From Streptococcus infantarius subsp. infantarius ATCC BAA-102 (GTDB lineage: Bacteria > Bacillota > Bacilli > Lactobacillales > Streptococcaceae): a stretch of 64,000 nucleotides of DNA. Below are positions 1 to 64,000 of this stretch, in pieces. The notes beneath the pieces are model-generated. The model was not told where the DNA came from. It saw only the letters and a program-made list of their open reading frames with translations, and searched no databases. The DNA is taken from the NCBI RefSeq assembly GCF_000154985.1, contig NZ_DS572693.1:124001-188000 (forward strand). The letters are read 5' to 3'. Each line of letters begins with the position of its first letter. The first letter of the stretch is position 1. The position numbers were made by a program, and so were the translations under genes.

Positions 1-137
1 CGTTGATTGGCGACGGAGCTATCAAACTTAATCAAGCTATTCCTGGTTTCGTAGATGGCGAAACAATTCGAGATTTGACTGGTGTTAAAGGCTCTGGAAA
101 TGTTACTCCAGTAGTAGAGGACAATAACGATGAATGA
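1..137 (+). CDS. Phage portal protein, C-terminal end (partial)
   Basis: An open frame enters from the left edge (first whole codon at base 3) and stops with TGA at 135-137. It gives 44 residues ending in an acidic Asn/Asp-rich tail, which includes a GFVDGETIRDLTGVKG stretch. Portal subunits form the dodecameric ring through which DNA is packaged and leaves the head. The call rests on that C-terminal sequence style and on position, directly before and overlapping by 8 bases the MuF minor head gene, where SPP1-type phages carry the portal gene. Too little is present to assign a family with certainty. Confidence 0.6.
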   Translation, partial: LIGDGAIKLNQAIPGFVDGETIRDLTGVKGSGNVTPVVEDNNDE

Positions 138-1329
138 TGACGTATTACCAGAACTTTTAAAAGAGGTTCAAGATAAGTTCGAGCAGGAATTCGGTAAGAG
201 CGAAGTTATCAAAAACGCCTTCGAAACCTTGAAAGCTAAAAAAGCAACGTACGCAAATGCGAACAACTTTGCTATTGAAATTGGCGAGATACTCTCTAAA
301 GCTCTGACAACGTCTGTAACAGCTGGAAAACTACCAGACGGTAAATTGTATTACAATATCGCAAAACGTTTACTAGAACCAGTTTTACAGCGAAATCACG
401 AGCTTGTAGCGGATTATTCAACAGAAGTTCAAACGATTTTGAATGAAAAAGCAAAAATAAGCATTGCTACGCAACCTGTTGAATTAAATCAAGATAGGAT
501 TAATGGTTTTATCGAACGTTTTTCAAGAGAAGATAAATTTGATGATGTTAAATGGCTTTTAGGTGACCCGATTGTTAATTTTACGCAAAGTATTGTCGAT
601 GATAGCATTAAGAAAAATGCTGAATTTCACGCAAAAGCTGGGCTACAGCCTAAAATTGTTAGAAAAACGATTGGCCATAGCTGCAAATGGTGTCAAAGTT
701 TGGCAGGAACTTACAATTACCCAGAGGTTCCTAAAGATGTTTATCGAAGGCATCAAAATTGTCGGTGTACCGTTGACTACAAACCAGGTGACGGAAAGAA
801 GAAAAATATTTGGTCTAAAAAGGTAACTGCAGACAGTAAAAATAAGCGTGAGCAACGACGCCAAATGAATATTGATATTCGAGACAACAACAGAAAAAGC
901 GATAGGATTGAATATCTAGAATTTGTAAAAAAACTCGACTCTAAATTCGTGCCTATTTCGCTAGCTAAATTTCAGGAATTGAAGTATAATGACGTTGAAA
1001 GCTATAAGGAGTTAAAAGACCGTGTTGTTTGGAATGAGGCTAAGTTTCCAAGCGAAAAATCTTTCAATGGACACTTTAAATCTCACGGAGATGAATTCAC
1101 AAATATTTCTAAAGAACAATATCAGAAAGCGGCTGCCAGCCTCTTAGCCGAGCCAGTCTCTGAAGATGTTTTAGGATATGACACTGAATTCAGACGAGTT
1201 CGATATGATCATAAAAATAATATATATGCCTTAGGTAATCCTAAGACAAAGAGAATTACGACTATGTTTAGGCCTAAAGAAGGAAAGGAGTATTACGATG
1301 GTGAAGTCTCAAAAGACTTGGGAAATTGA
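130..1329 (+). CDS. MuF-type minor head protein with C-terminal nuclease-like toxin domain
   Basis: The 399-residue product has a minor head (MuF/SPP1 gp7-like) part to about residue 225, marked by GHSCKWCQ (Cys185, Cys188) and HQNCRC (His208, Cys211, Cys213), the usual end of this domain. A basic linker (about 222-260) follows, then an extra domain of about 130 residues with a GHFKSHGDEF motif (His315, His319), RRVRYDHKNN around 355-364 and a TTMFRP end. This extra domain resembles the BECR-fold RNase/EndoU-like toxins fused to MuF proteins in temperate phages, which are thought to be carried in the virion. The start overlaps the portal stop, and the next gene overlaps its 3' end by 32 bases and encodes a likely immunity protein. 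The MuF part is secure; toxin activity is inferred. Confidence 0.8.
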   Translation: MNDDVLPELLKEVQDKFEQEFGKSEVIKNAFETLKAKKATYANANNFAIEIGEILSKALTTSVTAGKLPDGKLYYNIAKRLLEPVLQRNHELVADYSTEVQTILNEKAKISIATQPVELNQDRINGFIERFSREDKFDDVKWLLGDPIVNFTQSIVDDSIKKNAEFHAKAGLQPKIVRKTIGHSCKWCQSLAGTYNYPEVPKDVYRRHQNCRCTVDYKPGDGKKKNIWSKKVTADSKNKREQRRQMNIDIRDNNRKSDRIEYLEFVKKLDSKFVPISLAKFQELKYNDVESYKELKDRVVWNEAKFPSEKSFNGHFKSHGDEFTNISKEQYQKAAASLLAEPVSEDVLGYDTEFRRVRYDHKNNIYALGNPKTKRITTMFRPKEGKEYYDGEVSKDLGN

Positions 1330-1501
1330 TGGCGAGCTATGGCTTAACTGCCCAGTTTGTGGAGCAGAAGTCAGAGACTACGATATTTGTGATAGATGTG
1401 GTTGGCAAAACACAGGCGAAACAAATATCGATGGCGGTCCTAATAAAATGACGCTAGCAGAAGCAAAAGAAGCTTATGCTAAAGGTTTAGAAATTTATTA
1501 A
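1298..1501 (+). CDS. CPCC-type cysteine-rich protein, probable immunity to the MuF toxin
   Basis: This 67-residue protein has two Cys pairs (CPVC at 18-21, CDRC at 31-34), then GW, a GGPN turn and an M-LAEAK helix. That layout matches the cysteine-rich CPCC family (CPCC, then YxICxxCxWE, then GGANxxSLxEA), known mainly as immunity proteins next to polymorphic toxins. The four Cys probably bind zinc. A good ribosome site (GGAAAGGAG) lies 7 bases before the ATG. The gene overlaps the toxin-domain codons by 32 bases, so the pair is translationally coupled, and a terminator follows at once. The immunity role is inferred from family and position. Confidence 0.7.
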   Translation: MVKSQKTWEIDGELWLNCPVCGAEVRDYDICDRCGWQNTGETNIDGGPNKMTLAEAKEAYAKGLEIY

Positions 1502-1503
1502 AG

Positions 1504-1536
1504 GCACACTAACAAATAGGTTAGAGTGCTTTTTTT
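1504..1536 (+). terminator. Rho-independent terminator after the MuF toxin/immunity pair
   Basis: The stem 1504-1513 pairs with 1520-1529 (nine pairs, one A/A mismatch) and is followed by seven T. It separates the first three genes from the terminase gene. Confidence 0.75.
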
Positions 1537-1624
1537 ATACCCAAAAATAGGAGTAAAAATGTTTAATGATAATACATCCCAGCGATAGGGTTATCATGCA
1601 ATTACATGATTGAAAGGAAAAGTT

Positions 1625-3037
1625 ATGGCTGAGATAAAGAAAAAACTTGGCAATCAAAATCCTACTCAATCGGTAATTCTTCCATTTGACAAATCTTTAT
1701 CTCATGAAGCTATCGAGATATACGAAAGAACGGGCTTAAAAAGTTACCCGTGGCAACAAAATCTTCTAAAAAGCGTAATGGGCATTGAAGAAGATGGGCT
1801 TTGGACACACCAAAAGTTTGGTTATTCGATACCTCGACGGAACGGTAAGACAGAGATTATCTACATGCTTGAATTGTGGGGGCTATACCATGGCCTAAAT
1901 ATCTTGCATACTGCACATCGAATAAGTACATCACATTCATCTTTTGAAAAAGTCAAACGATATCTGGAAAAAATGGGGCTTGAGGACGGAAAATCTTTTA
2001 ATTCTATTCGTGCCAAAGGTCAGGAACGTATCGAACTTTACGAAACGGGAGGTGTTGTTCAATATCGCACCAGAACATCTAATGGTGGTCTTGGTGAAGG
2101 TTTTGACTTGCTGGTAATTGATGAAGCGCAAGAATATACCACAGAGCAAGAATCTGCTTTGAAATACACCGTGACGGATAGTGATAATCCGATGACAATC
2201 ATGTGTGGAACACCACCAACACCAGTTTCAAGTGGTACGGTATTTACAAAATATCGTGAAACTTGCCTTTTCGGACGCGGGAAGTATTTGGGGTGGGCAG
2301 AATGGTCAGTATCAGAAGAAAAAGAAATTGATGATATTGACGCTTGGTACAATTCGAACCCGTCAATGGGATTCCATTTGAACGAGCGTAAAATAGAGGC
2401 TGAACTTGGTGAAGATAAGCTTGACCACAATGTTCAACGTCTTGGTTATTGGCCAACGTATAATCAAAAATCAGCTATTTCTGAAACTGAATGGAACGCT
2501 TTGAAAATCGATGATTTACCACAACTGCAAGGGCAATTATTTGTTGGTATTAAGTATGGTCAAGACGGTACGAACGTTGCTCTTAGCGTTGCAGTTCGCA
2601 CTAAAGATAAACATATCTTTGTTGAAACAGTAGACTGTCAATCTGTCAGAAATGGCAATCATTGGATTATCAATTTTTTAAAACAAGCAGATATTGCACA
2701 AATTGTAATAGATGGTGCTAGCGGTCAAAAGATTTTAAATGATGAATTAAAAGATTTTCACATTAAAAACACAATTTTACCAACGGTGAAAGAAATTATT
2801 GTTGCAAATTCGATGTGGGAACAAGCCATTTATCAACAAACACTTTGCCACGCTAGTCAACCGTCGCTTACTAAGGTTGCAACCAATTGCGACAAACGCA
2901 ATATTGGTTCAAATGGTGGCTTTGGTTACCGTTCACACTTCGATGATATGGATATTAGTCTTATGGACAGTGCTTTGCTGGCACATTGGGCTTGTGCAAC
3001 AACCAAACCCAAGAAAAAGCAAAAAGTTAGCTATTAA
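1625..3037 (+). CDS. terL: Phage terminase large subunit
   Basis: This is the ATPase and nuclease that drives DNA into the capsid and cuts it. The 470-residue product has a deviant Walker A (SIPRRNGKTE), a Walker B (DLLVIDEAQE), a coupling motif (MTIMCGTPP) and a C-terminal RNase H-like nuclease part with Asp in QIVIDGASG and in ISLMDSALL. I take ATG 1625, preceded by AAAGGAAA at good spacing, over an in-frame TTG at 1610. Its place is odd: it lies after portal and MuF genes, whereas most related phages put terminase first, and it is flanked by terminator-like hairpins at 1504 and 3041. No small terminase subunit is visible here. Confidence 0.92.
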   Translation: MAEIKKKLGNQNPTQSVILPFDKSLSHEAIEIYERTGLKSYPWQQNLLKSVMGIEEDGLWTHQKFGYSIPRRNGKTEIIYMLELWGLYHGLNILHTAHRISTSHSSFEKVKRYLEKMGLEDGKSFNSIRAKGQERIELYETGGVVQYRTRTSNGGLGEGFDLLVIDEAQEYTTEQESALKYTVTDSDNPMTIMCGTPPTPVSSGTVFTKYRETCLFGRGKYLGWAEWSVSEEKEIDDIDAWYNSNPSMGFHLNERKIEAELGEDKLDHNVQRLGYWPTYNQKSAISETEWNALKIDDLPQLQGQLFVGIKYGQDGTNVALSVAVRTKDKHIFVETVDCQSVRNGNHWIINFLKQADIAQIVIDGASGQKILNDELKDFHIKNTILPTVKEIIVANSMWEQAIYQQTLCHASQPSLTKVATNCDKRNIGSNGGFGYRSHFDDMDISLMDSALLAHWACATTKPKKKQKVSY

Positions 3038-3040
3038 ATT

Positions 3041-3061
3041 GCGCCGTAAGGTGCTTTTTTT
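3041..3061 (+). terminator. Short terminator-like hairpin after terminase
   Basis: GCGCC (3041-3045) pairs with GGTGC (3050-3054, one G/T pair) around a GTAA loop, followed by seven T. The stem is only 5 bp, so it may be a partial terminator. Confidence 0.5.
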
Positions 3062-3112
3062 ATGCTCAAAATTACCGAACGCACGGGAAATGCGGAGAAA
3101 GGAGACATTGAT

Positions 3113-3568
3113 ATGTCTGAATTTACAACAATTGAAACACAAGAAGAACTTGATCGTATTGTTAAAGAACGTTTAGCGCGCCAAAAAGAAAAGTATTCTG
3201 ATTACGACGAGTTGAAAGAACGTGTTCAAAAATTGGAAAAAGAAAACGTTGATTTACAAGCAACTATTGAAGAATCTGGTCAAAGCAAAACGGAGCAAGA
3301 ACAGCATATTGCGGAGCTGGAAGCAAAAATTTCTGGTTATGAGACAGAAAAAATGCGAACTCGAGTAGCTCTAGAATATGGCTTGCCGATTGATATGGCT
3401 GGACGTCTACAAGGTAATGATGAGAATGCTCTTAAAACCGATGCTGAGCTTTTAGCAGGTTTTATGAAAGCCAAAGAACCAAAATCACCGCTTAAATCAA
3501 CAGAACCGCCTATTGGCGATAAAAATGGTTGGGCTGAATTGGCTCGCAATCTAACTGAAGGAGAATAA
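3113..3568 (+). CDS. Phage scaffold protein (DUF4355-like)
   Basis: The product has 151 residues. The first two thirds are charged and helical, with heptad-like Leu/Lys/Glu spacing (coiled coil about residues 30-85), followed by a Pro-rich region and a short C-terminal helix. This is the build of the capsid scaffold encoded directly before the major capsid gene in these phages; it directs shell assembly and leaves the prohead. ATG 3113 is chosen because GAAAGGAG lies 8 bases upstream. A frame open from 3062 has no ribosome site and begins inside the upstream hairpin's T-tract. Confidence 0.8.
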   Translation: MSEFTTIETQEELDRIVKERLARQKEKYSDYDELKERVQKLEKENVDLQATIEESGQSKTEQEQHIAELEAKISGYETEKMRTRVALEYGLPIDMAGRLQGNDENALKTDAELLAGFMKAKEPKSPLKSTEPPIGDKNGWAELARNLTEGE

Positions 3569-3573
3569 AAATC

Positions 3574-4473
3574 ATGGCAGATAATTCATTAAAAAATAAT
3601 TCACTATTTAACCCAGAACTTGTAACAGAACTCATGTCTAAAGTGCAAGGATATTCTGTTTTAGCTAAACTTGCATCACAAACACCTATTCCATTCAACG
3701 GCTCTGAACAATTTATCTTCAATCTTGAAGGTAATGCGCAAATCGTTGGTGAAGGTGAACAAAAAGGTGCAGGGAAAGCTACGCTTTCATCTAAAATTAT
3801 TCGTCCGCTTAAATTTGTTTATCAAGCGCGTATTACAGATGAATTTAAATATGCAACTGAAGAAAAACAAATCAATTATCTTCAAGCGTTTTCAGATGGT
3901 TTCGCTAAAAAAATCGCTGTTGCGTTTGACTTGGCAGCGTTGCACGGTCTAGAACCTAAATCGTTGACAGATGCTTCATTCCGTGATACTAACTCGTTTG
4001 ATGGGCTTGTTAAAAACAATGTCGTTACATTTGACGCAGGAACAATTGATGATAATATTGATACAGCGGTTCAAACCGTGGTAGCAAATAACTATGATGT
4101 TACTGGTCTTGCATTGTCACCTCTTGCAGGTCAATCACTTGCTAAAATCAAAGTAAACGGTGTAGTTCAATACCCGGAATTCCGCTTTGGTCAAAACCCA
4201 GATTCATTCTATGGAATGGCTTCAGATGTCAATAAAAACTTGGTTGCAACAGGCGGAACAGCTGAAAAAGATCATGTTATTGCTGGAGATTTTCAAAACA
4301 TGTTCAAATGGGGTTACGCTGAAAACATTCCTTTGGAAATCATCGAATATGGTGACCCAGACGGTGCAGGTCGTGACCTTAAAGCGCACAATGAAATCTT
4401 GCTTCGTGCCGAAGCGTTTATCGGTTGGGGTATTCTTGACGCCGATGCGTTCGCTCGTGTCAAAGAAGCTTAA
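3574..4473 (+). CDS. Phage major capsid protein
   Basis: The 299-residue product directly follows the scaffold gene (5 bases after its stop) behind GGAG. It has features of the HK97-fold capsid protein of small siphoviruses: an N-terminal helix region, a central FIFNLEGNAQIVGEGEQK-like strand region that would form the E-loop, and a long A-domain-like C-terminal half ending in LRAEAFIGWGILDADAFARV. It forms the icosahedral shell. I see no maturation protease gene, which suits systems whose scaffold is removed without a dedicated protease. Codon use is host-like and biased, as expected for the most abundant virion protein. Confidence 0.9.
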   Translation: MADNSLKNNSLFNPELVTELMSKVQGYSVLAKLASQTPIPFNGSEQFIFNLEGNAQIVGEGEQKGAGKATLSSKIIRPLKFVYQARITDEFKYATEEKQINYLQAFSDGFAKKIAVAFDLAALHGLEPKSLTDASFRDTNSFDGLVKNNVVTFDAGTIDDNIDTAVQTVVANNYDVTGLALSPLAGQSLAKIKVNGVVQYPEFRFGQNPDSFYGMASDVNKNLVATGGTAEKDHVIAGDFQNMFKWGYAENIPLEIIEYGDPDGAGRDLKAHNEILLRAEAFIGWGILDADAFARVKEA

Positions 4474-4484
4474 TGAGGTGTTGT

Positions 4485-4608
4485 ATGGATTATAAACACA
4501 ATGAGACTGGTGTTGTCGTCACAACAGATAGTGTCTTGTCTGGAGCATGGAAACCAGTCAAAAAAGGCGGTAAGCCTAAAAAAGAAGAAAAAGAAGCTAC
4601 TGAGTAGT
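4485..4608 (+). CDS. Small head-region protein with an A7 run that splits its frame
   Basis: ATG 4485 has GAGG 7 bases upstream. As written, the frame gives 29 residues (MDYKHNETGVVVTTDSVLSG and on) and ends at TAA 4572-4574, just after seven A at 4560-4566. With six A it would run to TAG 4606-4608 and give 40 residues with a Lys/Glu-rich tail (KKGGKPKKEEKEATE). Small proteins with this start and a charged tail are common between the capsid and connector genes of streptococcal phages. The longer form is therefore probably the real product, made by polymerase or ribosome slippage, or the run was miscalled. Its function is unknown. Confidence 0.5.
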
Positions 4609-4628
4609 CGCTTCTTAGGAGGTGGCTT

Positions 4629-5018
4629 ATGAGTAATTTCGCGTCAAAAGATGATCTAGAAAGGTTATGGCGCAGTTTGAAACCTGCAGAAGCAGAGAGA
4701 GCAGAAGCACTATTAGAAATTGTTTCTGATTCTCTTCGTTTTGAAGGTGAGAAAGTCGGCAAGGATTTAGACCAGCAGGCAGCGGATAGCGTTGCTTTTG
4801 CTAGTGTTTTGAAATCTGTAACTGTCGATGTAGTAGCACGGACTTTGATGACTTCTACCAACCAAGAACCAATGACACAAATGACAGAGAGCGCTCTAGG
4901 TTATTCCTATAGTGGCTCTTTTTTGGTTCCTGGAGGCGGATTGTTTATCAAGGAAAGTGAATTAAAACGTTTAGGTCTTAAACGTCAACGATATGGGGTG
5001 ATTGACTTTTATGAGTAA
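4629..5018 (+). CDS. Phage head-tail connector protein (Gp15/Gp19/Gp42-like)
   Basis: The product has 129 residues. An acidic helical N-terminal half (LERLWRSLKPAEAERAEALLE) is followed by a Gly-rich turn (LVPGGGLFIKESELKRLGL) and a short basic C-terminus, the pattern of the Gp19/Gp15/Gp42 family that docks under the portal. TTAGGAGG lies just before the start. The stop overlaps the next start, which fits a coupled connector operon. Confidence 0.8.
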   Translation: MSNFASKDDLERLWRSLKPAEAERAEALLEIVSDSLRFEGEKVGKDLDQQAADSVAFASVLKSVTVDVVARTLMTSTNQEPMTQMTESALGYSYSGSFLVPGGGLFIKESELKRLGLKRQRYGVIDFYE

Positions 5019-5349
5019 ATTAAAAGGCATTACAGTCACGCTATTAGGTGAAACAGTTAAAGGTAAAGACCCATTTGGGAAAGAGATAATCGAAGAAAGT
5101 GAAATCAATATTGAAAACGTGTTGGTGGCACCTGCAACGACAGATGACATCAAAAATCAGTTGAATATTGATGGCAAAAAAATTGAATATACTCTTGCTA
5201 TTCCAAAAAATGATACTAATGACTGGACAGATAAGAAAGTTATATTCTTTGGGCAAACTTGGCATACTGTCGGTATTCCGTTAGAAGGAATTTCTGATTT
5301 AATACCGCTTGAATGGAATAGAAAGGTAACGGTGGAACGATATGAGTAA
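5011..5349 (+). CDS. Putative head-closure (head-tail adaptor) protein
   Basis: The product has 112 residues, mostly beta, with a conserved-looking KKVIFFGQTWHTVGIPLEGI core and an acidic middle. This size, fold and position (second of four connector genes) are typical of the SPP1 gp16-like stopper that seals the connector. The start at ATG 5011 lies inside the previous stop (ATGAGTAA overlap); a TTG nine bases upstream is less likely. The family call is by position and build. Confidence 0.65.
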   Translation: MSKLKGITVTLLGETVKGKDPFGKEIIEESEINIENVLVAPATTDDIKNQLNIDGKKIEYTLAIPKNDTNDWTDKKVIFFGQTWHTVGIPLEGISDLIPLEWNRKVTVERYE

Positions 5350-5581
5350 TTTTAAATTTCAACTGAATCGTGCGGGTGTTGCTGAGCTTATGAAATCAAG
5401 TGCTATGCAGGAAGTTTTAAATGAAAAAGCTAGTGCTATAAGAAGTCGTTGCGGTGATGGTTATGAACAAGATAGTTATGTTGGTCAAAATCGTGCTAAT
5501 GCAATGGTAACAGCAAGTAGTTTTAAGGCTAAAAGAGATAACTTAAAAAACAACACACTCTTGAAAGCGGTGAGCAAATGA
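5342..5581 (+). CDS. Small head-tail joining protein (HK97 gp10-like position)
   Basis: The 79-residue basic protein (MSNFKFQLNRAGVAELMKSS at the start) overlaps both neighbours by a few bases. Its N-terminal QLNRAGVAELMKS helix and RSRCGDGYEQDSYVGQNRANAMV region are usual for the third connector gene, often annotated as minor capsid or HK97 gp10 family protein. It probably helps dock the tail to the head. It is short for that family, which often has over 100 residues. Confidence 0.6.
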   Translation: MSNFKFQLNRAGVAELMKSSAMQEVLNEKASAIRSRCGDGYEQDSYVGQNRANAMVTASSFKAKRDNLKNNTLLKAVSK

Positions 5582-5913
5582 TTGAATTAGTTGTAAAAGA
5601 ATTTCTGGATAATAATTTAAATATACCAGTACTTTTAGAGAAAGAACGAAAACTAACAGGAAAATTCGTACTTTTAGAAAAAACTGGTGGAACTAGCAGG
5701 AATCAATTGCATTCCGCAACGGTTGCTGTCCAAAGCTACGCTGATTCATTGTATGAAGCAGCATTGCTAAATCAAGAGATTAAAGATGTGATGAGTAATC
5801 TTGTCAAAATTGAAAATGTATCTGGTGTTCATCTTAATAGTGATTATAATTTTACAGATACAGAAACTAAACAATATCGCTATCAAGCGGTATTTGATAT
5901 TAATTATTGTTAA
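5578..5913 (+). CDS. Putative tail terminator protein
   Basis: The 111-residue protein begins four bases before the previous stop and precedes the major tail gene, the standard slot for the tail terminator (gpU/gp17-like) that caps the tail tube and fixes its length. Visible features are an N-terminal helix with a LVVKEFLDNNLNIPV start, a KFVLLEKTGG strand and a C-terminal TKQYRYQAVFDINY strand seen in this family. No catalytic motif is expected. Confidence 0.7.
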   Translation: MIELVVKEFLDNNLNIPVLLEKERKLTGKFVLLEKTGGTSRNQLHSATVAVQSYADSLYEAALLNQEIKDVMSNLVKIENVSGVHLNSDYNFTDTETKQYRYQAVFDINYC

Positions 5914-5927
5914 AGGAGATAATATAC

Positions 5928-6500
5928 ATGAGTGAAACAAGTAATGTAACAGCCGCTAAACCCAAAGTTGGCGGTGGTATCTATAGTGCTCCACTAGGAA
6001 CAGCGTTGCCGACTGATGCAACTACTGCTTTGAATTCAGCTTTTAAAAATCTTGGATATGTTTCGGAAGATGGTGTTACAAATTCGGATGAACGTTCTAC
6101 GGACGATATTAAGGCTTGGGGTGGAGATACTGTCAATACGGTTCAAACTGAAAAGAAAGATACGTTTAAGTACACACTTATTGAGGCTTTGAATGTTGAA
6201 GTCTTAAAAGAGGTTTATGGTGATAGCAACGTTTCTGGAACGCTTGAAACTGGTATTACAATTAAATCTAATTCAAAAGAATTAGATCCACACTCGATTG
6301 TTATTGAAACAGTATTGACAGACAACGCATTAAAACGTATTGTTTTGCCAAATGCTAAAGTTACTGAAGTTGGTGAAATCACTTACGGTGATAGTGATAA
6401 TGTTGGCTACGAAACCACAGTGACATGTTATCCAGACAGCGACGGTAATACTCACTACGAATATATCATTCGAAAATCTACAACAGGAAGCGCAGGTTAA
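5928..6500 (+). CDS. Phage major tail protein
   Basis: The 190-residue tail-tube subunit stacks as hexamers. It shows a GGGIYSAPLGTALPTDATTAL opening, an EDGVTNSDERSTDDIKAWGGDTV segment and a beta-rich remainder, all typical of the streptococcal and lactococcal tail-tube family. ATG 5928 has AAGGAG 8 bases upstream; an upstream in-frame TTG (5907) lacks one. It lies between the tail terminator and the chaperone frames, as expected. Confidence 0.88.
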   Translation: MSETSNVTAAKPKVGGGIYSAPLGTALPTDATTALNSAFKNLGYVSEDGVTNSDERSTDDIKAWGGDTVNTVQTEKKDTFKYTLIEALNVEVLKEVYGDSNVSGTLETGITIKSNSKELDPHSIVIETVLTDNALKRIVLPNAKVTEVGEITYGDSDNVGYETTVTCYPDSDGNTHYEYIIRKSTTGSAG

Positions 6501-6503
6501 TAT

Positions 6504-6761
6504 ATGATTCAAGGGAAAACAAATTCTGGTTTTAAGTTTGAAATTGACGAAAATCAGTTAAAAAATTATGAGTTTGTCGAATTGGTTGCTGAAGTCGACG
6601 AAAATGAATTATTAATGCCTAAGCTTTTGAAACTATTACTTGGTGATCAAGTAGAAGCTTTGAAAGACCATATTCGAGATGAAAGCGGAATTGTTCCGAT
6701 TGAAAAAATGGTTACTGAAATCAAAGATATTTTTGAAAATGCTCAAGTAAAAAACTCGTAA
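6504..6761 (+). CDS. Tail assembly chaperone, short form (gpG-like)
   Basis: This acidic helical protein of 85 residues begins three bases after the major tail gene. It is the equivalent of lambda gpG, which binds the tape measure protein during tail assembly but is absent from the virion. Three codons before the stop lies the slippery sequence A AAA AAC (6749-6755), in the correct phase for a -1 shift into the next frame. Most ribosomes should finish at TAA 6759-6761 to give this short form. Confidence 0.8.
   Translation: MIQGKTNSGFKFEIDENQLKNYEFVELVAEVDENELLMPKLLKLLLGDQVEALKDHIRDESGIVPIEKMVTEIKDIFENAQVKNS
6749..6755 (+). promoter_or_regulatory. Programmed -1 ribosomal frameshift site (A AAA AAC)
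   Basis: In the gpG frame the codons are GTA AAA AAC TCG TAA. The last A of GTA plus AAA AAC make the canonical X XXY YYZ heptamer. A -1 slip continues as Leu-Val-Ile-Leu-Ala-Ser and then into the frame that contains ATG 6773, giving a fusion of 216 residues (6504-7153). This matches the conserved G/GT frameshift of long-tailed phages. Confidence 0.82.
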
Positions 6762-6772
6762 TCCTCGCTAGT

Positions 6773-7153
6773 ATGATAAAGATAGACGAAAACGCTCTGA
6801 TTTGCGACTTGGCGGAAACTTACCATATATATAACTACAGACAGCTACCAGCAGATTTGGTGGCTGTTTTTTCTGTAGGTTTACGTGAAAATGCACGAAT
6901 CAAAATGGCGATGTCTGATCAAAGGGTTTCGTTAGAAACATTGTTACTTGCAAGTATTGCAGATAGGGTAGGTATTTTGGCTTGGCAAAATACTGAGGAC
7001 GGTCATAAAGGCCGTAATGCTCCAAAAGAATTTGTAAGTATTTTGACTGAAGAACCAAAAGAACGTGAAGAATCTGTCTTTAAGTCTGGTGAGGATTTTG
7101 AAAATGCTAGAGCACGAATTTTGAAAGATTTGGAGGTGAACAATGGCAACTGA
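6773..7153 (+). CDS. Tail assembly chaperone, T part of the frameshift product
   Basis: The 126-residue frame from ATG 6773 is probably not translated alone: no ribosome site is seen at this ATG, and the frame is open upstream to the slippery site at 6749-6755. The likely product is the 216-residue gpGT-like fusion. The T part recruits major tail protein to the growing tail. It shows a conserved-looking YNYRQLPADLVAVFSVGL segment and a charged C-terminus, and it overlaps the tape measure start by 11 bases. Confidence 0.75.
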   Translation: MIKIDENALICDLAETYHIYNYRQLPADLVAVFSVGLRENARIKMAMSDQRVSLETLLLASIADRVGILAWQNTEDGHKGRNAPKEFVSILTEEPKEREESVFKSGEDFENARARILKDLEVNNGN

Positions 7154-9506
7154 ATTAGGTAAAGCATATGTCCAAATCGTTCCATCCGCAAAAGGTATAA
7201 GTGGTTCAATTACTGGTGCTATATCACCAGAAGCAAATTCGGCTGGGCAATCTGCAGGTTTGAGTTTGGGTTCAAACTTAGTTAAAGCAGCAACAGGAAT
7301 TATTGCTGCAGCTGGAATTGGAAAGGCAATCGCTTCATCAATTTCGGAAGGTGGAGCACTTCAACAATCAATCGGTGGTATTCAAACACTTTTTAAAGAT
7401 TCCGCTCAAACAGTTTTGAACTATGCGCAACAATCATATAAAACGGCTGGTTTATCTGCAAATGCCTACATGGAGAACGTCACATCGTTCTCTGCCAGTT
7501 TGATTAGTTCGCTTGGTGGTGACACTGCTAAAGCTGCAGAACTAGCCAATATGGCAATGACAGATATGAGCGACAACGCGAACAAAATGGGTACAGATAT
7601 GGACTCTATCACTCAAACATATCAATCACTTGCTCGCGGTAACTATGCTATGCTGGACAACCTTAAATTAGGTTACGGTGGTACTAAATCAGAAATGGAG
7701 CGCTTGATGAAAGACGCCGAAAAACTGACTGGTGAACATTACACTGTTGGAGATTTTGCGGATACTGTTAAAGCAATTCATGCGGTACAAGATAGTTTGA
7801 GAATTACAGGTACAACTGCAAGAGAAGCATCAACTACTCTTGAAGGTTCGTTTAATTCTATGAAAGCAGCGTGGCAGGATGTTATTGGTAATCTTGCAGA
7901 CGGTGAATTGGATATAACACCTTCACTTCAAGGTCTTGCAGATACAACTTCAACATTCTTATTTGGTAACTTTATTCCAATGATTGGACGTGTCTTTTCT
8001 GGTTTACCAAGTGCGATTGGAACCTTTATTCAAGCAGCAGCACCTCAAATTCAACAGAATTTACAAAATCTGTTTTCTGGTCTTGGTGTCAATATCGATT
8101 TTTCTGGTTTAGCTTCGAGTTTCTCTCAAATTCAAACAACTGTACAGCCCGTTATAGATGGTTTAAAAACAGCATTCGGACAATTGCCTGCGCTGTTTCA
8201 ATCAGTTGTCAGCGCGGTACAGCCAGTTATTCAAACGTTAGTAAATGGATTTACTCAAATGGATTTTAGTGGTATTCAATCATTGATTGAGGCTATCTTA
8301 CCAGCTTTACAAGCAGGATTTGAACAATTTATGTCAATAGCAGGACCAGCCATTGACAAAGTCGTTCAATCTTTTGTGGCGTTGTGGAATGCGGCTCAAC
8401 CTTTAATTAGTATTTTAGCTAGTGCTTTAACACCAGCTTTTCAACTTCTAGGTTCATTCTTAGGCGGTGTATTTAGTGGTATTATGACTGGTTTAACCGC
8501 TTTATTTGACGGGTTAAAACTTGCTATCGAAATTGTAACACCAATATTTAACGTTTTAGTGCAAGCATTTCAAGCTTGCTCACCTGTTTTAAACGTTATT
8601 GCTGAAGGTGTTGGTTTTGTAATTGGTATGTTTGCTAACCTTGGGTCAGTAGGACAAGGCTTAAGTGGCATTATGTCTAGTGCTTGGTCAAATATTCAAA
8701 ACGTTTTACAAACAGCTGCTAGTATAATTGATGGAGCAATCTCATGGATTAAAACTGCTTTTTCTGGTGCAGGAAGTGCAGCAGAAGTAGTAAAAAACAT
8801 CATCAATATAGCTTGGATGGCAATTGGAGATGTCATAAACACTGTTAAAGGTGTGATTTCTAGTGCCATGAGTGCAGCAGGCGGTGCTTTTAGTAGTTTT
8901 AGTGGTATTGTCTCTAGCGTTTCTGGGACAATCAATGGTGTCATTAATGGTGTAAAGAACACATTTTACAGTTTAGCTCATATTGACTTATCAGGTGCAG
9001 GTTCAGCAATCATGAATGGTTTTCTTGGAGGGTTAAAAGCAGCTTGGGGAAATGTTCAAAATTTTGTCGGTGGTATTGCCGATTGGATTAAGGAACACAA
9101 AGGACCTATCAGCTATGACCGTGTTCTTTTAAAACCAGCTGGGCAAGCAATTATGAATGGTTTGAACCAAGGATTGAAAGAACAGTTTAAGACAGTTCAA
9201 TCAACTGTTTCTGGTATGACTGGTGCAATCGCTGATAATTTCCAAAATGATGTTTTAACGGTTGGTATGGATACTATTGGTACACCACAGTTGCAAACAG
9301 CAATGGTTGCAAATACGTTAGCTACACAATCGCTTGATGATAATAGTCAAGTGCTAAACATTATTGATAAGTTAACAAATCGGCCTATTATTGTTCAAAT
9401 CGAATCAGACAATCAAGTAATGGCCAAGGTTTTAGCAAAACCGATTACAGATGAACAAAATCGACGTGATTCAATCACAAATGCAATTTACGGAATGGGG
9501 TGGTAA
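7143..9506 (+). CDS. Phage tail tape measure protein
   Basis: The 787-residue protein sets tail length and passes into the host at ejection. The N-terminal third is Ala/Gly-rich and helical with a GGIQTLFKDSAQTVLNYAQQ region typical of TMPs. The middle is a series of hydrophobic helices (about 260-600) with many Ile-Gln and Phe-Gly repeats. Near residue 640-680 sits IKEHKGPISYDRVLLKPAG, a strongly conserved C-terminal TMP segment in phages of lactic acid bacteria. GGAGG lies 5 bases before the start, inside the chaperone gene. No lysozyme or peptidase insertion is seen. At one residue per about 1.5 angstrom the tail would be roughly 120 nm. Confidence 0.92.
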   Translation: MATELGKAYVQIVPSAKGISGSITGAISPEANSAGQSAGLSLGSNLVKAATGIIAAAGIGKAIASSISEGGALQQSIGGIQTLFKDSAQTVLNYAQQSYKTAGLSANAYMENVTSFSASLISSLGGDTAKAAELANMAMTDMSDNANKMGTDMDSITQTYQSLARGNYAMLDNLKLGYGGTKSEMERLMKDAEKLTGEHYTVGDFADTVKAIHAVQDSLRITGTTAREASTTLEGSFNSMKAAWQDVIGNLADGELDITPSLQGLADTTSTFLFGNFIPMIGRVFSGLPSAIGTFIQAAAPQIQQNLQNLFSGLGVNIDFSGLASSFSQIQTTVQPVIDGLKTAFGQLPALFQSVVSAVQPVIQTLVNGFTQMDFSGIQSLIEAILPALQAGFEQFMSIAGPAIDKVVQSFVALWNAAQPLISILASALTPAFQLLGSFLGGVFSGIMTGLTALFDGLKLAIEIVTPIFNVLVQAFQACSPVLNVIAEGVGFVIGMFANLGSVGQGLSGIMSSAWSNIQNVLQTAASIIDGAISWIKTAFSGAGSAAEVVKNIINIAWMAIGDVINTVKGVISSAMSAAGGAFSSFSGIVSSVSGTINGVINGVKNTFYSLAHIDLSGAGSAIMNGFLGGLKAAWGNVQNFVGGIADWIKEHKGPISYDRVLLKPAGQAIMNGLNQGLKEQFKTVQSTVSGMTGAIADNFQNDVLTVGMDTIGTPQLQTAMVANTLATQSLDDNSQVLNIIDKLTNRPIIVQIESDNQVMAKVLAKPITDEQNRRDSITNAIYGMGW

Positions 9507-9509
9507 TTA

Positions 9510-11003
9510 TTGATTGAAGTAACTTTTAACGGTGTAGAACTAACACAATATATTACCGTCTTAGACGGCTTCACCCTTTGGGGTGGCGCTGAATTTGACC
9601 CACAATACACCGAAAATAGTATTTTGGATGGTTCTGAATTTAATTATATGCGTAAGAAGCATAAAACTATTCCAGTGCCTTTTTACGTGAAATATGAGAA
9701 CTCTCTAGGTTATGATTACTTGCAACAAGTGTTAAATGTTAAAGAACCGAAAGAATTAACATTTAATATTTATCCAAATCGTGTTTTTTATGCCGTTCCT
9801 AGTGGCAACTTAGATTTTGATGAAGTTAGACTGAACGGCAAAGGAACAATTACATTTATTATAGTCGACGGCTTAGCTCACTCAAAATCAACTCGGACAT
9901 TCGAATTCACTGAAAACGAACAAGGTACGCTTGAAGCTGAAATCATCAACGAAGGAAGCGAAGGAGTAACTGTCAACTATGAAATCAAGCTCAAGAAAGA
10001 ATCTGGGTTCGTCGGTATTGTTAGTGAGTATGGCGCTATGCAGTATGGGAAAGTTGACGAAGCTGACGGTTACACCGCACGAAAAAACGTGACCGTTTTA
10101 AGCAACCAAAAAGGCGATTTTGCCAATTGGACTGACGGAACTGTTTGTTACGAAAATCAAAGAAAAATCGTAACAACTCAAATGAACGCTGATACTTCGT
10201 TCGGCGGTCGTCTTGGTTTGTTGCCGAATTCATTTACAACAAGTGGTACTTCTGGCGCTTATCAGTATGGAGCGGTTAAGGAATACACGCTAAGTAACCC
10301 TATCTCTCAATGGTACATTTGGGCTAGAGCTTGGTTTGAAACTGGGCTAATGGGGCAAACTGGCGCTTGGTGTTTAACGGTGCTAGATGAAAGCAATCAT
10401 CTAATAGCTGGCATGGGAATTGAGAAAGACGACACAGTTGGTAATACTGCCAACGTTCGTTTTTTAATGGGTGACGGTTCTGGTGGCAGTCGTACGGTTA
10501 AGACGATTTCATTCACGCCATCGTATTGGTTGCCACCCAACCCATACGGTTCAGAGGGGCGCGCAAAGAACTCGAATATGTTCGATTTAGTCAAAGAGAA
10601 AGACCGTGTACAGTTCTTTTGGTACGGCGGCTATTATCCGTTTTATGATTCTCGTTTAGCAAATGTCAAAGCGAAAAAGATTCAGTTTTTTGTCGGACAG
10701 TATGCAGGACGAAACACGACAGATAGAAAAGTGACACATCACTATTTAAATGATTTTATTTTTCAAGAATTGCATGTTGATTATTGGAAAGACGTGCCTA
10801 ATCGCTATCCAAGCGGGTCAACAATTGACATTGACGGCGAGAACGGACAAATCAAAGTCAATAATCAAATTCGTTTAGATGATGAAATTCTTGGAACTAC
10901 TTATTTTAAAGTTCCGCCCGGAAAGACAAAAGTGCAGTTATTAGTATCTAGCTTTGCCGAAGTCGAAAGTGCAAAAGCAACAATTGAGGAGGCTTATATT
11001 TAA
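9510..11003 (+). CDS. Distal tail protein (Dit), enlarged form
   Basis: The 497-residue hub protein joins the tail tube to the tip. The first 140 residues (ITVLDGFTLWGGAEFDPQY, then MRKKHKTIPVPFYVKY) and the last 60 match the two ends of a Dit core, which alone is about 250 residues. The extra 200 or so residues between, rich in Trp, Tyr, Gly and Asn, are probably an inserted carbohydrate-binding module, as in the evolved Dits of lactic acid bacteria phages. Translation appears to start at TTG 9510, with GGGGTGG about 9 bases upstream; no ATG fits. Confidence 0.82.
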   Translation: MIEVTFNGVELTQYITVLDGFTLWGGAEFDPQYTENSILDGSEFNYMRKKHKTIPVPFYVKYENSLGYDYLQQVLNVKEPKELTFNIYPNRVFYAVPSGNLDFDEVRLNGKGTITFIIVDGLAHSKSTRTFEFTENEQGTLEAEIINEGSEGVTVNYEIKLKKESGFVGIVSEYGAMQYGKVDEADGYTARKNVTVLSNQKGDFANWTDGTVCYENQRKIVTTQMNADTSFGGRLGLLPNSFTTSGTSGAYQYGAVKEYTLSNPISQWYIWARAWFETGLMGQTGAWCLTVLDESNHLIAGMGIEKDDTVGNTANVRFLMGDGSGGSRTVKTISFTPSYWLPPNPYGSEGRAKNSNMFDLVKEKDRVQFFWYGGYYPFYDSRLANVKAKKIQFFVGQYAGRNTTDRKVTHHYLNDFIFQELHVDYWKDVPNRYPSGSTIDIDGENGQIKVNNQIRLDDEILGTTYFKVPPGKTKVQLLVSSFAEVESAKATIEEAYI

Positions 11004-14000
11004 TGAACAATGTACGTATTGCAATCCGTGATTCAACAGATAGCCACAATGTGGCTTTTTTTGATAACGTGGCAGGTATTAAATACAAGAAAGCGGAAAT
11101 ACAGCGATTTCTGGCAGGTTCGGCAAGTATTTTAACACTTAAGTACAATTCAAAAGACATTGATAGTATTCGTTCTGGCTGTAAACTAGCTTTTCGCTAT
11201 AAAGCTCGTGACTACTGGCTTAACATCATGAAGTTTGAAAAACAAGGCTTTGAAGTCGAAATCACAGCTTGCTCATTGCATTTAGAAATGAACAATGAAG
11301 AACGAGGAGCGCATAAGCCAGATAAGGCAATGTCATTCGCTGAATATTTAGCTTATTATGACCCTGAACATTCCGTAACGCTCGGTATCAATCAAGTGTC
11401 AGATAAGAAAATTAAATTGGAGTGGACGGGTACAGACACGATTCTGGCACGTCTATTTTCGATTGCTAACAGCTTTGACGCAGAGCTTGAATTCGTCACA
11501 GAATTAAACGACGACTATTCTTTGAAACGTCATGTATTGAACGTCTATAAGAAAGGTAACCTTGGTTCAAACAAAACAAGCAGCCCAGTCCGTGTTGGTA
11601 AAGAGCTTAAGGTTATCAATTACAGTGATAGCATTGAGGATTTGCGCACGGCTGTACGCGCAACTGGTAAAGACGGTTTAACCATTGACGGTCTTAATAA
11701 AAAGATTTATGACGATAATAAAGAGCTACTTTACTATTCAAGTGGTATGACAGTTTATGCGCCACAATCTCGTGACCGCTTTCCGTCTGTCGGCAAAGGC
11801 TCAAATGACAATTGGATTGTCAAAGATTTGGGCGAGACACAGTACGAAACCAAAGAAGCACTTTGGGGCTACATGTATGGAGAAATCCAAAAAATCTGTT
11901 TGCCCAAAATTGAGTATAAAGTGACTGGTGCGATTGATAGTGATGTTGGTGACACACAAACACTCATTGATGACGTGCATTATGAACCGCCACTTTATTT
12001 AAAAGCTCGTGTGTCAGAGTTGACAGACGACATATTGCAAGGCAAAGTCATTGATTCAACGTTTATCAATTTTGAACGACAATACAGTCAGATTGCTGAC
12101 AGCTTATTAAAACAGGTTGAAGCACTCGCAGAGGACGCAGCGCCTTACATTGTCCGTTTAAGCACTGACAATGGTTATAGTTTTAAAAACGGTCAAGGCT
12201 CAAGCACAATCACAGCTAAGCTTGAAAAGTATAGCAAGATTGTTAATGCAGATTGGAAATGGCTTATCAATAACAGTATTGTCAGCGAAATATCAAGTGT
12301 TACAATCAACGCTAGCCAAGTCACTGGCACGCTAAACGTTGTGGCAGTTGCAAGTGTAGACGGTAACGAGGTGGCTCGTGAATACATCACATTCACCAAT
12401 TCTGACGACGGTGTTGGTATTAAATCAATCAAACGTTATTACACGACTAACGACCAGTCAGAGGGTGTCACAACAGGCGGTCAAAACTGGTCTACTAAGC
12501 CAACGACTGTCACAGCAGACAAAAATTATATGTGGTCGTATGATGTCATTACATATACGAATGACACAAGTTTAGTCACAGAGCCTGCTGTTATTGGTGC
12601 TCGCGGGAATGACGGTTTGGATGCTGACACGACAGGCATCACAGAAGCACTTGACAAAGCCAAACAAGAATTGACTGCTTTATCAGCAAATATCGAAAAA
12701 GTGCGAGATGATTCGCTTGCAGCAGTCAATGAAGCTAAACAGCAACTTGCTACTGTAGCTAATGACTTGAGCACAGCGAAGCAGGACTTGCAAGCACAAG
12801 CTAGTCAACTGCAAGCACAAGCCAATGCACAGAGTGAACTAACCAAACGTGTCTCAACAGTCGAAGAAACCGCAAATGGTACGAAGTCGACTGTTAGCGA
12901 GTTAAGTAAGACAGTAGATAGTAATACGAAGAATATTACTAGCGTTACTGCACGAACCAAAACAGTTGAAGATGACCTGCTTAACACTAAAACAACATTG
13001 TCACAAGTTAAGACGACTGCAGAGAATACGAGTAAGAAAACGGCAACACTTGAAACTGGTTTGGACGGTGTCAAGGCTGATTTAGCTACAACTACAGTAA
13101 CTGCCGACACGACTAAAACAAATCTTGCTAACTATCAAGCTAGCAATGATAAAGCAATAGCTAACTTGCAAAGCAATCTACAAACAGCGAATGGTAATAT
13201 TAGCAGTTTGCAGACAAAGGTTGAAGCAGTGCCTGGTCAAATTACAAGTGCGGTGTCTTCGGTTGAGGGGAAGATACCAACTGAAATAGGGTCATCTAAC
13301 TTATTGCGAAACACTGCGGTAAATGCTGAAAATCTAAAACTTTTCGGCAAAACAGATACAACTGTTAGTGTTGTTGAGAAGGATGGACATCAAGTATATA
13401 AATTGGTAGTTTTTGGCTCTAGTAATGCAGGCGCTTTTTTCACCAGCAACGATGATTATTATAACATTATCAAAGACCGTAATTATACATTTAGTTTCTG
13501 GGTTTTGACTAATAAAGATAAAGATTACAACATGAATAGTTTAGGTCATATTCAAGTTTTCAACAGTAATAGCGACAAAGTTGGAGATGATATTTTTCAT
13601 CAACATACGCAGCCTGTGTACAGTACGAATGTCATAAAAGCGAATACGTGGACAAAAGTTTGGTGCACGTTTAAAGCTACATCAAACAGCTTTTTTAGAC
13701 CATTTTTTTGGTATCTAACGGCTGGGGATGAAATTTATATTTATGACATGATGTTGAATGAAGGCAAAGTGCCTTTGAGTTACACTCCAGCACCCGAAGA
13801 CACAGCAAGTCAAATCAACTCACTATCTAGCCAAATTCAGCAAACTGCTGACGGCATGACCTTGCTTGCAACTAAAACAGAGCTAAACAGTGCTAAGACA
13901 GAACTACAATCTGGCATCACAACTGCCACAAGCAAAGCCGATAACGCGCAAGCTACCGCGAACAGTAATGCTCAAAGAATCAGCACACACACGACCCAAA

Positions 14001-15700
14001 TCAGTGCGCTAAATACTGGCTTGCAAGCCAAGGTTTCACAATCTGATTTTGATTCGCTAAGCGGACGTGTTACGACTGCAGAAAATAACATCACGGCTAA
14101 AGCTAACGAGTTGAGCAGTAAGATTACGAGTGTTGAGGGGAAGATACCTACAAGTATCGGCGGAACAAACTTAGTTAGAGGTACTGCTAACTTCTCTTCG
14201 GGTTGGACTTGGAATACTAAGGTTGCGACAGTTACGGATATTATCGATGATTTTAATGTTTATCATAGTACGTCTACCGGTACAAATACAGCTTCGAATA
14301 ACTACGATATTCAATTTGATAATGCTTTAACCGTTCTTCCTGGCACTGAATACACGTTATCTTTTTGGGCTAAAGGTAGTGGAACTATATACAGCCATTT
14401 CTTCCCAAGCTGTGTGGCGCACGGTGTTAATAGCGATGGTAAAACTACTACAGCAGCCGATGGCTCTATTAGTCATACATTGAAATCGGACTGGGAACGA
14501 TATTGGGTTACATGGAAAACGTTGCCTACAGTATCTGGTCTCAAAAGCCTAATTCCTTGTCGTCAACCAGCTGTTTTTAAATCCGAAGTATGGTTGTACG
14601 GTGTTAAGCTCGAGAGAGGCAGCGTACCCACAGACTGGTCACCTGCACCAGAAGACTACGACAGCAAGCTAGCCGCTGCGCAGTCAGAAATCAAGCAAAC
14701 AACCGACGCAATCACTGCAAGCGTGTCAAGCGTACAGACTGCAGCAAGCAATGCGCAGGCGACAGCGAACACAGCCGTCTCAAAAGCGGATGCAGCTCAA
14801 TCTGGTTTGAATGCGCTGAACGAGACGACGGTTAAAACAGCTAGCTTAAATCTTGATAATAACGGTTTCGTGACAAAAGTCGGTAAAACGGTAAACGGTA
14901 ACACGTTTGCGACAATGATTGCGCAAAATGAATCAGACGTTCAAATTATTGCCAAGAAAATGAAAGTTAGCGGTGACATGATTGTCAATGGTGCGATTAC
15001 AGCAGAGAAATTAAATGTCAGCAATCTGTCTGCCGTCAACTCAAATCTCGGTAAAATTGAAGGTGGTTCGCTCTTGCTACAAGAAAACAAGGCTGCAAGT
15101 AGCTCAATTGACAGTTGGGGCACATTCAACCGTCCAGCGCATAAGCAAGGTCTATATATGGACAATCATGGATTGGCTTCGTCCGGTGCGATTCAGCGGA
15201 AGAACGGCGGCGAAACAACGCCAACAGATATGCCTTTGGCAGTTCTACAATCTGGTGAACTACGCTTCTTAGTCGTTGATTACAACGATAATCTCGAGAA
15301 CGTCCTACACTATGGTCTGTCTGATCCAGACTTCGGCGCAATCCGTTTTGAAATTGACAGCGAGCTTAAACGACGTTTAACCATGACGTCGTCTGGTTAT
15401 TTGAACTTTCAAGCAACTAATTACACGAACTGGACATCAACAGGCGTTAGCGGATGTGAGTATATGATTCAAGGACGTCTGGTACTGGTTAACTACGACG
15501 TGACATTTAACAGTGCGGGAACGCATACGATCGGCGGTATTCCGCAAGAATTTACCAAGAAATCGCTCATGATGACAGCGAAAGCGTGGACGATTACGCC
15601 ACGAGACAAGAATATCCAGCTTAATTCAGACGGCACACTGCATATTCTGGACGCAGAAGCTAACGTTAACTATCGCGGCACACTAGTATTTAGCTATTAA
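11003..15700 (+). CDS. Tail-associated (Tal) tail-tip protein with receptor-binding modules
   Basis: The 1565-residue protein follows Dit with a one-base overlap. Residues 1-380 are a Tal/gp27-like hub (LRTAVRATGKDGLTIDGL region). An Ig-like segment (about 390-530), a long Gln/Ala/Thr-rich coiled coil (540-750), two related jelly-roll modules (about 755-930 and 1045-1215), a second coiled coil and a beta-rich C-terminus (about 1350-1565) follow. Both jelly-rolls open with SVEGKIPT, then IG and NLLR or NLVR, so they are a duplication and probably bind cell-wall sugars. The protein should carry host recognition. No separate receptor-binding gene follows, and no peptidase motif stands out. Confidence 0.85.
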   Translation: MNNVRIAIRDSTDSHNVAFFDNVAGIKYKKAEIQRFLAGSASILTLKYNSKDIDSIRSGCKLAFRYKARDYWLNIMKFEKQGFEVEITACSLHLEMNNEERGAHKPDKAMSFAEYLAYYDPEHSVTLGINQVSDKKIKLEWTGTDTILARLFSIANSFDAELEFVTELNDDYSLKRHVLNVYKKGNLGSNKTSSPVRVGKELKVINYSDSIEDLRTAVRATGKDGLTIDGLNKKIYDDNKELLYYSSGMTVYAPQSRDRFPSVGKGSNDNWIVKDLGETQYETKEALWGYMYGEIQKICLPKIEYKVTGAIDSDVGDTQTLIDDVHYEPPLYLKARVSELTDDILQGKVIDSTFINFERQYSQIADSLLKQVEALAEDAAPYIVRLSTDNGYSFKNGQGSSTITAKLEKYSKIVNADWKWLINNSIVSEISSVTINASQVTGTLNVVAVASVDGNEVAREYITFTNSDDGVGIKSIKRYYTTNDQSEGVTTGGQNWSTKPTTVTADKNYMWSYDVITYTNDTSLVTEPAVIGARGNDGLDADTTGITEALDKAKQELTALSANIEKVRDDSLAAVNEAKQQLATVANDLSTAKQDLQAQASQLQAQANAQSELTKRVSTVEETANGTKSTVSELSKTVDSNTKNITSVTARTKTVEDDLLNTKTTLSQVKTTAENTSKKTATLETGLDGVKADLATTTVTADTTKTNLANYQASNDKAIANLQSNLQTANGNISSLQTKVEAVPGQITSAVSSVEGKIPTEIGSSNLLRNTAVNAENLKLFGKTDTTVSVVEKDGHQVYKLVVFGSSNAGAFFTSNDDYYNIIKDRNYTFSFWVLTNKDKDYNMNSLGHIQVFNSNSDKVGDDIFHQHTQPVYSTNVIKANTWTKVWCTFKATSNSFFRPFFWYLTAGDEIYIYDMMLNEGKVPLSYTPAPEDTASQINSLSSQIQQTADGMTLLATKTELNSAKTELQSGITTATSKADNAQATANSNAQRISTHTTQISALNTGLQAKVSQSDFDSLSGRVTTAENNITAKANELSSKITSVEGKIPTSIGGTNLVRGTANFSSGWTWNTKVATVTDIIDDFNVYHSTSTGTNTASNNYDIQFDNALTVLPGTEYTLSFWAKGSGTIYSHFFPSCVAHGVNSDGKTTTAADGSISHTLKSDWERYWVTWKTLPTVSGLKSLIPCRQPAVFKSEVWLYGVKLERGSVPTDWSPAPEDYDSKLAAAQSEIKQTTDAITASVSSVQTAASNAQATANTAVSKADAAQSGLNALNETTVKTASLNLDNNGFVTKVGKTVNGNTFATMIAQNESDVQIIAKKMKVSGDMIVNGAITAEKLNVSNLSAVNSNLGKIEGGSLLLQENKAASSSIDSWGTFNRPAHKQGLYMDNHGLASSGAIQRKNGGETTPTDMPLAVLQSGELRFLVVDYNDNLENVLHYGLSDPDFGAIRFEIDSELKRRLTMTSSGYLNFQATNYTNWTSTGVSGCEYMIQGRLVLVNYDVTFNSAGTHTIGGIPQEFTKKSLMMTAKAWTITPRDKNIQLNSDGTLHILDAEANVNYRGTLVFSY

Positions 15701-15729
15701 TTATTTTTTATAAAAAGGAGAAAAACAAA

Positions 15730-16065
15730 ATGACAGAATTACTTGATACTACTCAAATTACACAACCTTTTGATTTGCCAACAGCAGTCAAATACATGCG
15801 AGAAAACGGTGAATATATCCGCTATCGCTCAAATGGCTATGATTTTTACATGTATATTTCAAAAGAACAAAAACCAGTTGTGGTTGATGGCAAACGTCAA
15901 CTTAAAGAGTTTGAAAAAATCTATGGTATTTCACAATATGGCGGTTCAATCACTAGCATTCCTGTTTCAGATTTACTTGATGCAAAATGCTATATTATGC
16001 AATTTGACGAAGATGGTAATCCAATCTGGAGCGAGCCAACAGAAACAAATGCTAGTGAAGCATAG
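15730..16065 (+). CDS. Phage protein of unknown function after the tail tip
   Basis: This 111-residue protein has a strong ribosome site (AAAAAGGAG). It shows a PFDLPTAVKYMRENGEYIRYRSNGYDFYMYISKEQ opening part, strands in the middle and an acidic C-terminus. Small proteins of this kind sit between tail-tip and holin genes in many streptococcal prophages without an assigned role. I see no membrane segment or signal peptide. Confidence 0.7.
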   Translation: MTELLDTTQITQPFDLPTAVKYMRENGEYIRYRSNGYDFYMYISKEQKPVVVDGKRQLKEFEKIYGISQYGGSITSIPVSDLLDAKCYIMQFDEDGNPIWSEPTETNASEA

Positions 16066-16080
16066 GAAGCAGAGGAGCTT

Positions 16081-16413
16081 ATGGTGGGACAAGATGTTAT
16101 CCATGAAGCCATGAGGGCAACTTGGACGATTGATAAGGTTGGCGGGATTTTAGCGACAGCTATTATCCTTGTCATCTTATTGTTAGTTTCAGCTATGACT
16201 TGGGTTATCAAGAAGCTAGTAACGGGCTTTCAAGAAACCAACAAGGAGCTGTTAGCTTCCAACAATCGGATTGCTACCGAAAATCAGCAACAAATGGCGA
16301 GACTAACCGAAGCGGTTAATAGCTTGTCGCTGGAGACACGCAAAGATATATCAGTCTTGCAAGATAAAGTTGATGGTCTAGAAGATGTGGTCAGGAAGAC
16401 GCAGATGTTTTAA
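16081..16413 (+). CDS. Small membrane protein of the lysis module
   Basis: The 110-residue protein has one strong membrane segment (about 23-47, ILATAIILVILLLVSAMTWV) and a C-terminal coiled coil (about 55-105). One membrane helix plus a cytoplasmic coiled coil is reminiscent of XhlA-like or antiholin-like proteins, but I do not recognise the family with certainty. GAGGAG precedes the ATG at close spacing. It lies just before the holin, so a role in lysis timing is plausible. Confidence 0.65.
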   Translation: MVGQDVIHEAMRATWTIDKVGGILATAIILVILLLVSAMTWVIKKLVTGFQETNKELLASNNRIATENQQQMARLTEAVNSLSLETRKDISVLQDKVDGLEDVVRKTQMF

Positions 16414-16448
16414 ACTATGCGCAGTAAAACGCAGAAGAGGAGAAGAAC

Positions 16449-16775
16449 ATGAATGATGTGATTATACAAGCAGCTATGCTTATTTTGACAGGTTTAGCTG
16501 GATTTATCGTTAAAACCGTAAAAGATTACCTTTTTAAAGAAGGCGGTGAAAAAGCTTTGCGTATCGTTGAAATCGTGGCAAAGAATGCTGTTAACGCAGT
16601 GGAGCAGATTGCAAATGAGGACGCTAAAGGCGAACAAAAATTAAATGCTGCTAAAACGAAAGTTAAGAAAGGGCTAGAACAGTACAATATCTATTTGTCT
16701 GACAGTCAGCTTGAAATGTTTATTGAAGCAGCAGTGAAAGAAATGAATGATAACTGGAAAGGAGAAAATAAATGA
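16449..16775 (+). CDS. Phage holin, LL-H type
   Basis: This 108-residue protein has one N-terminal membrane segment (about 5-26) and a long amphipathic basic tail with VEIVAKNAVNAVEQIANEDAKG, the pattern of the LL-H holin family. Holins make membrane holes at the end of the lytic cycle so that endolysin reaches the wall. The stop overlaps the endolysin start (ATGA). A ribosome site, GAGGAG, lies 7 bases before the ATG. Confidence 0.85.
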   Translation: MNDVIIQAAMLILTGLAGFIVKTVKDYLFKEGGEKALRIVEIVAKNAVNAVEQIANEDAKGEQKLNAAKTKVKKGLEQYNIYLSDSQLEMFIEAAVKEMNDNWKGENK

Positions 16776-17617
16776 ATACAGATGTTTTAATCAATTGGTT
16801 TGAAAGTCGTCGAGGAAAGCTCACTTATTCAATGTATGGCAGTCGAAACGGCTCAGACGGCACAGCGGACTGTTCAGGTTCAATTTCTCAGGCTCTTAAA
16901 GAAGCAGGAGTAAATATCATTGGTTTACCGTCAACGGTCACTCTAGGCTCACAATTGGCAAATAACGGCTTTTATCGAGTGTCTAAAAACGAAGATTGGA
17001 ACGGTCAACGAGGTGACATTATTCTCATGTCATGGGGCGCTGATATGTCGCAATCTGGCGGAGCTGGTGGACATGTCGGAGTACTAGAGGACGCTAACAC
17101 ATTTATTTCCGTTGACTACTGGACTGGCGGACAAGCAGGAACAGCGGTATCAAGTCATAATTGGGACCAATATTATGCAATCGAAAAACCAGCCTATATT
17201 GAAGCTTGGCGTTTTAGTGGGTCAACAGCTACACAGCCTAACACGGTTGTTTCAGGAGGTCGTAAACCAGACAGCAAAGCTTACTATCTAGCTAATGACG
17301 TAGCGTTTGTTAACGGTATCTATCAAATCAAATGCGACTACTTAGCGCCTGTTGGGTTTGATTGGACTGACAACGGTATTCCTGTAGCATTGGTAAACTG
17401 GGTCGATGAAAATGGCAACAATGTTAGAGATGGAGCCGATAAAGACTTCAAAGCTGGTATGTACTTCAGCTTCGAGATCGATGAAGCTCATATTCGTGAC
17501 TTAGGTGAAGGTGGATACTATGGCGGTTGGTACTGGCGTAAGTTCGAGTTCGGTCAATTCGGTACAGTCTGGCTTTCTTGTCGAGATAAGGACGATTTAG
17601 TCAATTATTACAATTAA
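16772..17617 (+). CDS. Phage endolysin, Amidase_5/NlpC-P60-like with C-terminal wall-binding domain
   Basis: The 281-residue protein has an N-terminal catalytic domain (1-150) with Cys34 in GTADCSGS and His101 in GGAGGHVGVLED, matching the bacteriophage peptidoglycan hydrolase family (Amidase_5) typified by Pal of phage Dp-1. A short linker (about 152-165) leads to a C-terminal region (170-281) rich in Trp, Tyr and Asp that is probably an SH3b-like wall-binding domain. There is no signal peptide, so release depends on the holin. AAAGGAG precedes the start, and a strong terminator follows. Confidence 0.9.
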   Translation: MNTDVLINWFESRRGKLTYSMYGSRNGSDGTADCSGSISQALKEAGVNIIGLPSTVTLGSQLANNGFYRVSKNEDWNGQRGDIILMSWGADMSQSGGAGGHVGVLEDANTFISVDYWTGGQAGTAVSSHNWDQYYAIEKPAYIEAWRFSGSTATQPNTVVSGGRKPDSKAYYLANDVAFVNGIYQIKCDYLAPVGFDWTDNGIPVALVNWVDENGNNVRDGADKDFKAGMYFSFEIDEAHIRDLGEGGYYGGWYWRKFEFGQFGTVWLSCRDKDDLVNYYN

Positions 17618-17647
17618 TGCTATAATCAAATAGTAAACACTTTAACA

Positions 17648-17676
17648 CGCTCTCGGCTTTTGCTGGGGGCGTTTTT
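17648..17676 (+). terminator. Terminator of the phage late operon
   Basis: A 10-bp stem (17648-17657 with 17662-17671, with G/T pairs) around a TTTT loop is followed by five T. It closes the lysis module. Confidence 0.8.
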
Positions 17677-17703
17677 GTATTTTTTTACAGTATAAATATA
17701 AAT

Positions 17704-17736
17704 AAAAACGTAAAAACACTAAAAGTTTACGTTTTT
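17704..17736. repeat. 11-bp perfect inverted repeat upstream of the antitoxin gene
   Basis: AAAAACGTAAA (17704-17714) and its exact complement TTTACGTTTTT (17726-17736) flank 11 bases. A related TTTGCGTTTTT lies at 17747-17757. The repeats lie just upstream of the promoter of the Panacea-domain gene and could be an autoregulatory operator or a hairpin. Confidence 0.55.
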
Positions 17737-17782
17737 GTAAAGAAAATTTGCGTTTTTAGAAACAAAAATAAGTATTTATAAG

Positions 17783-17811
17783 TTGAAATAAGGTTGAAAC
17801 TATGGCATAAT
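17783..17811 (+). promoter_or_regulatory. Promoter of the Panacea toxin-antitoxin pair
   Basis: TTGAAA (17783-17788), 17-bp spacer, CATAAT (17806-17811) with a TG extended -10. The leader between it and the start contains ATAACT (17821) and AGTTAT (17847), able to pair beside the GGAG ribosome site. Confidence 0.65.
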
Positions 17812-17863
17812 GTAGTTGCTATAACTCAAGACCTTTCTAAATATTTAGTTATGGAGTAATGCG

Positions 17864-18337
17864 ATGATTGATGTATTAAAAATTGTCAATTGGTTCAAAG
17901 TTCGAAATTATTCAGACATGAAAACTAATGATAATGTTGAAGCTTTGACTCAATTAAAAGTAATGAAATTATTGTACTATGCTCAAGGTGTATCGTTAGC
18001 CTTATATGATAAATTATTGTTCCCGGAAAAAATTCTAGCTTGGAAATATGGGCCAGCTGTTCAAGAAGTGTATGATGTATACAAAGGGTCAAGAGAGATA
18101 GTTGATTCTACAAGTAACGGGATGAGCGATACTGAAATAGGAGATTATCAAGAGGTAAACTCCGATCAAGAAGCGGCTCTTATTTTGAATGCAGTCGTTG
18201 ATGCATATGGCGATATGTCTGCGATAGAGTTAATGAATCAAACGCATGGAGAAGCTCCGTGGTTAGAAACAACTCAAAGTCAGGAAATCGATGTTAATCT
18301 AATCAAAGATTTTTTTGTTAAAGAAATAGTTGAATGA
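17864..18337 (+). CDS. Panacea-domain (DUF4065) antitoxin
   Basis: The 157-residue protein has the signature of the Panacea/SocA-like domain: TQLKVMKLLYYAQGVSLALY (about 32-51), then a LAWKYGPAVQEVY segment and a later helical DAYGDMSAIELMNQTHGEAPW. This domain is known as an antitoxin module that pairs with many unrelated toxins and often sits in prophages. It has its own promoter and GGAG ribosome site and overlaps the next gene by four bases (ATGA), the usual antitoxin-toxin coupling. It lies just after the endolysin, the usual place for lysogenic-conversion genes. The domain call is strong; the target and mechanism are inferred. Confidence 0.82.
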   Translation: MIDVLKIVNWFKVRNYSDMKTNDNVEALTQLKVMKLLYYAQGVSLALYDKLLFPEKILAWKYGPAVQEVYDVYKGSREIVDSTSNGMSDTEIGDYQEVNSDQEAALILNAVVDAYGDMSAIELMNQTHGEAPWLETTQSQEIDVNLIKDFFVKEIVE

Positions 18338-18756
18338 CAAAAATTAAAAGTAAAAAAGTAAAAGCAAGACCAAAAATAAAGTCTAATAAACTTGAAGATT
18401 TTAAACCAGAATATGTTCAATTTAATTTTTCATTTATTACTAAACACGAGAAATATAATTTAGAAAATAATAATTTAATCCATACGCTTTTACTAGAAAA
18501 AATTTATTATTTATCTTCTATGGACTGGGTTCAAGTGTTGGCTCTTAGGAAGGAGCAAGGAATTGAGACACTTAGCTCCCATGCATTAAAAAAATTAACC
18601 ATACCCCTTGAATTCAAGGAGAGACGAGATGACTATTGCACTGATAAATTTTTTGTGTTTCGCTTAAAAAATCAAGGCAGAGTAATTGGAAAGATGATAG
18701 ATAAGACATTTTATATATTGGCTATTGATACAACATTTGATTTGTATAAACATTAA
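18334..18756 (+). CDS. Probable toxin partner of the Panacea antitoxin
   Basis: This 140-residue protein begins inside the antitoxin stop. Residues 1-20 are very Lys-rich. About 50-75 are helical (YYLSSMDWVQVLALRKEQG). The C-terminal 40 residues form a compact strand set, FFVFRLKNQGRVIGKMIDKT then FYILAIDTTFDLYKH. A terminal strand hairpin with conserved Arg, Gly, Asp and His after a helical half is like small ribonuclease or RelE-type toxins, but I do not recognise the family. Toxin identity rests mainly on the overlap with a Panacea gene. Both genes are more AT-rich than the tail genes. Confidence 0.6.
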   Translation: MTKIKSKKVKARPKIKSNKLEDFKPEYVQFNFSFITKHEKYNLENNNLIHTLLLEKIYYLSSMDWVQVLALRKEQGIETLSSHALKKLTIPLEFKERRDDYCTDKFFVFRLKNQGRVIGKMIDKTFYILAIDTTFDLYKH

Positions 18757-18757
18757 T

Positions 18758-18788
18758 ACCCTAGCGCAAGCTAGGGTGTTTTAATTTT
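18758..18788 (+). terminator. Terminator after the Panacea pair
   Basis: An 8-bp perfect stem (18758-18765 with 18770-18777) with a GCAA tetraloop is followed by GTTTTAATTTT. Confidence 0.85.
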
Positions 18789-18806
18789 GTTGACGTCAAC
18801 AAAATT
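18783..18806. promoter_or_regulatory. 24-bp perfect palindrome, probable operator
   Basis: Bases 18783-18806 read the same on both strands, centred on GTTGACGTCAAC between 18794 and 18795. The right end overlaps the first two bases of a -35 box (18805-18810), so a bound dimer would control the promoter that follows. Confidence 0.7.
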
Positions 18807-18833
18807 GGCAGTCATGCACGTTTATGTTATAAT
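18805..18833 (+). promoter_or_regulatory. Strong promoter of a short non-coding unit
   Basis: TTGGCA (18805-18810), 17-bp spacer, consensus TATAAT (18828-18833). Transcription should begin near 18840. No gene follows for about 590 bp. Confidence 0.75.
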
Positions 18834-18837
18834 ATAA

Positions 18838-18899
18838 GTACCTCATTTGAGGTACTTTCTTTATCTTATAAAATGCACCCGATTTTTTCGGGTGTTTTT
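18838..18899 (+). ncRNA. Putative small RNA of about 60 nt at the prophage right end
   Basis: After the promoter, a 5' hairpin forms from GTACCTCA (18838-18845) and TGAGGTAC (18848-18855). A 20-base single-stranded link follows, then a terminator made of CACCCGA (18876-18882) and TCGGGTG (18888-18894) and five T. The frame ATG 18873 to TAA 18933 has no ribosome site and crosses the terminator, so the unit is probably non-coding. A target is not evident. Confidence 0.5.
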
Positions 18900-18988
18900 A
18901 GTGCAATAAAAAAAGCCTTGTCCATAAAAGCTTAAGGCGGGGAATAGGCGAGCGCACGTTAAACTAAACACAGCAGGACTTCTTTTCA

Positions 18989-19014
18989 GGACTAGCGTGA
19001 GCTAGTCCTTTTTT
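18989..19014 (+). terminator. Strong hairpin terminator with GTGA loop
   Basis: GGACTAGC (18989-18996) pairs perfectly with GCTAGTCC (19001-19008), then six T. Its sequence resembles the hairpin at 18758. No transcript entering it is evident except read-through from 18840. Confidence 0.75.
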
Positions 19015-19079
19015 GTTGTCGTTAAAACGGACCTATCACTAAATTGTGGTTATAACAGCAGTGCCTTAAATATTTAAAT

Positions 19080-19099
19080 TTTGGGGCAAATTTGGGGCA
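19080..19099. repeat. Tandem TTTGGGGCA direct repeat
   Basis: Two exact copies (19080-19088 and 19091-19099) with an 11-base period, one helical turn, which would put two protein sites on one face of the DNA. Possible integrase or excisionase binding sites. Confidence 0.5.
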
Positions 19100-19111
19100 T
19101 AAGTTTGAAAC

Positions 19112-19222
19112 TTTTGTGTTTTTACCTTCAAAAAGCAATATAGTTTCTATCTTATAAATGCTTATTTTACAGTGTTTTCTACTATTTTATATCAATGAAA
19201 TATCATCATCTAAAACACAAAA
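19112..19222. repeat. Inverted repeat, possible integrase arm sites
   Basis: TTTTGTGTTTT (19112-19122) is the exact complement of AAAACACAAAA (19212-19222), and flanking bases extend the match. The arms are about 90 bp apart. Confidence 0.45.
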
Positions 19223-19241
19223 AGTTCTTGATAAATAATTT

Positions 19242-19286
19242 AAAAAGCCTATCGTATCAAGCCACGCTTGCTGCGGGGCTTTTTTT
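19242..19286. terminator. Terminator before mutX
   Basis: AAAAAGCC (19242-19249) pairs with GGCTTTTT (19277-19284), with an inner CAAGC/GCTTG stem at 19258-19270 and T or A runs at both ends, so it may work both ways. It separates the phage end from the chromosome. Confidence 0.65.
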
Positions 19287-19396
19287 ATCTTTTGAGAAAA
19301 AAGTAAAGCTAAGATAGGGTTAATTGAAAAATATCTATAAAAACCTAGAATTATTTTACAAGTTATGCTTTGATTCAAGAATTGTGTTTGGTTTTC

Positions 19397-19405
19397 TGGT
19401 ACAAT
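19397..19405 (+). promoter_or_regulatory. Extended -10 promoter of mutX
   Basis: TGGTACAAT is an extended -10 without a clear -35. Transcription would start near 19412, giving a leader of about 20 bases to ATG 19432. Confidence 0.55.
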
Positions 19406-19431
19406 AGAAGAAAATGAGAAAGAAGAGAAAG

Positions 19432-19917
19432 ATGACGAAGTTAGCGACAATTTGTTATATTGATAACGGTGAGGCACTTTTGCTTTTGCATCGTAATAAA
19501 AAGCCTAATGATGTTCATGAGGGAAAATGGATTTCGGTTGGTGGTAAACTTGAAGCAGGTGAAACGCCTGATGAATGTGCTAAACGTGAAATTTTTGAAG
19601 AAACGCATTTTAAGGTTAAGGAAATGGATTTTAAAGGTGTGATTACTTTCCCTGAATTTACGCCTGGTCACGATTGGTATACCTACGTCTTTAAGGTGAC
19701 AGATTTTGAAGGTCAATTAATCTCTGACGAAGAATCACGTGAGGGTACTCTTGAGTGGGTTCCTTATGATAAGGTGTTATCAAAACCAACTTGGGAGGGT
19801 GACTATGAAATCTTTAAGTGGATTTTAGATGATGTGCCATTCTTCTCAGCTAAGTTTACTTATGATGACAAGCAACGCTTAGTAGATAAGAGTGTTACTT
19901 TTTATGGCGATAAGTAG
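19432..19917 (+). CDS. mutX: Nudix hydrolase, probable 8-oxo-dGTP diphosphatase
   Basis: The 161-residue protein matches the streptococcal MutX type, which hydrolyses 8-oxo-dGTP to the monophosphate and so prevents A:T to C:G mutations. The Nudix box runs from Gly38 (GKLEAGE, then TPDECAK, then REIFEE), with all metal-binding Glu present. The small residue after it, normally Gly, is His59 here (EETHF). I take ATG 19432; an ATG 18 bases upstream would leave almost no leader after the extended -10. The next gene begins 34 bases later behind GAGAGGAG and is probably cotranscribed. Confidence 0.85.
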   Translation: MTKLATICYIDNGEALLLLHRNKKPNDVHEGKWISVGGKLEAGETPDECAKREIFEETHFKVKEMDFKGVITFPEFTPGHDWYTYVFKVTDFEGQLISDEESREGTLEWVPYDKVLSKPTWEGDYEIFKWILDDVPFFSAKFTYDDKQRLVDKSVTFYGDK

Positions 19918-19951
19918 TCCTTATTGAAGTTGTCTGGAGAGAGGAGTTTTT

Positions 19952-21138
19952 ATGGAGCGTCATCAAGAAAAGAAATTTACGGAGTCTTGGTTTTTTAAAT
20001 GGGTTTTAAACAGTCAAGCTACTGTGGTAGTTATGGTCACTTTTCTTGTCTTTTTGATCCTTTATTTGTTCACTAAGATTTCATTTCTATTTAAACCTGT
20101 TTTGTCTTTTTTAGCCATTATCATGCTTCCTTTGGTAATTTCGGCAATTCTTTACTACCTGATTAAGCCTTTGGTTGGCTTGATTGAACGACGTGGTGTT
20201 AACCGAACGGCTTCAATTTTCATTGTTTATGCTATTATTGTGGCTCTGCTTATTTGGGCGGTAGCAAGTTTTATTCCTATGATTGAAGGGCAATTGACCT
20301 CATTTGTTGAGAATTTACCTGCTTATGTTAAAAGTGTCAACGTTGAAAGTTCTAAACTTTTGAAGAGTCCTTGGTTGGCTAATTATCAGTCAGAATTGCA
20401 AGATATGTTGGCTAATATCAGTGATAAAGCTGTTGATTATGCGGAAAGCTTTTCTAAGAATGCTATTGACTGGGCATCAAGCTTTGCTAGCGCCATTGCT
20501 CGCGTGACCTTAGCTATCATTATGTCACCGTTCATTCTCTTTTATTTCTTAAGAGATAGTCATAAGATGAAAGAGGGGTTAATTAAGGCACTTCCGACTA
20601 GAATGCGTCGTCCAACGTCACGTATTCTTGGAGATATCAACAAGCAGCTTGCTGGTTATGTTCAAGGTCAAGTAACCGTTGCAATTGTTGTTGGAATCAT
20701 GTTCACAATCTTCTTTAATATGATTGGTTTGCGTTATGCGGCAACTTTTGGTATTATTGCAGGCTTCCTTAATATGATTCCATATCTTGGTAGTTTCTTA
20801 GCTATGGTTCCAGTTGTGATTATGGGGATTGTTCAAGGACCAATTATGCTGATTAAGATTCTTGTGACCTCGTGGTTGAACAAACGATTGAAGGGCGTTT
20901 TGTAGCACCTTTGGTTTTGGGAAGCAAGCTAAGCATCCATCCGATTACCATTATGTTTATTTTGCTAACGTCTGGCTCAATGTTTGGTATTTGGGGAGTG
21001 TTCCTTGGAATTCCGGTTTATGCCTCTATCAAGGTGGTTGTTAAAGAAATTTTTGACTGGTACAAAGCTGTCAGTGGTTTATATGAAGAAGAGTTAATTG
21101 TAGAAGAAGGAGAAGAAGAATCAAAAGATGTTAAATAG
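19952..21138 (+). pseudogene. AI-2E family transporter, frameshifted
   Basis: The first frame (19952-20905) gives 317 residues with hydrophobic helices of the AI-2E transporter (DUF20) family, ending in an unrelated basic tail. The second frame (from about 20872 to 21138) supplies the missing conserved end, VEQTIEGRFVAPLVLGSKL, then HPITIMFILLTSGSMFGIWG. Adding one base near 20866-20872 (ACCTCGTGG to ACCTTCGTGG) would restore a single 395-residue protein reading through ILVTF-VVEQTIEGRF. A one-base loss is thus likely, in the cell or the assembly. The family acts as transporters or antiporters in the cytoplasmic membrane; substrates vary. Confidence 0.85.
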
Positions 21139-22363
21139 TGAAAAAATGGTTGCCTCAATTCAGAGTCAAGATTTAGAGCATGCCAATAAATATTTTAAAC
21201 GAGCTTTGAAAGAAGACGATGCTGAGACTCTTTTGGAATTAGCAGAGTATCTTGAGAGCATTGGTTTCTTGCCACAAGCAAAAGAAATTTATTTGCAAGA
21301 ACGTGAAGATTATCCTGAGGTTAATATTAACCTAGCTCAGATTGCGATAGAAGATGGTGACATCGAAGGTGCTTTCTTATATCTTGATGCGATTTCGCCT
21401 GAGAGCGATGCTTATTTGTCTGCTTTGCTTGTTATGGCAGATATCTATGAAATGGAAGGGCTAGCTGACGTTGCGCGTGAAAAACTTCTCCAAGCGAATC
21501 AGATTAGTGATGAACCTTTGGTTATTTTTGGTTTGGCTGAAATCGAAATGGAACTTGGTAATTACAATCAAGCTATCAAAGAATACGCTAAACTAGATAA
21601 TCGAGATATTCTTGAATTAACTGGTGTGTCAACTTATCAACGTATCGGTCGTGCTTATGCCAGTCTCGGAAAATTTGAAGCAGCTATCGAGTTTCTTGAA
21701 AAAGCTATTGAGATTGAATACGATGACAATACAATCTTTGAATTAGCGACAATTTTGTATGATCAAGTTGAATACCAAAAAGCAAATATTTACTTCAAAC
21801 AATTGGAGACAATGAATCCTGACTTTGAAGGGTATGAGTATGTTTACGCACAATCTCTTCATGAAGAAAACAAAACTGAAGAAGCACTTCGTTTGGTTCA
21901 AAAAGGTTTAGCTAAGAATGAATTTGATACGAATCTATTGCTAGCAGCTTCTCAATTTTCATATGAGTTGCATGATTCAAAACAAGCCGAAAGCTATCTT
22001 TTGAAAGCTAAAGACGTAGCAGTTGATGATGAAGATGTTTTGATGCGTTTGACTAACTTGTACTTAGAAGAAGAACGCTATAACGATGTTGTTGCCCTTA
22101 ATCGTGACAACATTGATAATGTCCTTACTAAATGGAACATTGCCAAAGCCTATCAAGCGCTTGAAGCTGATAAAAAAGCCCTCAAGATTTATGATGATTT
22201 GGCAACGAATTTGGCAGATAATCCAGAATTCTTGCAAGACTATGCTTATATTTTGCGCGAATTTGGTTATACAGATCGTGCCAAAGATGTGGCTAAACGT
22301 TACTTAACCATGGTTCCAGATGATGTCAATATGGTGGAATTTTTAAATGAAGATGAATTTTAA
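21128..22363 (+). CDS. Tetratricopeptide repeat protein
   Basis: The 411-residue acidic protein is built almost wholly of helix pairs of the TPR type; clear repeats are ALKEDDAETLLELAEYLESI, YQRIGRAYASLGKFEAAIEF and WNIAKAYQALEADKKALKIY. TPR arrays bind other proteins. This form is conserved in streptococci without a settled function. It has no signal peptide or membrane segment, so it is cytosolic. The start overlaps the end of the transporter frame by 11 bases, with AAGGAG somewhat far (about 15 bases). Confidence 0.88.
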   Translation: MLNSEKMVASIQSQDLEHANKYFKRALKEDDAETLLELAEYLESIGFLPQAKEIYLQEREDYPEVNINLAQIAIEDGDIEGAFLYLDAISPESDAYLSALLVMADIYEMEGLADVAREKLLQANQISDEPLVIFGLAEIEMELGNYNQAIKEYAKLDNRDILELTGVSTYQRIGRAYASLGKFEAAIEFLEKAIEIEYDDNTIFELATILYDQVEYQKANIYFKQLETMNPDFEGYEYVYAQSLHEENKTEEALRLVQKGLAKNEFDTNLLLAASQFSYELHDSKQAESYLLKAKDVAVDDEDVLMRLTNLYLEEERYNDVVALNRDNIDNVLTKWNIAKAYQALEADKKALKIYDDLATNLADNPEFLQDYAYILREFGYTDRAKDVAKRYLTMVPDDVNMVEFLNEDEF

Positions 22364-22523
22364 GAGTCTTTTGGCTAGTAACCTGATAACGGTTATTATC
22401 ATTTTTGTTTTGCTATCATTCTTTGATCAAAGTGGTGAACCACTTCGCAATATTCTTGTGGTATTTGGTGGTTTTATCTTGATGACCATCTATGATTTTG
22501 TCAGAACAAGACGAAAAAAATAG
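22347..22523 (+). CDS. Small membrane protein, unknown function
   Basis: A 58-residue frame overlaps the TPR gene by 17 bases in another phase, with GGTGGA 8 bases before ATG 22347. It has two hydrophobic helices (about 8-25 and 37-52) and ends in RTRRKK, so both ends are probably in the cytosol. Its tight overlap and the terminator 10 bases after it support a real gene in the same operon. Function is unknown. Confidence 0.65.
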   Translation: MKMNFKSLLASNLITVIIIFVLLSFFDQSGEPLRNILVVFGGFILMTIYDFVRTRRKK

Positions 22524-22532
22524 AGTAAAAAG

Positions 22533-22556
22533 CGCGACAATTTCGTCGTGTTTTTT
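22533..22556 (+). terminator. Terminator of the mutX-TPR operon
   Basis: A 6-bp stem (22533-22538 with 22545-22550, one G/T pair) is followed by six T. Confidence 0.7.
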
Positions 22557-22608
22557 CTTGTAATTTTCAAGAATGTTTTCAATCTTACTTTAGAAAGATA
22601 AATAAAAA

Positions 22609-22690
22609 TTTCACAAGCGAAATTTCACAAACTTTTCGTAAAACTATGGTATAATTGATTCATATTTGTGAAAAAATAAAAATTTGTGAT
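22609..22690 (+). promoter_or_regulatory. alsS promoter flanked by TTGTGA/TCACAA half-sites
   Basis: The extended -10 TGGTATAAT lies at 22647-22655. Upstream are two TTTCACAA (22609, 22623), downstream two TTTGTGA (22665, 22683). TTTCACAA at 22623-22630 and TTGTGAAA at 22666-22673 are exact complements placed around the promoter. The half-site is that of the redox sensor Rex (TTGTGA-N8-TCACAA), but the normal close spacing is absent, so the regulator is uncertain. Confidence 0.5.
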
Positions 22691-22793
22691 TTAGATTTGA
22701 CTAATTTTATCGCCAGATTTTCTTGAAATTGTGATGTATTGGAACTTTAAAATATGTTCTTAATTAGTCATCTAAAGACATATAGGAGATAAA

Positions 22794-24467
22794 ATGACTG
22801 AACAAAAGCAATATGGGGCTGATCTTGTTGTAGATAGTCTTATTAACCATGACGTCGAATACGTTTTTGGTATTCCGGGCGCAAAAATTGACCGTGTTTT
22901 CGATACACTTGAAGACAAAGGTCCAAAATTGATTGTTGCACGTCATGAGCAAAATGCAGCCTTTATGGCGCAAGGTATCGGACGTATCACAGGTAATCCA
23001 GGTGTTGTAATTACAACAAGTGGTCCTGGTGTGTCAAACTTAGCAACTGGGCTTGTAACGGCGACTGATGAAGGTGACCCAGTTCTTGCCATCTCAGGAC
23101 AAGTAAAACGTTGTGACTTGTTGAAACGTTCACACCAATCAATGAAAAACGTTGCGATGATGGAACCAGTAACGAAGTCAGCTGTTGAAGTGCATGACCC
23201 AAATACACTTTCTGAAATCATCGCCAATGCCCACCGTGTAGCTAAATCAGGTCGACGCGGTGCAAGCTTTATCTCAATTCCGCAAGACGTTACGGATAGT
23301 TTAGTATCTGTAAAAGCTATTAAGCCATTGACTGACCCTAAACTTGGTTCAGCATCTGTTGATGACGTGAACTATCTTGCTCAAGCGATTCGCAATGCTG
23401 AGTTGCCAGTTTTACTTTTGGGAAATGGTGCTTCAACACGTGCGGTCACAAAATCAATTCGTAAATTGCTTGAAGCTGTTAAATTGCCAGTTGTTGAAAC
23501 TTTCCAAGGGGCAGGTATCGTATCACGTGAACTTGAAGAAGACACTTTCTTTGGTCGTGTAGGACTTTTCCGTAACCAACCAGGGGACATGTTGCTTAAA
23601 AAAGCTGACCTTGTCATTGCAATTGGTTATGACCCAATTGAATACGAAGCACGCAACTGGAATGCTGAAATCTCAGCACGTATCATTGTTATTGACGTCG
23701 CTCAAGCTGAAATTGATACTTATTTCCAACCTGAACGCGAATTGATTGGAGATATTGCCGACACTATTGATTTGCTATTGCCTGCTGTCAATGGCTATAC
23801 ACTACCAAAAACATCTGTAGATTATCTTCAAAACCTTAAGAAAAATGTGGTTGGAGATGTGAAATTTGACCGTGACTCAAATCCTGGTGTGGTTCACCCA
23901 CTTGATGTGATTGATGTTATGCAAGAAAATATCACAGATGATATGACTGTAACTGTTGACGTTGGTAGTCACTACATCTGGATGGCACGTTACTTCAAAT
24001 CATACGAAGCACGTCACCTGCTCTTCTCAAATGGTATGCAAACACTCGGTGTAGCACTTCCTTGGGCAATTTCAGCAGCCCTTGTTCGTCCAAATACAAC
24101 CGTTATCTCTGTATCTGGTGATGGTGGTTTCCTCTTCTCAGCGCAAGAATTAGAAACTGCAGTTCGTCTTAACTTGCCAATTGTTCACATTATCTGGAAT
24201 GATGGTAAATACAACATGGTTGAATTCCAAGAAGAGATGAAATACGGTCGTTCTTCAGGTGTTGATTTTGGTCCTGTTGATTTTGTCAAATACGCAGAAA
24301 GCTTCGGTGCTAAAGGTTACCGTGTTGATAGCAAAGAAGGTTTTGAAGCAACCTTCAAAAAAGCCCTTGGTGAAGCAGAAAACGGACCAGTACTTATCGA
24401 TATTCCAATCGATTACAAAGATAACATTAAACTTGGTGAAACAATCTTACCAGACGAGTTTTATTAA
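22794..24467 (+). CDS. alsS: Acetolactate synthase, catabolic
   Basis: This 557-residue TPP enzyme joins two pyruvate to 2-acetolactate and CO2. Seen are an N-terminal PYR domain with the catalytic Glu in [13 protein letters not shown] (about residue 50), a central domain, and a C-terminal PP domain with the TPP/Mg motif [23 protein letters not shown] (about 442). No regulatory subunit gene lies near, and acetolactate decarboxylase follows, so it serves pH-related overflow of pyruvate to acetoin rather than valine synthesis. TAGGAG lies 7 bases before the ATG. Regulation is probably through the half-sites upstream. Confidence 0.95.
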
Positions 24468-24540
24468 GCTTGCAATTTATCGAATTTGGCAATAAAATAT
24501 TAATGACAATTAATTTTAAATGACGAAAGTGAAGGAGAGT

Positions 24541-25260
24541 ATGTCAGAAGCAATTAAACTTTTTCAATATAATACCTTAAGTGCCTTGATGGCTGGTCTT
24601 TATGGTGGAACATTAACCATCGGTGAGCTACTAGAGCATGGTGATTTAGGAATCGGGACACTCGATTCTATTGATGGGGAGTTGATTATTCTAGACGGTA
24701 AAGCCTATCAAGCTATCGGTTCAAACGGAAAACCTGAAATTGTTGAGGTTTCTGATGATGTCAAAGTTCCTTACGCTGCAGTTGTTCCTCATCAAGCAGA
24801 AGTGATTTTTAAACAACGTTTTGAAATGACAGATGCTGAGTTGAAAAAGCGTATCGAGTCATATTATGATGGGGTAAACTTGTTCCGTTCGATTAAAATT
24901 AAAGGGACTTTTTCTAACATGCATGTTCGCATGATTCCAAAATCTGCGCCAAATACAAAATTTGCAGAAGTCGCAACACGCCAACCTGAATATTCACGTG
25001 AAAATGTCACGGGGACTATTGTGGGTATCTGGACACCTAAGATGTTCCATGGTGTGAGTGTTGCTGGTTATCATTTACACTTTATTTCAGATGATTTAAC
25101 CTTTGGTGGTCATGTGATGGATTTTGTGATTTCAGAAGGTGTGGTTGAAGTAGGACCTGTTGACCAACTTGATCAACGTTTCCCAGTTCAAGACCGCAAA
25201 TACCTTTTTGCAAAATTTAACATAGACGAATTGAAAGAAGACATCAAAAAGAGCGAATAA
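24541..25260 (+). CDS. alsD: Alpha-acetolactate decarboxylase
   Basis: The 239-residue enzyme converts 2-acetolactate to acetoin and CO2, using zinc bound by three His; GYHLHFISDD and FGGHVMDFV hold the expected ligands, with catalytic Glu and Arg in the same region. The family start LFQYNTLSALMAGLYGGTLTIGELL is present. I choose ATG 24541 behind AAGGAGAG; an in-frame ATG 21 bases upstream has no ribosome site. It lies 73 bases after alsS with no terminator between, so the two form one operon. Confidence 0.95.
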   Translation: MSEAIKLFQYNTLSALMAGLYGGTLTIGELLEHGDLGIGTLDSIDGELIILDGKAYQAIGSNGKPEIVEVSDDVKVPYAAVVPHQAEVIFKQRFEMTDAELKKRIESYYDGVNLFRSIKIKGTFSNMHVRMIPKSAPNTKFAEVATRQPEYSRENVTGTIVGIWTPKMFHGVSVAGYHLHFISDDLTFGGHVMDFVISEGVVEVGPVDQLDQRFPVQDRKYLFAKFNIDELKEDIKKSE

Positions 25261-25288
25261 ATCGTCTAGTTACCGCATATGAAAAAGG

Positions 25289-25335
25289 CACATTTCTAAA
25301 AACGAGTTTATCTTGTTTTAGTAATGTGTTTTTTT
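25289..25335 (+). terminator. Terminator of alsSD
   Basis: A long hairpin pairs CACATT (25289-25294) and the following CTAAAA with TTTTAG and AATGTG (25323-25328), then seven T. Two small bulges are present. Confidence 0.75.
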
Positions 25336-25476
25336 ACGGATAAAAATGAGATATAGAGTTGATTTTTACTTATATTTATCCTAAAATAAAAGACGTTGTG
25401 CATGTGAATCTTGTATCAAGAATTGATAGAATTATAAGAATTGTATGACGATTTCAAATAGATAACAGGAGAATGT

Positions 25477-26880
25477 ATGGATATTTTTCGAAAAACCCCG
25501 ATGGCGCAAAAGACAAGTCATCTACAAAGACACCTGGGGCTTGCTGAACTTATCTTTTTAGGGGTAGGTTCGATTGTTGGGACTGGGATTTTCACGATAA
25601 CAGGAGTAGGTGCTTCTCAATACGCAGGACCTGCGATTACTATTTCAATTATTATTGCTGCTATCTGTGTAACCATGTCAGCTTTATTCTTTGCAGAATT
25701 TTCTTCACGCTTGCCACATTCAGGTGGTGTGTATCGCTATTTGTATACTGTTTTTGGAGAGTACCCAGCTTGGATTGCAGGTTGGTTTATGATGATTGAA
25801 TTTGCTGGAGCGATTTCAACGGCAGCCTCTGGTTGGGGAGAGTATTTAAAGGCTTTCTTGAAAACTTTCGGTATTAGTTTGCCGACTGCCTTGAGTGGTC
25901 CTTTCAATCCTGCTAAAGGAACTTATATTGATATTGTTCCGGTTCTCTTATTGCTTTGTGTGACTGCCCTTGTTGTGTTAGGGGTTCAAACGGTATTAAG
26001 ATTTAATTCGGTTTTGGTTATTTTTAAATTAGCCGTTTTGATTATCTTTATCGCTCTTGGTTTGACAGCAATCAATACGCAAAACTGGAGTGATTTTGCA
26101 CCGTTCGGATTTGGTCAAATTTATGGTGGTAAAGTTGGTATCATGGCTGGTGCATCATTGATGTTCTTTGCTTTCCTTGGATTTGAATCTATTTCGATGG
26201 CGGCTGATGAAACCAAAGAACCTCAAAAGAAAATTCCACAAGGTATCTTCTTTTCAATTGGATTGACAACTTTGTTGTATGTCTTGGTTACTTTGGTTTT
26301 GACAGGAACTGTTCATTATACAAAATTGAACACGGCTGAAGTGGTTCCATTTGTACTACGTAGCATTGGTTTCCCTCTGGTTGGTAATATTGTCTCTGTA
26401 GTGGTGATTTTGACACTGGTAACGGTATGTATTTCTATGATGTTTGCCTTGTCACGTGTGATTTACAATGTCAGTTGTGATGGGCTTTTGCCTGAGCAAT
26501 TCCAAGAATTAACACCGAAGAGTAAAGTTCCTAAGAAAGCGACTATTTTTGTCGGGATTGTCACAATGTTCTTCTCAGGGGTCTTTCCTTTGGAAATCCT
26601 AGCTTTATTGGTAAATATTGTGACTTTGGCTTATCTTATTTTGCTTGCTTTTGGTGTTATCAAACTTCGTAAAGATTTTGGTGAGCCAAAAGAAGGTGAA
26701 TTCAGAACACCTTGGGTGCCATTCTTACCAATTTTATCAATTGTGGTTTGCTTTGCTTTGATGACACAATGTAAGCTTGAGACATGGTTTGGCTTTATCA
26801 TTGCCTTTGTGATTGGAACAATCATTTACTTTGCTTATGGTTACCGTCACTCAAAATTAATCGATAAAACTGAAGAATAA
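25477..26880 (+). CDS. APC family amino-acid permease
   Basis: The 467-residue protein has about 12 membrane segments. The first carries GVGSIVGTGIF, the backbone-binding glycine motif of the amino acid-polyamine-cation superfamily. FLGFESISMAADETKEPQKKIP (about 235) is typical of the cationic amino-acid transporter (YfnA/CAT) branch. It is a likely importer or exchanger in the cytoplasmic membrane; the exact substrate cannot be read from sequence. The ribosome site AGGAG is good. It stands alone between the alsSD terminator and a convergent terminator at 26883. Confidence 0.88.
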   Translation: MDIFRKTPMAQKTSHLQRHLGLAELIFLGVGSIVGTGIFTITGVGASQYAGPAITISIIIAAICVTMSALFFAEFSSRLPHSGGVYRYLYTVFGEYPAWIAGWFMMIEFAGAISTAASGWGEYLKAFLKTFGISLPTALSGPFNPAKGTYIDIVPVLLLLCVTALVVLGVQTVLRFNSVLVIFKLAVLIIFIALGLTAINTQNWSDFAPFGFGQIYGGKVGIMAGASLMFFAFLGFESISMAADETKEPQKKIPQGIFFSIGLTTLLYVLVTLVLTGTVHYTKLNTAEVVPFVLRSIGFPLVGNIVSVVVILTLVTVCISMMFALSRVIYNVSCDGLLPEQFQELTPKSKVPKKATIFVGIVTMFFSGVFPLEILALLVNIVTLAYLILLAFGVIKLRKDFGEPKEGEFRTPWVPFLPILSIVVCFALMTQCKLETWFGFIIAFVIGTIIYFAYGYRHSKLIDKTEE

Positions 26881-26882
26881 AC

Positions 26883-26916
26883 AAAAAGCATTGGCTTTTA
26901 GCCAATGCTTTTTTGC
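26883..26916. terminator. Bidirectional terminator between the permease and rqcH
   Basis: AAAAAGCATTGGC (26883-26895) pairs with GCCAATGCTTTTTT (26901-26914). The A and T runs on either side let it serve both converging genes. Confidence 0.85.
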
Positions 26917-26931
26917 AATCTTAACAGCAAC

Positions 26932-28593
26932 TTATTTCTTATTTTCGATGCGCATGCTATTGATTTTTTCTTCGGTTGGTGTAACGCGAAGTGTTTTTTG
27001 ACCAGTGTATGTGACAAAACCAGGTTTGGCACCAGTAGGTTTGTTGAGTTTTTTAGCTTCAATCATATCAACTTGGATAAGATTTGATAGGCGAGCTTTT
27101 GAGTAATAGGCTGCCAATTCAGCGGCGTCAGTTTTGACCTCGTCGCTTGGGTTAAGATTGTCCTTGATGAGTACGTGACTACCTGGAATGTCCTTGGCGT
27201 GGAACCAGAGTTCTCCTTTTTTAGCCATTTTGAAGGTCATTTCATCATTTTGTAGGTTGTTGCGTCCGACCATGATGATTGTCTTACCATCTGAAGCAAG
27301 GTATTGCTCTGGTTTTTTACGCTTGTGACGTTTATCGCGCGTGCGGCGTTTGACAAAACCAGTTTCCACCAATTCTTCACGAATGTCTTCGATATCAGAG
27401 ATAGAAGCGTGGCTTAGAGCTGTCTCGACACTTTCAAGATAAGTGATTGTGTGTTTTGTTTCTTCGATGAGTCCTGTTAAGTGTTTGACAGCTTCTTTTA
27501 GTTTTTGATATTTTTTGAAATAGCGCTGAGCATTTTGGTTAGGGGTCAAACTTTTATCAAGAGCAATAGTGATTTTTTCATTAGTGTAGTAGTTATCAAG
27601 TTCCACTTGGTCTTGGTTGTTTGGCACCATTGAGAGATAAGTGGTTAAGAGTTCGCCTTTTTGGCGGAATTCTTCGGCGTTCTCAGTAGCTGCCAATTCT
27701 TTTTCTTGTTTTGCTAGTTTTTTGATGTTTTTATCGAGTTCAGTCTGAACACGGTGAATCAAGTCACTTGATTGTTGGTTGACGCGATCGCGTTCAGCTT
27801 TATCTTGATAGAAAACATCTAGCAACTCTGAAAGGCTATCAAAAGTTTGACCACTCTTATCAAATGGCACCGCTGCAAATGATTTGTCAGTCATATTTGG
27901 CTGGACAGGTCGAGCAAAGAAAGCACGGAACTGTTTGAGTTTATCATCACTAAGCTGAGCTGCCAAATTTTCAGCGGTATCACGTCCCAAACCTTGGAAG
28001 AGTTTTTGAAGATGACGTGGTGCCAAATCCTCGGTTTGTAAGATTTCAAATAATTTTTCATCTGAAACAGTAAAAGGATTTTTAGCATCTGTTTTTGGCG
28101 GTGCAATGTAAGTTGAACCAGGCAAGATTGTTCGGTAGCTGTTTTGTGAGAAACCGATATGTTTGATAGATTCGATAATCTTACTTTCAGCCTTATCAAT
28201 CAAGATGATGTTACTGTGTTTGCCCATGATTTCAACAACCAAGGTAACCTTGATGTTGTCACCAATTTCATTCTTATTTGAAAAGGCAATTTCTAAAACA
28301 CGGTCATTCTCAATTTGTGTGATGTTTTCAATAACAGCACCTTGAAGGTATTTACGCATAATCATGGTAAAAGTATTAGGTGTTTGAGGGTTTTGAAAGT
28401 CTGTTTTAGTAATTTGCAGGCGCCCGAAAACAGGGTGGGCAGAAAGCAACATTTTATAATTTTTACGGTTATTACGAATGGTTAAAACAAGCTCGTGTTC
28501 AAAAGGCTGATTAACTTTTTGAATGCGTCCGTAGAGAAGCTCGTCTTGTAATTCTTTGGTTAAATGGTGTAGGAAAAAACCATCAAATGACAT
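26932..28593 (-). CDS. rqcH: RqcH, ribosome quality control factor (NFACT family; also called fibronectin-binding protein PavA)
   Basis: The 553-residue product has an NFACT-N domain with Asp97-Arg98 (NDRVLEI), the pair required for Ala-tail synthesis by RqcH. A middle coiled coil (about 280-400) and a C-terminal NFACT-R domain (VGRNNLQNDEMTFKMA, GELWFHAKDIPGSHVLI) follow. It binds stalled 50S subunits and adds Ala tails to nascent chains. In streptococci the same protein is known as PavA/FBP54, reported at the cell surface with no signal peptide. An extended -10 TGGTATAAT on this strand lies at 28680-28688. Confidence 0.93.
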   Translation of the reverse strand: MSFDGFFLHHLTKELQDELLYGRIQKVNQPFEHELVLTIRNNRKNYKMLLSAHPVFGRLQITKTDFQNPQTPNTFTMIMRKYLQGAVIENITQIENDRVLEIAFSNKNEIGDNIKVTLVVEIMGKHSNIILIDKAESKIIESIKHIGFSQNSYRTILPGSTYIAPPKTDAKNPFTVSDEKLFEILQTEDLAPRHLQKLFQGLGRDTAENLAAQLSDDKLKQFRAFFARPVQPNMTDKSFAAVPFDKSGQTFDSLSELLDVFYQDKAERDRVNQQSSDLIHRVQTELDKNIKKLAKQEKELAATENAEEFRQKGELLTTYLSMVPNNQDQVELDNYYTNEKITIALDKSLTPNQNAQRYFKKYQKLKEAVKHLTGLIEETKHTITYLESVETALSHASISDIEDIREELVETGFVKRRTRDKRHKRKKPEQYLASDGKTIIMVGRNNLQNDEMTFKMAKKGELWFHAKDIPGSHVLIKDNLNPSDEVKTDAAELAAYYSKARLSNLIQVDMIEAKKLNKPTGAKPGFVTYTGQKTLRVTPTEEKINSMRIENKK

Positions 28594-28679
28594 GATTAAA
28601 GTTGCCGTAATGCTAGCTAACCGAGAGCGATAAGAAGCTTACGACGTCTCCTTTCTAATCTCATGTTTTCAATTCTTCT

Positions 28680-28688
28680 ATTATACCA
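28680..28688 (-). promoter_or_regulatory. Extended -10 promoter of rqcH
   Basis: On the minus strand this reads TGGTATAAT, giving a start near 28673 and a leader of about 80 bases with GGAGAC before the gene. No good -35 is seen. Confidence 0.6.
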
Positions 28689-28734
28689 TAACCCTTGCAA
28701 AATCTGGACTCTGCGATATGGGAAAGTTTGCCCC

Positions 28735-29595
28735 TTACGATTTTTTTAGTTTTTGAATAATCGTTAGAAGGTCTTGGTAATGTTTATTTTCCATTTTGAC
28801 GATGGCATAGGTCTTGATGAAAATGTCTTTTAGTTTTTTAGAGCTTGAAATGATATTTGGATTTTCAAGCAGACGTTCAGCGATGTCTTGACTGACAATG
28901 GTAATGCCAGTACCTTTAAGCACTTCGTGTTCGATAAGTGAGAGGTTATCGATCGAAATATGGTGTTGGGTTGGCAGCTGATTAATCTTGATAAATTCTT
29001 TTAAGAAATTATGGTAGCTGCTGGTCATGTGATAGAGTAAGAAAAGTGATTCTTCACCCTTGTCAAATTTTTCGATGAGCTCTCTTTGCCCGACAATCAT
29101 CAATTTATCAGAGCGAAGTGGAAGTTTGAGCACACCTTTTTGGGTGTAGCTACCTGACATAATTCCAAGATCAATTTGGTCATCCAAAAGTGCTTGAAAA
29201 ATCTGATGGGAATTGCTGTAAGTTTGGACATTGAGTTTACGGTTTTCTGGCAAATATTTTTGAATGGCTGACAAATAAGTCTTGAGATAAGAAGTGTCAG
29301 AACCAAGAATGATACTTTGCTCAAAGGTAGAGTTCAGATTATCAAGTAGGCTGTTAAAAGCAAGTAATGTCTGATTAGCAAATTGATAAATGTCTTTTCC
29401 CTTAGGTGTCAGGGAGATTTTTTTATTTTTACGTAAGAAAACCTCACATAAATTGCTGTTGATTTCTTTTACACGCTTAGAAACAGCTGGTTGACTGATA
29501 TTATTAAGCTTAGCAGCTTCAGAGAAACTCTGTGTTTCATAAATGTCTTTGATTAATTTGAAGTCAAAAATGGATAATTTATAACTAGATTTCAT
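28735..29595 (-). CDS. LysR family transcriptional regulator
   Basis: The 286-residue protein has an N-terminal winged helix-turn-helix (IYETQSFSEAAKLNNISQPAVSKRVKEIN, about 16-44) and a C-terminal co-inducer domain. I take the start at 29595: residues upstream of it are hydrophobic and phage-like in no way tied to LysR proteins, and the HTH then begins at the usual distance. It is divergent from the ABC transporter operon at 29777 and is the likely regulator of it, with an AT-rich 180-bp control region between them. Confidence 0.87.
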   Translation of the reverse strand: MKSSYKLSIFDFKLIKDIYETQSFSEAAKLNNISQPAVSKRVKEINSNLCEVFLRKNKKISLTPKGKDIYQFANQTLLAFNSLLDNLNSTFEQSIILGSDTSYLKTYLSAIQKYLPENRKLNVQTYSNSHQIFQALLDDQIDLGIMSGSYTQKGVLKLPLRSDKLMIVGQRELIEKFDKGEESLFLLYHMTSSYHNFLKEFIKINQLPTQHHISIDNLSLIEHEVLKGTGITIVSQDIAERLLENPNIISSSKKLKDIFIKTYAIVKMENKHYQDLLTIIQKLKKS

Positions 29596-29716
29596 ATTTC
29601 TGATTTTATCATAAATAAAAGTTATAAACAAGGATTCGAAAATAAAGAACATAATCACCAAAATCATAAAAAATAGAAAAAATCCATACATATGTCACAA
29701 AACCTCACATAAACTA

Positions 29717-29745
29717 TTGAAATAAAATTCTGAAAATTATAAAAT
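29717..29745 (+). promoter_or_regulatory. Promoter of the ABC-hydrolase operon
   Basis: TTGAAA (29717-29722), 17-bp spacer, TAAAAT (29740-29745). It lies in the LysR divergent region, so activation by the LysR protein is likely. Confidence 0.5.
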
Positions 29746-29776
29746 ATTGACATCAATTAAGAAAGAGGTCTGCGGT

Positions 29777-30550
29777 ATGGTTGCTTTGGAAGAGGAGTTG
29801 GCGACTTTCGATTTTACAGCGAAGTATATGATCGAAATGAAGGGTATTCGAAAAAGTTATGGTAAGCAAGAAGTTCTAAAAAACATCAATCTGTCTGTTA
29901 AAAAAGGTGAGGTTGTGGTTTTGATTGGACCATCTGGAAGTGGAAAATCAACCTTGATTCGAACGATTAATAAATTGGAAAAGGTTGACGGTGGTGAAAT
30001 TGCGGTTATGGGGAAAAACATTTATGACATGAATATGAATGACAATTTGCTACGAGAACATGTCAATATGGTCTTTCAACACTTTAACCTTTTTAATAAC
30101 ATGACCATTGCTAAAAATATTGGTATTGGTCCAGAAAAATTACACCGGAAAAGCAGCGAAGAGGTGGATGAAATTGTTTTTCGCTTGCTGATGGCAGTTG
30201 GCTTGCTTGATAAGAAAGATGCTTATCCTGAAAATCTGTCTGGCGGTCAGAAACAACGTGTTGCTATAGCAAGAGCTTTGGCAATGCAACCTGACATTAT
30301 TTTATTTGATGAGCCGACTTCAGCGCTTGATCCTGAGATGGTTGGTGAGGTTTTGCAGGTGATGAAAGCTATTGCTAAAAGTGGTACGACAATGATTATT
30401 GTGACACACGAGATTGGTTTTGCAAAAGAAGTGGCAGATCGTATTGTATTTCTTGAAAATGGTGAGTTAATCGCAGACATGCTACCTGAAGAGGTGAATC
30501 GTTCTTATCCAAATCAACGTGTGGCAAGTTTTTTGAAGCAAATTTTATAA
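29777..30550 (+). CDS. Polar amino-acid ABC transporter, ATP-binding subunit
   Basis: The 257-residue ATPase belongs to the GlnQ/HisP type. It has Walker A GPSGSGKST, Q-loop MVFQHFNLFNNMT, signature LSGGQKQR, Walker B IILFDEPTSALD and an H-loop THEIG. About 18 residues precede the usual family start, so MIEMKGIRK (about residue 18) could be an internal start. I choose ATG 29777, with GAGG 8 bases upstream; a TTG at 29747 is weaker. It powers the permease encoded next. Confidence 0.88.
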   Translation: MVALEEELATFDFTAKYMIEMKGIRKSYGKQEVLKNINLSVKKGEVVVLIGPSGSGKSTLIRTINKLEKVDGGEIAVMGKNIYDMNMNDNLLREHVNMVFQHFNLFNNMTIAKNIGIGPEKLHRKSSEEVDEIVFRLLMAVGLLDKKDAYPENLSGGQKQRVAIARALAMQPDIILFDEPTSALDPEMVGEVLQVMKAIAKSGTTMIIVTHEIGFAKEVADRIVFLENGELIADMLPEEVNRSYPNQRVASFLKQIL

Positions 30551-30570
30551 GTTAGGTCTAGGAGAGAGTT

Positions 30571-32124
30571 ATGTTTAGTGGGTTTCTGGAAAGTTATGGT
30601 GGATTTATTTTAGATGGTGCCCTGATGACAGTCTTTTTGTCGGTGGTTTCCATGGTTTTAGCCCTGATTTTAGGGGGTGTTGTCACCGCAGCTAGGATGA
30701 GTGACAATCTTTTGATTAGTGGATTGACAAAACTTTACATTGAAGTGATTCGTGGTTTGCCGATGCTAGTCATTTTGTCACTCTTCTTTTATGGTTTGCC
30801 CATGCTGGGGCTAAATATTCCTAAAAGTACGCTTTTTGGTGTTGATTTAGACCGTTTGATTGCAGCCTTAACGGGTTTAACGGTTGGGGAATCGGTCTTT
30901 GTTGCTGAGATTTATCGGTCTGGGATTCAAGCGGTAGATTCAGGACAATTTGAAGGAGCTAGAAGTATTGGCTTTAATAAATTTCAAGCTTATCGGTATG
31001 TGATTATCCCGCAGGCGTTTAAAAATATTTTGCCAACTTTGGGAAATGAATTTTCGAATAACATTAAGTCAAGTTCGCAAGCATCGGTAATTGGGGTTGC
31101 TGATTTGATGTTTACAGCAAGCACTATTCAGGGGATTTCTTATAAACCTTTTCAAGCGGTGATTGCTGTTGGTTTTGTTTATTTGGTTTTTACTTTTTCA
31201 ACCACACGTATCGTTGCACATTATGAAAGAAAGATGAATCGCAGTGCAGAAGAATTAACTTTGCGTGATAAATGGGATGAACTGGTGCAAACTATTAAAG
31301 CTAGCTGGAAGAGTTTGCTAGTGACAGCAGCTTTTATAGTAATGATAATTGGTACTTTTGCTTTTAATCATAGGGAAACAAACACGGCTGCTGGAAGCAT
31401 CGAGAAGATTCAGAATTCTGGACAGCTTGGTGTTGCAACTAACATTGGCTACGCTCCTTATGAGTTTTACGATTTGTCATCAGGTCACAAGAAAGCTGTT
31501 GGAGTTGACTTAGCTTTTGCCAAGCAATTAGCAAATAAATTGCAGGTGAAATTAGTGGTTAAAAATATGAATTTTGATTCGATTCTAGGAACTATCACGT
31601 CAGGAAATGCTGATATCGCCATTGCCGGGATGACAAAAACAAAAGAACGTGAAAAGTCGGTCGATTTCACACAAAACTACGTTAAGCAAATCAATAAAGT
31701 TGTTGTTCGTAAAGATTCAGCTCCTCAGTACACTGCGATTGCTGATTTAGCACAAAGTTCAATTGCAGTACAAAAATCAACTACGCAAGAAGATGTAGTC
31801 AAAGAGGACATCAAACCTAAGCAGATAGTTGCCTTATCAAGTTTGCCAGATGCGTTTTTGAATTTAGCACAAGGTAAAGTGGATGCTGTGGTTGCAGATG
31901 ATACGGTAGCTGACCAATATATCGCAAGTAACAGTGAATTGACTTATGCTGACATTGATTTACCAGGGACAACTGAGACAGCTATGGCATTAACTAAAGG
32001 CAATCAATCGCTCAAGGCTTACGTGGATAAATTGATTGAGCAAGATAAAAAAGATGGTAGCTTTGATAAATGGATGAAAACCTATAGTGCTTTAGCACAA
32101 AAAAATACGGGAGAAAATGAGTAG
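30571..32124 (+). CDS. ABC transporter permease fused to substrate-binding domain
   Basis: The 517-residue product has a HisM/GlnP-type permease in residues 1-220, with the EAA-like EGARSIGFNKFQAYRYVIIPQA loop. A further membrane anchor lies at about 249-266, followed by a periplasmic-type type II binding domain (about 275-510) with GVATNIGYAPYEFYD, GVDLAFAKQLANKL and SGNADIAIAGMTKTKERE. The fused binding domain sits outside the membrane. This layout is common for glutamine or arginine-type uptake systems of lactic acid bacteria. It lies 20 bases after the ATPase gene. Confidence 0.9.
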   Translation: MFSGFLESYGGFILDGALMTVFLSVVSMVLALILGGVVTAARMSDNLLISGLTKLYIEVIRGLPMLVILSLFFYGLPMLGLNIPKSTLFGVDLDRLIAALTGLTVGESVFVAEIYRSGIQAVDSGQFEGARSIGFNKFQAYRYVIIPQAFKNILPTLGNEFSNNIKSSSQASVIGVADLMFTASTIQGISYKPFQAVIAVGFVYLVFTFSTTRIVAHYERKMNRSAEELTLRDKWDELVQTIKASWKSLLVTAAFIVMIIGTFAFNHRETNTAAGSIEKIQNSGQLGVATNIGYAPYEFYDLSSGHKKAVGVDLAFAKQLANKLQVKLVVKNMNFDSILGTITSGNADIAIAGMTKTKEREKSVDFTQNYVKQINKVVVRKDSAPQYTAIADLAQSSIAVQKSTTQEDVVKEDIKPKQIVALSSLPDAFLNLAQGKVDAVVADDTVADQYIASNSELTYADIDLPGTTETAMALTKGNQSLKAYVDKLIEQDKKDGSFDKWMKTYSALAQKNTGENE

Positions 32125-32136
32125 GAGGAGATTCTT

Positions 32137-32973
32137 ATGGCAGTAATTGATGGAACCAGTCGTTTACGAAAAGTGTTAATGTGCCGACCAGATTTTCTGG
32201 TAAGTGCGGCGCCGATTAATGTGATTTCAGAGCAGTACACTAAACCTTTGGACTACGACAAAATGATGCAAGAGTACGGCGCTGTGGTCAAAGCTTACCA
32301 GGATAATGGCGTGGAAGTGGTCCAGGTCACTTCTGGTAAAAAAATGCCAAATGCAGTTTTTGCTAGAGATTTTGGAGGTGATGTTAAGGAAGGATATATC
32401 TTAGGGCGTTTTAAAAAACCTATTCGTTTTGAGGAACGTCGTCATTACGAAGACATTATGTCGGGGCTTGGCATTCCAAAAATTGCTGAAGTTACTGAAG
32501 GTTACTTTGAAGGGGGTGATTTTGCATTTATTGATGAGAAGACATTAGCGATTGGGGTGATTGATCGCACCAATCTCACAGGTGTTGATGAAATTCGTAA
32601 GCAATTAGAACCATATGGTTACAAGGTCTATGCTGTTAAGGCAAATCCAGACTATCTTCATCTGGATATGTGCTTTAACTTAGTGGCACCGAAACTTGCT
32701 ATTGCTTATGAAGCTGGATTGCCAGAAGATTTTGTTACCTTGGTCAAGGAAAAAGGCATTAAGATTATTTCTGGAACGCAAGACATGATTTTTAAGCATG
32801 GTTATAACGTTGAAGCTTTAGGAGATAATCGTGTGATGAGTTTAAAACAAAATACCTTTATTAACGAAGCACTTCGCAGTGAAGGTATGGAAGTCATAGA
32901 GGTCGATATGACGGAGTTATTGAAAGCAGGTGGTGGTGTGCATTGCATGACTTTCCCGCTTGAACGTTATTAA
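32137..32973 (+). CDS. Dimethylargininase/arginine deiminase-like hydrolase
   Basis: This 278-residue member of the guanidino-modifying (amidinotransferase) superfamily has the expected active-site set: Asp78 (ARDFG), Glu125 (FEGGD), His175 (YLHLDM) and nucleophile Cys270 (GGGVHCMT). Size and motifs fit the dimethylarginine dimethylaminohydrolase branch, which splits methylated arginine to citrulline and an amine. An arginine deiminase proper is larger. AGGAGGAG precedes the start. Placement after an amino-acid ABC importer suggests it acts on the imported compound; the substrate is not proven. Confidence 0.82.
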   Translation: MAVIDGTSRLRKVLMCRPDFLVSAAPINVISEQYTKPLDYDKMMQEYGAVVKAYQDNGVEVVQVTSGKKMPNAVFARDFGGDVKEGYILGRFKKPIRFEERRHYEDIMSGLGIPKIAEVTEGYFEGGDFAFIDEKTLAIGVIDRTNLTGVDEIRKQLEPYGYKVYAVKANPDYLHLDMCFNLVAPKLAIAYEAGLPEDFVTLVKEKGIKIISGTQDMIFKHGYNVEALGDNRVMSLKQNTFINEALRSEGMEVIEVDMTELLKAGGGVHCMTFPLERY

Positions 32974-33036
32974 TCACTTTTAATTATCATTTGTAGATGT
33001 GGATTGCCACGTAAAAAACAATTTAGAAAGTTTGTT

Positions 33037-34122
33037 ATGTCAACATTTTTAGCTAAATCATTTGAAACTATTGTCGCTTACAAACCTGGTGAACAACTTG
33101 GAGATGATTATCTTAAATTAAATGCCAATGAAAGTTCACAAGAGCCTAGCCCTCGTGTTTTAGAGGTTTTGAAAAATGTTCAGAATTTAAATTATTACAA
33201 CGATCCTTGTCAGCACAAATTACGTCAAAAATTGGCTAATTTGCATTCTTTGGATAAAACAAACATCATTGTTGGAACAGGAGCAGATGATGTTTTAGAT
33301 TTAATCTTTAGAACATTTTTTGAACGAGGCGATAAACTTGCTTTTCCGAAAGTGACTTATCCGTTTTACAAAGGATATGCGGATACGTATGAATATGAAG
33401 CATTAGAAGTGCCTTTAACAAAAGATTTACGCGTTGATTTATCAGATTATGAAGATCTTCCACATGCCGTTTTAGTTGTTAATCCGGATGCACCAACAGG
33501 ATTTTTAAAACCTTTATCAGCCATCAAGAAATTGGTTGCTTCGCATCCAGAGCGACTGGTTATTGTTGATGAGGCTTATATTGATTTTGGCGGAGCATCA
33601 CAAACAGCTATTAAGTTGGTTGAAGAATTTTCAAATGTTATTGTTGTTCGTACTTTTTCAAAATCGCGTCAATTAGCTGGCGGTCGGATTGGTTACGCGG
33701 TTGCTTGTAAAGAACTCATCAAAGATATGGAAGATTTAAAAATGGCGGTTAATCCATTCAATGTGAGTTTGTTACAAGAAGAAGTGGCGATAGCAAGCTT
33801 AGAAGATGAATTTCATTTTGAAAGACATGTCAAGGAAATTATCGAAAATCGTGATTACTTGACATCTGCTCTTCGTATTTTAGGTTTTAAAGTTTTAAAC
33901 AGTAAAACGAACTTTGTCTATGCGTCTTCACGTTTGATTTTAGGGGAGGAATTATATGAAAAATTACGTGAACGCCATATCTTGGTTCGTCACTACGAGA
34001 CAGAAGAAGTCAAAGACTTTGTTCGTATCACCATTGGTACAAAACAAGAAATGCACCATTTAGTTAGTGAGGTAGATACTATTTTAAAGGAGAAAGACCA
34101 TGTTAAAAGTGTTAATTTCTGA
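33037..34122 (+). CDS. Class I/II aminotransferase, histidinol-phosphate aminotransferase-like
   Basis: The 361-residue PLP enzyme has NANESSQEPSP near the start, VVNPDAPTG, IVDEAYIDFG and the PLP Lys in TFSKSRQLAGGRIGYA, all close to HisC. No other his gene is near, and the neighbours are a guanidino hydrolase and a hydroxyacid dehydrogenase, so it more likely moves the amino group of the compound handled by this operon. ATG 33037 with AGAAAG is chosen over a TTG at 33004. The 3' end overlaps the next start by 23 bases. Confidence 0.82.
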   Translation: MSTFLAKSFETIVAYKPGEQLGDDYLKLNANESSQEPSPRVLEVLKNVQNLNYYNDPCQHKLRQKLANLHSLDKTNIIVGTGADDVLDLIFRTFFERGDKLAFPKVTYPFYKGYADTYEYEALEVPLTKDLRVDLSDYEDLPHAVLVVNPDAPTGFLKPLSAIKKLVASHPERLVIVDEAYIDFGGASQTAIKLVEEFSNVIVVRTFSKSRQLAGGRIGYAVACKELIKDMEDLKMAVNPFNVSLLQEEVAIASLEDEFHFERHVKEIIENRDYLTSALRILGFKVLNSKTNFVYASSRLILGEELYEKLRERHILVRHYETEEVKDFVRITIGTKQEMHHLVSEVDTILKEKDHVKSVNF

Positions 34123-35065
34123 TTATCCAAATGTTTTGGCGGAACGTGATTTGAGTATCGAAGTTAACCTTTTAAAGGAACTTTTACCTGCCGATAGTGA
34201 GATTACTGTTTATCCTTATGTCAATGAAGATGAGTTTATTGAAAGAATGTCTGGTGTGGACGTGCTTTTGACAGCTTTTCTGCCACTTAAGGAAGATATT
34301 TTGGGAAAATTTCCTGACTTAAAGGGGATTGCAGTTAATGCAACAGGGACTAATACTATTGATACTGACTATGCTGAAAAGTTGGGTGTTGCTGTTAGCA
34401 ATTTAAGAGCTTATTCAACAGAAGATGTTGCCAATCATACGATAGCTCTCCTGCTTGCTTTAAATCAAAAACTCTTTATACATCGCAAATTCATAGTAGC
34501 AGGATTTTGGAGTTATCAAAAGGCTGGCGAAGTGAAGCGGCTTTCCTCGCAAACCTTGGCTATTTTCGGTCTTGGTCGAATCGGACAGGCAGTTGCTAAA
34601 CGTGCAAAAAGTTTTGGAATGTCTGTGATAGCTTATGACCCTTTTATTCCTGAGGAAGTGGCAGACCAACTTGGTGTCAAATTGGTTTCAATTGAAACCA
34701 TTCAAGCTGAGGCAGATGTCATCAGTTTGCATTTGTTTGCTAATTCGGCTAATGAGCATTTCTTTAATCGGGACTTCTTTAAGAAGTTGAAAAAACCAGT
34801 GATTTTTATCAATGTGGCGCGTGGTAGTCTTGTGGATGAAGTAGCACTGATTGAAGCGTTAGATGAAGGAAAAGTAATCGGTGCGGGATTGGATGTTTTA
34901 GAGAGTGAAAATCCAGACCTTTCAGATAATCCATTTCTTAAACGAGATAATGTTATCTTGACCCCTCATTCTGCCTTTTATAGTCAAGACAGTCTGAATA
35001 CCTTGCAAGTTCAAACGGTTAAAAATGCAGTTGCTATTTTGAAGGAGTATCATCATGAAATTTGA
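34100..35065 (+). CDS. D-2-hydroxyacid dehydrogenase
   Basis: The 321-residue NAD enzyme has the Rossmann motif FGLGRIGQAVA (about 153), catalytic Arg in VARGS, Glu in DVLESENP and His in LTPHSAF, as in the D-isomer-specific family. It would reduce a 2-oxo acid to the D-hydroxy acid, or the reverse. Next to an aminotransferase, this is a natural pair: amino acid to oxo acid to hydroxy acid. AAAGGAG lies 8 bases before the ATG, and the gene overlaps both neighbours. Confidence 0.85.
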   Translation: MLKVLISDYPNVLAERDLSIEVNLLKELLPADSEITVYPYVNEDEFIERMSGVDVLLTAFLPLKEDILGKFPDLKGIAVNATGTNTIDTDYAEKLGVAVSNLRAYSTEDVANHTIALLLALNQKLFIHRKFIVAGFWSYQKAGEVKRLSSQTLAIFGLGRIGQAVAKRAKSFGMSVIAYDPFIPEEVADQLGVKLVSIETIQAEADVISLHLFANSANEHFFNRDFFKKLKKPVIFINVARGSLVDEVALIEALDEGKVIGAGLDVLESENPDLSDNPFLKRDNVILTPHSAFYSQDSLNTLQVQTVKNAVAILKEYHHEI

Positions 35066-36677
35066 AACCATTGAAGAATTGAGCACGCCAGAACGTATAG
35101 AATCCATTGCTAAATATTTGGTGTCCATTCTTTCAGTAAATGGTACAGCAGGAGAAGTCAATTTGGCTGATGCCATTTATGAATTGGTGCAATCAGCGCC
35201 GTATTTTACAGCTCACCCTGAGTGTGTTTGGCAACAAGTTTTAGAAGATGATTCTTTAAAACGTAAGAATAATTTTGCACTGCTAAAGAAAGCTGGGGTA
35301 TCAAAGACAGTAATCCTGCATTCTCATATGGATACTGTTGGGGTTGAAGATTATGGTCCTATAAAAGGCATCGCCAATGATTCAGATGCGCTTCAAGCGT
35401 TCTTTAAAAACTATGACGAAGACCCACTTATTCAAGAACATGCTAAATCTGGTGACTGGTTGTTTGGCCGCGGAATGCTTGATATGAAATCAGGAGATGC
35501 AGTCAATATTGCGACACTTTTCTATTACATGGAACATCCAGATGAACTTCCTTGCAATTTACTTTTGATGACCAATTGTGTTGAGGAAAATGACCATACT
35601 GGTGCTATCCAGGCCTCAAGTGAACTGTTACGTCTTCGTCAAGCAGGTTATGAGTTTCAAGCAGCGGTTAATACGGATTTTATTTCTCCTTCATATGACG
35701 GTGATGAGAAGAAATATATTTACACGGGCGCTGCTGGGAAAATGCTGACATGTTTTTACATCAAAAGGAGAGAAACGCATGTTGGCAGTTGTTTGATGGG
35801 TATTGATGCCACAATGATTTCTAGTGCGATTAATCTTAAAATCAATACCAACCTTGATTTAGTTGAAAAAATTGACAATGAAGATATATTGCCAAGTTCT
35901 GTGCTTTTACAACGAGATTGCAAGGATTTTTATAATGTCCAAACAAACAAGCGTGCCAATCTTTACTTCAATACTTTCTTATATGAAAAAAGTGCAGATA
36001 CCATTTTGCACACCTTAATGGAAGCTAGTCGTGAGGCTGTCCATGAGGTTTCAAGACATTATAAAGAACGATTTAAGATTTATTCGGAAAGAAGTCATAT
36101 TCGTAGCCAGATTTCGCATGATATTACTGTGATGACTTTTTCGCAGTATCTAGATGTTTTGGAGAAAAAAGGTTTTGATAGCCAGGCCTTAATTAGGGAG
36201 TTCTTTGAAACTATCGGAGATTTTGACAAACGAGAAGTTGGTTTTGATTTAATTGACTACCTTGAGGCAAAAACACAGTCTGATGAAGCAAAAGTGATTG
36301 TCTTTTTAGCACCGCCGTTTTGTCCCCACAATTATACTGATAAAGACAGCGATGTTGACCAAGCGCTTGAAAAAATGATGGCAGAATTTCCTGAAGAACA
36401 TTTTGTGAAACGACGATTTTTCCCATTTTTAAGTGATTCTAGCTATCTTGCGATGCGAGAAAGTCCAGAAGACATTGAAAAACTAAAAGCGAATTTTCCT
36501 CTGATGGATGCAATTTATCCATTGCCAGTTGATACCATCAGAAAGCTTGACATTCCAGCTCTCGACTTGGGCGTTTACGGTATTGGAGCTCATACTTGGA
36601 AAGAAAGACTCTACAAATCTTATTCTTATCACACTCTTCCAAAGGTTATTAGAAGTTTTATCAAGCATTTAAGCTAA
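35055..36677 (+). CDS. M20 family metallohydrolase, RocB-like
   Basis: The 540-residue protein has M20 metal sites HSHMDTV (about 94), RGMLDMKSGDA (about 140) and CVEENDH (about 175) and is long like RocB of Bacillus, the arginine-utilisation protein, rather than the 400-residue dipeptidase type. It probably hydrolyses an amide or peptide bond of the imported compound. The ATG overlaps the previous gene, and AAGGAG lies just upstream. It is the last gene of the operon; no clear terminator follows before the trp promoter. Confidence 0.82.
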   Translation: MKFETIEELSTPERIESIAKYLVSILSVNGTAGEVNLADAIYELVQSAPYFTAHPECVWQQVLEDDSLKRKNNFALLKKAGVSKTVILHSHMDTVGVEDYGPIKGIANDSDALQAFFKNYDEDPLIQEHAKSGDWLFGRGMLDMKSGDAVNIATLFYYMEHPDELPCNLLLMTNCVEENDHTGAIQASSELLRLRQAGYEFQAAVNTDFISPSYDGDEKKYIYTGAAGKMLTCFYIKRRETHVGSCLMGIDATMISSAINLKINTNLDLVEKIDNEDILPSSVLLQRDCKDFYNVQTNKRANLYFNTFLYEKSADTILHTLMEASREAVHEVSRHYKERFKIYSERSHIRSQISHDITVMTFSQYLDVLEKKGFDSQALIREFFETIGDFDKREVGFDLIDYLEAKTQSDEAKVIVFLAPPFCPHNYTDKDSDVDQALEKMMAEFPEEHFVKRRFFPFLSDSSYLAMRESPEDIEKLKANFPLMDAIYPLPVDTIRKLDIPALDLGVYGIGAHTWKERLYKSYSYHTLPKVIRSFIKHLS

Positions 36678-36734
36678 AGTTTGAGCATAGCAAATAAGTG
36701 TTTTGAATAAAAATAAGAAAATTTCGAAAAGAAC

Positions 36735-36762
36735 TTGAAATTTTCAGAATTTAGGTTATAAT
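36735..36762 (+). promoter_or_regulatory. Promoter of the trpXYZ leader
   Basis: TTGAAA (36735-36740), 16-bp spacer, consensus TATAAT (36757-36762). Transcription should start near 36769, just before the leader-peptide ribosome site. Confidence 0.75.
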
Positions 36763-36791
36763 TATTAAAAAACACAGGGGGAAGCTAAGAT

Positions 36792-36839
36792 ATGAGCATG
36801 ACACAAACTCTTACAAGTTGGCAAAGTTGGCGTATGTAA
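36792..36839 (+). CDS. Tryptophan leader peptide
   Basis: A 15-codon frame encodes MSMTQTLTSWQSWRM, with Trp at codons 10 and 13. AGGGGGAAG lies at ribosome-site distance. Two Trp in 15 residues ahead of a terminator and a Trp-type transporter is the mark of ribosome-mediated attenuation: when charged tRNA-Trp is scarce the ribosome stalls there and changes folding of the RNA downstream. Confidence 0.8.
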   Translation: MSMTQTLTSWQSWRM

Positions 36840-36858
36840 AAGTTGTGTTTATGTTGTT

Positions 36859-36963
36859 GCATAGATACGACTTTTGGAGTACTTCTAAAAAGTATCTATG
36901 CGCTAATCTTAGTTAAAAGATAAAAAAGCGTGTAGTAAGCAATTACTAGACGCTTTTCTTTTT
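36859..36963 (+). promoter_or_regulatory. Attenuator of trpXYZ
   Basis: A 10-bp perfect stem pairs 36859-36868 with 36892-36901. A terminator follows: 36924-36938 pairs with 36943-36957 with one G/G mismatch and a GCAA loop, then a T-rich tail. The leader-peptide region can fold on itself (36802-36815 with 36835-36847), and CTAAGAT at 36785 can pair with ATCTTAG at 36906. These overlapping options allow a switch controlled by ribosome stalling at the Trp codons. No T-box sequence is seen. Confidence 0.72.
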
Positions 36964-37025
36964 AGTTGACTCATCAAATTGAAAATAAGGTATTAAATAA
37001 ATTAGATTGTTCAACGGAGAAAAAT

Positions 37026-38027
37026 ATGAAAAATAAGGCACTTATTGGAACACTTATTGCCCTTGTCATTTTAGTAGCTGGTTCAATGATTTATGACCAG
37101 ACTAAAAATGAGTCAGCAAAAAATGGAGATATTAAAATCGGTATTTTACAATATGTTACCCACGATGCTCTTGATGAAATTGAAAGAGGGATTGAAGATG
37201 GCTTAGCTGATGCTGGCTACGACAAAGCAAATGCTAAGATTACCGTTTTAAATGCCGAAGGTGACCAAAGTAAAATCCAAACCATGAGTAAACAATTGGT
37301 TCATGCTAAAAATGACGTGGTTATTGGGATTGCAACACCAGCTGCTCAAGGACTAGCTTCAGCAACCAAAGACATTCCAGTTGTGATGGGAGCTATTTCA
37401 GACCCAGTCGGAGCAAAATTGGTTAAGAATTTGAAAAAACCGGAAGGAAACGTTACAGGCGTTTCTAACCAAGTGCCGATTAAACAAACGGTTGAGATGA
37501 TTCAAGAAATTACACCAAACACTAAAACAATCGGAGTTTTGTATGCTAGTAGCGAAGATAATTCCGTATCTCAAGTGGCTGAATTTAAAAAATACGCTAA
37601 AGCAGCTGGTATCAATGTAATTGAATACGCTGTTCCATCAACCAATGAAATTAAAACAACCATGTCTGTCATGACTGGTAAAGTCGATGCTGTTTTTGTC
37701 CCACAAGATAATACCATTGCCTCAGCTTTTTCAACTGTTGTTAACTCAGCAAACGCTGCTAAGATTCCAGTTTATTCATGTGTGGACACCATGGTTGAAC
37801 AAGGAAGCATCGCTTCAGTCGCTCAAAGCCAATATGATTTAGGGGTTGAAACAGCAAAAATTGCTGTTAAATTACTTGCTGGTAAAAAAGTATCAGACGT
37901 CCCAGTTAACATCGTTAATACTGGTACCCCAACCCTTAACTTAAAAGAAGCTCAAGAACTTGGCATTACAATTCCAGATAGCATGTTGTCAAAAGCAACA
38001 GTAGCTGTTAAAGCAGATGAAAATTAG
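37026..38027 (+). CDS. trpX: ABC transporter substrate-binding protein, tryptophan type
   Basis: The 333-residue protein of the ABC_sub_bind family has a hydrophobic anchor at residues 5-22 without a lipobox Cys, so it is probably held by its uncleaved helix. It shows DIKIGILQYVTHDALDEIERG, PVVMGAISDPVGAKLV and VDAVFVPQDNTIASA, conserved in this family. The Trp leader and attenuator upstream point to tryptophan or a relative as substrate. ATG 37026 has ACGGAG upstream; an in-frame start 60 bases earlier lies in the terminator T-tract. Confidence 0.85.
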   Translation: MKNKALIGTLIALVILVAGSMIYDQTKNESAKNGDIKIGILQYVTHDALDEIERGIEDGLADAGYDKANAKITVLNAEGDQSKIQTMSKQLVHAKNDVVIGIATPAAQGLASATKDIPVVMGAISDPVGAKLVKNLKKPEGNVTGVSNQVPIKQTVEMIQEITPNTKTIGVLYASSEDNSVSQVAEFKKYAKAAGINVIEYAVPSTNEIKTTMSVMTGKVDAVFVPQDNTIASAFSTVVNSANAAKIPVYSCVDTMVEQGSIASVAQSQYDLGVETAKIAVKLLAGKKVSDVPVNIVNTGTPTLNLKEAQELGITIPDSMLSKATVAVKADEN

Positions 38028-38048
38028 GAGAGAAGGAGAAAACATCAT

Positions 38049-38918
38049 ATGATTATTTCGTCAGTTTCACAAGGACTTTTGTGGGGAATTCTTGGTTTAG
38101 GAATTTACCTGACTTTCCGAATTCTTAATTTTCCAGATATGACGACTGAAGGGTCTTTCCCTCTTGGTGGAGCAGTGGCTGTTACTTTGATGAATCACGG
38201 GACACACCCTTTGTTAGCTACTTTGGCAGGTATGCTTGCGGGTTGTTTAGCTGGTCTTGTTACTGGTCTTCTTTATACTAAAGGAAAAATTCCAACGCTT
38301 TTAGCAGGGATTTTGGTAATGACGTCATGTAACTCCGTTATGCTTATGGTTATGAAACGTGCCAACCTAGGTTTGTTTAACATCAAACCTTTGCAAGCCT
38401 TGCTTCCATTTTCTGATAGTACAAATCTTTTGGTCATTGGTCTTTTAGCAGTGATTATCGTGATTTCAGCGCTTATCTTTTTCCTTTATACACGACTTGG
38501 TCAAGCTTACATCGCAACTGGTGATAACCTTGATATGGCAAAGAGTTTTGGAATCAATACTGACCGTATGGAAGTTATGGGACTTACCATTTCAAATGGT
38601 TTGATTGCTTTGTCAGGGGCTCTTGTCAGTCAACAAGACGGCTACGCTGATGTGTCAAAAGGGATTGGTGTTATTGTAATCGGTCTTGCAAGTATCATTA
38701 TCGGTGAGGTGCTTTACTCAACTGGTTTGACACTACTTGAACGTTTGATTGCTATCGTGGTTGGGTCAATTTTGTACCAATTCTTAATCACAGGTGTGAT
38801 TGCCCTTGGTTTCAATACCAACTACCTCAAATTATTCAGTGCCATTGTCTTAGCTATTTGTCTTATGGTTCCTGTTCTTAAAAATAAATTCTTTAAAGGA
38901 GTGACCTTATCACGATGA
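38049..38918 (+). CDS. trpY: ABC transporter permease, tryptophan type
   Basis: The 289-residue permease of the branched-chain (LivH-like) type has eight or so hydrophobic segments. FPDMTTEGSFPLGGAV near residue 28 and a cytosolic ATGDNLDMAKSFGINTDRMEVMG loop (about 156) that should touch the ATPase are typical for partners of ABC_sub_bind proteins. GAGAAGGAG precedes the start. It overlaps the ATPase gene by four bases. Confidence 0.87.
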   Translation: MIISSVSQGLLWGILGLGIYLTFRILNFPDMTTEGSFPLGGAVAVTLMNHGTHPLLATLAGMLAGCLAGLVTGLLYTKGKIPTLLAGILVMTSCNSVMLMVMKRANLGLFNIKPLQALLPFSDSTNLLVIGLLAVIIVISALIFFLYTRLGQAYIATGDNLDMAKSFGINTDRMEVMGLTISNGLIALSGALVSQQDGYADVSKGIGVIVIGLASIIIGEVLYSTGLTLLERLIAIVVGSILYQFLITGVIALGFNTNYLKLFSAIVLAICLMVPVLKNKFFKGVTLSR

Positions 38919-39673
38919 AAAAAATTGTAGAATTAAAAAATGCAACAGTTCAAGTTAATAATGGTCTTGATGAGGTCAAAACAATCCTTGATGATGTGAG
39001 CTTGACCATTTATGAGCATGATTTTTTGACGATTTTAGGTGGTAATGGTGCCGGTAAATCAACCCTCTTTAACGTGATTGCTGGGACTTTGATGTTAACT
39101 AGCGGAAGCATTTCAATCCTTGGAAAAGATGTGACGCATCTGCCTGCTGAAAAACGTGCTAATTACCTTGCGCGTGTCTTTCAAGACCCTAAAATGGGTA
39201 CAGCACCTCGTATGACAGTGGCTGAAAATCTTCTTATTGCCAAATATCGTGGTGAAAAACGTGGACTTTTGCCACGAAAAATTCATGCGTTTACCGATGA
39301 ATTTCAAGCGTTGGTTGCACGAACTGGTAATGGTCTTGAAAAACATTTGGATACGCCGACGGGTCTTTTGTCAGGTGGTCAACGTCAAGCGCTCAGCCTT
39401 TTGATGGCTACGCTGAAACGTCCAGAGTTGTTATTACTCGATGAACACACAGCAGCACTTGACCCTAAAACGAGTGTATTCTTGATGAATTTAACAGATG
39501 AATTTGTAACGGGTGACCACTTGACAGCACTCATGATTACACACCACATGGAAGATGCTCTGAAATATGGCAACCGTTTGATTGTTATGAAAGATGGGAA
39601 AATCATCAAAGACCTCAACCAAGATGAAAAAGCCCAACTGGCAATCGCTGATTACTATCAATTATTTGAATAA
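38915..39673 (+). CDS. trpZ: ABC transporter ATP-binding protein, tryptophan type
   Basis: The 252-residue ATPase has Walker A GGNGAGKST, signature LSGGQRQA, Walker B LLLLDEHTAALDP and switch His in ITHHMEDA. The Walker B region reads DEHTA where most have DEPTA, as is usual in this subfamily. It completes the trpXYZ importer and is followed by a terminator. Confidence 0.88.
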   Translation: MKKIVELKNATVQVNNGLDEVKTILDDVSLTIYEHDFLTILGGNGAGKSTLFNVIAGTLMLTSGSISILGKDVTHLPAEKRANYLARVFQDPKMGTAPRMTVAENLLIAKYRGEKRGLLPRKIHAFTDEFQALVARTGNGLEKHLDTPTGLLSGGQRQALSLLMATLKRPELLLLDEHTAALDPKTSVFLMNLTDEFVTGDHLTALMITHHMEDALKYGNRLIVMKDGKIIKDLNQDEKAQLAIADYYQLFE

Positions 39674-39677
39674 AATG

Positions 39678-39699
39678 AAACGCCATCGGGCGTTTTTTT
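39678..39699 (+). terminator. Terminator of trpXYZ
   Basis: AAACGCC (39678-39684) pairs with GGCGTTT (39689-39695) around ATCG, followed by further T. Confidence 0.8.
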
Positions 39700-39750
39700 G
39701 TGCCTTGAGTGACTTTTCCAAATCATAAAGAAGAAAATCTTCTGAAAATA

Positions 39751-39836
39751 TGTTACAATTAAATTGCTGTAATTCGACTTGCTAACCTTTTTGGAGGCAA
39801 GGACCGTTAGTAAAGAAATAAGCAAACATGGTTTGC
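39751..39836 (+). promoter_or_regulatory. rnjB promoter and structured leader
   Basis: The extended -10 TGTTACAAT lies at 39751-39759. In the leader, CTTGC (39778-39782) can pair with GCAAG (39797-39801), while CTAAC (39782-39786), in the loop, can pair with GTTAG (39806-39810). This is the order of an H-type pseudoknot or of two exclusive stems. A separate hairpin, GCAAAC and GTTTGC around ATG, lies at 39822-39836. It could be a control site for RNase J levels. Confidence 0.5.
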
Positions 39837-39872
39837 ACGTATAAAAAAATAAAATGAGGAGAAAACATCGTC

Positions 39873-41534
39873 ATGAGCGATATTAAAATTATTGCCCTAG
39901 GTGGGGTTCGTGAAAATGCGAAAAACCTCTATGTGGTAGAAGTTAATGACTCAATTTTCGTTTTGGATGCTGGACTGAAGTATCCTGAAAATGAGCAACT
40001 TGGTGTGGATGAAGTCATTCCAAACCTTGATTACCTAATTGAAAACAAAAAACGTGTGCAAGGGATTTTCTTGACACACGGGCACGCCGATGCTATCGGA
40101 GCTTTGCCTTATATTTTGCAAGAATTTAAAGCGCCAGTCTTTGGTTCACCACTTACTATTGAGTTAGCGAAGCTCTTTGTGAAGAAAAATAACAACGTTA
40201 AGAAATTCAATAATTTCCACGTTATCGACGCTGAAACTGAAATCGAATTTGCGGATGCGACGATTTCATTCTTCAAAACAACTCACTCAGTTCCTGAAAG
40301 TTTAGGGATTGTAGTTGGTACCGATGAAGGAAATATTGTCTATACTGGTGACTTTAAGTTTGACCAAGCTGCGCGTAAATATTACCGCACTGACTTGGGA
40401 CGTTTGACTGAAATTGGACGTGAAGGAGTGCTTGCCCTTCTTTCTGATTCTGCAAATGCTACAAGCCAGGTCATGACAGCAAGCGAAGCAGAAGTTGCTG
40501 CTGAAATGGATAGCGCTATTGCTGACGCTGAAGGTCGCGTTATCATTGCTGCGGTAGCCTCAAACCTAGTGCGTATCCAACAAGTCTTTGACTCAGCTGC
40601 TGAATACGGTCGTCGTGTGGTCTTGACTGGTTTTGACGCTGAAAACATTGTTCGCACAGCGATTCGTATGAAGCGTCTTCGTTTGGTTGATGAAAAATTA
40701 ATCATCAAACCAAAAGACATGCACAAATACGAAGACCATGAATTAATTATTCTTGAAGCTGGTCGCATGGGTGAGCCAATCAATGGTCTACATAAAATGG
40801 CACTTGGACGTCACCGTTATATTCAAATTAAAGATGGTGATTTGGTTTACATCGTTACAACACCAAGTCTTTCAAAAGAAGCAGCGGTTGCGCGTGTTGA
40901 AAACCTTATTTACAAAGCTGGTGGTACGGTTAACCTTATTACGAAGACACTTAATGTCTCAGGTCATGCCAATGGACGTGATTTGCAGTTGATGCTTAAC
41001 CTTCTTCAACCGAAATACCTTTTCCCAGTTCAAGGTGAGTACCGTAATTTGGCAGCTCACGCTGAATTGGCACAAGAAGTGGGAATGTACCCTGAAAACA
41101 TCTACATCGTTAAACGTGGTGATGTTATGGTTCTTGGTAAAAATGGTTTTAACCATGAAGGTAGCGTACCAGCAGGCGATGTCATGATTGATGGTAATGC
41201 TATCGGTGATGTTGGAAACATCGTTCTTCGTGACCGTAAAGTCTTGTCAGAAGATGGTATCTTCATCGTTGCCTTGACTGTTAATAAACGCGAGAAGAAA
41301 ATTATTTCTAAAGCAAAAATTCACACACGCGGATTTGTTTACGTTAAGAAGAGCCGTGATATTCTTCGTGAATCGGCTGAATTGGTTAACCAAACCGTTG
41401 AAAACTACTTGAAACAAGATAGTTTTGACTGGGGTGAACTAAAAGGAGCTGTCCGCGATGAAGTGGCCAAATTCCTCTTTGACCAAACCAAACGCCGCCC
41501 AGCGATTTTACCAGTCGTTATGGAAGTGAGATAA
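39873..41534 (+). CDS. rnjB: Ribonuclease J2
   Basis: The 553-residue metallo-beta-lactamase/beta-CASP RNase works with RNase J1 in 5'-end mRNA decay and processing. The main metal motif reads THGHADAIGA where J1 enzymes have HGHEDHIGG, so the Asp is kept but the following His is Ala. Other sites, YTGDFKFD and NVSGHANGRD, are also altered from J1 (SGHGS). This degenerate set and the length mark it as J2, which in streptococci is essential or near so but weakly active on its own. The start has GAGGAG at fair spacing. Confidence 0.93.
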   Translation: MSDIKIIALGGVRENAKNLYVVEVNDSIFVLDAGLKYPENEQLGVDEVIPNLDYLIENKKRVQGIFLTHGHADAIGALPYILQEFKAPVFGSPLTIELAKLFVKKNNNVKKFNNFHVIDAETEIEFADATISFFKTTHSVPESLGIVVGTDEGNIVYTGDFKFDQAARKYYRTDLGRLTEIGREGVLALLSDSANATSQVMTASEAEVAAEMDSAIADAEGRVIIAAVASNLVRIQQVFDSAAEYGRRVVLTGFDAENIVRTAIRMKRLRLVDEKLIIKPKDMHKYEDHELIILEAGRMGEPINGLHKMALGRHRYIQIKDGDLVYIVTTPSLSKEAAVARVENLIYKAGGTVNLITKTLNVSGHANGRDLQLMLNLLQPKYLFPVQGEYRNLAAHAELAQEVGMYPENIYIVKRGDVMVLGKNGFNHEGSVPAGDVMIDGNAIGDVGNIVLRDRKVLSEDGIFIVALTVNKREKKIISKAKIHTRGFVYVKKSRDILRESAELVNQTVENYLKQDSFDWGELKGAVRDEVAKFLFDQTKRRPAILPVVMEVR

Positions 41535-41543
41535 AAATAATTT

Positions 41544-41573
41544 GAAGCTAGTTTTTTTACTAGCTTCTTTTTT
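41544..41573 (+). terminator. Terminator of rnjB
   Basis: GAAGCTAGT (41544-41552) pairs with ACTAGCTTC (41559-41567), then six T. Confidence 0.85.
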
Positions 41574-41600
41574 GTTGTGTACCGAAATGTTTATTTTTTC

Positions 41601-41629
41601 TTGTTTTTTTAAGCTGGGCTTGTTATACT
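41601..41629 (+). promoter_or_regulatory. Promoter of the matrixin-like protease gene
   Basis: TTGTTT (41601-41606), 17-bp spacer, TATACT (41624-41629). Confidence 0.55.
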
Positions 41630-41681
41630 AAAGCCCGAGGTAATTTGTTAATGCTTAGAATTCTAGAAAGAAAGGGTACGT

Positions 41682-42395
41682 ATGAGAACACTATTTAAGA
41701 TTATCTTTTTTATTCCCAGCCTTATAATCAATATTATCTGGAATTTTTTCTGGGCAATTATTAAGACAATTGTTCTGATTGCCATTTTATGTTTTGGCCT
41801 TCTTTATTACGCCAATAACAGCAGTTCTCAGTTAGCAAATTCCATTTCAAATATTGCTAATAGTGTCGTTACGTACTTTGATGCTAATAAAGATGATATT
41901 GCTAATAATTTAAAAGACTTGTCAACAGATGATTTTACTCATTATTCTGGTGCTCGTTGGTCTAGCAATTCGGCTAATGTTTATATTAAAACAACTAATA
42001 AGACGCTAGTTAACGCTTATGAAGAAGCAATTAATGCTTGGAATGCCACTGGGGCATTTACCTTTACACTTGTTAGTGATGAGAGTTCAGCAGATATTGT
42101 TGCAACTGAATATTCAGATGCAAGTTCAAAAGCAGCTGGTTTAGCTGAAACAGAGACTAATGCGTTGACTAATCAGATTACGCATGTGGACGTTAAGTTA
42201 AATACCTATTACTTGCTTGATAATGATTATGGCTACACGCATAATCGTATTGTCTACACAGCAGAGCACGAATTGGGACACGCGATTGGGCTTGACCACG
42301 ACGATAATGAAGAATCAGTCATGCAATCGTCAGGTTCATACTATGGCATTCAAGATGTCGATATCCAAAAAGTACAATCGATTTATAATCAATAG
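41682..42395 (+). CDS. Membrane-anchored matrixin-like zinc metalloprotease
   Basis: The 237-residue protein has a strongly hydrophobic N-terminus (about 5-43), either one long or two short membrane segments, then an extracellular domain. The zinc site HELGHAIGLDH places His196, His200 and His206 as ligands and Glu197 as the base, and VMQSSG supplies the Met-turn (Met214). This is the M10A matrixin-type signature, and the WSSNSANVYIKTTN segment fits its first strands. It probably cleaves proteins at the outer membrane face or wall; the target is unknown. It has its own promoter and terminator. Confidence 0.85.
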   Translation: MRTLFKIIFFIPSLIINIIWNFFWAIIKTIVLIAILCFGLLYYANNSSSQLANSISNIANSVVTYFDANKDDIANNLKDLSTDDFTHYSGARWSSNSANVYIKTTNKTLVNAYEEAINAWNATGAFTFTLVSDESSADIVATEYSDASSKAAGLAETETNALTNQITHVDVKLNTYYLLDNDYGYTHNRIVYTAEHELGHAIGLDHDDNEESVMQSSGSYYGIQDVDIQKVQSIYNQ

Positions 42396-42400
42396 TAATG

Positions 42401-42426
42401 AAATCTGCTCATTTGAGCAGATTTTT
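42401..42426 (+). terminator. Terminator of the protease gene
   Basis: AAATCTGCTC (42401-42410) pairs with GAGCAGATTT (42415-42424) around ATTT. Confidence 0.85.
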
Positions 42427-42457
42427 TGATATTATCCTAGTTTAACGAGTGAGGATT

Positions 42458-42473
42458 TGTTAAAATAGACATA
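42458..42473 (+). promoter_or_regulatory. Extended -10 placed for a leaderless ABC-F mRNA
   Basis: TGTTAAAAT (42458-42466) lies so that transcription, seven bases after the -10, would begin at the A of the start codon (42473). There is no ribosome site before that ATG. Confidence 0.45.
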
Positions 42474-44392
42474 TGATTATTTTACAAGGAAACAAAATTG
42501 AACGCTCATTTTCGGGCGATGTCTTATTTGACAATATTAATATTCAAGTTGATGAAAAAGACCGCATTGCGCTTGTTGGGCGAAATGGTGCTGGTAAATC
42601 AACTTTGCTTAAAATTTTAGTCGGTGAAGAAGCGCCAACATCAGGTGAAATCAATACAAAACGTGACTTAAGTTTGTCATATTTGGCGCAAGATAGCCGT
42701 TTTGAGTCAGAAAATACCATTTTTGATGAAATGTTGCACGTTTTTGATGATGTGCGTAGCATGGAATCTCGTCTTCGTAAGATGGAAATGCAAATGGCAG
42801 AGCTAACAGGTGATGCTTTTGATAAATTGATGTCGGATTACGACCGTTTATCAGAAGAATTTCGTGTTAAAGGTGGATTCACTTACGAGGCAGAAATTAA
42901 AGCCATTTTGAATGGGTTCAAATTTGATGAATCGATGTGGCAAATGAAGATTTCTGAGTTGTCTGGTGGGCAAAATACGCGCTTGGCTCTTGCTAAAATG
43001 TTGCTTGAAAAGCCTGAACTTCTTGTACTTGACGAACCAACCAACCACTTGGACATTGAAACCATTGCTTGGCTTGAAAATTACTTAGTCAACTATCAAG
43101 GCGCTTTGATTATTGTCAGTCACGACCGTTACTTCCTTGATAAAGTTGCAACAGTGACGCTTGATTTGACAAAACATTCGCTTGATCGATACGTTGGTAA
43201 CTATTCTAAATTTATGGATTTGAAGGCTGAGAAATTAGCGCTCGAAGCCAAAAATTATGAAAAACAAGCGAAAGAAATTGCTAAGTTGGAAGACTTTGTG
43301 CAACGTAACCTTGTTCGTGCTTCAACGACAAAACGTGCTCAAGCCCGCCGCAAACAATTAGAAAAAATGGAACGCTTGGACAAGCCATTAGCTGGACAAA
43401 AATCAGCTAACATGACTTTCCATGCTGATAAAGTGTCAGGAAATGTTGTTTTAACAGTAACTGATGCGGCGATTGGTTACGATGATCAAATCTTGTCAGA
43501 GCCAATCAACATTGATGTCAAGAAATTTGATGCCATTGCCATCGTTGGACCAAATGGTATTGGAAAATCAACTTTGATTAAATCAATTGTGGGTCAGATT
43601 CCATTTATTAAAGGAACATCAACTTACGGTGCTAATGTCGAGGTTGGTTACTATGACCAAACGCAATCAAATTTGACACGTACCAATACCGTTCTTGATG
43701 AGTTGTGGAATGATTTCTCAACTACACCTGAAGTAGAAATCAGAAATCGTCTAGGAGCCTTCCTTTTCTCAGGTGATGACGTTAAAAAATCAGTCAGCAT
43801 GCTTTCAGGTGGCGAACGAGCTCGTCTTTTGTTAGCAAAATTGTCAATGCAAAACAACAATTTCCTTATCCTTGATGAACCAACCAACCACTTGGATATT
43901 GACAGTAAGGAAGTTCTGGAAGATGCCTTGATTGATTTTGACGGCACGCTTTTATTTGTCAGCCACGACCGTTATTTCATTAACCGTGTAGCGACAAAAG
44001 TGCTTGAAATCTCCGAAGAAGGCTCAACCCTTTATCTTGGCGATTATGATTATTACCTTGAGAAAAAAGCAGAGCTGGAAGAATTGGCTCGCATGAAGGA
44101 AGAAGAAGCGCAAGAAAGAACAACTGTAGTCGATGAAAAAGTGCCAGCTAATGATTATCAAGCGCAAAAAGCCAATCAAAAAGAACTTCGCAAACTCACA
44201 CGTCGCATCACTGAAATTGAAAATCAATTAGAAGAGATTGAAGCGCGTGAAGAGGAAATCAACCAAGTCATGCTTGCTACAAATGAAGCGAGCGAGCTAA
44301 TTGATTTGCAAAAAGAACTCGATGAACTAACTGAACAACAAGAAACCCTCATGTTAGAATGGGAAGAACTCAGCGAAAAAGTTGAGGGGTAA
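42473..44392 (+). CDS. ABC-F family ATPase, translation factor type
   Basis: The 639-residue protein has two ATPase domains and no membrane segment. Walker A motifs are GRNGAGKSTLL and GPNGIGKSTLI, the signatures LSGGQNTRLALAKML and LSGGERARLLLAKLS, and the Walker B sites LLVLDEPTNHLD and FLILDEPTNHLD. A basic linker (about 240-310) lies between, and a coiled-coil C-terminus (about 540-639) follows. ABC-F proteins bind the ribosomal E site and help stalled or drug-bound ribosomes; this one resembles the housekeeping YdiF/Uup-like group. The start MIILQGNKIERSF is as usual for the family, although no ribosome site precedes it. Confidence 0.9.
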   Translation: MIILQGNKIERSFSGDVLFDNINIQVDEKDRIALVGRNGAGKSTLLKILVGEEAPTSGEINTKRDLSLSYLAQDSRFESENTIFDEMLHVFDDVRSMESRLRKMEMQMAELTGDAFDKLMSDYDRLSEEFRVKGGFTYEAEIKAILNGFKFDESMWQMKISELSGGQNTRLALAKMLLEKPELLVLDEPTNHLDIETIAWLENYLVNYQGALIIVSHDRYFLDKVATVTLDLTKHSLDRYVGNYSKFMDLKAEKLALEAKNYEKQAKEIAKLEDFVQRNLVRASTTKRAQARRKQLEKMERLDKPLAGQKSANMTFHADKVSGNVVLTVTDAAIGYDDQILSEPINIDVKKFDAIAIVGPNGIGKSTLIKSIVGQIPFIKGTSTYGANVEVGYYDQTQSNLTRTNTVLDELWNDFSTTPEVEIRNRLGAFLFSGDDVKKSVSMLSGGERARLLLAKLSMQNNNFLILDEPTNHLDIDSKEVLEDALIDFDGTLLFVSHDRYFINRVATKVLEISEEGSTLYLGDYDYYLEKKAELEELARMKEEEAQERTTVVDEKVPANDYQAQKANQKELRKLTRRITEIENQLEEIEAREEEINQVMLATNEASELIDLQKELDELTEQQETLMLEWEELSEKVEG

Positions 44393-44401
44393 ATGTAAGA
44401 T

Positions 44402-44430
44402 AGTCTGTTTTGAATCAAAACAGGCTTTTA
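44402..44430 (+). terminator. Terminator of the ABC-F gene
   Basis: CTGTTTTG (44405-44412) pairs with CAAAACAG (44416-44423) around AAT, extended by three outer pairs, then TTTT. Confidence 0.75.
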
Positions 44431-44462
44431 TTGATTTTTAAAAAAATTACAATAGCAGGCTA

Positions 44463-44490
44463 TTGACTTTTTGACTCAAAGTTTTATAAT
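44463..44490 (+). promoter_or_regulatory. Promoter of the marR-ABC exporter operon
   Basis: TTGACT (44463-44468), 16-bp spacer, TATAAT (44485-44490), giving a leader of nearly 100 bases. Confidence 0.7.
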
Positions 44491-44517
44491 AATTAATGGA
44501 ATAAAATGGAATGTTTA

Positions 44518-44577
44518 GCAAACTTTAAAAAATAGTCTACAAATTCTGACGGATGTTTTTTAGGGACTTGCTTTTTT
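44518..44577 (+). terminator. Possible attenuator in the exporter operon leader
   Basis: GCAA and AAAAAA at 44518-44533 can pair with TTTTTTA and TTGC at 44556-44571, followed by six T, all inside the leader just before the marR ribosome site. The stem is AT-rich with mismatches, so this is tentative. Confidence 0.35.
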
Positions 44578-44593
44578 ATTGTCGGAGGTAACT

Positions 44594-45040
44594 ATGAATC
44601 CTAAAAATGCTCCATATGGTTGGCTTGTTAAGCGAATTGCGCATCGTTTGGAACAAAACATGAATAATTTCTTAAAGCCTTATAATATCACCATTATGCA
44701 ATCTTGGGTGTTGTTGTATTTAAAAGATGATAAGGATTGTTGTACTTATAAGGAATTAGAGAGAGAATTTGAAGTGTCGCAACCAACCATGGCTGGGATT
44801 ATCTCGCGTTTGGAACAAAAGGAATTAGTTATTACAGGTCAGAATGACAAGGACAAGCGTATCAAGAAAGTGCGCATTTCTGATAAGGGACTTGACTTGA
44901 TTATTCTTGTGTGTGATCATTTGCAGGAATCAGAAGACGATATTATCAGAGGCTTTTTTGATAAAGAACAAGAAACATTTCATTCTTTGCTCGAACGAGC
45001 ATATTATAATGTTGTAGAAAGAGGTGACGAGAATGATTAA
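44594..45040 (+). CDS. MarR family transcriptional regulator
   Basis: The 148-residue protein has the winged-helix MarR core: YKELEREFEVSQPTMAGIISRLEQKELV (recognition region about 52-79) and the wing DKDKRIKKVRISDKG. Cys-Cys at about residue 50 could allow redox sensing, but this is speculative. CGGAGGTAAC precedes ATG 44594. It overlaps the following exporter gene by eight bases and probably represses the operon until a drug or fatty compound binds. Confidence 0.88.
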   Translation: MNPKNAPYGWLVKRIAHRLEQNMNNFLKPYNITIMQSWVLLYLKDDKDCCTYKELEREFEVSQPTMAGIISRLEQKELVITGQNDKDKRIKKVRISDKGLDLIILVCDHLQESEDDIIRGFFDKEQETFHSLLERAYYNVVERGDEND

Positions 45041-46784
45041 AACTCTTTTAGCTCAAGTCAAGGAGTATAAGACACCATCTTTACTTGCTCCTTTGTGTGC
45101 AGCTTTAGAGGTTTTCTTCGATATGTCAATCCCTTTTGTCATTGCTAAGTTAATTGACCAAGGGGTACAAGCTGGGAACTTGGCTGTTGCCATGAAGTAT
45201 GGAATCTTGATGTTGGTTCTTGCCACATGTGGTTTAATAACTGGTTTCTTGGCTGGTAAATTCGCTGCGCAAGCCTCAGCAGGATTTGCCGCTAATTTGC
45301 GTGAAGGAATGTATGATAATATTCAAACCTTTGCCTTTTCAAATATTGATAAATACAGTACAGCTGGTCTTGTCACTCGTATGACAACAGACGTTACAAA
45401 TGTGCAAAATGCTTATCAAATGATTATTCGTATTGTTGTGCGTGCACCGCTGACAATCGTTGTTAGTATGATTATGTGTTTTGTGGTGGACCAACGTTTG
45501 AGTTTGATTTTCCTTGCGGCTGTCTTGATTTTAGGAGCATCGCTTCTATTTATCATGCGTAAGGCTATGACAAGTTTCAATTACGTTTTCCGTAAATACG
45601 ATGATTTGAATTCCAGCGTTCAGGAAAATATTTCTGCCATTCGTGTGGTTAAAGCATTTGTACGTGAAAAATATGAAAATAAAAAATTTACGAAGGCTGC
45701 TGAAAATATTTACCGTTTATTTGTTAAAGCAGAAAAAATCATCATTTTCAACGTGCCAGTTATGATGTTTATCATCTTTGGTTGTATCATCTGTTTATCA
45801 TGGTTTGGAGCACAATTCATCGTTGGTGGTACACTGACAACGGGTGAATTGACATCCCTGATGTCTTACATCTTTGCCATGATGATGTCTCTTATGATGT
45901 TGTCAATGATTATGGTTATGGTTTCAATGAGTACAGCCAGTGCCGAACGTATTGCAGAAGTGCTTAATGAAAAAGCTGATATCGTGAATCCTGAAAATCC
46001 ATTGATGGAAGTTCCAAATGGAAACATTGAATTTAACCACGTGCATTTTTCATACAAACACGGTGGTGGAGAAGAAGTGTTATCTGACATTGACCTTAGT
46101 GTCAAATCTGGTGAAATCATCGGTGTTATTGGTGGTACTGGTTCTGGTAAGACATCATTTGCTAACTTGATTTCTCGTCTTTATGATGTGGATGCAGGGT
46201 CAGTTAAAGTTGGCGGACACGATGTTCGCGAATACGATTTGGAAGTTCTTCGTGACCAAGTTGCCGTAGTGCTTCAAAAAAATGTCCTTTTCTCAGGAAC
46301 TATTCTTGATAACCTTCGTTGGGGAAATGAAAATGCGACTGACGAAGAATGTATGGAAGCTTGTCGCCAAGCTTGTGCAGACGAATTTATCGAACGTTTC
46401 CCTGACAAATACAATACATGGATTGAACAAGGCGGAAGCAACGTCTCTGGTGGTCAAAAGCAACGTCTTTGTATCGCTCGCGCATTGCTTAAAAAACCAA
46501 AAGTTTTGATTTTGGATGATTCAACAAGTGCCGTGGATACTGCCACAGATGCCAATATCCGTCGTTCATTTGAAGAAACAATTCCAGGAACAACAAAAAT
46601 TATCATTGCACAACGTATTTCAAGTGTGCAACATGCTGATAAGATTTTGGTGCTTGATGATGGTAAAATCTCAGGCTTTGCTAGCCACGATGAATTATTA
46701 CAAACAAACGCTATCTACCGTGAAATCAATGAGGTTCAACAACAAGGTAGGGGTGATTTTGATGAGGAAGGAGGTAATAACTAA
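45033..46784 (+). CDS. ABC exporter half-transporter, subunit 1
   Basis: The 583-residue protein has six membrane segments in the first 310 residues, then an ATPase with Walker A GGTGSGKTS, signature VSGGQKQR and Walker B VLILDDSTSAVDT. The Asp-Asp in place of Asp-Glu marks a degenerate site, as in the first partner of heterodimeric exporters. The start at 45033 has AGAGGTG upstream. The partner begins at the same base as the last base of this stop codon (TAATG). Confidence 0.9.
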   Translation: MIKTLLAQVKEYKTPSLLAPLCAALEVFFDMSIPFVIAKLIDQGVQAGNLAVAMKYGILMLVLATCGLITGFLAGKFAAQASAGFAANLREGMYDNIQTFAFSNIDKYSTAGLVTRMTTDVTNVQNAYQMIIRIVVRAPLTIVVSMIMCFVVDQRLSLIFLAAVLILGASLLFIMRKAMTSFNYVFRKYDDLNSSVQENISAIRVVKAFVREKYENKKFTKAAENIYRLFVKAEKIIIFNVPVMMFIIFGCIICLSWFGAQFIVGGTLTTGELTSLMSYIFAMMMSLMMLSMIMVMVSMSTASAERIAEVLNEKADIVNPENPLMEVPNGNIEFNHVHFSYKHGGGEEVLSDIDLSVKSGEIIGVIGGTGSGKTSFANLISRLYDVDAGSVKVGGHDVREYDLEVLRDQVAVVLQKNVLFSGTILDNLRWGNENATDEECMEACRQACADEFIERFPDKYNTWIEQGGSNVSGGQKQRLCIARALLKKPKVLILDDSTSAVDTATDANIRRSFEETIPGTTKIIIAQRISSVQHADKILVLDDGKISGFASHDELLQTNAIYREINEVQQQGRGDFDEEGGNN

Positions 46785-48661
46785 TGTCTCAACCTAAAAA
46801 AGAAGTGAACAAACAAGCCACACTAAAACGTGTTTTGGCTTATGTGATTAAGAATTATAAATGGCGTTTCATGGCTGTTTTCGTCTTGATTTTGATTGCT
46901 GCGCTTTGTATGGTTCGTTTTAGTTTGTTCATGCAAACCTTGATTGATAGTTATGTCACACCTCTTTTGGCTGCTAAAAATCCTGACTTTTCTGGTTTAG
47001 CGCATGCTATTTTCCAACTAATCATTATTGGGATTATTGGGGTAGCAAGTACTTACACTTATAACCGTTTGATGGTTTATGTGGGACAAGGAACAATGCG
47101 TCGTATTCGTATTGACCTCTTTACGCACATGGAAAGCTTACCAATCAAGTACTTTGATACGCATGCTCACGGGGACATCATGTCAATTTATACCAATGAC
47201 GTTGATACTCTTCGTCAATTGATTGGACAAAGTATACCGCAAGTGGTCAACTCAAGCTTTTCGATTTTGACAACTTTTGTCAGCATGTTAGTTCTAAATG
47301 TGCCATTATCAGCCTTGTCAGTTTTCATGGTTATTGTTTTACTTTATGTAGCTCGTAAAATCGCTGCGCAATCATCAAAATATTTCCATGACCAACAAAA
47401 TGACCTCGGTCGCGTTAATGGTTTCATCGAAGAAATGATGGATGGTCAAAAAGTCGTTAAAGTCTTTAACCACGAAGAACGTGCTAAAGAAGATTTCCGC
47501 AAACTCAACCAAGAACTCCGTCATTCGGCTACGAATGCCAATATTTTTGCCAATATCTTGATGCCAGTATCTGCTAACATTGGACACATTTCATATGTTC
47601 TTTGTGCTATGCTTGGTGCAGCTTTGGCACTTCATGGTTATGCTGGTTTGACTTTGGGAACTTTGGTTTCTTTTCTTGCATTGAACCGTGGATTTACTAA
47701 CCCAATCACGCAAATCAGCCAACAAATTAACTCAGTAGTTATGGCGATGGCTGGTGCCAATCGTGTCTTTAAACTGCTTGATGCTGAAATAGAGGTTGAT
47801 GAAGGTTATGTTGAATTGGTTAATGCTAAAGAAGATGCTGATGGAAATCTTCAAGAAGTTGAAGAAGCAACTGGTACATGGGCATGGAAACATCCACATG
47901 AAGATGGTACAGTGACTTATCACAAGCAAGAAGGTCGCGTGACTTTCACAGACGTTACCTTTGGATACAATGATGATAAGATGGTGCTTCATGACATCAA
48001 TCTTTTTGCAGAACCTGGCCAAAAGATTGCCTTTGTCGGTTCAACTGGTGCTGGTAAAACAACCATTACGAACTTGATTAACCGTTTCTACGATATCCAA
48101 GAAGGTAAGATTCATTACGATGGAATCAATATCCGTAAAATTAAAAAAGCAGATCTTCGTCGTAGTTTAGGGATTGTATTGCAAGATACCCACCTTTTCA
48201 CTGGTACAGTTATGGATAACATCCGTTACGGACGTTTAAATGCGACTGATGACGAATGTATCGATGCCGCAAAATTGGCAAATGCGCATGATTTCATTAA
48301 ACGCTTGCCTGAAGGTTACGATACTGTTTTGACAGGTGACGGAAGTAATCTTTCTCAAGGACAACGTCAATTGCTTGCGATTGCGCGTGCGGCTGTGGCT
48401 AATCCACCAGCTTTGATTCTTGACGAAGCAACTTCATCAATCGATACACGTACCGAAGTTCACGTTCAAGAAGGTATGGATGCTCTTATGAAAGGTCGTA
48501 CAACCTTTGTCATTGCCCACCGCTTATCAACGGTTCGCAATGCGGATTGTATCATGGTACTTGAACAAGGACACATCATCGAACGTGGTAATCACGACGA
48601 ATTAATTGCCCAAAAAGGACGTTACTACCAACTCTACACAGGTAACGCTATTAGTGAATAA
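46784..48661 (+). CDS. ABC exporter half-transporter, subunit 2
   Basis: The 625-residue partner has six membrane segments, an extra acidic insert (about 340-390, VEEATGTWAWKHPHEDGTV) before the ATPase, and consensus Walker A GSTGAGKTT, signature LSQGQRQ and Walker B LILDEATSSID. With intact Glu here and a degenerate site in subunit 1, the pair is a heterodimeric exporter of the BmrCD/PatAB/LmrCD kind, usually for drugs or lipids. The MarR regulator upstream supports multidrug efflux. Confidence 0.9.
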   Translation: MSQPKKEVNKQATLKRVLAYVIKNYKWRFMAVFVLILIAALCMVRFSLFMQTLIDSYVTPLLAAKNPDFSGLAHAIFQLIIIGIIGVASTYTYNRLMVYVGQGTMRRIRIDLFTHMESLPIKYFDTHAHGDIMSIYTNDVDTLRQLIGQSIPQVVNSSFSILTTFVSMLVLNVPLSALSVFMVIVLLYVARKIAAQSSKYFHDQQNDLGRVNGFIEEMMDGQKVVKVFNHEERAKEDFRKLNQELRHSATNANIFANILMPVSANIGHISYVLCAMLGAALALHGYAGLTLGTLVSFLALNRGFTNPITQISQQINSVVMAMAGANRVFKLLDAEIEVDEGYVELVNAKEDADGNLQEVEEATGTWAWKHPHEDGTVTYHKQEGRVTFTDVTFGYNDDKMVLHDINLFAEPGQKIAFVGSTGAGKTTITNLINRFYDIQEGKIHYDGINIRKIKKADLRRSLGIVLQDTHLFTGTVMDNIRYGRLNATDDECIDAAKLANAHDFIKRLPEGYDTVLTGDGSNLSQGQRQLLAIARAAVANPPALILDEATSSIDTRTEVHVQEGMDALMKGRTTFVIAHRLSTVRNADCIMVLEQGHIIERGNHDELIAQKGRYYQLYTGNAISE

Positions 48662-48950
48662 CATATTAAAACACTTTTTTGTAAGATGGCTCAGCCCTTT
48701 TGCAGGAGGTGTTTTTGTTAGTTTTTTTAGATTGATTTTTCAGGTAAAACGTTTAATTTTATTTTATGGCAAAAATCACTTACGAAGAAAATTTTTTAAG
48801 GTAGACTGAATCCTGTTGACTGTAAACTGGAGTTGATTGGAGAAGTGTTGGAGTAAAAAATCCATTCAGGCACTATCCTAGCGGAGGACATATTGTTGTA
48901 CGCCGACCTAGGTTGAGGGTTGATAAAAAATGAGATGAATGGAGAATAAA
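48662..48950 (+). other. Gene-free stretch before the DUF2798 gene, possible structured leader
   Basis: No gene or clear terminator is seen in these 289 bases. The first half is very AT-rich. Bases 48850-48925 are much richer in G and C than their surroundings, and CCTAG (48877) can pair with CTAGG (48909). A TTGACT (48815-48820) has no good -10 at the normal spacing. A structured 5' leader is possible but not shown. Confidence 0.3.
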
Positions 48951-49205
48951 ATGCCTCGTAATTTTAAAGAAGCAATGGTATTTACGTGTTTGATGTGTGG
49001 AATGATGGTTTTTGGAATGAGTATGTGGAACTTGTTCGTTGCAGGAGCTTTTTCTTGGAAACATGTCTTTTTGGGATTCATTCCAGGGTTTATCGTTGCT
49101 TTCATTTTAGATACTTTAATCGTTGGTCCAATTGCGCGTTTCTTTCTCGGAGAAATTCAAAAACAAGGAATTTTAGCAGAAGTGCCTGTCGAAGTAAAAG
49201 AATAA
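48951..49205 (+). CDS. DUF2798-type small membrane protein
   Basis: The 84-residue protein has two membrane segments (about 9-30 and 37-62), GMSMWNLFVAG between them and PGFIVAFILDTLIVGPIARF in the second. This matches the DUF2798 family of two-helix proteins of unknown function. ATG 48951 is chosen, with GGAG 6 bases upstream. A strong terminator follows within four bases. Confidence 0.78.
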   Translation: MPRNFKEAMVFTCLMCGMMVFGMSMWNLFVAGAFSWKHVFLGFIPGFIVAFILDTLIVGPIARFFLGEIQKQGILAEVPVEVKE

Positions 49206-49208
49206 AGT

Positions 49209-49239
49209 AAAAGCTGGAAGGTATCTTCCAGCTTTTTTT
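49209..49239. terminator. Terminator between the DUF2798 and arsR-type genes
   Basis: AAAAGCTGGAAG (49209-49220) pairs with CTTCCAGCTTTT (49225-49236) around GTAT. The A and T ends let it serve both converging genes. Confidence 0.88.
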
Positions 49240-49242
49240 GAA

Positions 49243-49542
49243 TTATAAGTTATTAATCAAATTTGTTAACGAATATTTCTCAAGGGTTTCATGATTTAAA
49301 CGAACAAATTTATTTTGTCCAGCTTTTCGAGTGATAGTAAGTCCAGCTTCGCGAAGAGTTTTAAAGTGATAAGAGACAGCAGACTTGCTCATACCAAGCA
49401 ATTCACCAACTTCTCCACACCCAAGCTCACTTTCTCTCTTCGATAAGATACGAAGAATATTTAATCTGACTGGATCAGCTAAGGCTTTAAAAATTTTGAT
49501 TAAATCTTCATCATTATAGTTAGAATATTGTTCAATAGTCAT
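49243..49542 (-). CDS. ArsR family transcriptional regulator
   Basis: The 99-residue winged-helix protein has LADPVRLNILRILSKRE, then CGEVGELLGMSKSAVSYHFKTLREAGL (about 42-68), the ArsR recognition region. The metal motif ELCVC is not present: ESELGCGEV has one Cys only, so an organic or redox signal is as likely as a metal. It is divergent from the broken MFS pump at 49772, which it probably controlled, and the region between has palindromes. Confidence 0.87.
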   Translation of the reverse strand: MTIEQYSNYNDEDLIKIFKALADPVRLNILRILSKRESELGCGEVGELLGMSKSAVSYHFKTLREAGLTITRKAGQNKFVRLNHETLEKYSLTNLINNL

Positions 49543-49614
49543 ACGAAAATTGTACTATCGGAAGTTTTATTTGTCAATTTATTAAGTGTTTTTTTAATTT
49601 TCTGAAAATAAATC

Positions 49615-49671
49615 TTGACAGTATTTCCTTTGAGTAGTAATATATTACATAATATTTCAAAAGTCTTTGAA
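49615..49671 (+). promoter_or_regulatory. Promoter and operators of the broken MFS pump
   Basis: Consensus TTGACA (49615-49620), 17-bp spacer, TAATAT (49638-49643). TAATATATTA is a palindrome at 49638-49647 over the -10, and TTCAAA/TTTGAA (49656-49671) is a second dyad. Both are candidate ArsR sites. Confidence 0.6.
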
Positions 49672-49771
49672 CTATTGAATTATAGCGAGAGGAGATTGCA
49701 AATTTTTGATTGCTGGGTGATGCTGATAATATCAGCTTGTTTTTCAATTAATAGAAAGTGTGATTTAAAAA

Positions 49772-50919
49772 ATGAAAAAATATGCTTCCATGTTCTTTTT
49801 AACAATGTTCATCATTGGAACAGATACGTTTTTGATTTCTCCATTGTTAACGACTTTATCTAGTCTTTATCATATTGATACGTCAATTTCTGGCTGGATG
49901 GTTAGTGCGTATGCTATTGGTTATGCTCTATTTGCTTTGGTTTCAGGCCCAATTTCAGATGGAAGAGATCGAAAAAAAGTGATGGTCTATTAGCCTTTAC
50001 GATTTCAACTTTTTTGTGTGGCTTTGCCAATTCATTTACTTTGATACTTTTGTTTCGTTTTTTGGCTGGGATTAGTGCCTCTTTTGTGACACCTCAAGTT
50101 TGGGCATTGATTCCAGTGGTGGTTGATAAAAAACACATTGTTCAGGTTATGGGTTATGCAACTGCTGGTTTATCTGTTTTTCAAATGACGGGTGTTCCAA
50201 TCGGTGGTTATCTGGCGGGAATTTCATGGCGTGCACCATTCATTACCATTTCAGCGGCTTCTTTGGTCTTATTACTTCTTATCAATTTTTGTATGCCAAA
50301 ATTGGAAATTGGAACGTGACATAGAATTTCCTTTACAGTAGCTTATAAAAATGTTTTAACGAATAAAAAATCCGTGTCTTATCTTCTAGCTTATTTTGTG
50401 TTTCAGACGGGCTCATTTACAGCAATCACTTTTATTGCGACTTAGTTTAATCATAGCTTTGGTTTGTCTTTAGCTAATATTAGTACAGCAATTATTGCTA
50501 TTGGTGCTGGTAATCTTGCTGGATCACTTTTGGGTAGTTATATTGTTAAACGTTTTGGCTTACAAAAGACATTTAAAACAGAACTGATGATACTTGTTAT
50601 TCTTTACGTGGCGCTGTTATTTGTTCATCATTTTTGGATGGTAGAAGTATTATTGACTATTATTTACGTGAACAATGGATTTATTTTCTCATTATTTATG
50701 ACGATATTGCAAAGTACTGTTGAAAATGCTCGAAGTACTATTTCGTCATTATCAAATGCCGTGATGTATTTGGGTGAAACCATTGCAGGGATTGTTGGTG
50801 GTATCTTATTTGAACAATTTACAGGATTTTCAGGAATTGCTGTTTTTGCAGCAGTAATGATTGCTCTTTCGTTGCTATTGTATTATCAAGCAGGAGCTTT
50901 TAAGAAGGTTGATAATTAA
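49772..50919 (+). pseudogene. MFS efflux transporter, broken by a frameshift and two stops
   Basis: Pieces at 49772-49993, about 49993-50319 and 50464-50919 together cover a 12-helix MFS pump (GPISDGRDRKKVMVY is the loop 2-3 motif; LCGFANSFTLILLFRFLAG follows in another frame). Lesions are a small deletion near 49990, TGA at 50317-50319 and TAG at 50443-50445; the reading frame between and after the two stops is otherwise open. Three separate lesions make this a real decaying gene rather than a sequencing slip. Its promoter and its ArsR regulator are still intact. Confidence 0.88.
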
Positions 50920-50947
50920 TGGTTCTTTGTTGTAACAAGGTGGGCAA

Positions 50948-51475
50948 ATGAAAAGAAATTTGAAAAAGGTTCTTAGTGATATTTTATTTCAAAATACTGG
51001 CTCGACTACTTCAATTTTAGAAGCAATAACAAATAAAAAGAATAAAAAGGTTGAAGTAGAAATAATTCAAGAACGTATTATTTGTGATAGAGACTATTCT
51101 ATTCGGTATAATTGGGGAGATTCTTTGATTTTGCAAGCTACAACATTAAAAGCTGGTGGTATTGTTATTTCAAATAATATTGTTATTTATGATGCTGATA
51201 AAGTAAATCAATTGGATGATTTTCATGTTCAGAATTGTTCAATACCGATTGGTAAAATTTTAGAAAAAATTGATAACAGGAGAGTAATAATTTTTTCTGG
51301 CCTAAAAAAACCGGCTTATATAAGCAAATACTGTAACTTTTTTAATCTAACAACTACAGAGTATCCAGTAAAAGAGTACCAAATTATACATGATGGTGAA
51401 GTTTATTTTCATATCATTGAGTTATATTTAGAAGAAAATTTACTTGATCTTTTGAATGATACGTTAATAATTTAG
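50948..51475 (+). CDS. Protein of unknown function, possibly chorismate lyase-like fold
   Basis: The 175-residue soluble protein is strongly AT-rich in its DNA. It has an N-terminal helix (LKKVLSDILFQNTGSTTSILEAI), strands VEVEIIQERII and DSLILQATTL, then CSIPIGKILEK, which resembles the PLGxIL turn of chorismate lyase/UTRA-type folds, and a final EYQIIHDGEVYFHIIELYL strand pair. The fold guess is weak. A ribosome site is weak too (AAGGTGGG). Nothing in its neighbours points to a function. Confidence 0.55.
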   Translation: MKRNLKKVLSDILFQNTGSTTSILEAITNKKNKKVEVEIIQERIICDRDYSIRYNWGDSLILQATTLKAGGIVISNNIVIYDADKVNQLDDFHVQNCSIPIGKILEKIDNRRVIIFSGLKKPAYISKYCNFFNLTTTEYPVKEYQIIHDGEVYFHIIELYLEENLLDLLNDTLII

Positions 51476-51611
51476 AGTATGTTTTTGTACACATATGAAA
51501 TGTCTGTTGAAAATGCTTTGAAAAGCTGACTTCATTTATCTCTTTATTTTTAAAAAGTAGTATAATGGCTTTAAGGAAGTGAAACCGTTTTTAGAAATCG
51601 AGGAACAAGTT

Positions 51612-54401
51612 ATGAGTGATAGAACAAATGAAAAAACTGTTCAACTTGACCTTGAAACTTACGCAGCAAAGGATGTTTATCAAGCCGCTGCTACGCAACA
51701 ATCTGGGCTCAGGCACGAACAAGTCAAAGAACGTCAAAAACAATATGGTTCCAATCGGCTAAAAGAGGCAGAAAAAGAACCCGTAATTGTGACTTTTATC
51801 AAGAATTTCACCAGTCTCATGGCGATTTTACTTTGGGTTGGTGGTGCTGTGGCGATTTTGTCTCACAGCGTGGAACTCGGTCTTGCCATTTGGTTTGTCA
51901 ATATTGTCAATGGTGTTTTTAGTTTTGTTCAAGAATACCGTGCTAGCCAAGCAACCGAAGCTCTTAAAAAGATGCTTCCTTCTTATGCACGTGTTATTCG
52001 TGATGGACAAGAAGAAAAGGTACCTGCTGAAGAGTTGGTGCCTGGCGATCTTGTTTTGATTGAAGAAGGTGACCGTATCTCTGCAGATGGTCGTGTTATT
52101 TTTGCAACAGATTTGCAGGTCAATCAATCCGCCCTAACAGGTGAATCAAATCCTGTCTGCAAAAATAGTGATGCTGACACAGATGCTCAAAAAACAGCTC
52201 TTGAATACGACAATATGGTCTTTGCAGGAACGACCGTTTCCTCAGGTTCGGCTAAGATGATTGTCTCAGCAACTGGTATGGCAACCCAATTTGGACAAAT
52301 CGCTCACTTGACAGAAAATATGGCTGATGATAAGAGCCCACTTCAAAAAGAATTGGACCACTTGACCAAACAAATTTCAGTTATTGCCATTACGGTTGGT
52401 GTTATTTTCTTCATCGCAGCGACACTTTTTGTTCATCAACCATTTGCAAAAGCCTTTATTTTCGCACTTGGTATGATCGTCGCTTTTATCCCAGAAGGAT
52501 TGCTTCCGACAGTTACCCTTTCTTTGGCAATGGCGGTGCAACGCATGGCTAAGTCCAATGCTTTGGTTAAAAAATTATCATCCGTTGAAACCTTGGGAGC
52601 AACCTCAGTCATTTGCTCGGATAAAACCGGGACATTGACTCAAAATGCTATGACAGTCAATCACCTTTGGCAAGTGTCTGGTCAATATGAGGTGACTGGT
52701 CTTGGTTATGCAGCTGAAGGTGATATCAGCAACAGCAATGGCAAGAAAGCTGCGCTTATCGAAAGCCAACCGCTTGAACACCTTGTCCGCTTTGCTCACC
52801 TCTGCAGTAATGCTCAAGTCTTGCCACCGAGTGAGGAAAATGCTTCCTACACAGTTCTTGGTGACCCAACCGAAGCTTGCTTGAATGTCTTAGCTGAAAA
52901 AGCAGGTCTAACCCTTGAGAAAAATAAATCTTGGGGACCACGTTTGAAAGAATTGCCTTTTGATTCTGTGCGCAAGCGCATGACAACTATCAATCGAGTA
53001 GATAGTCTAGTTGACGGCAGCTCTTTGGTGTCAATCACTAAAGGTGCACCAAAAGAAATGGTAGAGCTCTGCCATTTTTACAAAGATCAAAAAGGTATTC
53101 ATGAAATGACGGCAGACGTTCAAGCGAGAATCTTAGCTGCCAATGATGTATTTGCTAAGGATGGTTTGCGGGTTTTGGCACTTGCCTATCGAACTTTGGA
53201 AAGCGACCGATTGACTCAAGAAGAACAATGGACGCAAGAAACTCTAGAACACAATATGGTCTTTCTTGGCTTACTTGCTATGAGTGACCCTCCTCGTGAA
53301 GGGGTGCGTGAGGCAGTTGAAAAATGTCATCGCGCAAGTATTCGTATTATCATGGTGACAGGTGACTATGGTTTGACAGCGCTCAGTATTGCTAAGAAAA
53401 TCGGTATTGTCCGTGGCGACAATGCGCGTGTCGTGACTGGCTTAGAGTTGGAAAAGATGTCTGATGAAGCCTTAAAAGAAGCGCTCAAGGGCGAAATTGT
53501 CTTTGCGCGTGTGGCACCTGAGCAAAAATATCGAGTTGTATCAGCTCTTCAAGAATTGGGTGAAGTCGTTGCTGTCACTGGTGATGGTGTCAATGATGCG
53601 CCAGCTCTTAAAAAAGCTAATATCGGTGTGGCAATGGGACTCACGGGTACTGATGTCGCCAAGGAATCAGCAGATATGATTTTGACGGATGACCATTTTG
53701 CATCCATCGTTAAAGCGGTTGAAGAAGGTCGTGCAGTTTATCATAATATCAAGAAATTCTTGACTTATATCTTTAACTCAAATACTCCAGAAGCCGTACC
53801 GTCAGCATTCTTCCTTTTATCAAGAGGTTTTGTCCCACTTCCGTTGACGATTATGCAAATTCTAGCTGTCGATTTGGGAACTGATATGATTCCAGCACTT
53901 GGGTTGGGAGTTGAACCTCCAGAACCAGGTGTGATGAACCAACCACCTCGTAAATTGACTGACCGTTTGCTGGATAAGAAATTGCTGATAAAAGCTTTTT
54001 TATGGTATGGTTTGATCGAATCAGTTCTTGCCATGGGTGCATTCTTCATCACTTATCTACTTCATAATGGAAACTTAGCGGTGCTTGCAGGTTCAGGTCA
54101 ATTGTACCAAGAAGCGACAACCATGACCTTGGGTGCTATTATCTTTTGTCAAATCGGTATGGTCATGAACAGCAGAACCTCTGACCAATCCATTCGCAAG
54201 TTGCAATTATTTGGTAATCCTTTGATTAATATCGGTTTAGTTGTTGAATTGATTATTTTTGTGACTCTGGTATATTTGCCTGTTTTTCATGATTTGTTCA
54301 ACACAGCAAGTCTTGGTGTATGGCACTGGCTTTACCTTATGCTCTGCCCATTCGTCATCGTAGGACTTGAAGAATGGCGTAAGAGACTTATGCGAAAGTA
54401 A
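51612..54401 (+). CDS. Cation-transporting P-type ATPase, type II
   Basis: The 929-residue pump has an N-terminal cation ATPase domain, TGES (about 176), the phosphorylation site CSDKTGTLTQN (about residue 337), GDGVNDAPAL (about 657) and ten membrane segments. DLGTDMIPALGLGVEPPEPG and SNTPEAVPSAF in the C-terminal helices resemble the Na,K-ATPase-like and Ca-ATPase groups; PEGLLPTVTLSLAMAVQRM is the fourth helix. It exports a cation such as Na or Ca. ATG 51612 with GAGGA is chosen over a GTG 33 bases upstream. A TATAAT lies at 51561-51566. Confidence 0.9.
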   Translation: MSDRTNEKTVQLDLETYAAKDVYQAAATQQSGLRHEQVKERQKQYGSNRLKEAEKEPVIVTFIKNFTSLMAILLWVGGAVAILSHSVELGLAIWFVNIVNGVFSFVQEYRASQATEALKKMLPSYARVIRDGQEEKVPAEELVPGDLVLIEEGDRISADGRVIFATDLQVNQSALTGESNPVCKNSDADTDAQKTALEYDNMVFAGTTVSSGSAKMIVSATGMATQFGQIAHLTENMADDKSPLQKELDHLTKQISVIAITVGVIFFIAATLFVHQPFAKAFIFALGMIVAFIPEGLLPTVTLSLAMAVQRMAKSNALVKKLSSVETLGATSVICSDKTGTLTQNAMTVNHLWQVSGQYEVTGLGYAAEGDISNSNGKKAALIESQPLEHLVRFAHLCSNAQVLPPSEENASYTVLGDPTEACLNVLAEKAGLTLEKNKSWGPRLKELPFDSVRKRMTTINRVDSLVDGSSLVSITKGAPKEMVELCHFYKDQKGIHEMTADVQARILAANDVFAKDGLRVLALAYRTLESDRLTQEEQWTQETLEHNMVFLGLLAMSDPPREGVREAVEKCHRASIRIIMVTGDYGLTALSIAKKIGIVRGDNARVVTGLELEKMSDEALKEALKGEIVFARVAPEQKYRVVSALQELGEVVAVTGDGVNDAPALKKANIGVAMGLTGTDVAKESADMILTDDHFASIVKAVEEGRAVYHNIKKFLTYIFNSNTPEAVPSAFFLLSRGFVPLPLTIMQILAVDLGTDMIPALGLGVEPPEPGVMNQPPRKLTDRLLDKKLLIKAFLWYGLIESVLAMGAFFITYLLHNGNLAVLAGSGQLYQEATTMTLGAIIFCQIGMVMNSRTSDQSIRKLQLFGNPLINIGLVVELIIFVTLVYLPVFHDLFNTASLGVWHWLYLMLCPFVIVGLEEWRKRLMRK

Positions 54402-54478
54402 GCTTATTTGGGGTGTCTGTCTTTTCCGTGACACTTTCTGAAAATCTCTGTAAAATTCAAGAGAGTTAGGGGAGAATA

Positions 54479-55660
54479 ATGGCGACAATTAATGGCTATT
54501 TAGATTACAACAAAAATCGTTCTTTCAAAGATTTTGCCTTTAATGAAGCAGATATTCTATGCTTAAATGAGCTTGGTTATTTCTGTTTTGAGGAGTTAGA
54601 TGCATCGATTGATTTTTCAAAAGAAGTGAATCTTCACGAGGTCTTAATGCCTTACGTAACAGGTGAAAAACCCTTTAATCATAGTTTTTTAGTGACTGAA
54701 GAGCGCGTTAAGCTTTTGCAAAAAGTTGTGGCTTCAAAACGTTTTGTGAATTTGAATTTGTCTGATTATGTCAATGACGTTGATGCGGAATATGAAAGAC
54801 AGTTTTCAGCTATGGTCTTTACTTTACCTGAAATTAATCATCATCAGCTGGTTTTTCGTGGGACAGATGATACCATGATTGGCTGGAAAGAGGATTTTAA
54901 ACTGACCTATGTTCAAGAAATTCCTGCTCATCGTGCAGCTGTGGCTTATCTTGAAGCTTATCTTGAAAAATACTCTGGTAAGGTGACCGTTAGCGGGCAT
55001 TCTAAAGGTGGAAATTTGGCCCTTTATGCAGTAGCCCATGTTAATGACCTGCTTCGTGAACAAATCGAAAAAATCTATATGCTTGATGCGCCAGGTTTGC
55101 AAGAAAAAGGTCTTGAAAGTGATGGCTATAAGGCGATTCGCGAGCGCGTGACGGTGATTCGACCAGAAGAATCTATCGTTGGCATTATGCTTTACAACGA
55201 CATTGAGCCGATTGTGGTTAAGAGTAATGCTTCAGGCATCATGCAGCATGCCGTTACGTCGTGGCAATTTAATGAAGAAACAGGTGAGCTAATCTTAGCT
55301 GAGCGCCAAACTGATTTAAGCCAAAATCTTGAGAAGACTTTCAAGCAATGGATGAAGGAATTGTCTAGTCAAGAATTGAAAATACTTTTTGACATTCTCT
55401 TTGATACCTTGATGTCAAGCGGCATTCATAGCATCAATGACGTCACAATCGACCGAGAATTTGGTGCCAGATTAGCTACAAGCATTGCTTCCTTTTATTC
55501 TATCGGAACGGAGAAAAAGCTCTTGCTAGCAAAATCAGCTAAATTATTTTTGCAAGCTTTTGTTGGACACAGTCGCTTGGGCAACTTTAGTAGAGATAAG
55601 ATAAATTTATCGTTACCTGATTTCAATAGTCTTTTGTCACGTTTAGATAAGAAGAAATAA
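54479..55660 (+). CDS. DUF2974 (Mbeg1-like) alpha/beta hydrolase
   Basis: The 393-residue cytosolic protein has an alpha/beta-hydrolase nucleophile elbow GHSKGG (about 171-176), preceded by LVFRGTDDTMIGWKEDF, the oxyanion-loop region of lipase class 3-like proteins, and YMLDAPGLQ after. This matches the DUF2974/Mbeg1-like family common in streptococci, with probable esterase or lipase activity and unknown substrate. GGGGAG lies 5 bases before the ATG. It lies 77 bases after the P-type ATPase with no strong terminator between them. Confidence 0.8.
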   Translation: MATINGYLDYNKNRSFKDFAFNEADILCLNELGYFCFEELDASIDFSKEVNLHEVLMPYVTGEKPFNHSFLVTEERVKLLQKVVASKRFVNLNLSDYVNDVDAEYERQFSAMVFTLPEINHHQLVFRGTDDTMIGWKEDFKLTYVQEIPAHRAAVAYLEAYLEKYSGKVTVSGHSKGGNLALYAVAHVNDLLREQIEKIYMLDAPGLQEKGLESDGYKAIRERVTVIRPEESIVGIMLYNDIEPIVVKSNASGIMQHAVTSWQFNEETGELILAERQTDLSQNLEKTFKQWMKELSSQELKILFDILFDTLMSSGIHSINDVTIDREFGARLATSIASFYSIGTEKKLLLAKSAKLFLQAFVGHSRLGNFSRDKINLSLPDFNSLLSRLDKKK

Positions 55661-55664
55661 GAGT

Positions 55665-55692
55665 AAAAAACTTGGGCTTTCTCAAGTTTTTT
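55665..55692 (+). terminator. Terminator of the DUF2974 gene
   Basis: AAAAAACTTG (55665-55674) pairs with CAAGTTTTTT (55683-55692). Confidence 0.8.
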
Positions 55693-55703
55693 GTGCGATT
55701 TAC

Positions 55704-55734
55704 TTGATTTGGAGTTCACTCTAAGGTATATACT
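55704..55734 (+). promoter_or_regulatory. MerR-type promoter with 19-bp spacer
   Basis: TTGATT (55704-55709), 19-bp spacer holding the dyad GGAGTTCACTCTAAGG, TATACT (55729-55734). The long spacer and this dyad are typical of promoters activated by NmlR/AdhR-type MerR proteins, so it autoregulates the gene that follows. Confidence 0.8.
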
Positions 55735-55762
55735 GTGTTAGAAAGCTGAGAGGAGATGAGTT

Positions 55763-56122
55763 ATGAATATCAAAAAAGTCAATGAGCAAACGGGCATTTC
55801 AGCAGATACTATCCACTAATATGAGCGTATTGGATTATTGCCTCGAGTGCGTCGAAATAAATCTGGTATCAGGGATTTTTCTGAACAAGATATTGCTGCT
55901 CTTGAGTTTATTCGTTGTTTTAGAAGTGCTGGCATAAGCGTGGAATCTTTGATTGAATACATGAGTTTGGTTGAAGAAGGTGAAGGCACGGAAAAAGCAC
56001 GAATGAAAATTTTAGAAGAACAACGCGAAAAATTAATTTCTCGTATTGCTGAACTGCAAGCTGCCAAAGAACAACTAGATTATAAAATTGAGAATTATAA
56101 AAAGTTGATCCTTAAAAAGTAG
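55763..56122 (+). pseudogene. MerR family regulator (NmlR/AdhR-like) with an in-frame stop
   Basis: ATG 55763 with GAGGAG opens MNIKKVNEQTGISADTIH and then meets TAA at 55817-55819, where relatives have the second residue of RYYERIGLLP. The frame goes on past the stop through YERIGLLPRVRRNKSG to the coiled-coil end at 56122, in the same phase. With a sense codon there it would be a normal 119-residue NmlR-like MerR protein. A single TAT or TAC to TAA change explains it. Read-through or a restart downstream cannot restore the DNA-binding helix. The promoter it would act on is intact. Confidence 0.85.
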
Positions 56123-56175
56123 TCAGTATTATACCCATCGTGACAATTTCTTTTGACCATGTTAAACTAGAAATC

Positions 56176-57033
56176 ATGATACAAATGAAACACACGAGAT
56201 TGGTTCGGGCTGGCAAGTTTTTAAAACTCTTTAAAAAAGATACTCAATACGCCACACCGATTTTTAGAATAGACCAGAAACGAAAAAATTTACAATTTGT
56301 TATTGTCTTCAAGCTAGAAGATGATGATTTTTATGTCCTTAATCGCTCGGAAAAAGGTTATAGCAAGGAATTAAAACGTATCAAGGTGTTTACGACATCG
56401 ATGCTTTATAATGCCATGATGTCTATTCCGATTAAGGCGCGTGAGACGATTCAGATTTTGCAGGTACCAAGTGATAAAAAGTTGCTGAAGGCTTACGTGA
56501 CCTATTACGATAAGGCAAGCATTGATTGGTTGTGCTTTAGCAAGAAAGACAACCTAGATGATGTTTATGATCCCTTTCGTGATGCGCATTCGGCGCTTTT
56601 TCACTCAGATGATTCTGACAATGCCATCTCTTACGATGATTATCAGGGTATTCAGGATTTCCATCCTTTTTCTCTTTTAGATAATCAATCCGTTGCTCTG
56701 CTGTGCTTTTACCAAGACCCGATAAAAAACAAGCAAATAGCTCTGCAATTGATGGGCTGGTATTTTCTTGGGCAGCAGCTCAAAATCAGCTGGAAACCCG
56801 ACAATCAGATCAATGCACGTTGGCGCTCGTCGGTTGTGGCGATTGACCGAAAGACTCGCCGTTATTTTTTTCAAGGAAATATTTATCAAGAAAAAGGAAC
56901 TGACCCCGTCTTTTTAGAGAATCTTTCATTTGATTGTGATTTGAAAAATAGCAGAGCAGTAAAAGCAGAATTTGACAGATTTATTCAAGAGATAAAAGAA
57001 CAAGAGCGCGTGGCTTTGCTAAAGCTGCGCTGA
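56176..57033 (+). CDS. Protein of unknown function
   Basis: A soluble, basic protein of about 285 residues with no motif I recognise. It has a mixed alpha/beta pattern with LFKKDTQYATPIFRIDQKRKNLQFVIVFKLEDDDFYVLNRS near the N-terminus, an acidic middle (about 145-165, DSDNAISYDDYQ) and a helical C-terminus. The start is unsure: the frame is open from GTG 56140, while ATG 56176 or 56185 are alternatives without good ribosome sites. TTGACC (56153) with ATGATA 17 bases on might be its promoter, which would favour 56185. Confidence 0.6.
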   Translation: MIQMKHTRLVRAGKFLKLFKKDTQYATPIFRIDQKRKNLQFVIVFKLEDDDFYVLNRSEKGYSKELKRIKVFTTSMLYNAMMSIPIKARETIQILQVPSDKKLLKAYVTYYDKASIDWLCFSKKDNLDDVYDPFRDAHSALFHSDDSDNAISYDDYQGIQDFHPFSLLDNQSVALLCFYQDPIKNKQIALQLMGWYFLGQQLKISWKPDNQINARWRSSVVAIDRKTRRYFFQGNIYQEKGTDPVFLENLSFDCDLKNSRAVKAEFDRFIQEIKEQERVALLKLR

Positions 57034-57068
57034 CAATCAAAGAGGTTTTTGAGTCCGCTTTTTATTTG

Positions 57069-57077
57069 TGCTATAAT
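57069..57077 (+). promoter_or_regulatory. Extended -10 promoter of the YkgJ-type gene
   Basis: TGCTATAAT with consensus -10 at 57072-57077. Start expected near 57084, 24 bases before the ATG. Confidence 0.6.
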
Positions 57078-57107
57078 ATTTTCTGACTGAAAACAATATT
57101 AGAAAGT

Positions 57108-57614
57108 ATGAAAATGACAGATATTGATATTGAACGTTATCACGAATTAGCACAACAAAAACAAAAAGAACATCGTAAATTTTTGGCAACCCTTAAGAAA
57201 AAAGCACCTAAAAACCTTGATAAAATCACTCAAGAAATTCACACAGAAGTTTTCAATGAGATTGATTGCACAAAATGTGCTAACTGCTGTAAAAGCTTAG
57301 GTCCTCTGTTTACAGAAGCAGATATCACACGCATTTCAAAAGTCTTTCGCATGAAGCTTGGCGTATTTGAAGAGATGTACCTTCGTGTCGATGAAGACGG
57401 CGACAAAGTCTTTCAATCAATGCCTTGTCCATTTTTAGGCAATGACAACCTTTGCACCATTTACGACGTCCGACCAAAAGCATGCCGTGAATTCCCACAC
57501 ACAGACCGCAAAAAAATCTACCAAATCAATAATCTAACCATTAAAAACACCCTTTTCTGCCCCGCAGCCTACCTCTTTGTCGAAAAACTCAAAGAACGAT
57601 TGGAAGGGAAATAA
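57108..57614 (+). CDS. YkgJ family cysteine cluster protein
   Basis: The 168-residue cytosolic protein has the metal-binding Cys set: CTKCANCC (about 56-63), PCPF with Cys about 105, then NLCTIYDVRPKACREFP and a late FCPAA. This is the zinc/iron-chelating YkgJ (UPF0153) family, often thought to carry an Fe-S cluster; function unknown. A basic helical N-terminus (QQKQKEHRKFLATLKKKAPK) precedes it. Two close ATGs (57108, 57114) are possible starts. It ends with its own terminator. Confidence 0.85.
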   Translation: MKMTDIDIERYHELAQQKQKEHRKFLATLKKKAPKNLDKITQEIHTEVFNEIDCTKCANCCKSLGPLFTEADITRISKVFRMKLGVFEEMYLRVDEDGDKVFQSMPCPFLGNDNLCTIYDVRPKACREFPHTDRKKIYQINNLTIKNTLFCPAAYLFVEKLKERLEGK

Positions 57615-57626
57615 AGATTTAGAAAA

Positions 57627-57650
57627 CATCTCATTTTGAGGTGCTTTTTT
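57627..57650 (+). terminator. Terminator of the YkgJ-type gene
   Basis: CATCTCA (57627-57633) pairs with TGAGGTG (57637-57643), one G/T pair, then six T after a C. Confidence 0.75.
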
Positions 57651-57671
57651 CCAAACCCTTGCTGTGTCTGG

Positions 57672-57740
57672 GTTTTCATGAAAACGGTAAAATTTGTAAT
57701 CAAATTAATGTACTTTACCTGAAAATCAAAGTAAGCTTAC
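57672..57740. promoter_or_regulatory. Three palindromes upstream of the HrtBA-like genes
   Basis: GTTTTCATGAAAAC (57672-57685) and GTAAGCTTAC (57731-57740) are perfect palindromes. AATTTG and CAAATT flank TAAT at 57691-57706. No good -10/-35 pair is plain among them. They are candidate operators for a heme or stress regulator. Confidence 0.5.
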
Positions 57741-57766
57741 AGTATTCGAAATAGAGGAGGAAAGTT

Positions 57767-58819
57767 ATGTTTTTAGCATGGAATGAAATGAAACACTCGA
57801 AGCTGCGTTATGGATTAGTGGTTGGAGTGATTTTCTTGATTGCTTACTTGGTCTTTTTCCTGACGGGTTTGGCTAATGGTTTAGCCCAGACCAATCGCTC
57901 AGCGGTTGATTCTTGGAAATCTGATTCTGTCATTTTAAATGAGCAAGCTAATAAAAATCTGCGCATGTCACGCTTTTCAGTCGACTTAAAAAATGATGTT
58001 AACGCTGATAAAATGGCAGAATTGACACAAGCTTCTACGACAATTAAAGACAAGGAAAAAAATAAAATTAATGTCAATTTATTCGCGATTAAGCAGGATG
58101 AATTTCTACGTCCGAAGTTGAGTGAAGGAAGGCATTTCTCAAAAACAGGAGAAGTCGTCGCTGATAGTAGCTTAAAAAAATCATATCAATTAAAAATTGG
58201 TGACAAAATTACTCTTGGAGATAGTACTAAAAAGCTAACTGTTACTGGTTTTACAGATAATGCTAGCTTTAATGTTCAGCCAGTCCTTTACATGACAAAA
58301 GAAACACTGACAAGCATTCTCGGTGATAATAGCCAAGCTGCTACCATCAGTGCCCTTGTGGTTCGTGGCAAGGTTAATCAAGTTCCAAAAGGGCTTGAAA
58401 GCATGACCACAGCAAGCTTCATCGAGAATCTTCCAGGTTATAAAGCTCAAAATCTGACCTTTTCTTTCATGATTGGCTTTTTAATCGTCATCGCTGCTAT
58501 CGTGATTGGAATTTTTATCTACATTTTGACCCTTCAGAAGAAAGAAATTTTTGGTGTCTTAAAAGCTCAAGGCATTTCTAACGGCTACCTGTCACGAATG
58601 GTTTTCGCACAGACTTTCATTCTGGCACTTTTGGCAGTTGGGTTAGGGCTTTTGGTGACAATGGCTAGCGCTTTAGTGTTGCCAACTAGTGTGCCTTTCC
58701 AGATTAATCCTCTTTTCTTTGCAGGCATCAGCGTGCTGATGATTCTTATCGCTGTGTTTGGTGCCCTTTTCTCAGTGGTAAGCATTGTCAAAGTTGACCC
58801 TTTAAAGGCAATCGGTTAG
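57767..58819 (+). CDS. hrtB: ABC transporter permease, HrtB-like
   Basis: The 350-residue FtsX-like permease has one N-terminal membrane segment (about 17-36), an extracellular domain of 180 residues and three C-terminal segments (about 231-253, 283-305, 315-340). It is the layout of the heme-export permease HrtB and related MacB-type proteins, and MFLAWNEMKHSKLRYGLV is a usual start. With the next gene it would form a pump extracting heme or a similar molecule from the membrane. GAGGAGG precedes the start. Heme as substrate is inferred from family. Confidence 0.8.
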   Translation: MFLAWNEMKHSKLRYGLVVGVIFLIAYLVFFLTGLANGLAQTNRSAVDSWKSDSVILNEQANKNLRMSRFSVDLKNDVNADKMAELTQASTTIKDKEKNKINVNLFAIKQDEFLRPKLSEGRHFSKTGEVVADSSLKKSYQLKIGDKITLGDSTKKLTVTGFTDNASFNVQPVLYMTKETLTSILGDNSQAATISALVVRGKVNQVPKGLESMTTASFIENLPGYKAQNLTFSFMIGFLIVIAAIVIGIFIYILTLQKKEIFGVLKAQGISNGYLSRMVFAQTFILALLAVGLGLLVTMASALVLPTSVPFQINPLFFAGISVLMILIAVFGALFSVVSIVKVDPLKAIG

Positions 58820-58828
58820 GAGATAATT

Positions 58829-59512
58829 ATGACAGCAATTGAATTAATCAATATCAAAAAATATTTCAAAGATGGCCCAGATAAGATTGAAGCTCTGAAA
58901 GAGACAAATTTGACGATTAACAAAGGTGAATTTGTCGCAGTGATTGGCCCATCAGGTTCTGGAAAAAGTACTTTTTTGACCATTATCGGTGGGCTGCAAT
59001 CACCGTCACAAGGTGAAGTGAGATTGAACGGCCAAGCTTTTAGCCAGAAAAAGGAAAAAGCGCGTGCTAAGATGCGTTTTGACCAGATTGGATTTATTCT
59101 GCAAGCTTCCAACCTAGTACCCTTTTTAAAAATCAAAGACCAGCTACGTTTGGTTGATAAGGTGGATAAGGAAAAGCAACGTGAGTCGATTGATAGTCTT
59201 TTTGCTCAGCTTGGCATCACTGATATCGCAAACAAGTACCCTGAGGAAATTTCAGGCGGGCAAAGGCAACGAGTGGCTATTGCCAGAGCTTTGTACAATG
59301 ATCCGACTATTATTTTGGCTGACGAACCAACAGCGAGTTTAGACACCGAAAAAGCTATGGAAGTTGTCAAAATATTAGCCAATGAAGCCAAAGAAAAGAA
59401 TAAAGCAGTCTTAATGGTTACACACGACAGACGCTTGGTTACTTATTGTGACCGATTGTTGGTCATGGAAGACGGCGTTTTACGAGAAGAAGAGATTGCT
59501 GCTTATCAGTAG
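58829..59512 (+). CDS. hrtA: ABC transporter ATP-binding protein, HrtA-like
   Basis: The 227-residue LolD/MacB-type ATPase has Walker A GPSGSGKST, signature ISGGQRQR, Walker B IILADEPTASLD and THDRR. It lies nine bases after the permease and shares its ribosome spacing. The permease-first order and protein sizes match hrtBA of streptococci and lactococci, where the genes are induced by heme. Confidence 0.82.
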   Translation: MTAIELINIKKYFKDGPDKIEALKETNLTINKGEFVAVIGPSGSGKSTFLTIIGGLQSPSQGEVRLNGQAFSQKKEKARAKMRFDQIGFILQASNLVPFLKIKDQLRLVDKVDKEKQRESIDSLFAQLGITDIANKYPEEISGGQRQRVAIARALYNDPTIILADEPTASLDTEKAMEVVKILANEAKEKNKAVLMVTHDRRLVTYCDRLLVMEDGVLREEEIAAYQ

Positions 59513-59516
59513 TAAT

Positions 59517-59545
59517 TTGTCTTGAGATGCGATATGTGATATAAT
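59517..59545 (+). promoter_or_regulatory. Promoter of the potassium channel gene
   Basis: TTGTCT (59517-59522), 17-bp spacer, TATAAT (59540-59545) with TG extended -10. Confidence 0.7.
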
Positions 59546-59594
59546 GAAGTCAAATTTTACTGACTTAAAAAGGGTCGTTAGTAAAGGAGACGTC

Positions 59595-59924
59595 ATGATT
59601 ACTTTTTTCTTACAAATGCGTCGGACATTGCGTGTCTTGTGGTCAATCTTTAAGGATGATGAAACCAGAGGAATTGCAGGTGTCACTGCTGTTTTATTGC
59701 TCAGTGGGACACTTTTTTATGCAAATGTAGAACATTTTACTTATTTGGATGCCCTTTATTTTTCATTTACAACTTTAACAACGATTGGCTACGGGGATAT
59801 TTATCCCGTTACAGCAGCTGGAAAGATTTTTACCATGATGTATTCAGTTGTCGGATTAGGGGTTATGGGGAGCTTTCTAGCTGTTGTGGTTAAAAAATTG
59901 GGTCAATTGGATAAAAAAAAGTGA
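59595..59924 (+). CDS. Small two-helix potassium channel
   Basis: The 109-residue protein has two membrane helices around a pore loop with TTIGYGDIYP, the K-selectivity filter, and no regulatory RCK domain. It has the minimal KcsA-like build and forms tetramers in the cytoplasmic membrane. ATG 59595 with AAAGGAG is the right start; the frame upstream overlaps the promoter. It ends in DKKK, just before the HAD gene. Confidence 0.87.
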   Translation: MITFFLQMRRTLRVLWSIFKDDETRGIAGVTAVLLLSGTLFYANVEHFTYLDALYFSFTTLTTIGYGDIYPVTAAGKIFTMMYSVVGLGVMGSFLAVVVKKLGQLDKKK

Positions 59925-59934
59925 GAGAAGACTT

Positions 59935-60621
59935 GTGATTTATCGTGATTTATTGTTTGATTTGGACCATACTTTACTTGATTTTAACGCGGCAGAAGAT
60001 GTTGCTCTGACAGAACTTTTGACAGAGGCGCACGTGGATGATGTTGAAACTTACAAAGAAGTTTATATTCCCATGAATCGTAAACTTTGGAATGATTTAA
60101 GTTTGAAAAAGATTACCAAAAAAGAATTGGTTGACACCCGTTTTTCTCGTTTATTTGCGCATTTTGGACATGAGGTTGATGGACATGCCTTTGCTATGCG
60201 CTATCAAGATTTTCTTAGCCAACAAGGTCAGATTCTTCCAGGTGCAGATAAGCTTTTAGATCAGCTAAATCAGGAAGGTTACCGCATTTTTGGTGCAACA
60301 AATGGCATTACCAAGATTCAAACTGGTCGTATGGCCAATTCAGGAATTAAAGATTATTTTGAACACGTCTTTATCTCTGATGAAGTTGGTTTTCAAAAGC
60401 CAGATAAAGGTTTTTATGATGCGATTTCTGGAGCCATTTCACGATTTAATCAGGAAAAAGCTTTGATGATTGGTGATAATTTGCTGGCGGATATTCAAGG
60501 TGGCAATAATGCTGGCATCGATACTGTCTGGTATAACCCAGATAAAAAAATCAATCACACCGCTGCTAACCCAAGCTACACCGTCCATAACTATCAAGAA
60601 TTGCTAAAATTATTACGATAA
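59935..60621 (+). CDS. HAD family hydrolase, YjjG/YfnB-like nucleotidase
   Basis: The 228-residue phosphatase has the HAD motifs LFDLDHTLLDF (nucleophile Asp about 8 and Asp 10), FGATNGI, the Lys in FQKPDKGFYD and MIGDNLLADIQGG. It most resembles noncanonical pyrimidine 5'-nucleotidases of the YjjG group. I choose GTG 59935 (MIYRDLLFDLDHT), which puts the first motif at the usual place; GAGAGAAG precedes it. It shares the channel gene's transcript. Confidence 0.84.
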   Translation: MIYRDLLFDLDHTLLDFNAAEDVALTELLTEAHVDDVETYKEVYIPMNRKLWNDLSLKKITKKELVDTRFSRLFAHFGHEVDGHAFAMRYQDFLSQQGQILPGADKLLDQLNQEGYRIFGATNGITKIQTGRMANSGIKDYFEHVFISDEVGFQKPDKGFYDAISGAISRFNQEKALMIGDNLLADIQGGNNAGIDTVWYNPDKKINHTAANPSYTVHNYQELLKLLR

Positions 60622-60626
60622 AAACC

Positions 60627-60660
60627 AAAGCTAGAAGTTTTAACTTCTAGCTTTTATTTT
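60627..60660. terminator. Bidirectional terminator
   Basis: AAAGCTAGAAG (60627-60637) pairs with CTTCTAGCTTT (60644-60654). T and A runs at both ends suit the converging HAD and Crp-type genes. Confidence 0.82.
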
Positions 60661-61331
60661 TAATAATCAATTTTACGTTCTTCTGTGATAAGTTTAGCCA
60701 TTTGTTCGGGGTTAATAATTTGAATCTGATGGCCAGTTTTTTCAATCATTTCTTCAGCGCGAAGTGCTTTTACCATTCGTGTAATAGTCACTGAGTGCAT
60801 GCCTAGGTAGCAGGAGATTTCTTGATAGGTAAAGAAGGTATTTAAAGCTAAATGACCTGATTCACATGGCTCAGCTTGGTCAAGTAAGAAGCGGCAGAAT
60901 TGGACCAAAGCAGGTTCATTTTTACTGCTGTGAAAATGTTCCATAAGATAGATATGATTTTCAGTTAGTGTGTTTAGCATCAAGCTAACCACGGATGGAA
61001 AAACAAGCAATTCTTGAAATTGACGACTAGAAATGCGGTAAGCCACGCAAGGCGTTTTGGCAACAATTGAAAATGATTTTTTCCCATAGTAGTTCAAGTG
61101 AACAGTATTCATAAGTGGCACAAAACCAACAAATTGTTGCTTTTTAAAATAAAGGTAAGTAGTTTCTTTGCCATCGCAAGAAATAGATGAAAGAGCACAG
61201 ATGCCTGAGGATAGGATATAAATATCACCGCTTGTTTCTCCAGAGACGGACTGTGCAAGGTTTTCTCCTTTTTTAAAAGACACACGTTCGCCGTATTGAT
61301 AAAGTTCTGTAATATCCAGTTTAGATTGCAT
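60660..61331 (-). CDS. Crp/Fnr family transcriptional regulator
   Basis: The 223-residue protein has a cyclic-nucleotide-binding-like N-terminal barrel (about 10-125) and a C-terminal winged helix with TYQEISCYLGMHSVTITRMVKALRAEEMIEK (about 165-196). Two Cys lie in GICALSSISCDG, as in FLP-type redox regulators, but four-Cys cluster ligands of FNR are not evident. Start at 61331 behind AGAAAGGG. A dyad upstream may be its own operator. Confidence 0.83.
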   Translation of the reverse strand: MQSKLDITELYQYGERVSFKKGENLAQSVSGETSGDIYILSSGICALSSISCDGKETTYLYFKKQQFVGFVPLMNTVHLNYYGKKSFSIVAKTPCVAYRISSRQFQELLVFPSVVSLMLNTLTENHIYLMEHFHSSKNEPALVQFCRFLLDQAEPCESGHLALNTFFTYQEISCYLGMHSVTITRMVKALRAEEMIEKTGHQIQIINPEQMAKLITEERKIDY

Positions 61332-61358
61332 AATTGCCCTTTCTAAAATTAACATAGG

Positions 61359-61374
61359 CTATATAACTATATAG
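61359..61374. promoter_or_regulatory. Inverted repeat in the Crp-type gene's control region
   Basis: CTATATA (61359-61365) and TATATAG (61368-61374) flank two bases. It lies 28 bases before the Crp-type start and could hold its -10 as well. Confidence 0.45.
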
Positions 61375-61410
61375 TTTACGTTAAAAAAGCGTTTTTATCA
61401 AGTTAAAATT

Positions 61411-62277
61411 TTAGAAAAAGAGTTGGAAAATATCTTGATAGTGATTTTTGAAGTGGCTGTTTTTCCGCCAAATAAAGGTAAAATCGTGACTCATGGCAGG
61501 AATAGTGAGATTAATTTTTTTAAGATTTCCAGCAGAAATTTCTTTTTGAACCACGCTTTGGTAGACAAAAGTAATCCCAAGATTTTTTCTAACCAACTCA
61601 CAGATGGTATTAAGACTCCCAATTTCGGTAATTTTACTGAAATCAGAAATGGTGAGATTAGCTTCCTTTAATGTGATTTCAAGCATTTCACGTGTACCAG
61701 AGCCTTGTTCGCGAACGATAATTGGATAATTGAGGAGTTCTTCCAGAGAATTGCTACCGCTTGCTAGAGGAGAGTCGGGTGAGGTAACAGCGATGAAAGG
61801 TTCTGTTCGATAAGGGAGAAAATCGTATTTTTCTTTTGAAAAGAAACCTTCAATCAAGGCAAAATCAATCTCGCCCTTATCAATGGCTTTTAATAGTGTT
61901 TCGGTATTATCCACCAGCATTTTGACTTGGAAATTCGGGTGATTTGCCAAAATATCCACTAAAGAATCGGTCAAAACATACTCGCCAATGGTCAAAGTCG
62001 CCCCAAAATTTAGTGGTTGCAAATCTTGCTTGAGCTGTGTCTTGAAATGCTTAATATCTGTATCCATAGTCGTCAGCAAATCAAGCAATTCTTTACCAAT
62101 TTGAGTCAGTTGACAATATTTGCCAGAAAACGTGAAGAGTTTGGTTTGATATTCTGTTTCCAAAGCTTTGATATGCTTAGTGACAGCAGGCTGAGTGATA
62201 TGCAGTTCTTCTGCGGCTTGGGTGAAATTAAGCGTTTCGCAGACTTTTATAAAAGTAAACACACGATAATCAAGCAT
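61411..62277 (-). CDS. LysR family regulator, CysL/YeiE-like
   Basis: The 289-residue protein has an HTH (NFTQAAEELHITQPAVTKHIKALE, about 17-40) and a co-inducer domain. It is divergent from the YeiH exporter gene, the same pairing as yeiE-yeiH in other bacteria, where the LysR protein controls the exporter. The start at 62277 has AAAGGAG; six further residues upstream are unlikely. On this strand an extended -10 TGATACAAT lies at 62308-62316. Confidence 0.87.
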   Translation of the reverse strand: MLDYRVFTFIKVCETLNFTQAAEELHITQPAVTKHIKALETEYQTKLFTFSGKYCQLTQIGKELLDLLTTMDTDIKHFKTQLKQDLQPLNFGATLTIGEYVLTDSLVDILANHPNFQVKMLVDNTETLLKAIDKGEIDFALIEGFFSKEKYDFLPYRTEPFIAVTSPDSPLASGSNSLEELLNYPIIVREQGSGTREMLEITLKEANLTISDFSKITEIGSLNTICELVRKNLGITFVYQSVVQKEISAGNLKKINLTIPAMSHDFTFIWRKNSHFKNHYQDIFQLFF

Positions 62278-62330
62278 GACAAATCTCCTTTGCAATTATT
62301 ATTTGTTATTGTATCATAATAAATCATAAT

Positions 62331-62359
62331 TTTACATTATAGATTAGACGCGCTATAAT
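62331..62359 (+). promoter_or_regulatory. Promoter of the yeiH-like gene
   Basis: TTTACA (62331-62336), 17-bp spacer, TATAAT (62354-62359). Repeated ATAATAAATCATAAT between it and the LysR start could bind the regulator. Confidence 0.68.
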
Positions 62360-62383
62360 GAGTGACGTGAAAAGGAGTTCATT

Positions 62384-63410
62384 ATGTTAACAATTCAGAA
62401 AAAAGCGCCAGGAGTGATTCTTTGCGCGATTTTAGCTGTGCCAGCTTGGTTCTTAGGGCAAGTCTTTCCTTTGGTCGGTGCTCCAGTCTTTGCGATTTTG
62501 CTTGGCATGTTTGTGGGAACTTTTTATCATAATCGCAAACAAACCGCCCAAGGCATTGGTTTTACCTCAAAATACATTTTACAGACAGCTGTGGTTTTAT
62601 TAGGTTTTGGTCTTAATTTAGGTCAAGTCTTAAAAGTTGGTGCTCAGTCGCTACCAATCATTATTTCAACCATCGCAACGTCTTTAATCGTGGCGTTTCT
62701 CTTACAAAAATGGTTGAAGCTGGACGTTAATACAGCGACTTTGGTCGGCGTTGGGTCATCTATCTGTGGTGGTTCAGCTATTGCAGCGACAGCACCAGTT
62801 ATCAAGGCAAAAGATGAAGAGGTGGCTAAGAGTATTTCAGTTATTTTTCTCTTTAACATTCTCGCAGCGTTGATTTTTCCAACTTTAGGAGATTTGATTG
62901 GTTTGTCAAATCATGGCTTTGCCCTATTTGCAGGAACGGCTGTTAATGACACATCATCTGTTACAGCGACAGCAGCAGCTTGGGATGCTATTCACCAGTC
63001 AAGTACTCTGGACGGTGCAACTATCGTTAAGTTAACTCGTACTTTGGCTATTATTCCTATTACACTTGGCTTGTCATTTTATAAGGCTTATAAAGAATCT
63101 AAAAATGGTGGAGCTTCTGAGAAGACTTTTAGTTTTAAAAAGGCTTTTCCGATGTTTGTCTTGTATTTCTTACTAGCTTCAATTGTGACAACACTTGCGA
63201 GTGCACTTGGCTTTGATACAATGTCTTTTTGATAATCTTAAAGTGCTATCAAAATTCTTTATCGTCATGGCTATGGGGGCTATTGGACTTAATACAAATC
63301 CAGTCAAATTAGTAAAAACAGGTGGTCAAGCTATCGGTGTAGGTGCTGCTTGTTGGATTGCCATTACTTGTGTCAGTCTTTTGATGCAGCATATTTTAGG
63401 TATTTGGTAA
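62384..63410 (+). pseudogene. YeiH family putative sulfate exporter, frameshifted
   Basis: The first frame gives 282 residues with eight or nine helices and the family segment [23 protein letters not shown], then stops at TGA 63230-63232. The next phase supplies [23 protein letters not shown] and the final helix to TAA 63408-63410. One extra T in the run at 63225-63229 (five T where four fit) explains it: [10 protein letters not shown] would follow directly. The restored protein would have about 341 residues, the usual YeiH length. The run is short but still a possible miscall. Confidence 0.86.
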
Positions 63411-63415
63411 CAGAG

Positions 63416-63449
63416 AAGAAGTTGAGCAGAGGTGCTCGACTTCTTTTTT
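63416..63449 (+). terminator. Terminator of the yeiH-like gene
   Basis: A stem of about 13 bp (63416-63428 with 63433-63445, one G/T pair) around GAGG, then T. Confidence 0.85.
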
Positions 63450-63470
63450 GTTAGAAACCATGCTTAATTC

Positions 63471-63498
63471 TTGAAAACGTTTCCTATAGTGCTATAAT
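63471..63498 (+). promoter_or_regulatory. Promoter overlapped by a CcpA (cre) site
   Basis: TTGAAA (63471-63476), 16-bp spacer, TATAAT (63493-63498). TTGAAAACGTTTCCT (63471-63485) fits the cre consensus WTGNAANCGNWNNCW at every fixed base and covers the -35, so glucose repression through CcpA is expected. Confidence 0.78.
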
Positions 63499-63561
63499 GG
63501 ACACATATGGACTTGCTTTTAGCGTAAGCTATTGATTCAAGCAAGAGGAAAAGGAGATATT

Positions 63562-64000
63562 ATGGCATACAAAACAACTTACCCTTACACAAATGAAGTT
63601 CTAAAAACTTTTGATAACGCGACAGATGTGGATTTAGAAGCTGCTTTGGCAAATGGTCATGCGCTTTATAAAAAATGGCGTGCTGAAGGTGGATTGGACG
63701 ACAGAAAAGTTCAATTACATAAAATTGCGGAGCTTTTACGTCGTGACGTTGATAAATACGCTGAAGTGATGACAAAAGATATGGGAAAACTTTTCACGGA
63801 AGCAAAAGGTGAAGTAGAACTTTGTGCAGAAATTGCGGATTACTACGCTGATAAAGCAGAGGAATTCCTCAAACCACGTCCGCTAGAAAATATCAATGGT
63901 GAAGCTTATTATATCAAGCAAGCCACGGGTGTATTGGTAGCTGTTGAGCCATGGAATTTCCCATTCTATCAAATCATGCGAGTCTTTGCTCCAAATTTCA
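63562..64000 (+). CDS. gabD: NAD(P)-dependent succinate-semialdehyde dehydrogenase, N-terminal part
   Basis: The frame starts at ATG 63562 behind AAAGGAG and runs off the window after 146 residues. MAYKTTYPYTNEVLKTF, MTKDMGKLFTEAKGEVEL and GVLVAVEPWNFPFYQIMR match the aldehyde dehydrogenase family of the succinate-semialdehyde type, with the Asn-containing EPWNFP motif of the catalytic channel. The catalytic Cys lies beyond the edge. The cre-overlapped promoter suggests use when preferred sugar is absent. Confidence 0.85.
   Translation, partial: MAYKTTYPYTNEVLKTFDNATDVDLEAALANGHALYKKWRAEGGLDDRKVQLHKIAELLRRDVDKYAEVMTKDMGKLFTEAKGEVELCAEIADYYADKAEEFLKPRPLENINGEAYYIKQATGVLVAVEPWNFPFYQIMRVFAPNF

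Follow-up and report, generated by a model that had tools for sequence, protein, structure and literature searches.

A prophage Panacea toxin-antitoxin-like cassette with a partner of predicted RelE-like fold in Streptococcus infantarius

The stretch of DNA analysed here, hereafter the window, comprises 64,000 nucleotides of Streptococcus infantarius subsp. infantarius ATCC BAA-102 (contig NZ_DS572693.1, positions 124,001 to 188,000). In its prophage part, 3' of the genes for a holin and an amidase lysin, lies a cassette of two genes on the forward strand. The upstream gene, panA (17864-18337), is preceded by GGAG at 17853-17856 and encodes a protein of 157 aa that carries a Panacea domain and no other recognised domain. 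The downstream gene, denoted as panT (18334-18756), encodes the partner, a protein of 140 aa with a predicted RelE-like fold and a lysine-rich N-terminal tail that was modelled with low confidence. The two open reading frames share four nucleotides, ATGA. PanA is acidic with a pI of 4.4, the partner is basic with a pI of 9.6, and the G+C content of the partner gene (27%) is lower than that of all 344 overlapping segments sampled from the prophage part (mean 39%). A Panacea-domain gene, a four-base overlap and a small basic partner were all features that a first-pass annotation had read from this DNA, and all of them were confirmed. A NUDIX gene is located further 3' of the pair. Elsewhere in the window, the open reading frame at 19952-20905 resembles, by eye, a membrane transporter and overlaps another at 20872-21138 that resembles its C-terminal part, so that this gene may be frameshifted in the window sequence.

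The named phage nearest to the region is Javan263 of Streptococcus infantarius, which shows identity over 17000-18337 and whose record ends at the end of panA. Two further loci carry the cassette in other surroundings. The forward-strand segment 17820-18834 is 93% identical to L002 with different flanking DNA, and 17839-18782 is 92% identical to L003, where the directly adjoining DNA differs as well. On the 5' side, a terminator-like hairpin at 17647-17672 (forward strand) lies 3' of the lysin gene and separates the pair from the late operon. On the 3' side, the closing terminator that had been claimed was found at 18755-18780 (forward strand) and is also present in L002 and Javan224; terminator-like sites in 17600-19200 numbered seven against 0.6 in shuffles. 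The upstream promoter of the first-pass annotation corresponds to an extended -10 site at 17783-17811 (forward strand; TTGAAA, 17 nt, CATAAT; 10/12), which was placed by position. Considering that seven promoter-like sites were observed in the same interval against 7.6 in shuffles, this site is no evidence by itself. The 11-bp inverted repeat exists as described and is perfect (17704-17714/17726-17736), and a further half-site, which is imperfect, lies at 17747-17758. As a conserved operator, however, it was rejected, being missing from L002 and L003 despite the 92-93% identity of the cassette. Since the identity begins at 17820 in L002 and at 17839 in L003, 3' of both the repeat and the promoter-like site, the repeat lies outside the conserved unit.

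The downstream border is marked by another promoter-like site with an extended -10 element at 18805-18833 (forward strand; TTGGCA-17-TATAAT, 11/12), which was found in L002 and Javan224, whereas L003 continues without it after the terminator. From 18805 to 19009, this site is followed by hairpins and terminators with no clear open reading frame. It recurs in Javan224 and in the six viral contigs recovered by an exact scan, with partly different hairpins, and the pattern looks as if the region coded a short RNA; an Rfam scan of 16000-20000 gave no match at E 0.1.

PanA matched the Pfam family SocA_Panacea (PF13274) with an E of 1.7e-20 and 74.4 bits against a cut-off of 25.7, and the SocA equivalog (NCBIfam NF047745) weakly, its 52.9 bits staying below the cut-off of 190. 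The GPV motif of the Panacea domain reads GPA in the window protein; Gly63 and Pro64 are invariant in seven aligned PanA proteins, and the others have V or A at the third position. In a PanA test reported in the article text of PMC8832971, a single V64S change was tolerated and a double change was not. A Panacea protein of the Lactobacillus phage JNU_P1 is 52% identical to PanA and is paired with a Fic/Doc protein, an exchange of partners such as the same text (PMC8832971) describes for PanA. Neither PanA nor the partner matched a family in PADLOC 2.0.0.

The partner matched no Pfam family over its cut-off and no NCBIfam family, but it matched two PHROGs, both of unknown function, one of which (phrog_8366) matched all 24 aligned relatives. 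When these 24 members were searched against Pfam, YoeB (PF06769) and YafQ (PF15738) were not among the matches and the best E of 0.0035 belonged to an unrelated family; searches of the PDB by sequence gave best E values of 0.46 and 0.072, both for unrelated proteins. A local hhalign comparison of the family profile with small alignments returned probabilities of 0.8% for YoeB and 0.5% for YafQ, which have no significance. In the controls, PemK scored slightly above both (1.2%, in another region) and reversed profiles gave 0.3-0.4%. Because the profile comparison was non-significant and the PemK control was slightly higher, we kept the partner out of the YoeB and YafQ sequence families. HigB had no members for comparison in 81 genomes of the class.

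Within the family, Phe30, Ser61, Glu78, Gly119, Asp132 and Tyr138 are invariant in 24 of 24 aligned members, Arg110 and Arg116 are kept in 22, and a histidine stands at or near the C-terminus in 18. All 24 proteins are basic (pI 9.2-10.3), are 139-162 aa in length and begin with a tail of 18-38 residues with net positive charge. With an acidic residue ahead of the sheet, arginines on the central strands and an aromatic residue close to the C-terminus, the pattern is reminiscent of the active sites of YoeB and HigB. This comparison rests on residue conservation in the 24 members, and the catalytic set is putative.

Structure prediction, which the first-pass annotation had proposed for both proteins and their complex, was carried out for the partner and yielded a RelE-type topology in two members that are 27% identical. 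The AlphaFold model of the window protein (P0002), built with 23 relatives in an alignment of 24 sequences, had a pLDDT of 84.9 and a pTM of 0.75, with low confidence for residues 1-20, and its elements follow the order β29-31, α47-61, α65-70, β78-80, a short helix, β106-110, β116-122 and β125-132. The model of the E. coli relative, built from 20 of the same 24 sequences, had a pLDDT of 74.6 and a pTM of 0.65 and showed the same order without the short helix. In Foldseek searches against the PDB, the best match of P0002 was YoeB of Staphylococcus aureus (E 0.054, prob 0.92), and RelE-superfamily structures filled 41 of the best 50 rows out of 281 with E up to 10. For the E. coli relative, the best match was YafQ of Vibrio cholerae (E 0.019, prob 0.99), and 47 of the best 50 rows out of 146 were of the RelE superfamily when the effector Cami1 is counted. 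Many of these rows repeat the same few proteins, and we assigned them to the RelE superfamily by title and by general background on these toxins, although the titles of a Helicobacter pylori toxin, a Streptococcus pneumoniae complex and PrpT name no family. TM-scores by query length among the best 50 rows were at most 0.39 for P0002 and 0.45 for the E. coli relative, and the best E in a BFVD structure search was 0.19. As such, the models are consistent with a RelE-type fold, and the match is weak since the best E values were 0.054 and 0.019 and neither model had a match at E 0.001 or below. A RelE/YoeB guess from the C-terminal motif preceded the fold search. The C-terminal hairpin that the first-pass annotation had singled out as a possible new toxin type coincides with β116-122/β125-132 of the predicted RelE-like fold. 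A new type is not supported for this reason; the partner belongs to an unnamed sequence family but is predicted to have a fold that is already known.

Relatives were gathered with searches of the partner family alone. A partner was counted as intact when a single open frame covered at least 115 of 147 model positions; identical proteins entered the count once, and each near-identical one kept an entry of its own. Homologues that regularly lack a Panacea gene would have spoken against the pair proposed in the first-pass annotation. This is not so, and the search of the 140-residue family and its neighbours showed that 52 of 52 distinct intact homologues are immediately preceded by a Panacea gene in the same orientation. 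The spacing of the stop-to-stop frames ranged from -106 to +10 nt. Distances among PanA proteins correlated with those among their partners (r 0.88 over 52 pairs, a value inflated by near-identical pairs), while the best of 2000 shuffles reached 0.21, which indicates that the two proteins travel together. The relatives come from Firmicutes and Proteobacteria, where they occur in genomes, plasmids and phages; the phages include those of streptococci, lactobacilli, E. coli, Salmonella and Pseudomonas, and the plasmids those of L. gasseri and L. salivarius. Relatives occur in 26 of 397 genomes of the family Lactobacillaceae (broken copies and the doubtful L166 included), and in 9 of 395 genomes of the order and 2 of 398 of the class (broken copies included). 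The pair of the E. coli relative is present at no less than 99% identity (>=99%) in 48 of 5426 complete E. coli genomes, so that toxicity, labelling and phage plating tests would be simple in K-12. L062 and L068 (genomes G002 and G635) each carry three consecutive Panacea genes within about 2.2 kb. One of the three is paired with the partner toxin family (broken in L068), and the arrangement may be a tandem PanAT array. In L158, each of two Panacea genes is followed by a toxin copy or remnant.

Broken copies bear on which of the two genes would encode the toxin. Nine loci carry a broken partner, some of whose breaks may be draft-assembly errors. PanA is intact in five of them (L009, L030, L031, L068 and the upstream copy in L158) and broken in L029 and L164, and no PanA lies in the DNA examined at L069 and L070. 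The reverse, an intact partner with a broken or missing PanA, was seen in 0 of 52; in the most distant pair, L063, the PanA frame spans 125 of 152 model positions. Neither the intact nor the broken count includes L166, which matched part of the model at E 1e-4 and has no Panacea gene. The asymmetry of five to zero gave 0.03 in a one-sided sign test, and Fisher's test gave 2.4e-4, a value inflated by the decay of whole loci. Such a pattern would be expected if the toxin could not be allowed to persist once its antitoxin is lost. Read from sequence, these data support a PanAT operon in which the putative antitoxin comes first.

To see what else lies between the lysin gene and the downstream border would be to treat this place as a slot, and the contents vary. 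Ten phage records matched the region and six were examined, with Javan210, 206, 226 and 235 left out. Before the border, L173, on the same contig as L002, has the same PanAT; L170 a Panacea-like gene (1870-2295, reverse strand) that scores below the Pfam cut-off and lacks a clear partner; L171 a PBECR4 nuclease (5645-6184, reverse strand); and L174 a DUF3800 gene (5985-6671, forward strand). In L172 and L175, a lysin-like gene, recognised by eye, directly precedes it. The slot of Javan224 (S. gallolyticus) has the same downstream border and contains a putative membrane protein and an ImmA/IrrE peptidase (L114 1464-2505, forward strand, for the two together), the peptidase being matched by PADLOC to capP (E 3.7e-21) and RmrA (E 2.8e-17). 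The Streptococcus phages Javan470 and P9 have a different Panacea gene after the lysin (L115 2001-2760, L116 1986-3307); their partners of 104 and 269 aa matched no Pfam family at E 0.01, and the one of 269 aa belongs to phrog_5763, whose function is unknown. A dedicated defence slot is contradicted by four sister phages whose lysins are similar (Javan288, 207, 215 and 202), in which no toxin- or defence-like gene was recognised in this place. They have a Gp111-like protein with small open reading frames, an HNH endonuclease flanked by two pieces annotated as lysin, or nothing with a toxin or defence annotation. As the sample is small and was partly chosen via Panacea or the partner, the slot is a lead rather than a result, and the survey is mixed and circumstantial as to the abortive-infection or superinfection-exclusion role that the first-pass annotation had thought possible. 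If it holds, this streptococcal prophage site would yield toxin and defence modules by position and not by homology.

The Panacea toxin-antitoxin-like pair that the first-pass annotation had placed after the endolysin is thus supported as a cassette, and pairing, mobility as a unit and the predicted fold of the partner are supported by this analysis. We consider it reasonably likely that the cassette is a prophage type II PanAT with a divergent RelE-fold toxin, for which mRNA cutting on the ribosome is the most likely activity. The acidic Panacea protein would be made first and would bind and neutralise the basic 140-aa protein, translation of which would be coupled to panA via the ATGA overlap. 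Neutralisation by binding is what published stand-alone PanA systems lead us to infer, since direct neutralisation and complex formation are described for such Panacea antitoxins in the article texts of PMC10440598 and PMC8832971. By analogy with its structural neighbours YoeB, YafQ, HigB and RelE, the toxin would bind the ribosome and cut mRNA, and it is probably a translation-blocking RNase; translation would stop when PanA is lost or altered by infection. Coupled translation, ribosome-dependent RNase activity and phage sensing are all steps that we infer. The cassette would occupy a position with interchangeable contents towards the right end of prophages in streptococci, where it probably protects against other phages or acts as an addiction module.

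Among the alternatives, a PanAT toxin with a BECR-type fold distant from RelE and with another target such as tRNA seems unlikely, yet several features fit it. No Foldseek E fell under 0.001, profile similarity to YoeB or YafQ was not seen, and the lysine-rich N-terminal tail and extra length are atypical of RelE toxins, judged by their usual size and by the lengths of the matched chains. The PBECR4 nuclease of L171 occupies the same slot, but no kinship of the partner with it was seen (profile probability 0.2%), and the match lists of both models consist mostly of RelE-superfamily structures.

The same lists bear on a toxin that would act like ParE and poison DNA gyrase with no RNA cutting. 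ParE proteins have the same fold as RelE but inhibit gyrase. For the E. coli relative, ParE chains stand at ranks 41, 43, 44 and 50 of the best 50 matches and 6n90, titled YoeB/ParE toxin, at ranks 4 and 6, and ParE appears at ranks 29 and 46 of the best 50 for P0002; the top-ranked rows of both models, however, are mostly YoeB, YafQ, HigB and RelE. Although the residues of a ribosome-dependent RNase lack confident assignment in the partner alignment, the invariant polar Asp132 and Tyr138 near the C-terminus presumably suit a nuclease better than ParE. While the article text of PMC8832971 includes ParE domains among PanT clusters, we regard gyrase poisoning as quite improbable here. That the two proteins form no toxin-antitoxin system and are instead a stable accessory or counter-defence complex moving with phages is very improbable: constant pairing in the sample and co-inheritance are expected of any obligate complex, and eight putative toxins of 25 PanAT pairs selected by Kurata et al. 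were non-toxic in E. coli, but the modelled partner fold is RelE-like, broken partners beside an intact PanA outnumber the reverse by five to zero, and Panacea proteins neutralise toxins in nine validated pairs and one earlier (PMC8832971, article text).

Beyond the preferred reading of a PanAT with a ribosome-directed toxin, a wider and rather doubtful proposal is that the partners form a separate family of RelE-fold ribosome toxins across phages of Firmicutes and Proteobacteria, with a lysine-rich tail binding RNA or the ribosome, control by Panacea only and PanA as a phage sensor. The cassette would then be one of several modules (PanAT, an RmrA-like pair, a PBECR4 nuclease, DUF3800 or empty) in a dedicated superinfection-defence slot bounded by the conserved promoter with hairpins.

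Compared with known systems, the RosmerTA-like cargo of Javan224 consists of proteins unrelated to the PanAT pair and has the slot alone in common with it. KreT, a prophage RNase-like toxin, was set aside by its description in the article text of PMC12487901, where the antitoxin KreA resembles an immunity protein and not Panacea. The type VI system SocAB shares the Panacea domain of its antitoxin, but PanA is far under the SocA cut-off (52.9 of 190 bits) and the partner matches no NCBIfam family. The partner resembles the ribosome-dependent mRNases YoeB, YafQ, HigB and RelE in the predicted order β-α-α-β followed by a β-sheet with a hairpin at the C-terminal end, in its basic charge, and in residues at the C-terminus or close to it, namely a tyrosine present in every member and a histidine present in 18 of 24. 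In contrast with them, the family is longer (139-162 aa against about 82-120 in the matched toxin chains), carries the lysine-rich N-terminal tail, has no significant sequence or profile similarity to them and is paired with Panacea and not with RelB, YefM, DinJ or HigA. A protein family without a match in Pfam (over the cut-off), NCBIfam or PADLOC gains a predicted fold and a testable mechanism from this analysis. In the literature listings covered by our searches, no description of the partner toxin family by name, its RelE-like fold or the slot was found; the family may be an unnamed entry in the datasets of Kurata or Ernits. PanAT (Kurata et al. 2022, PMC8832971; Ernits et al. 2023, PMC10440598) differs, as far as the article texts go, in that the partner toxin family is not named there, though it may be among the 88 T clusters or the NetFlax nodes, and in the GPV motif, which is GPA in the window PanA. 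The likeness to PanAT as described in these texts lies in a Panacea antitoxin without another recognised domain, an antitoxin-first operon of two genes, occurrence in mobile elements and phages, and partner swapping. PanAT systems, partner swapping and RelE/ParE folds among toxin-antitoxin toxins are already published.
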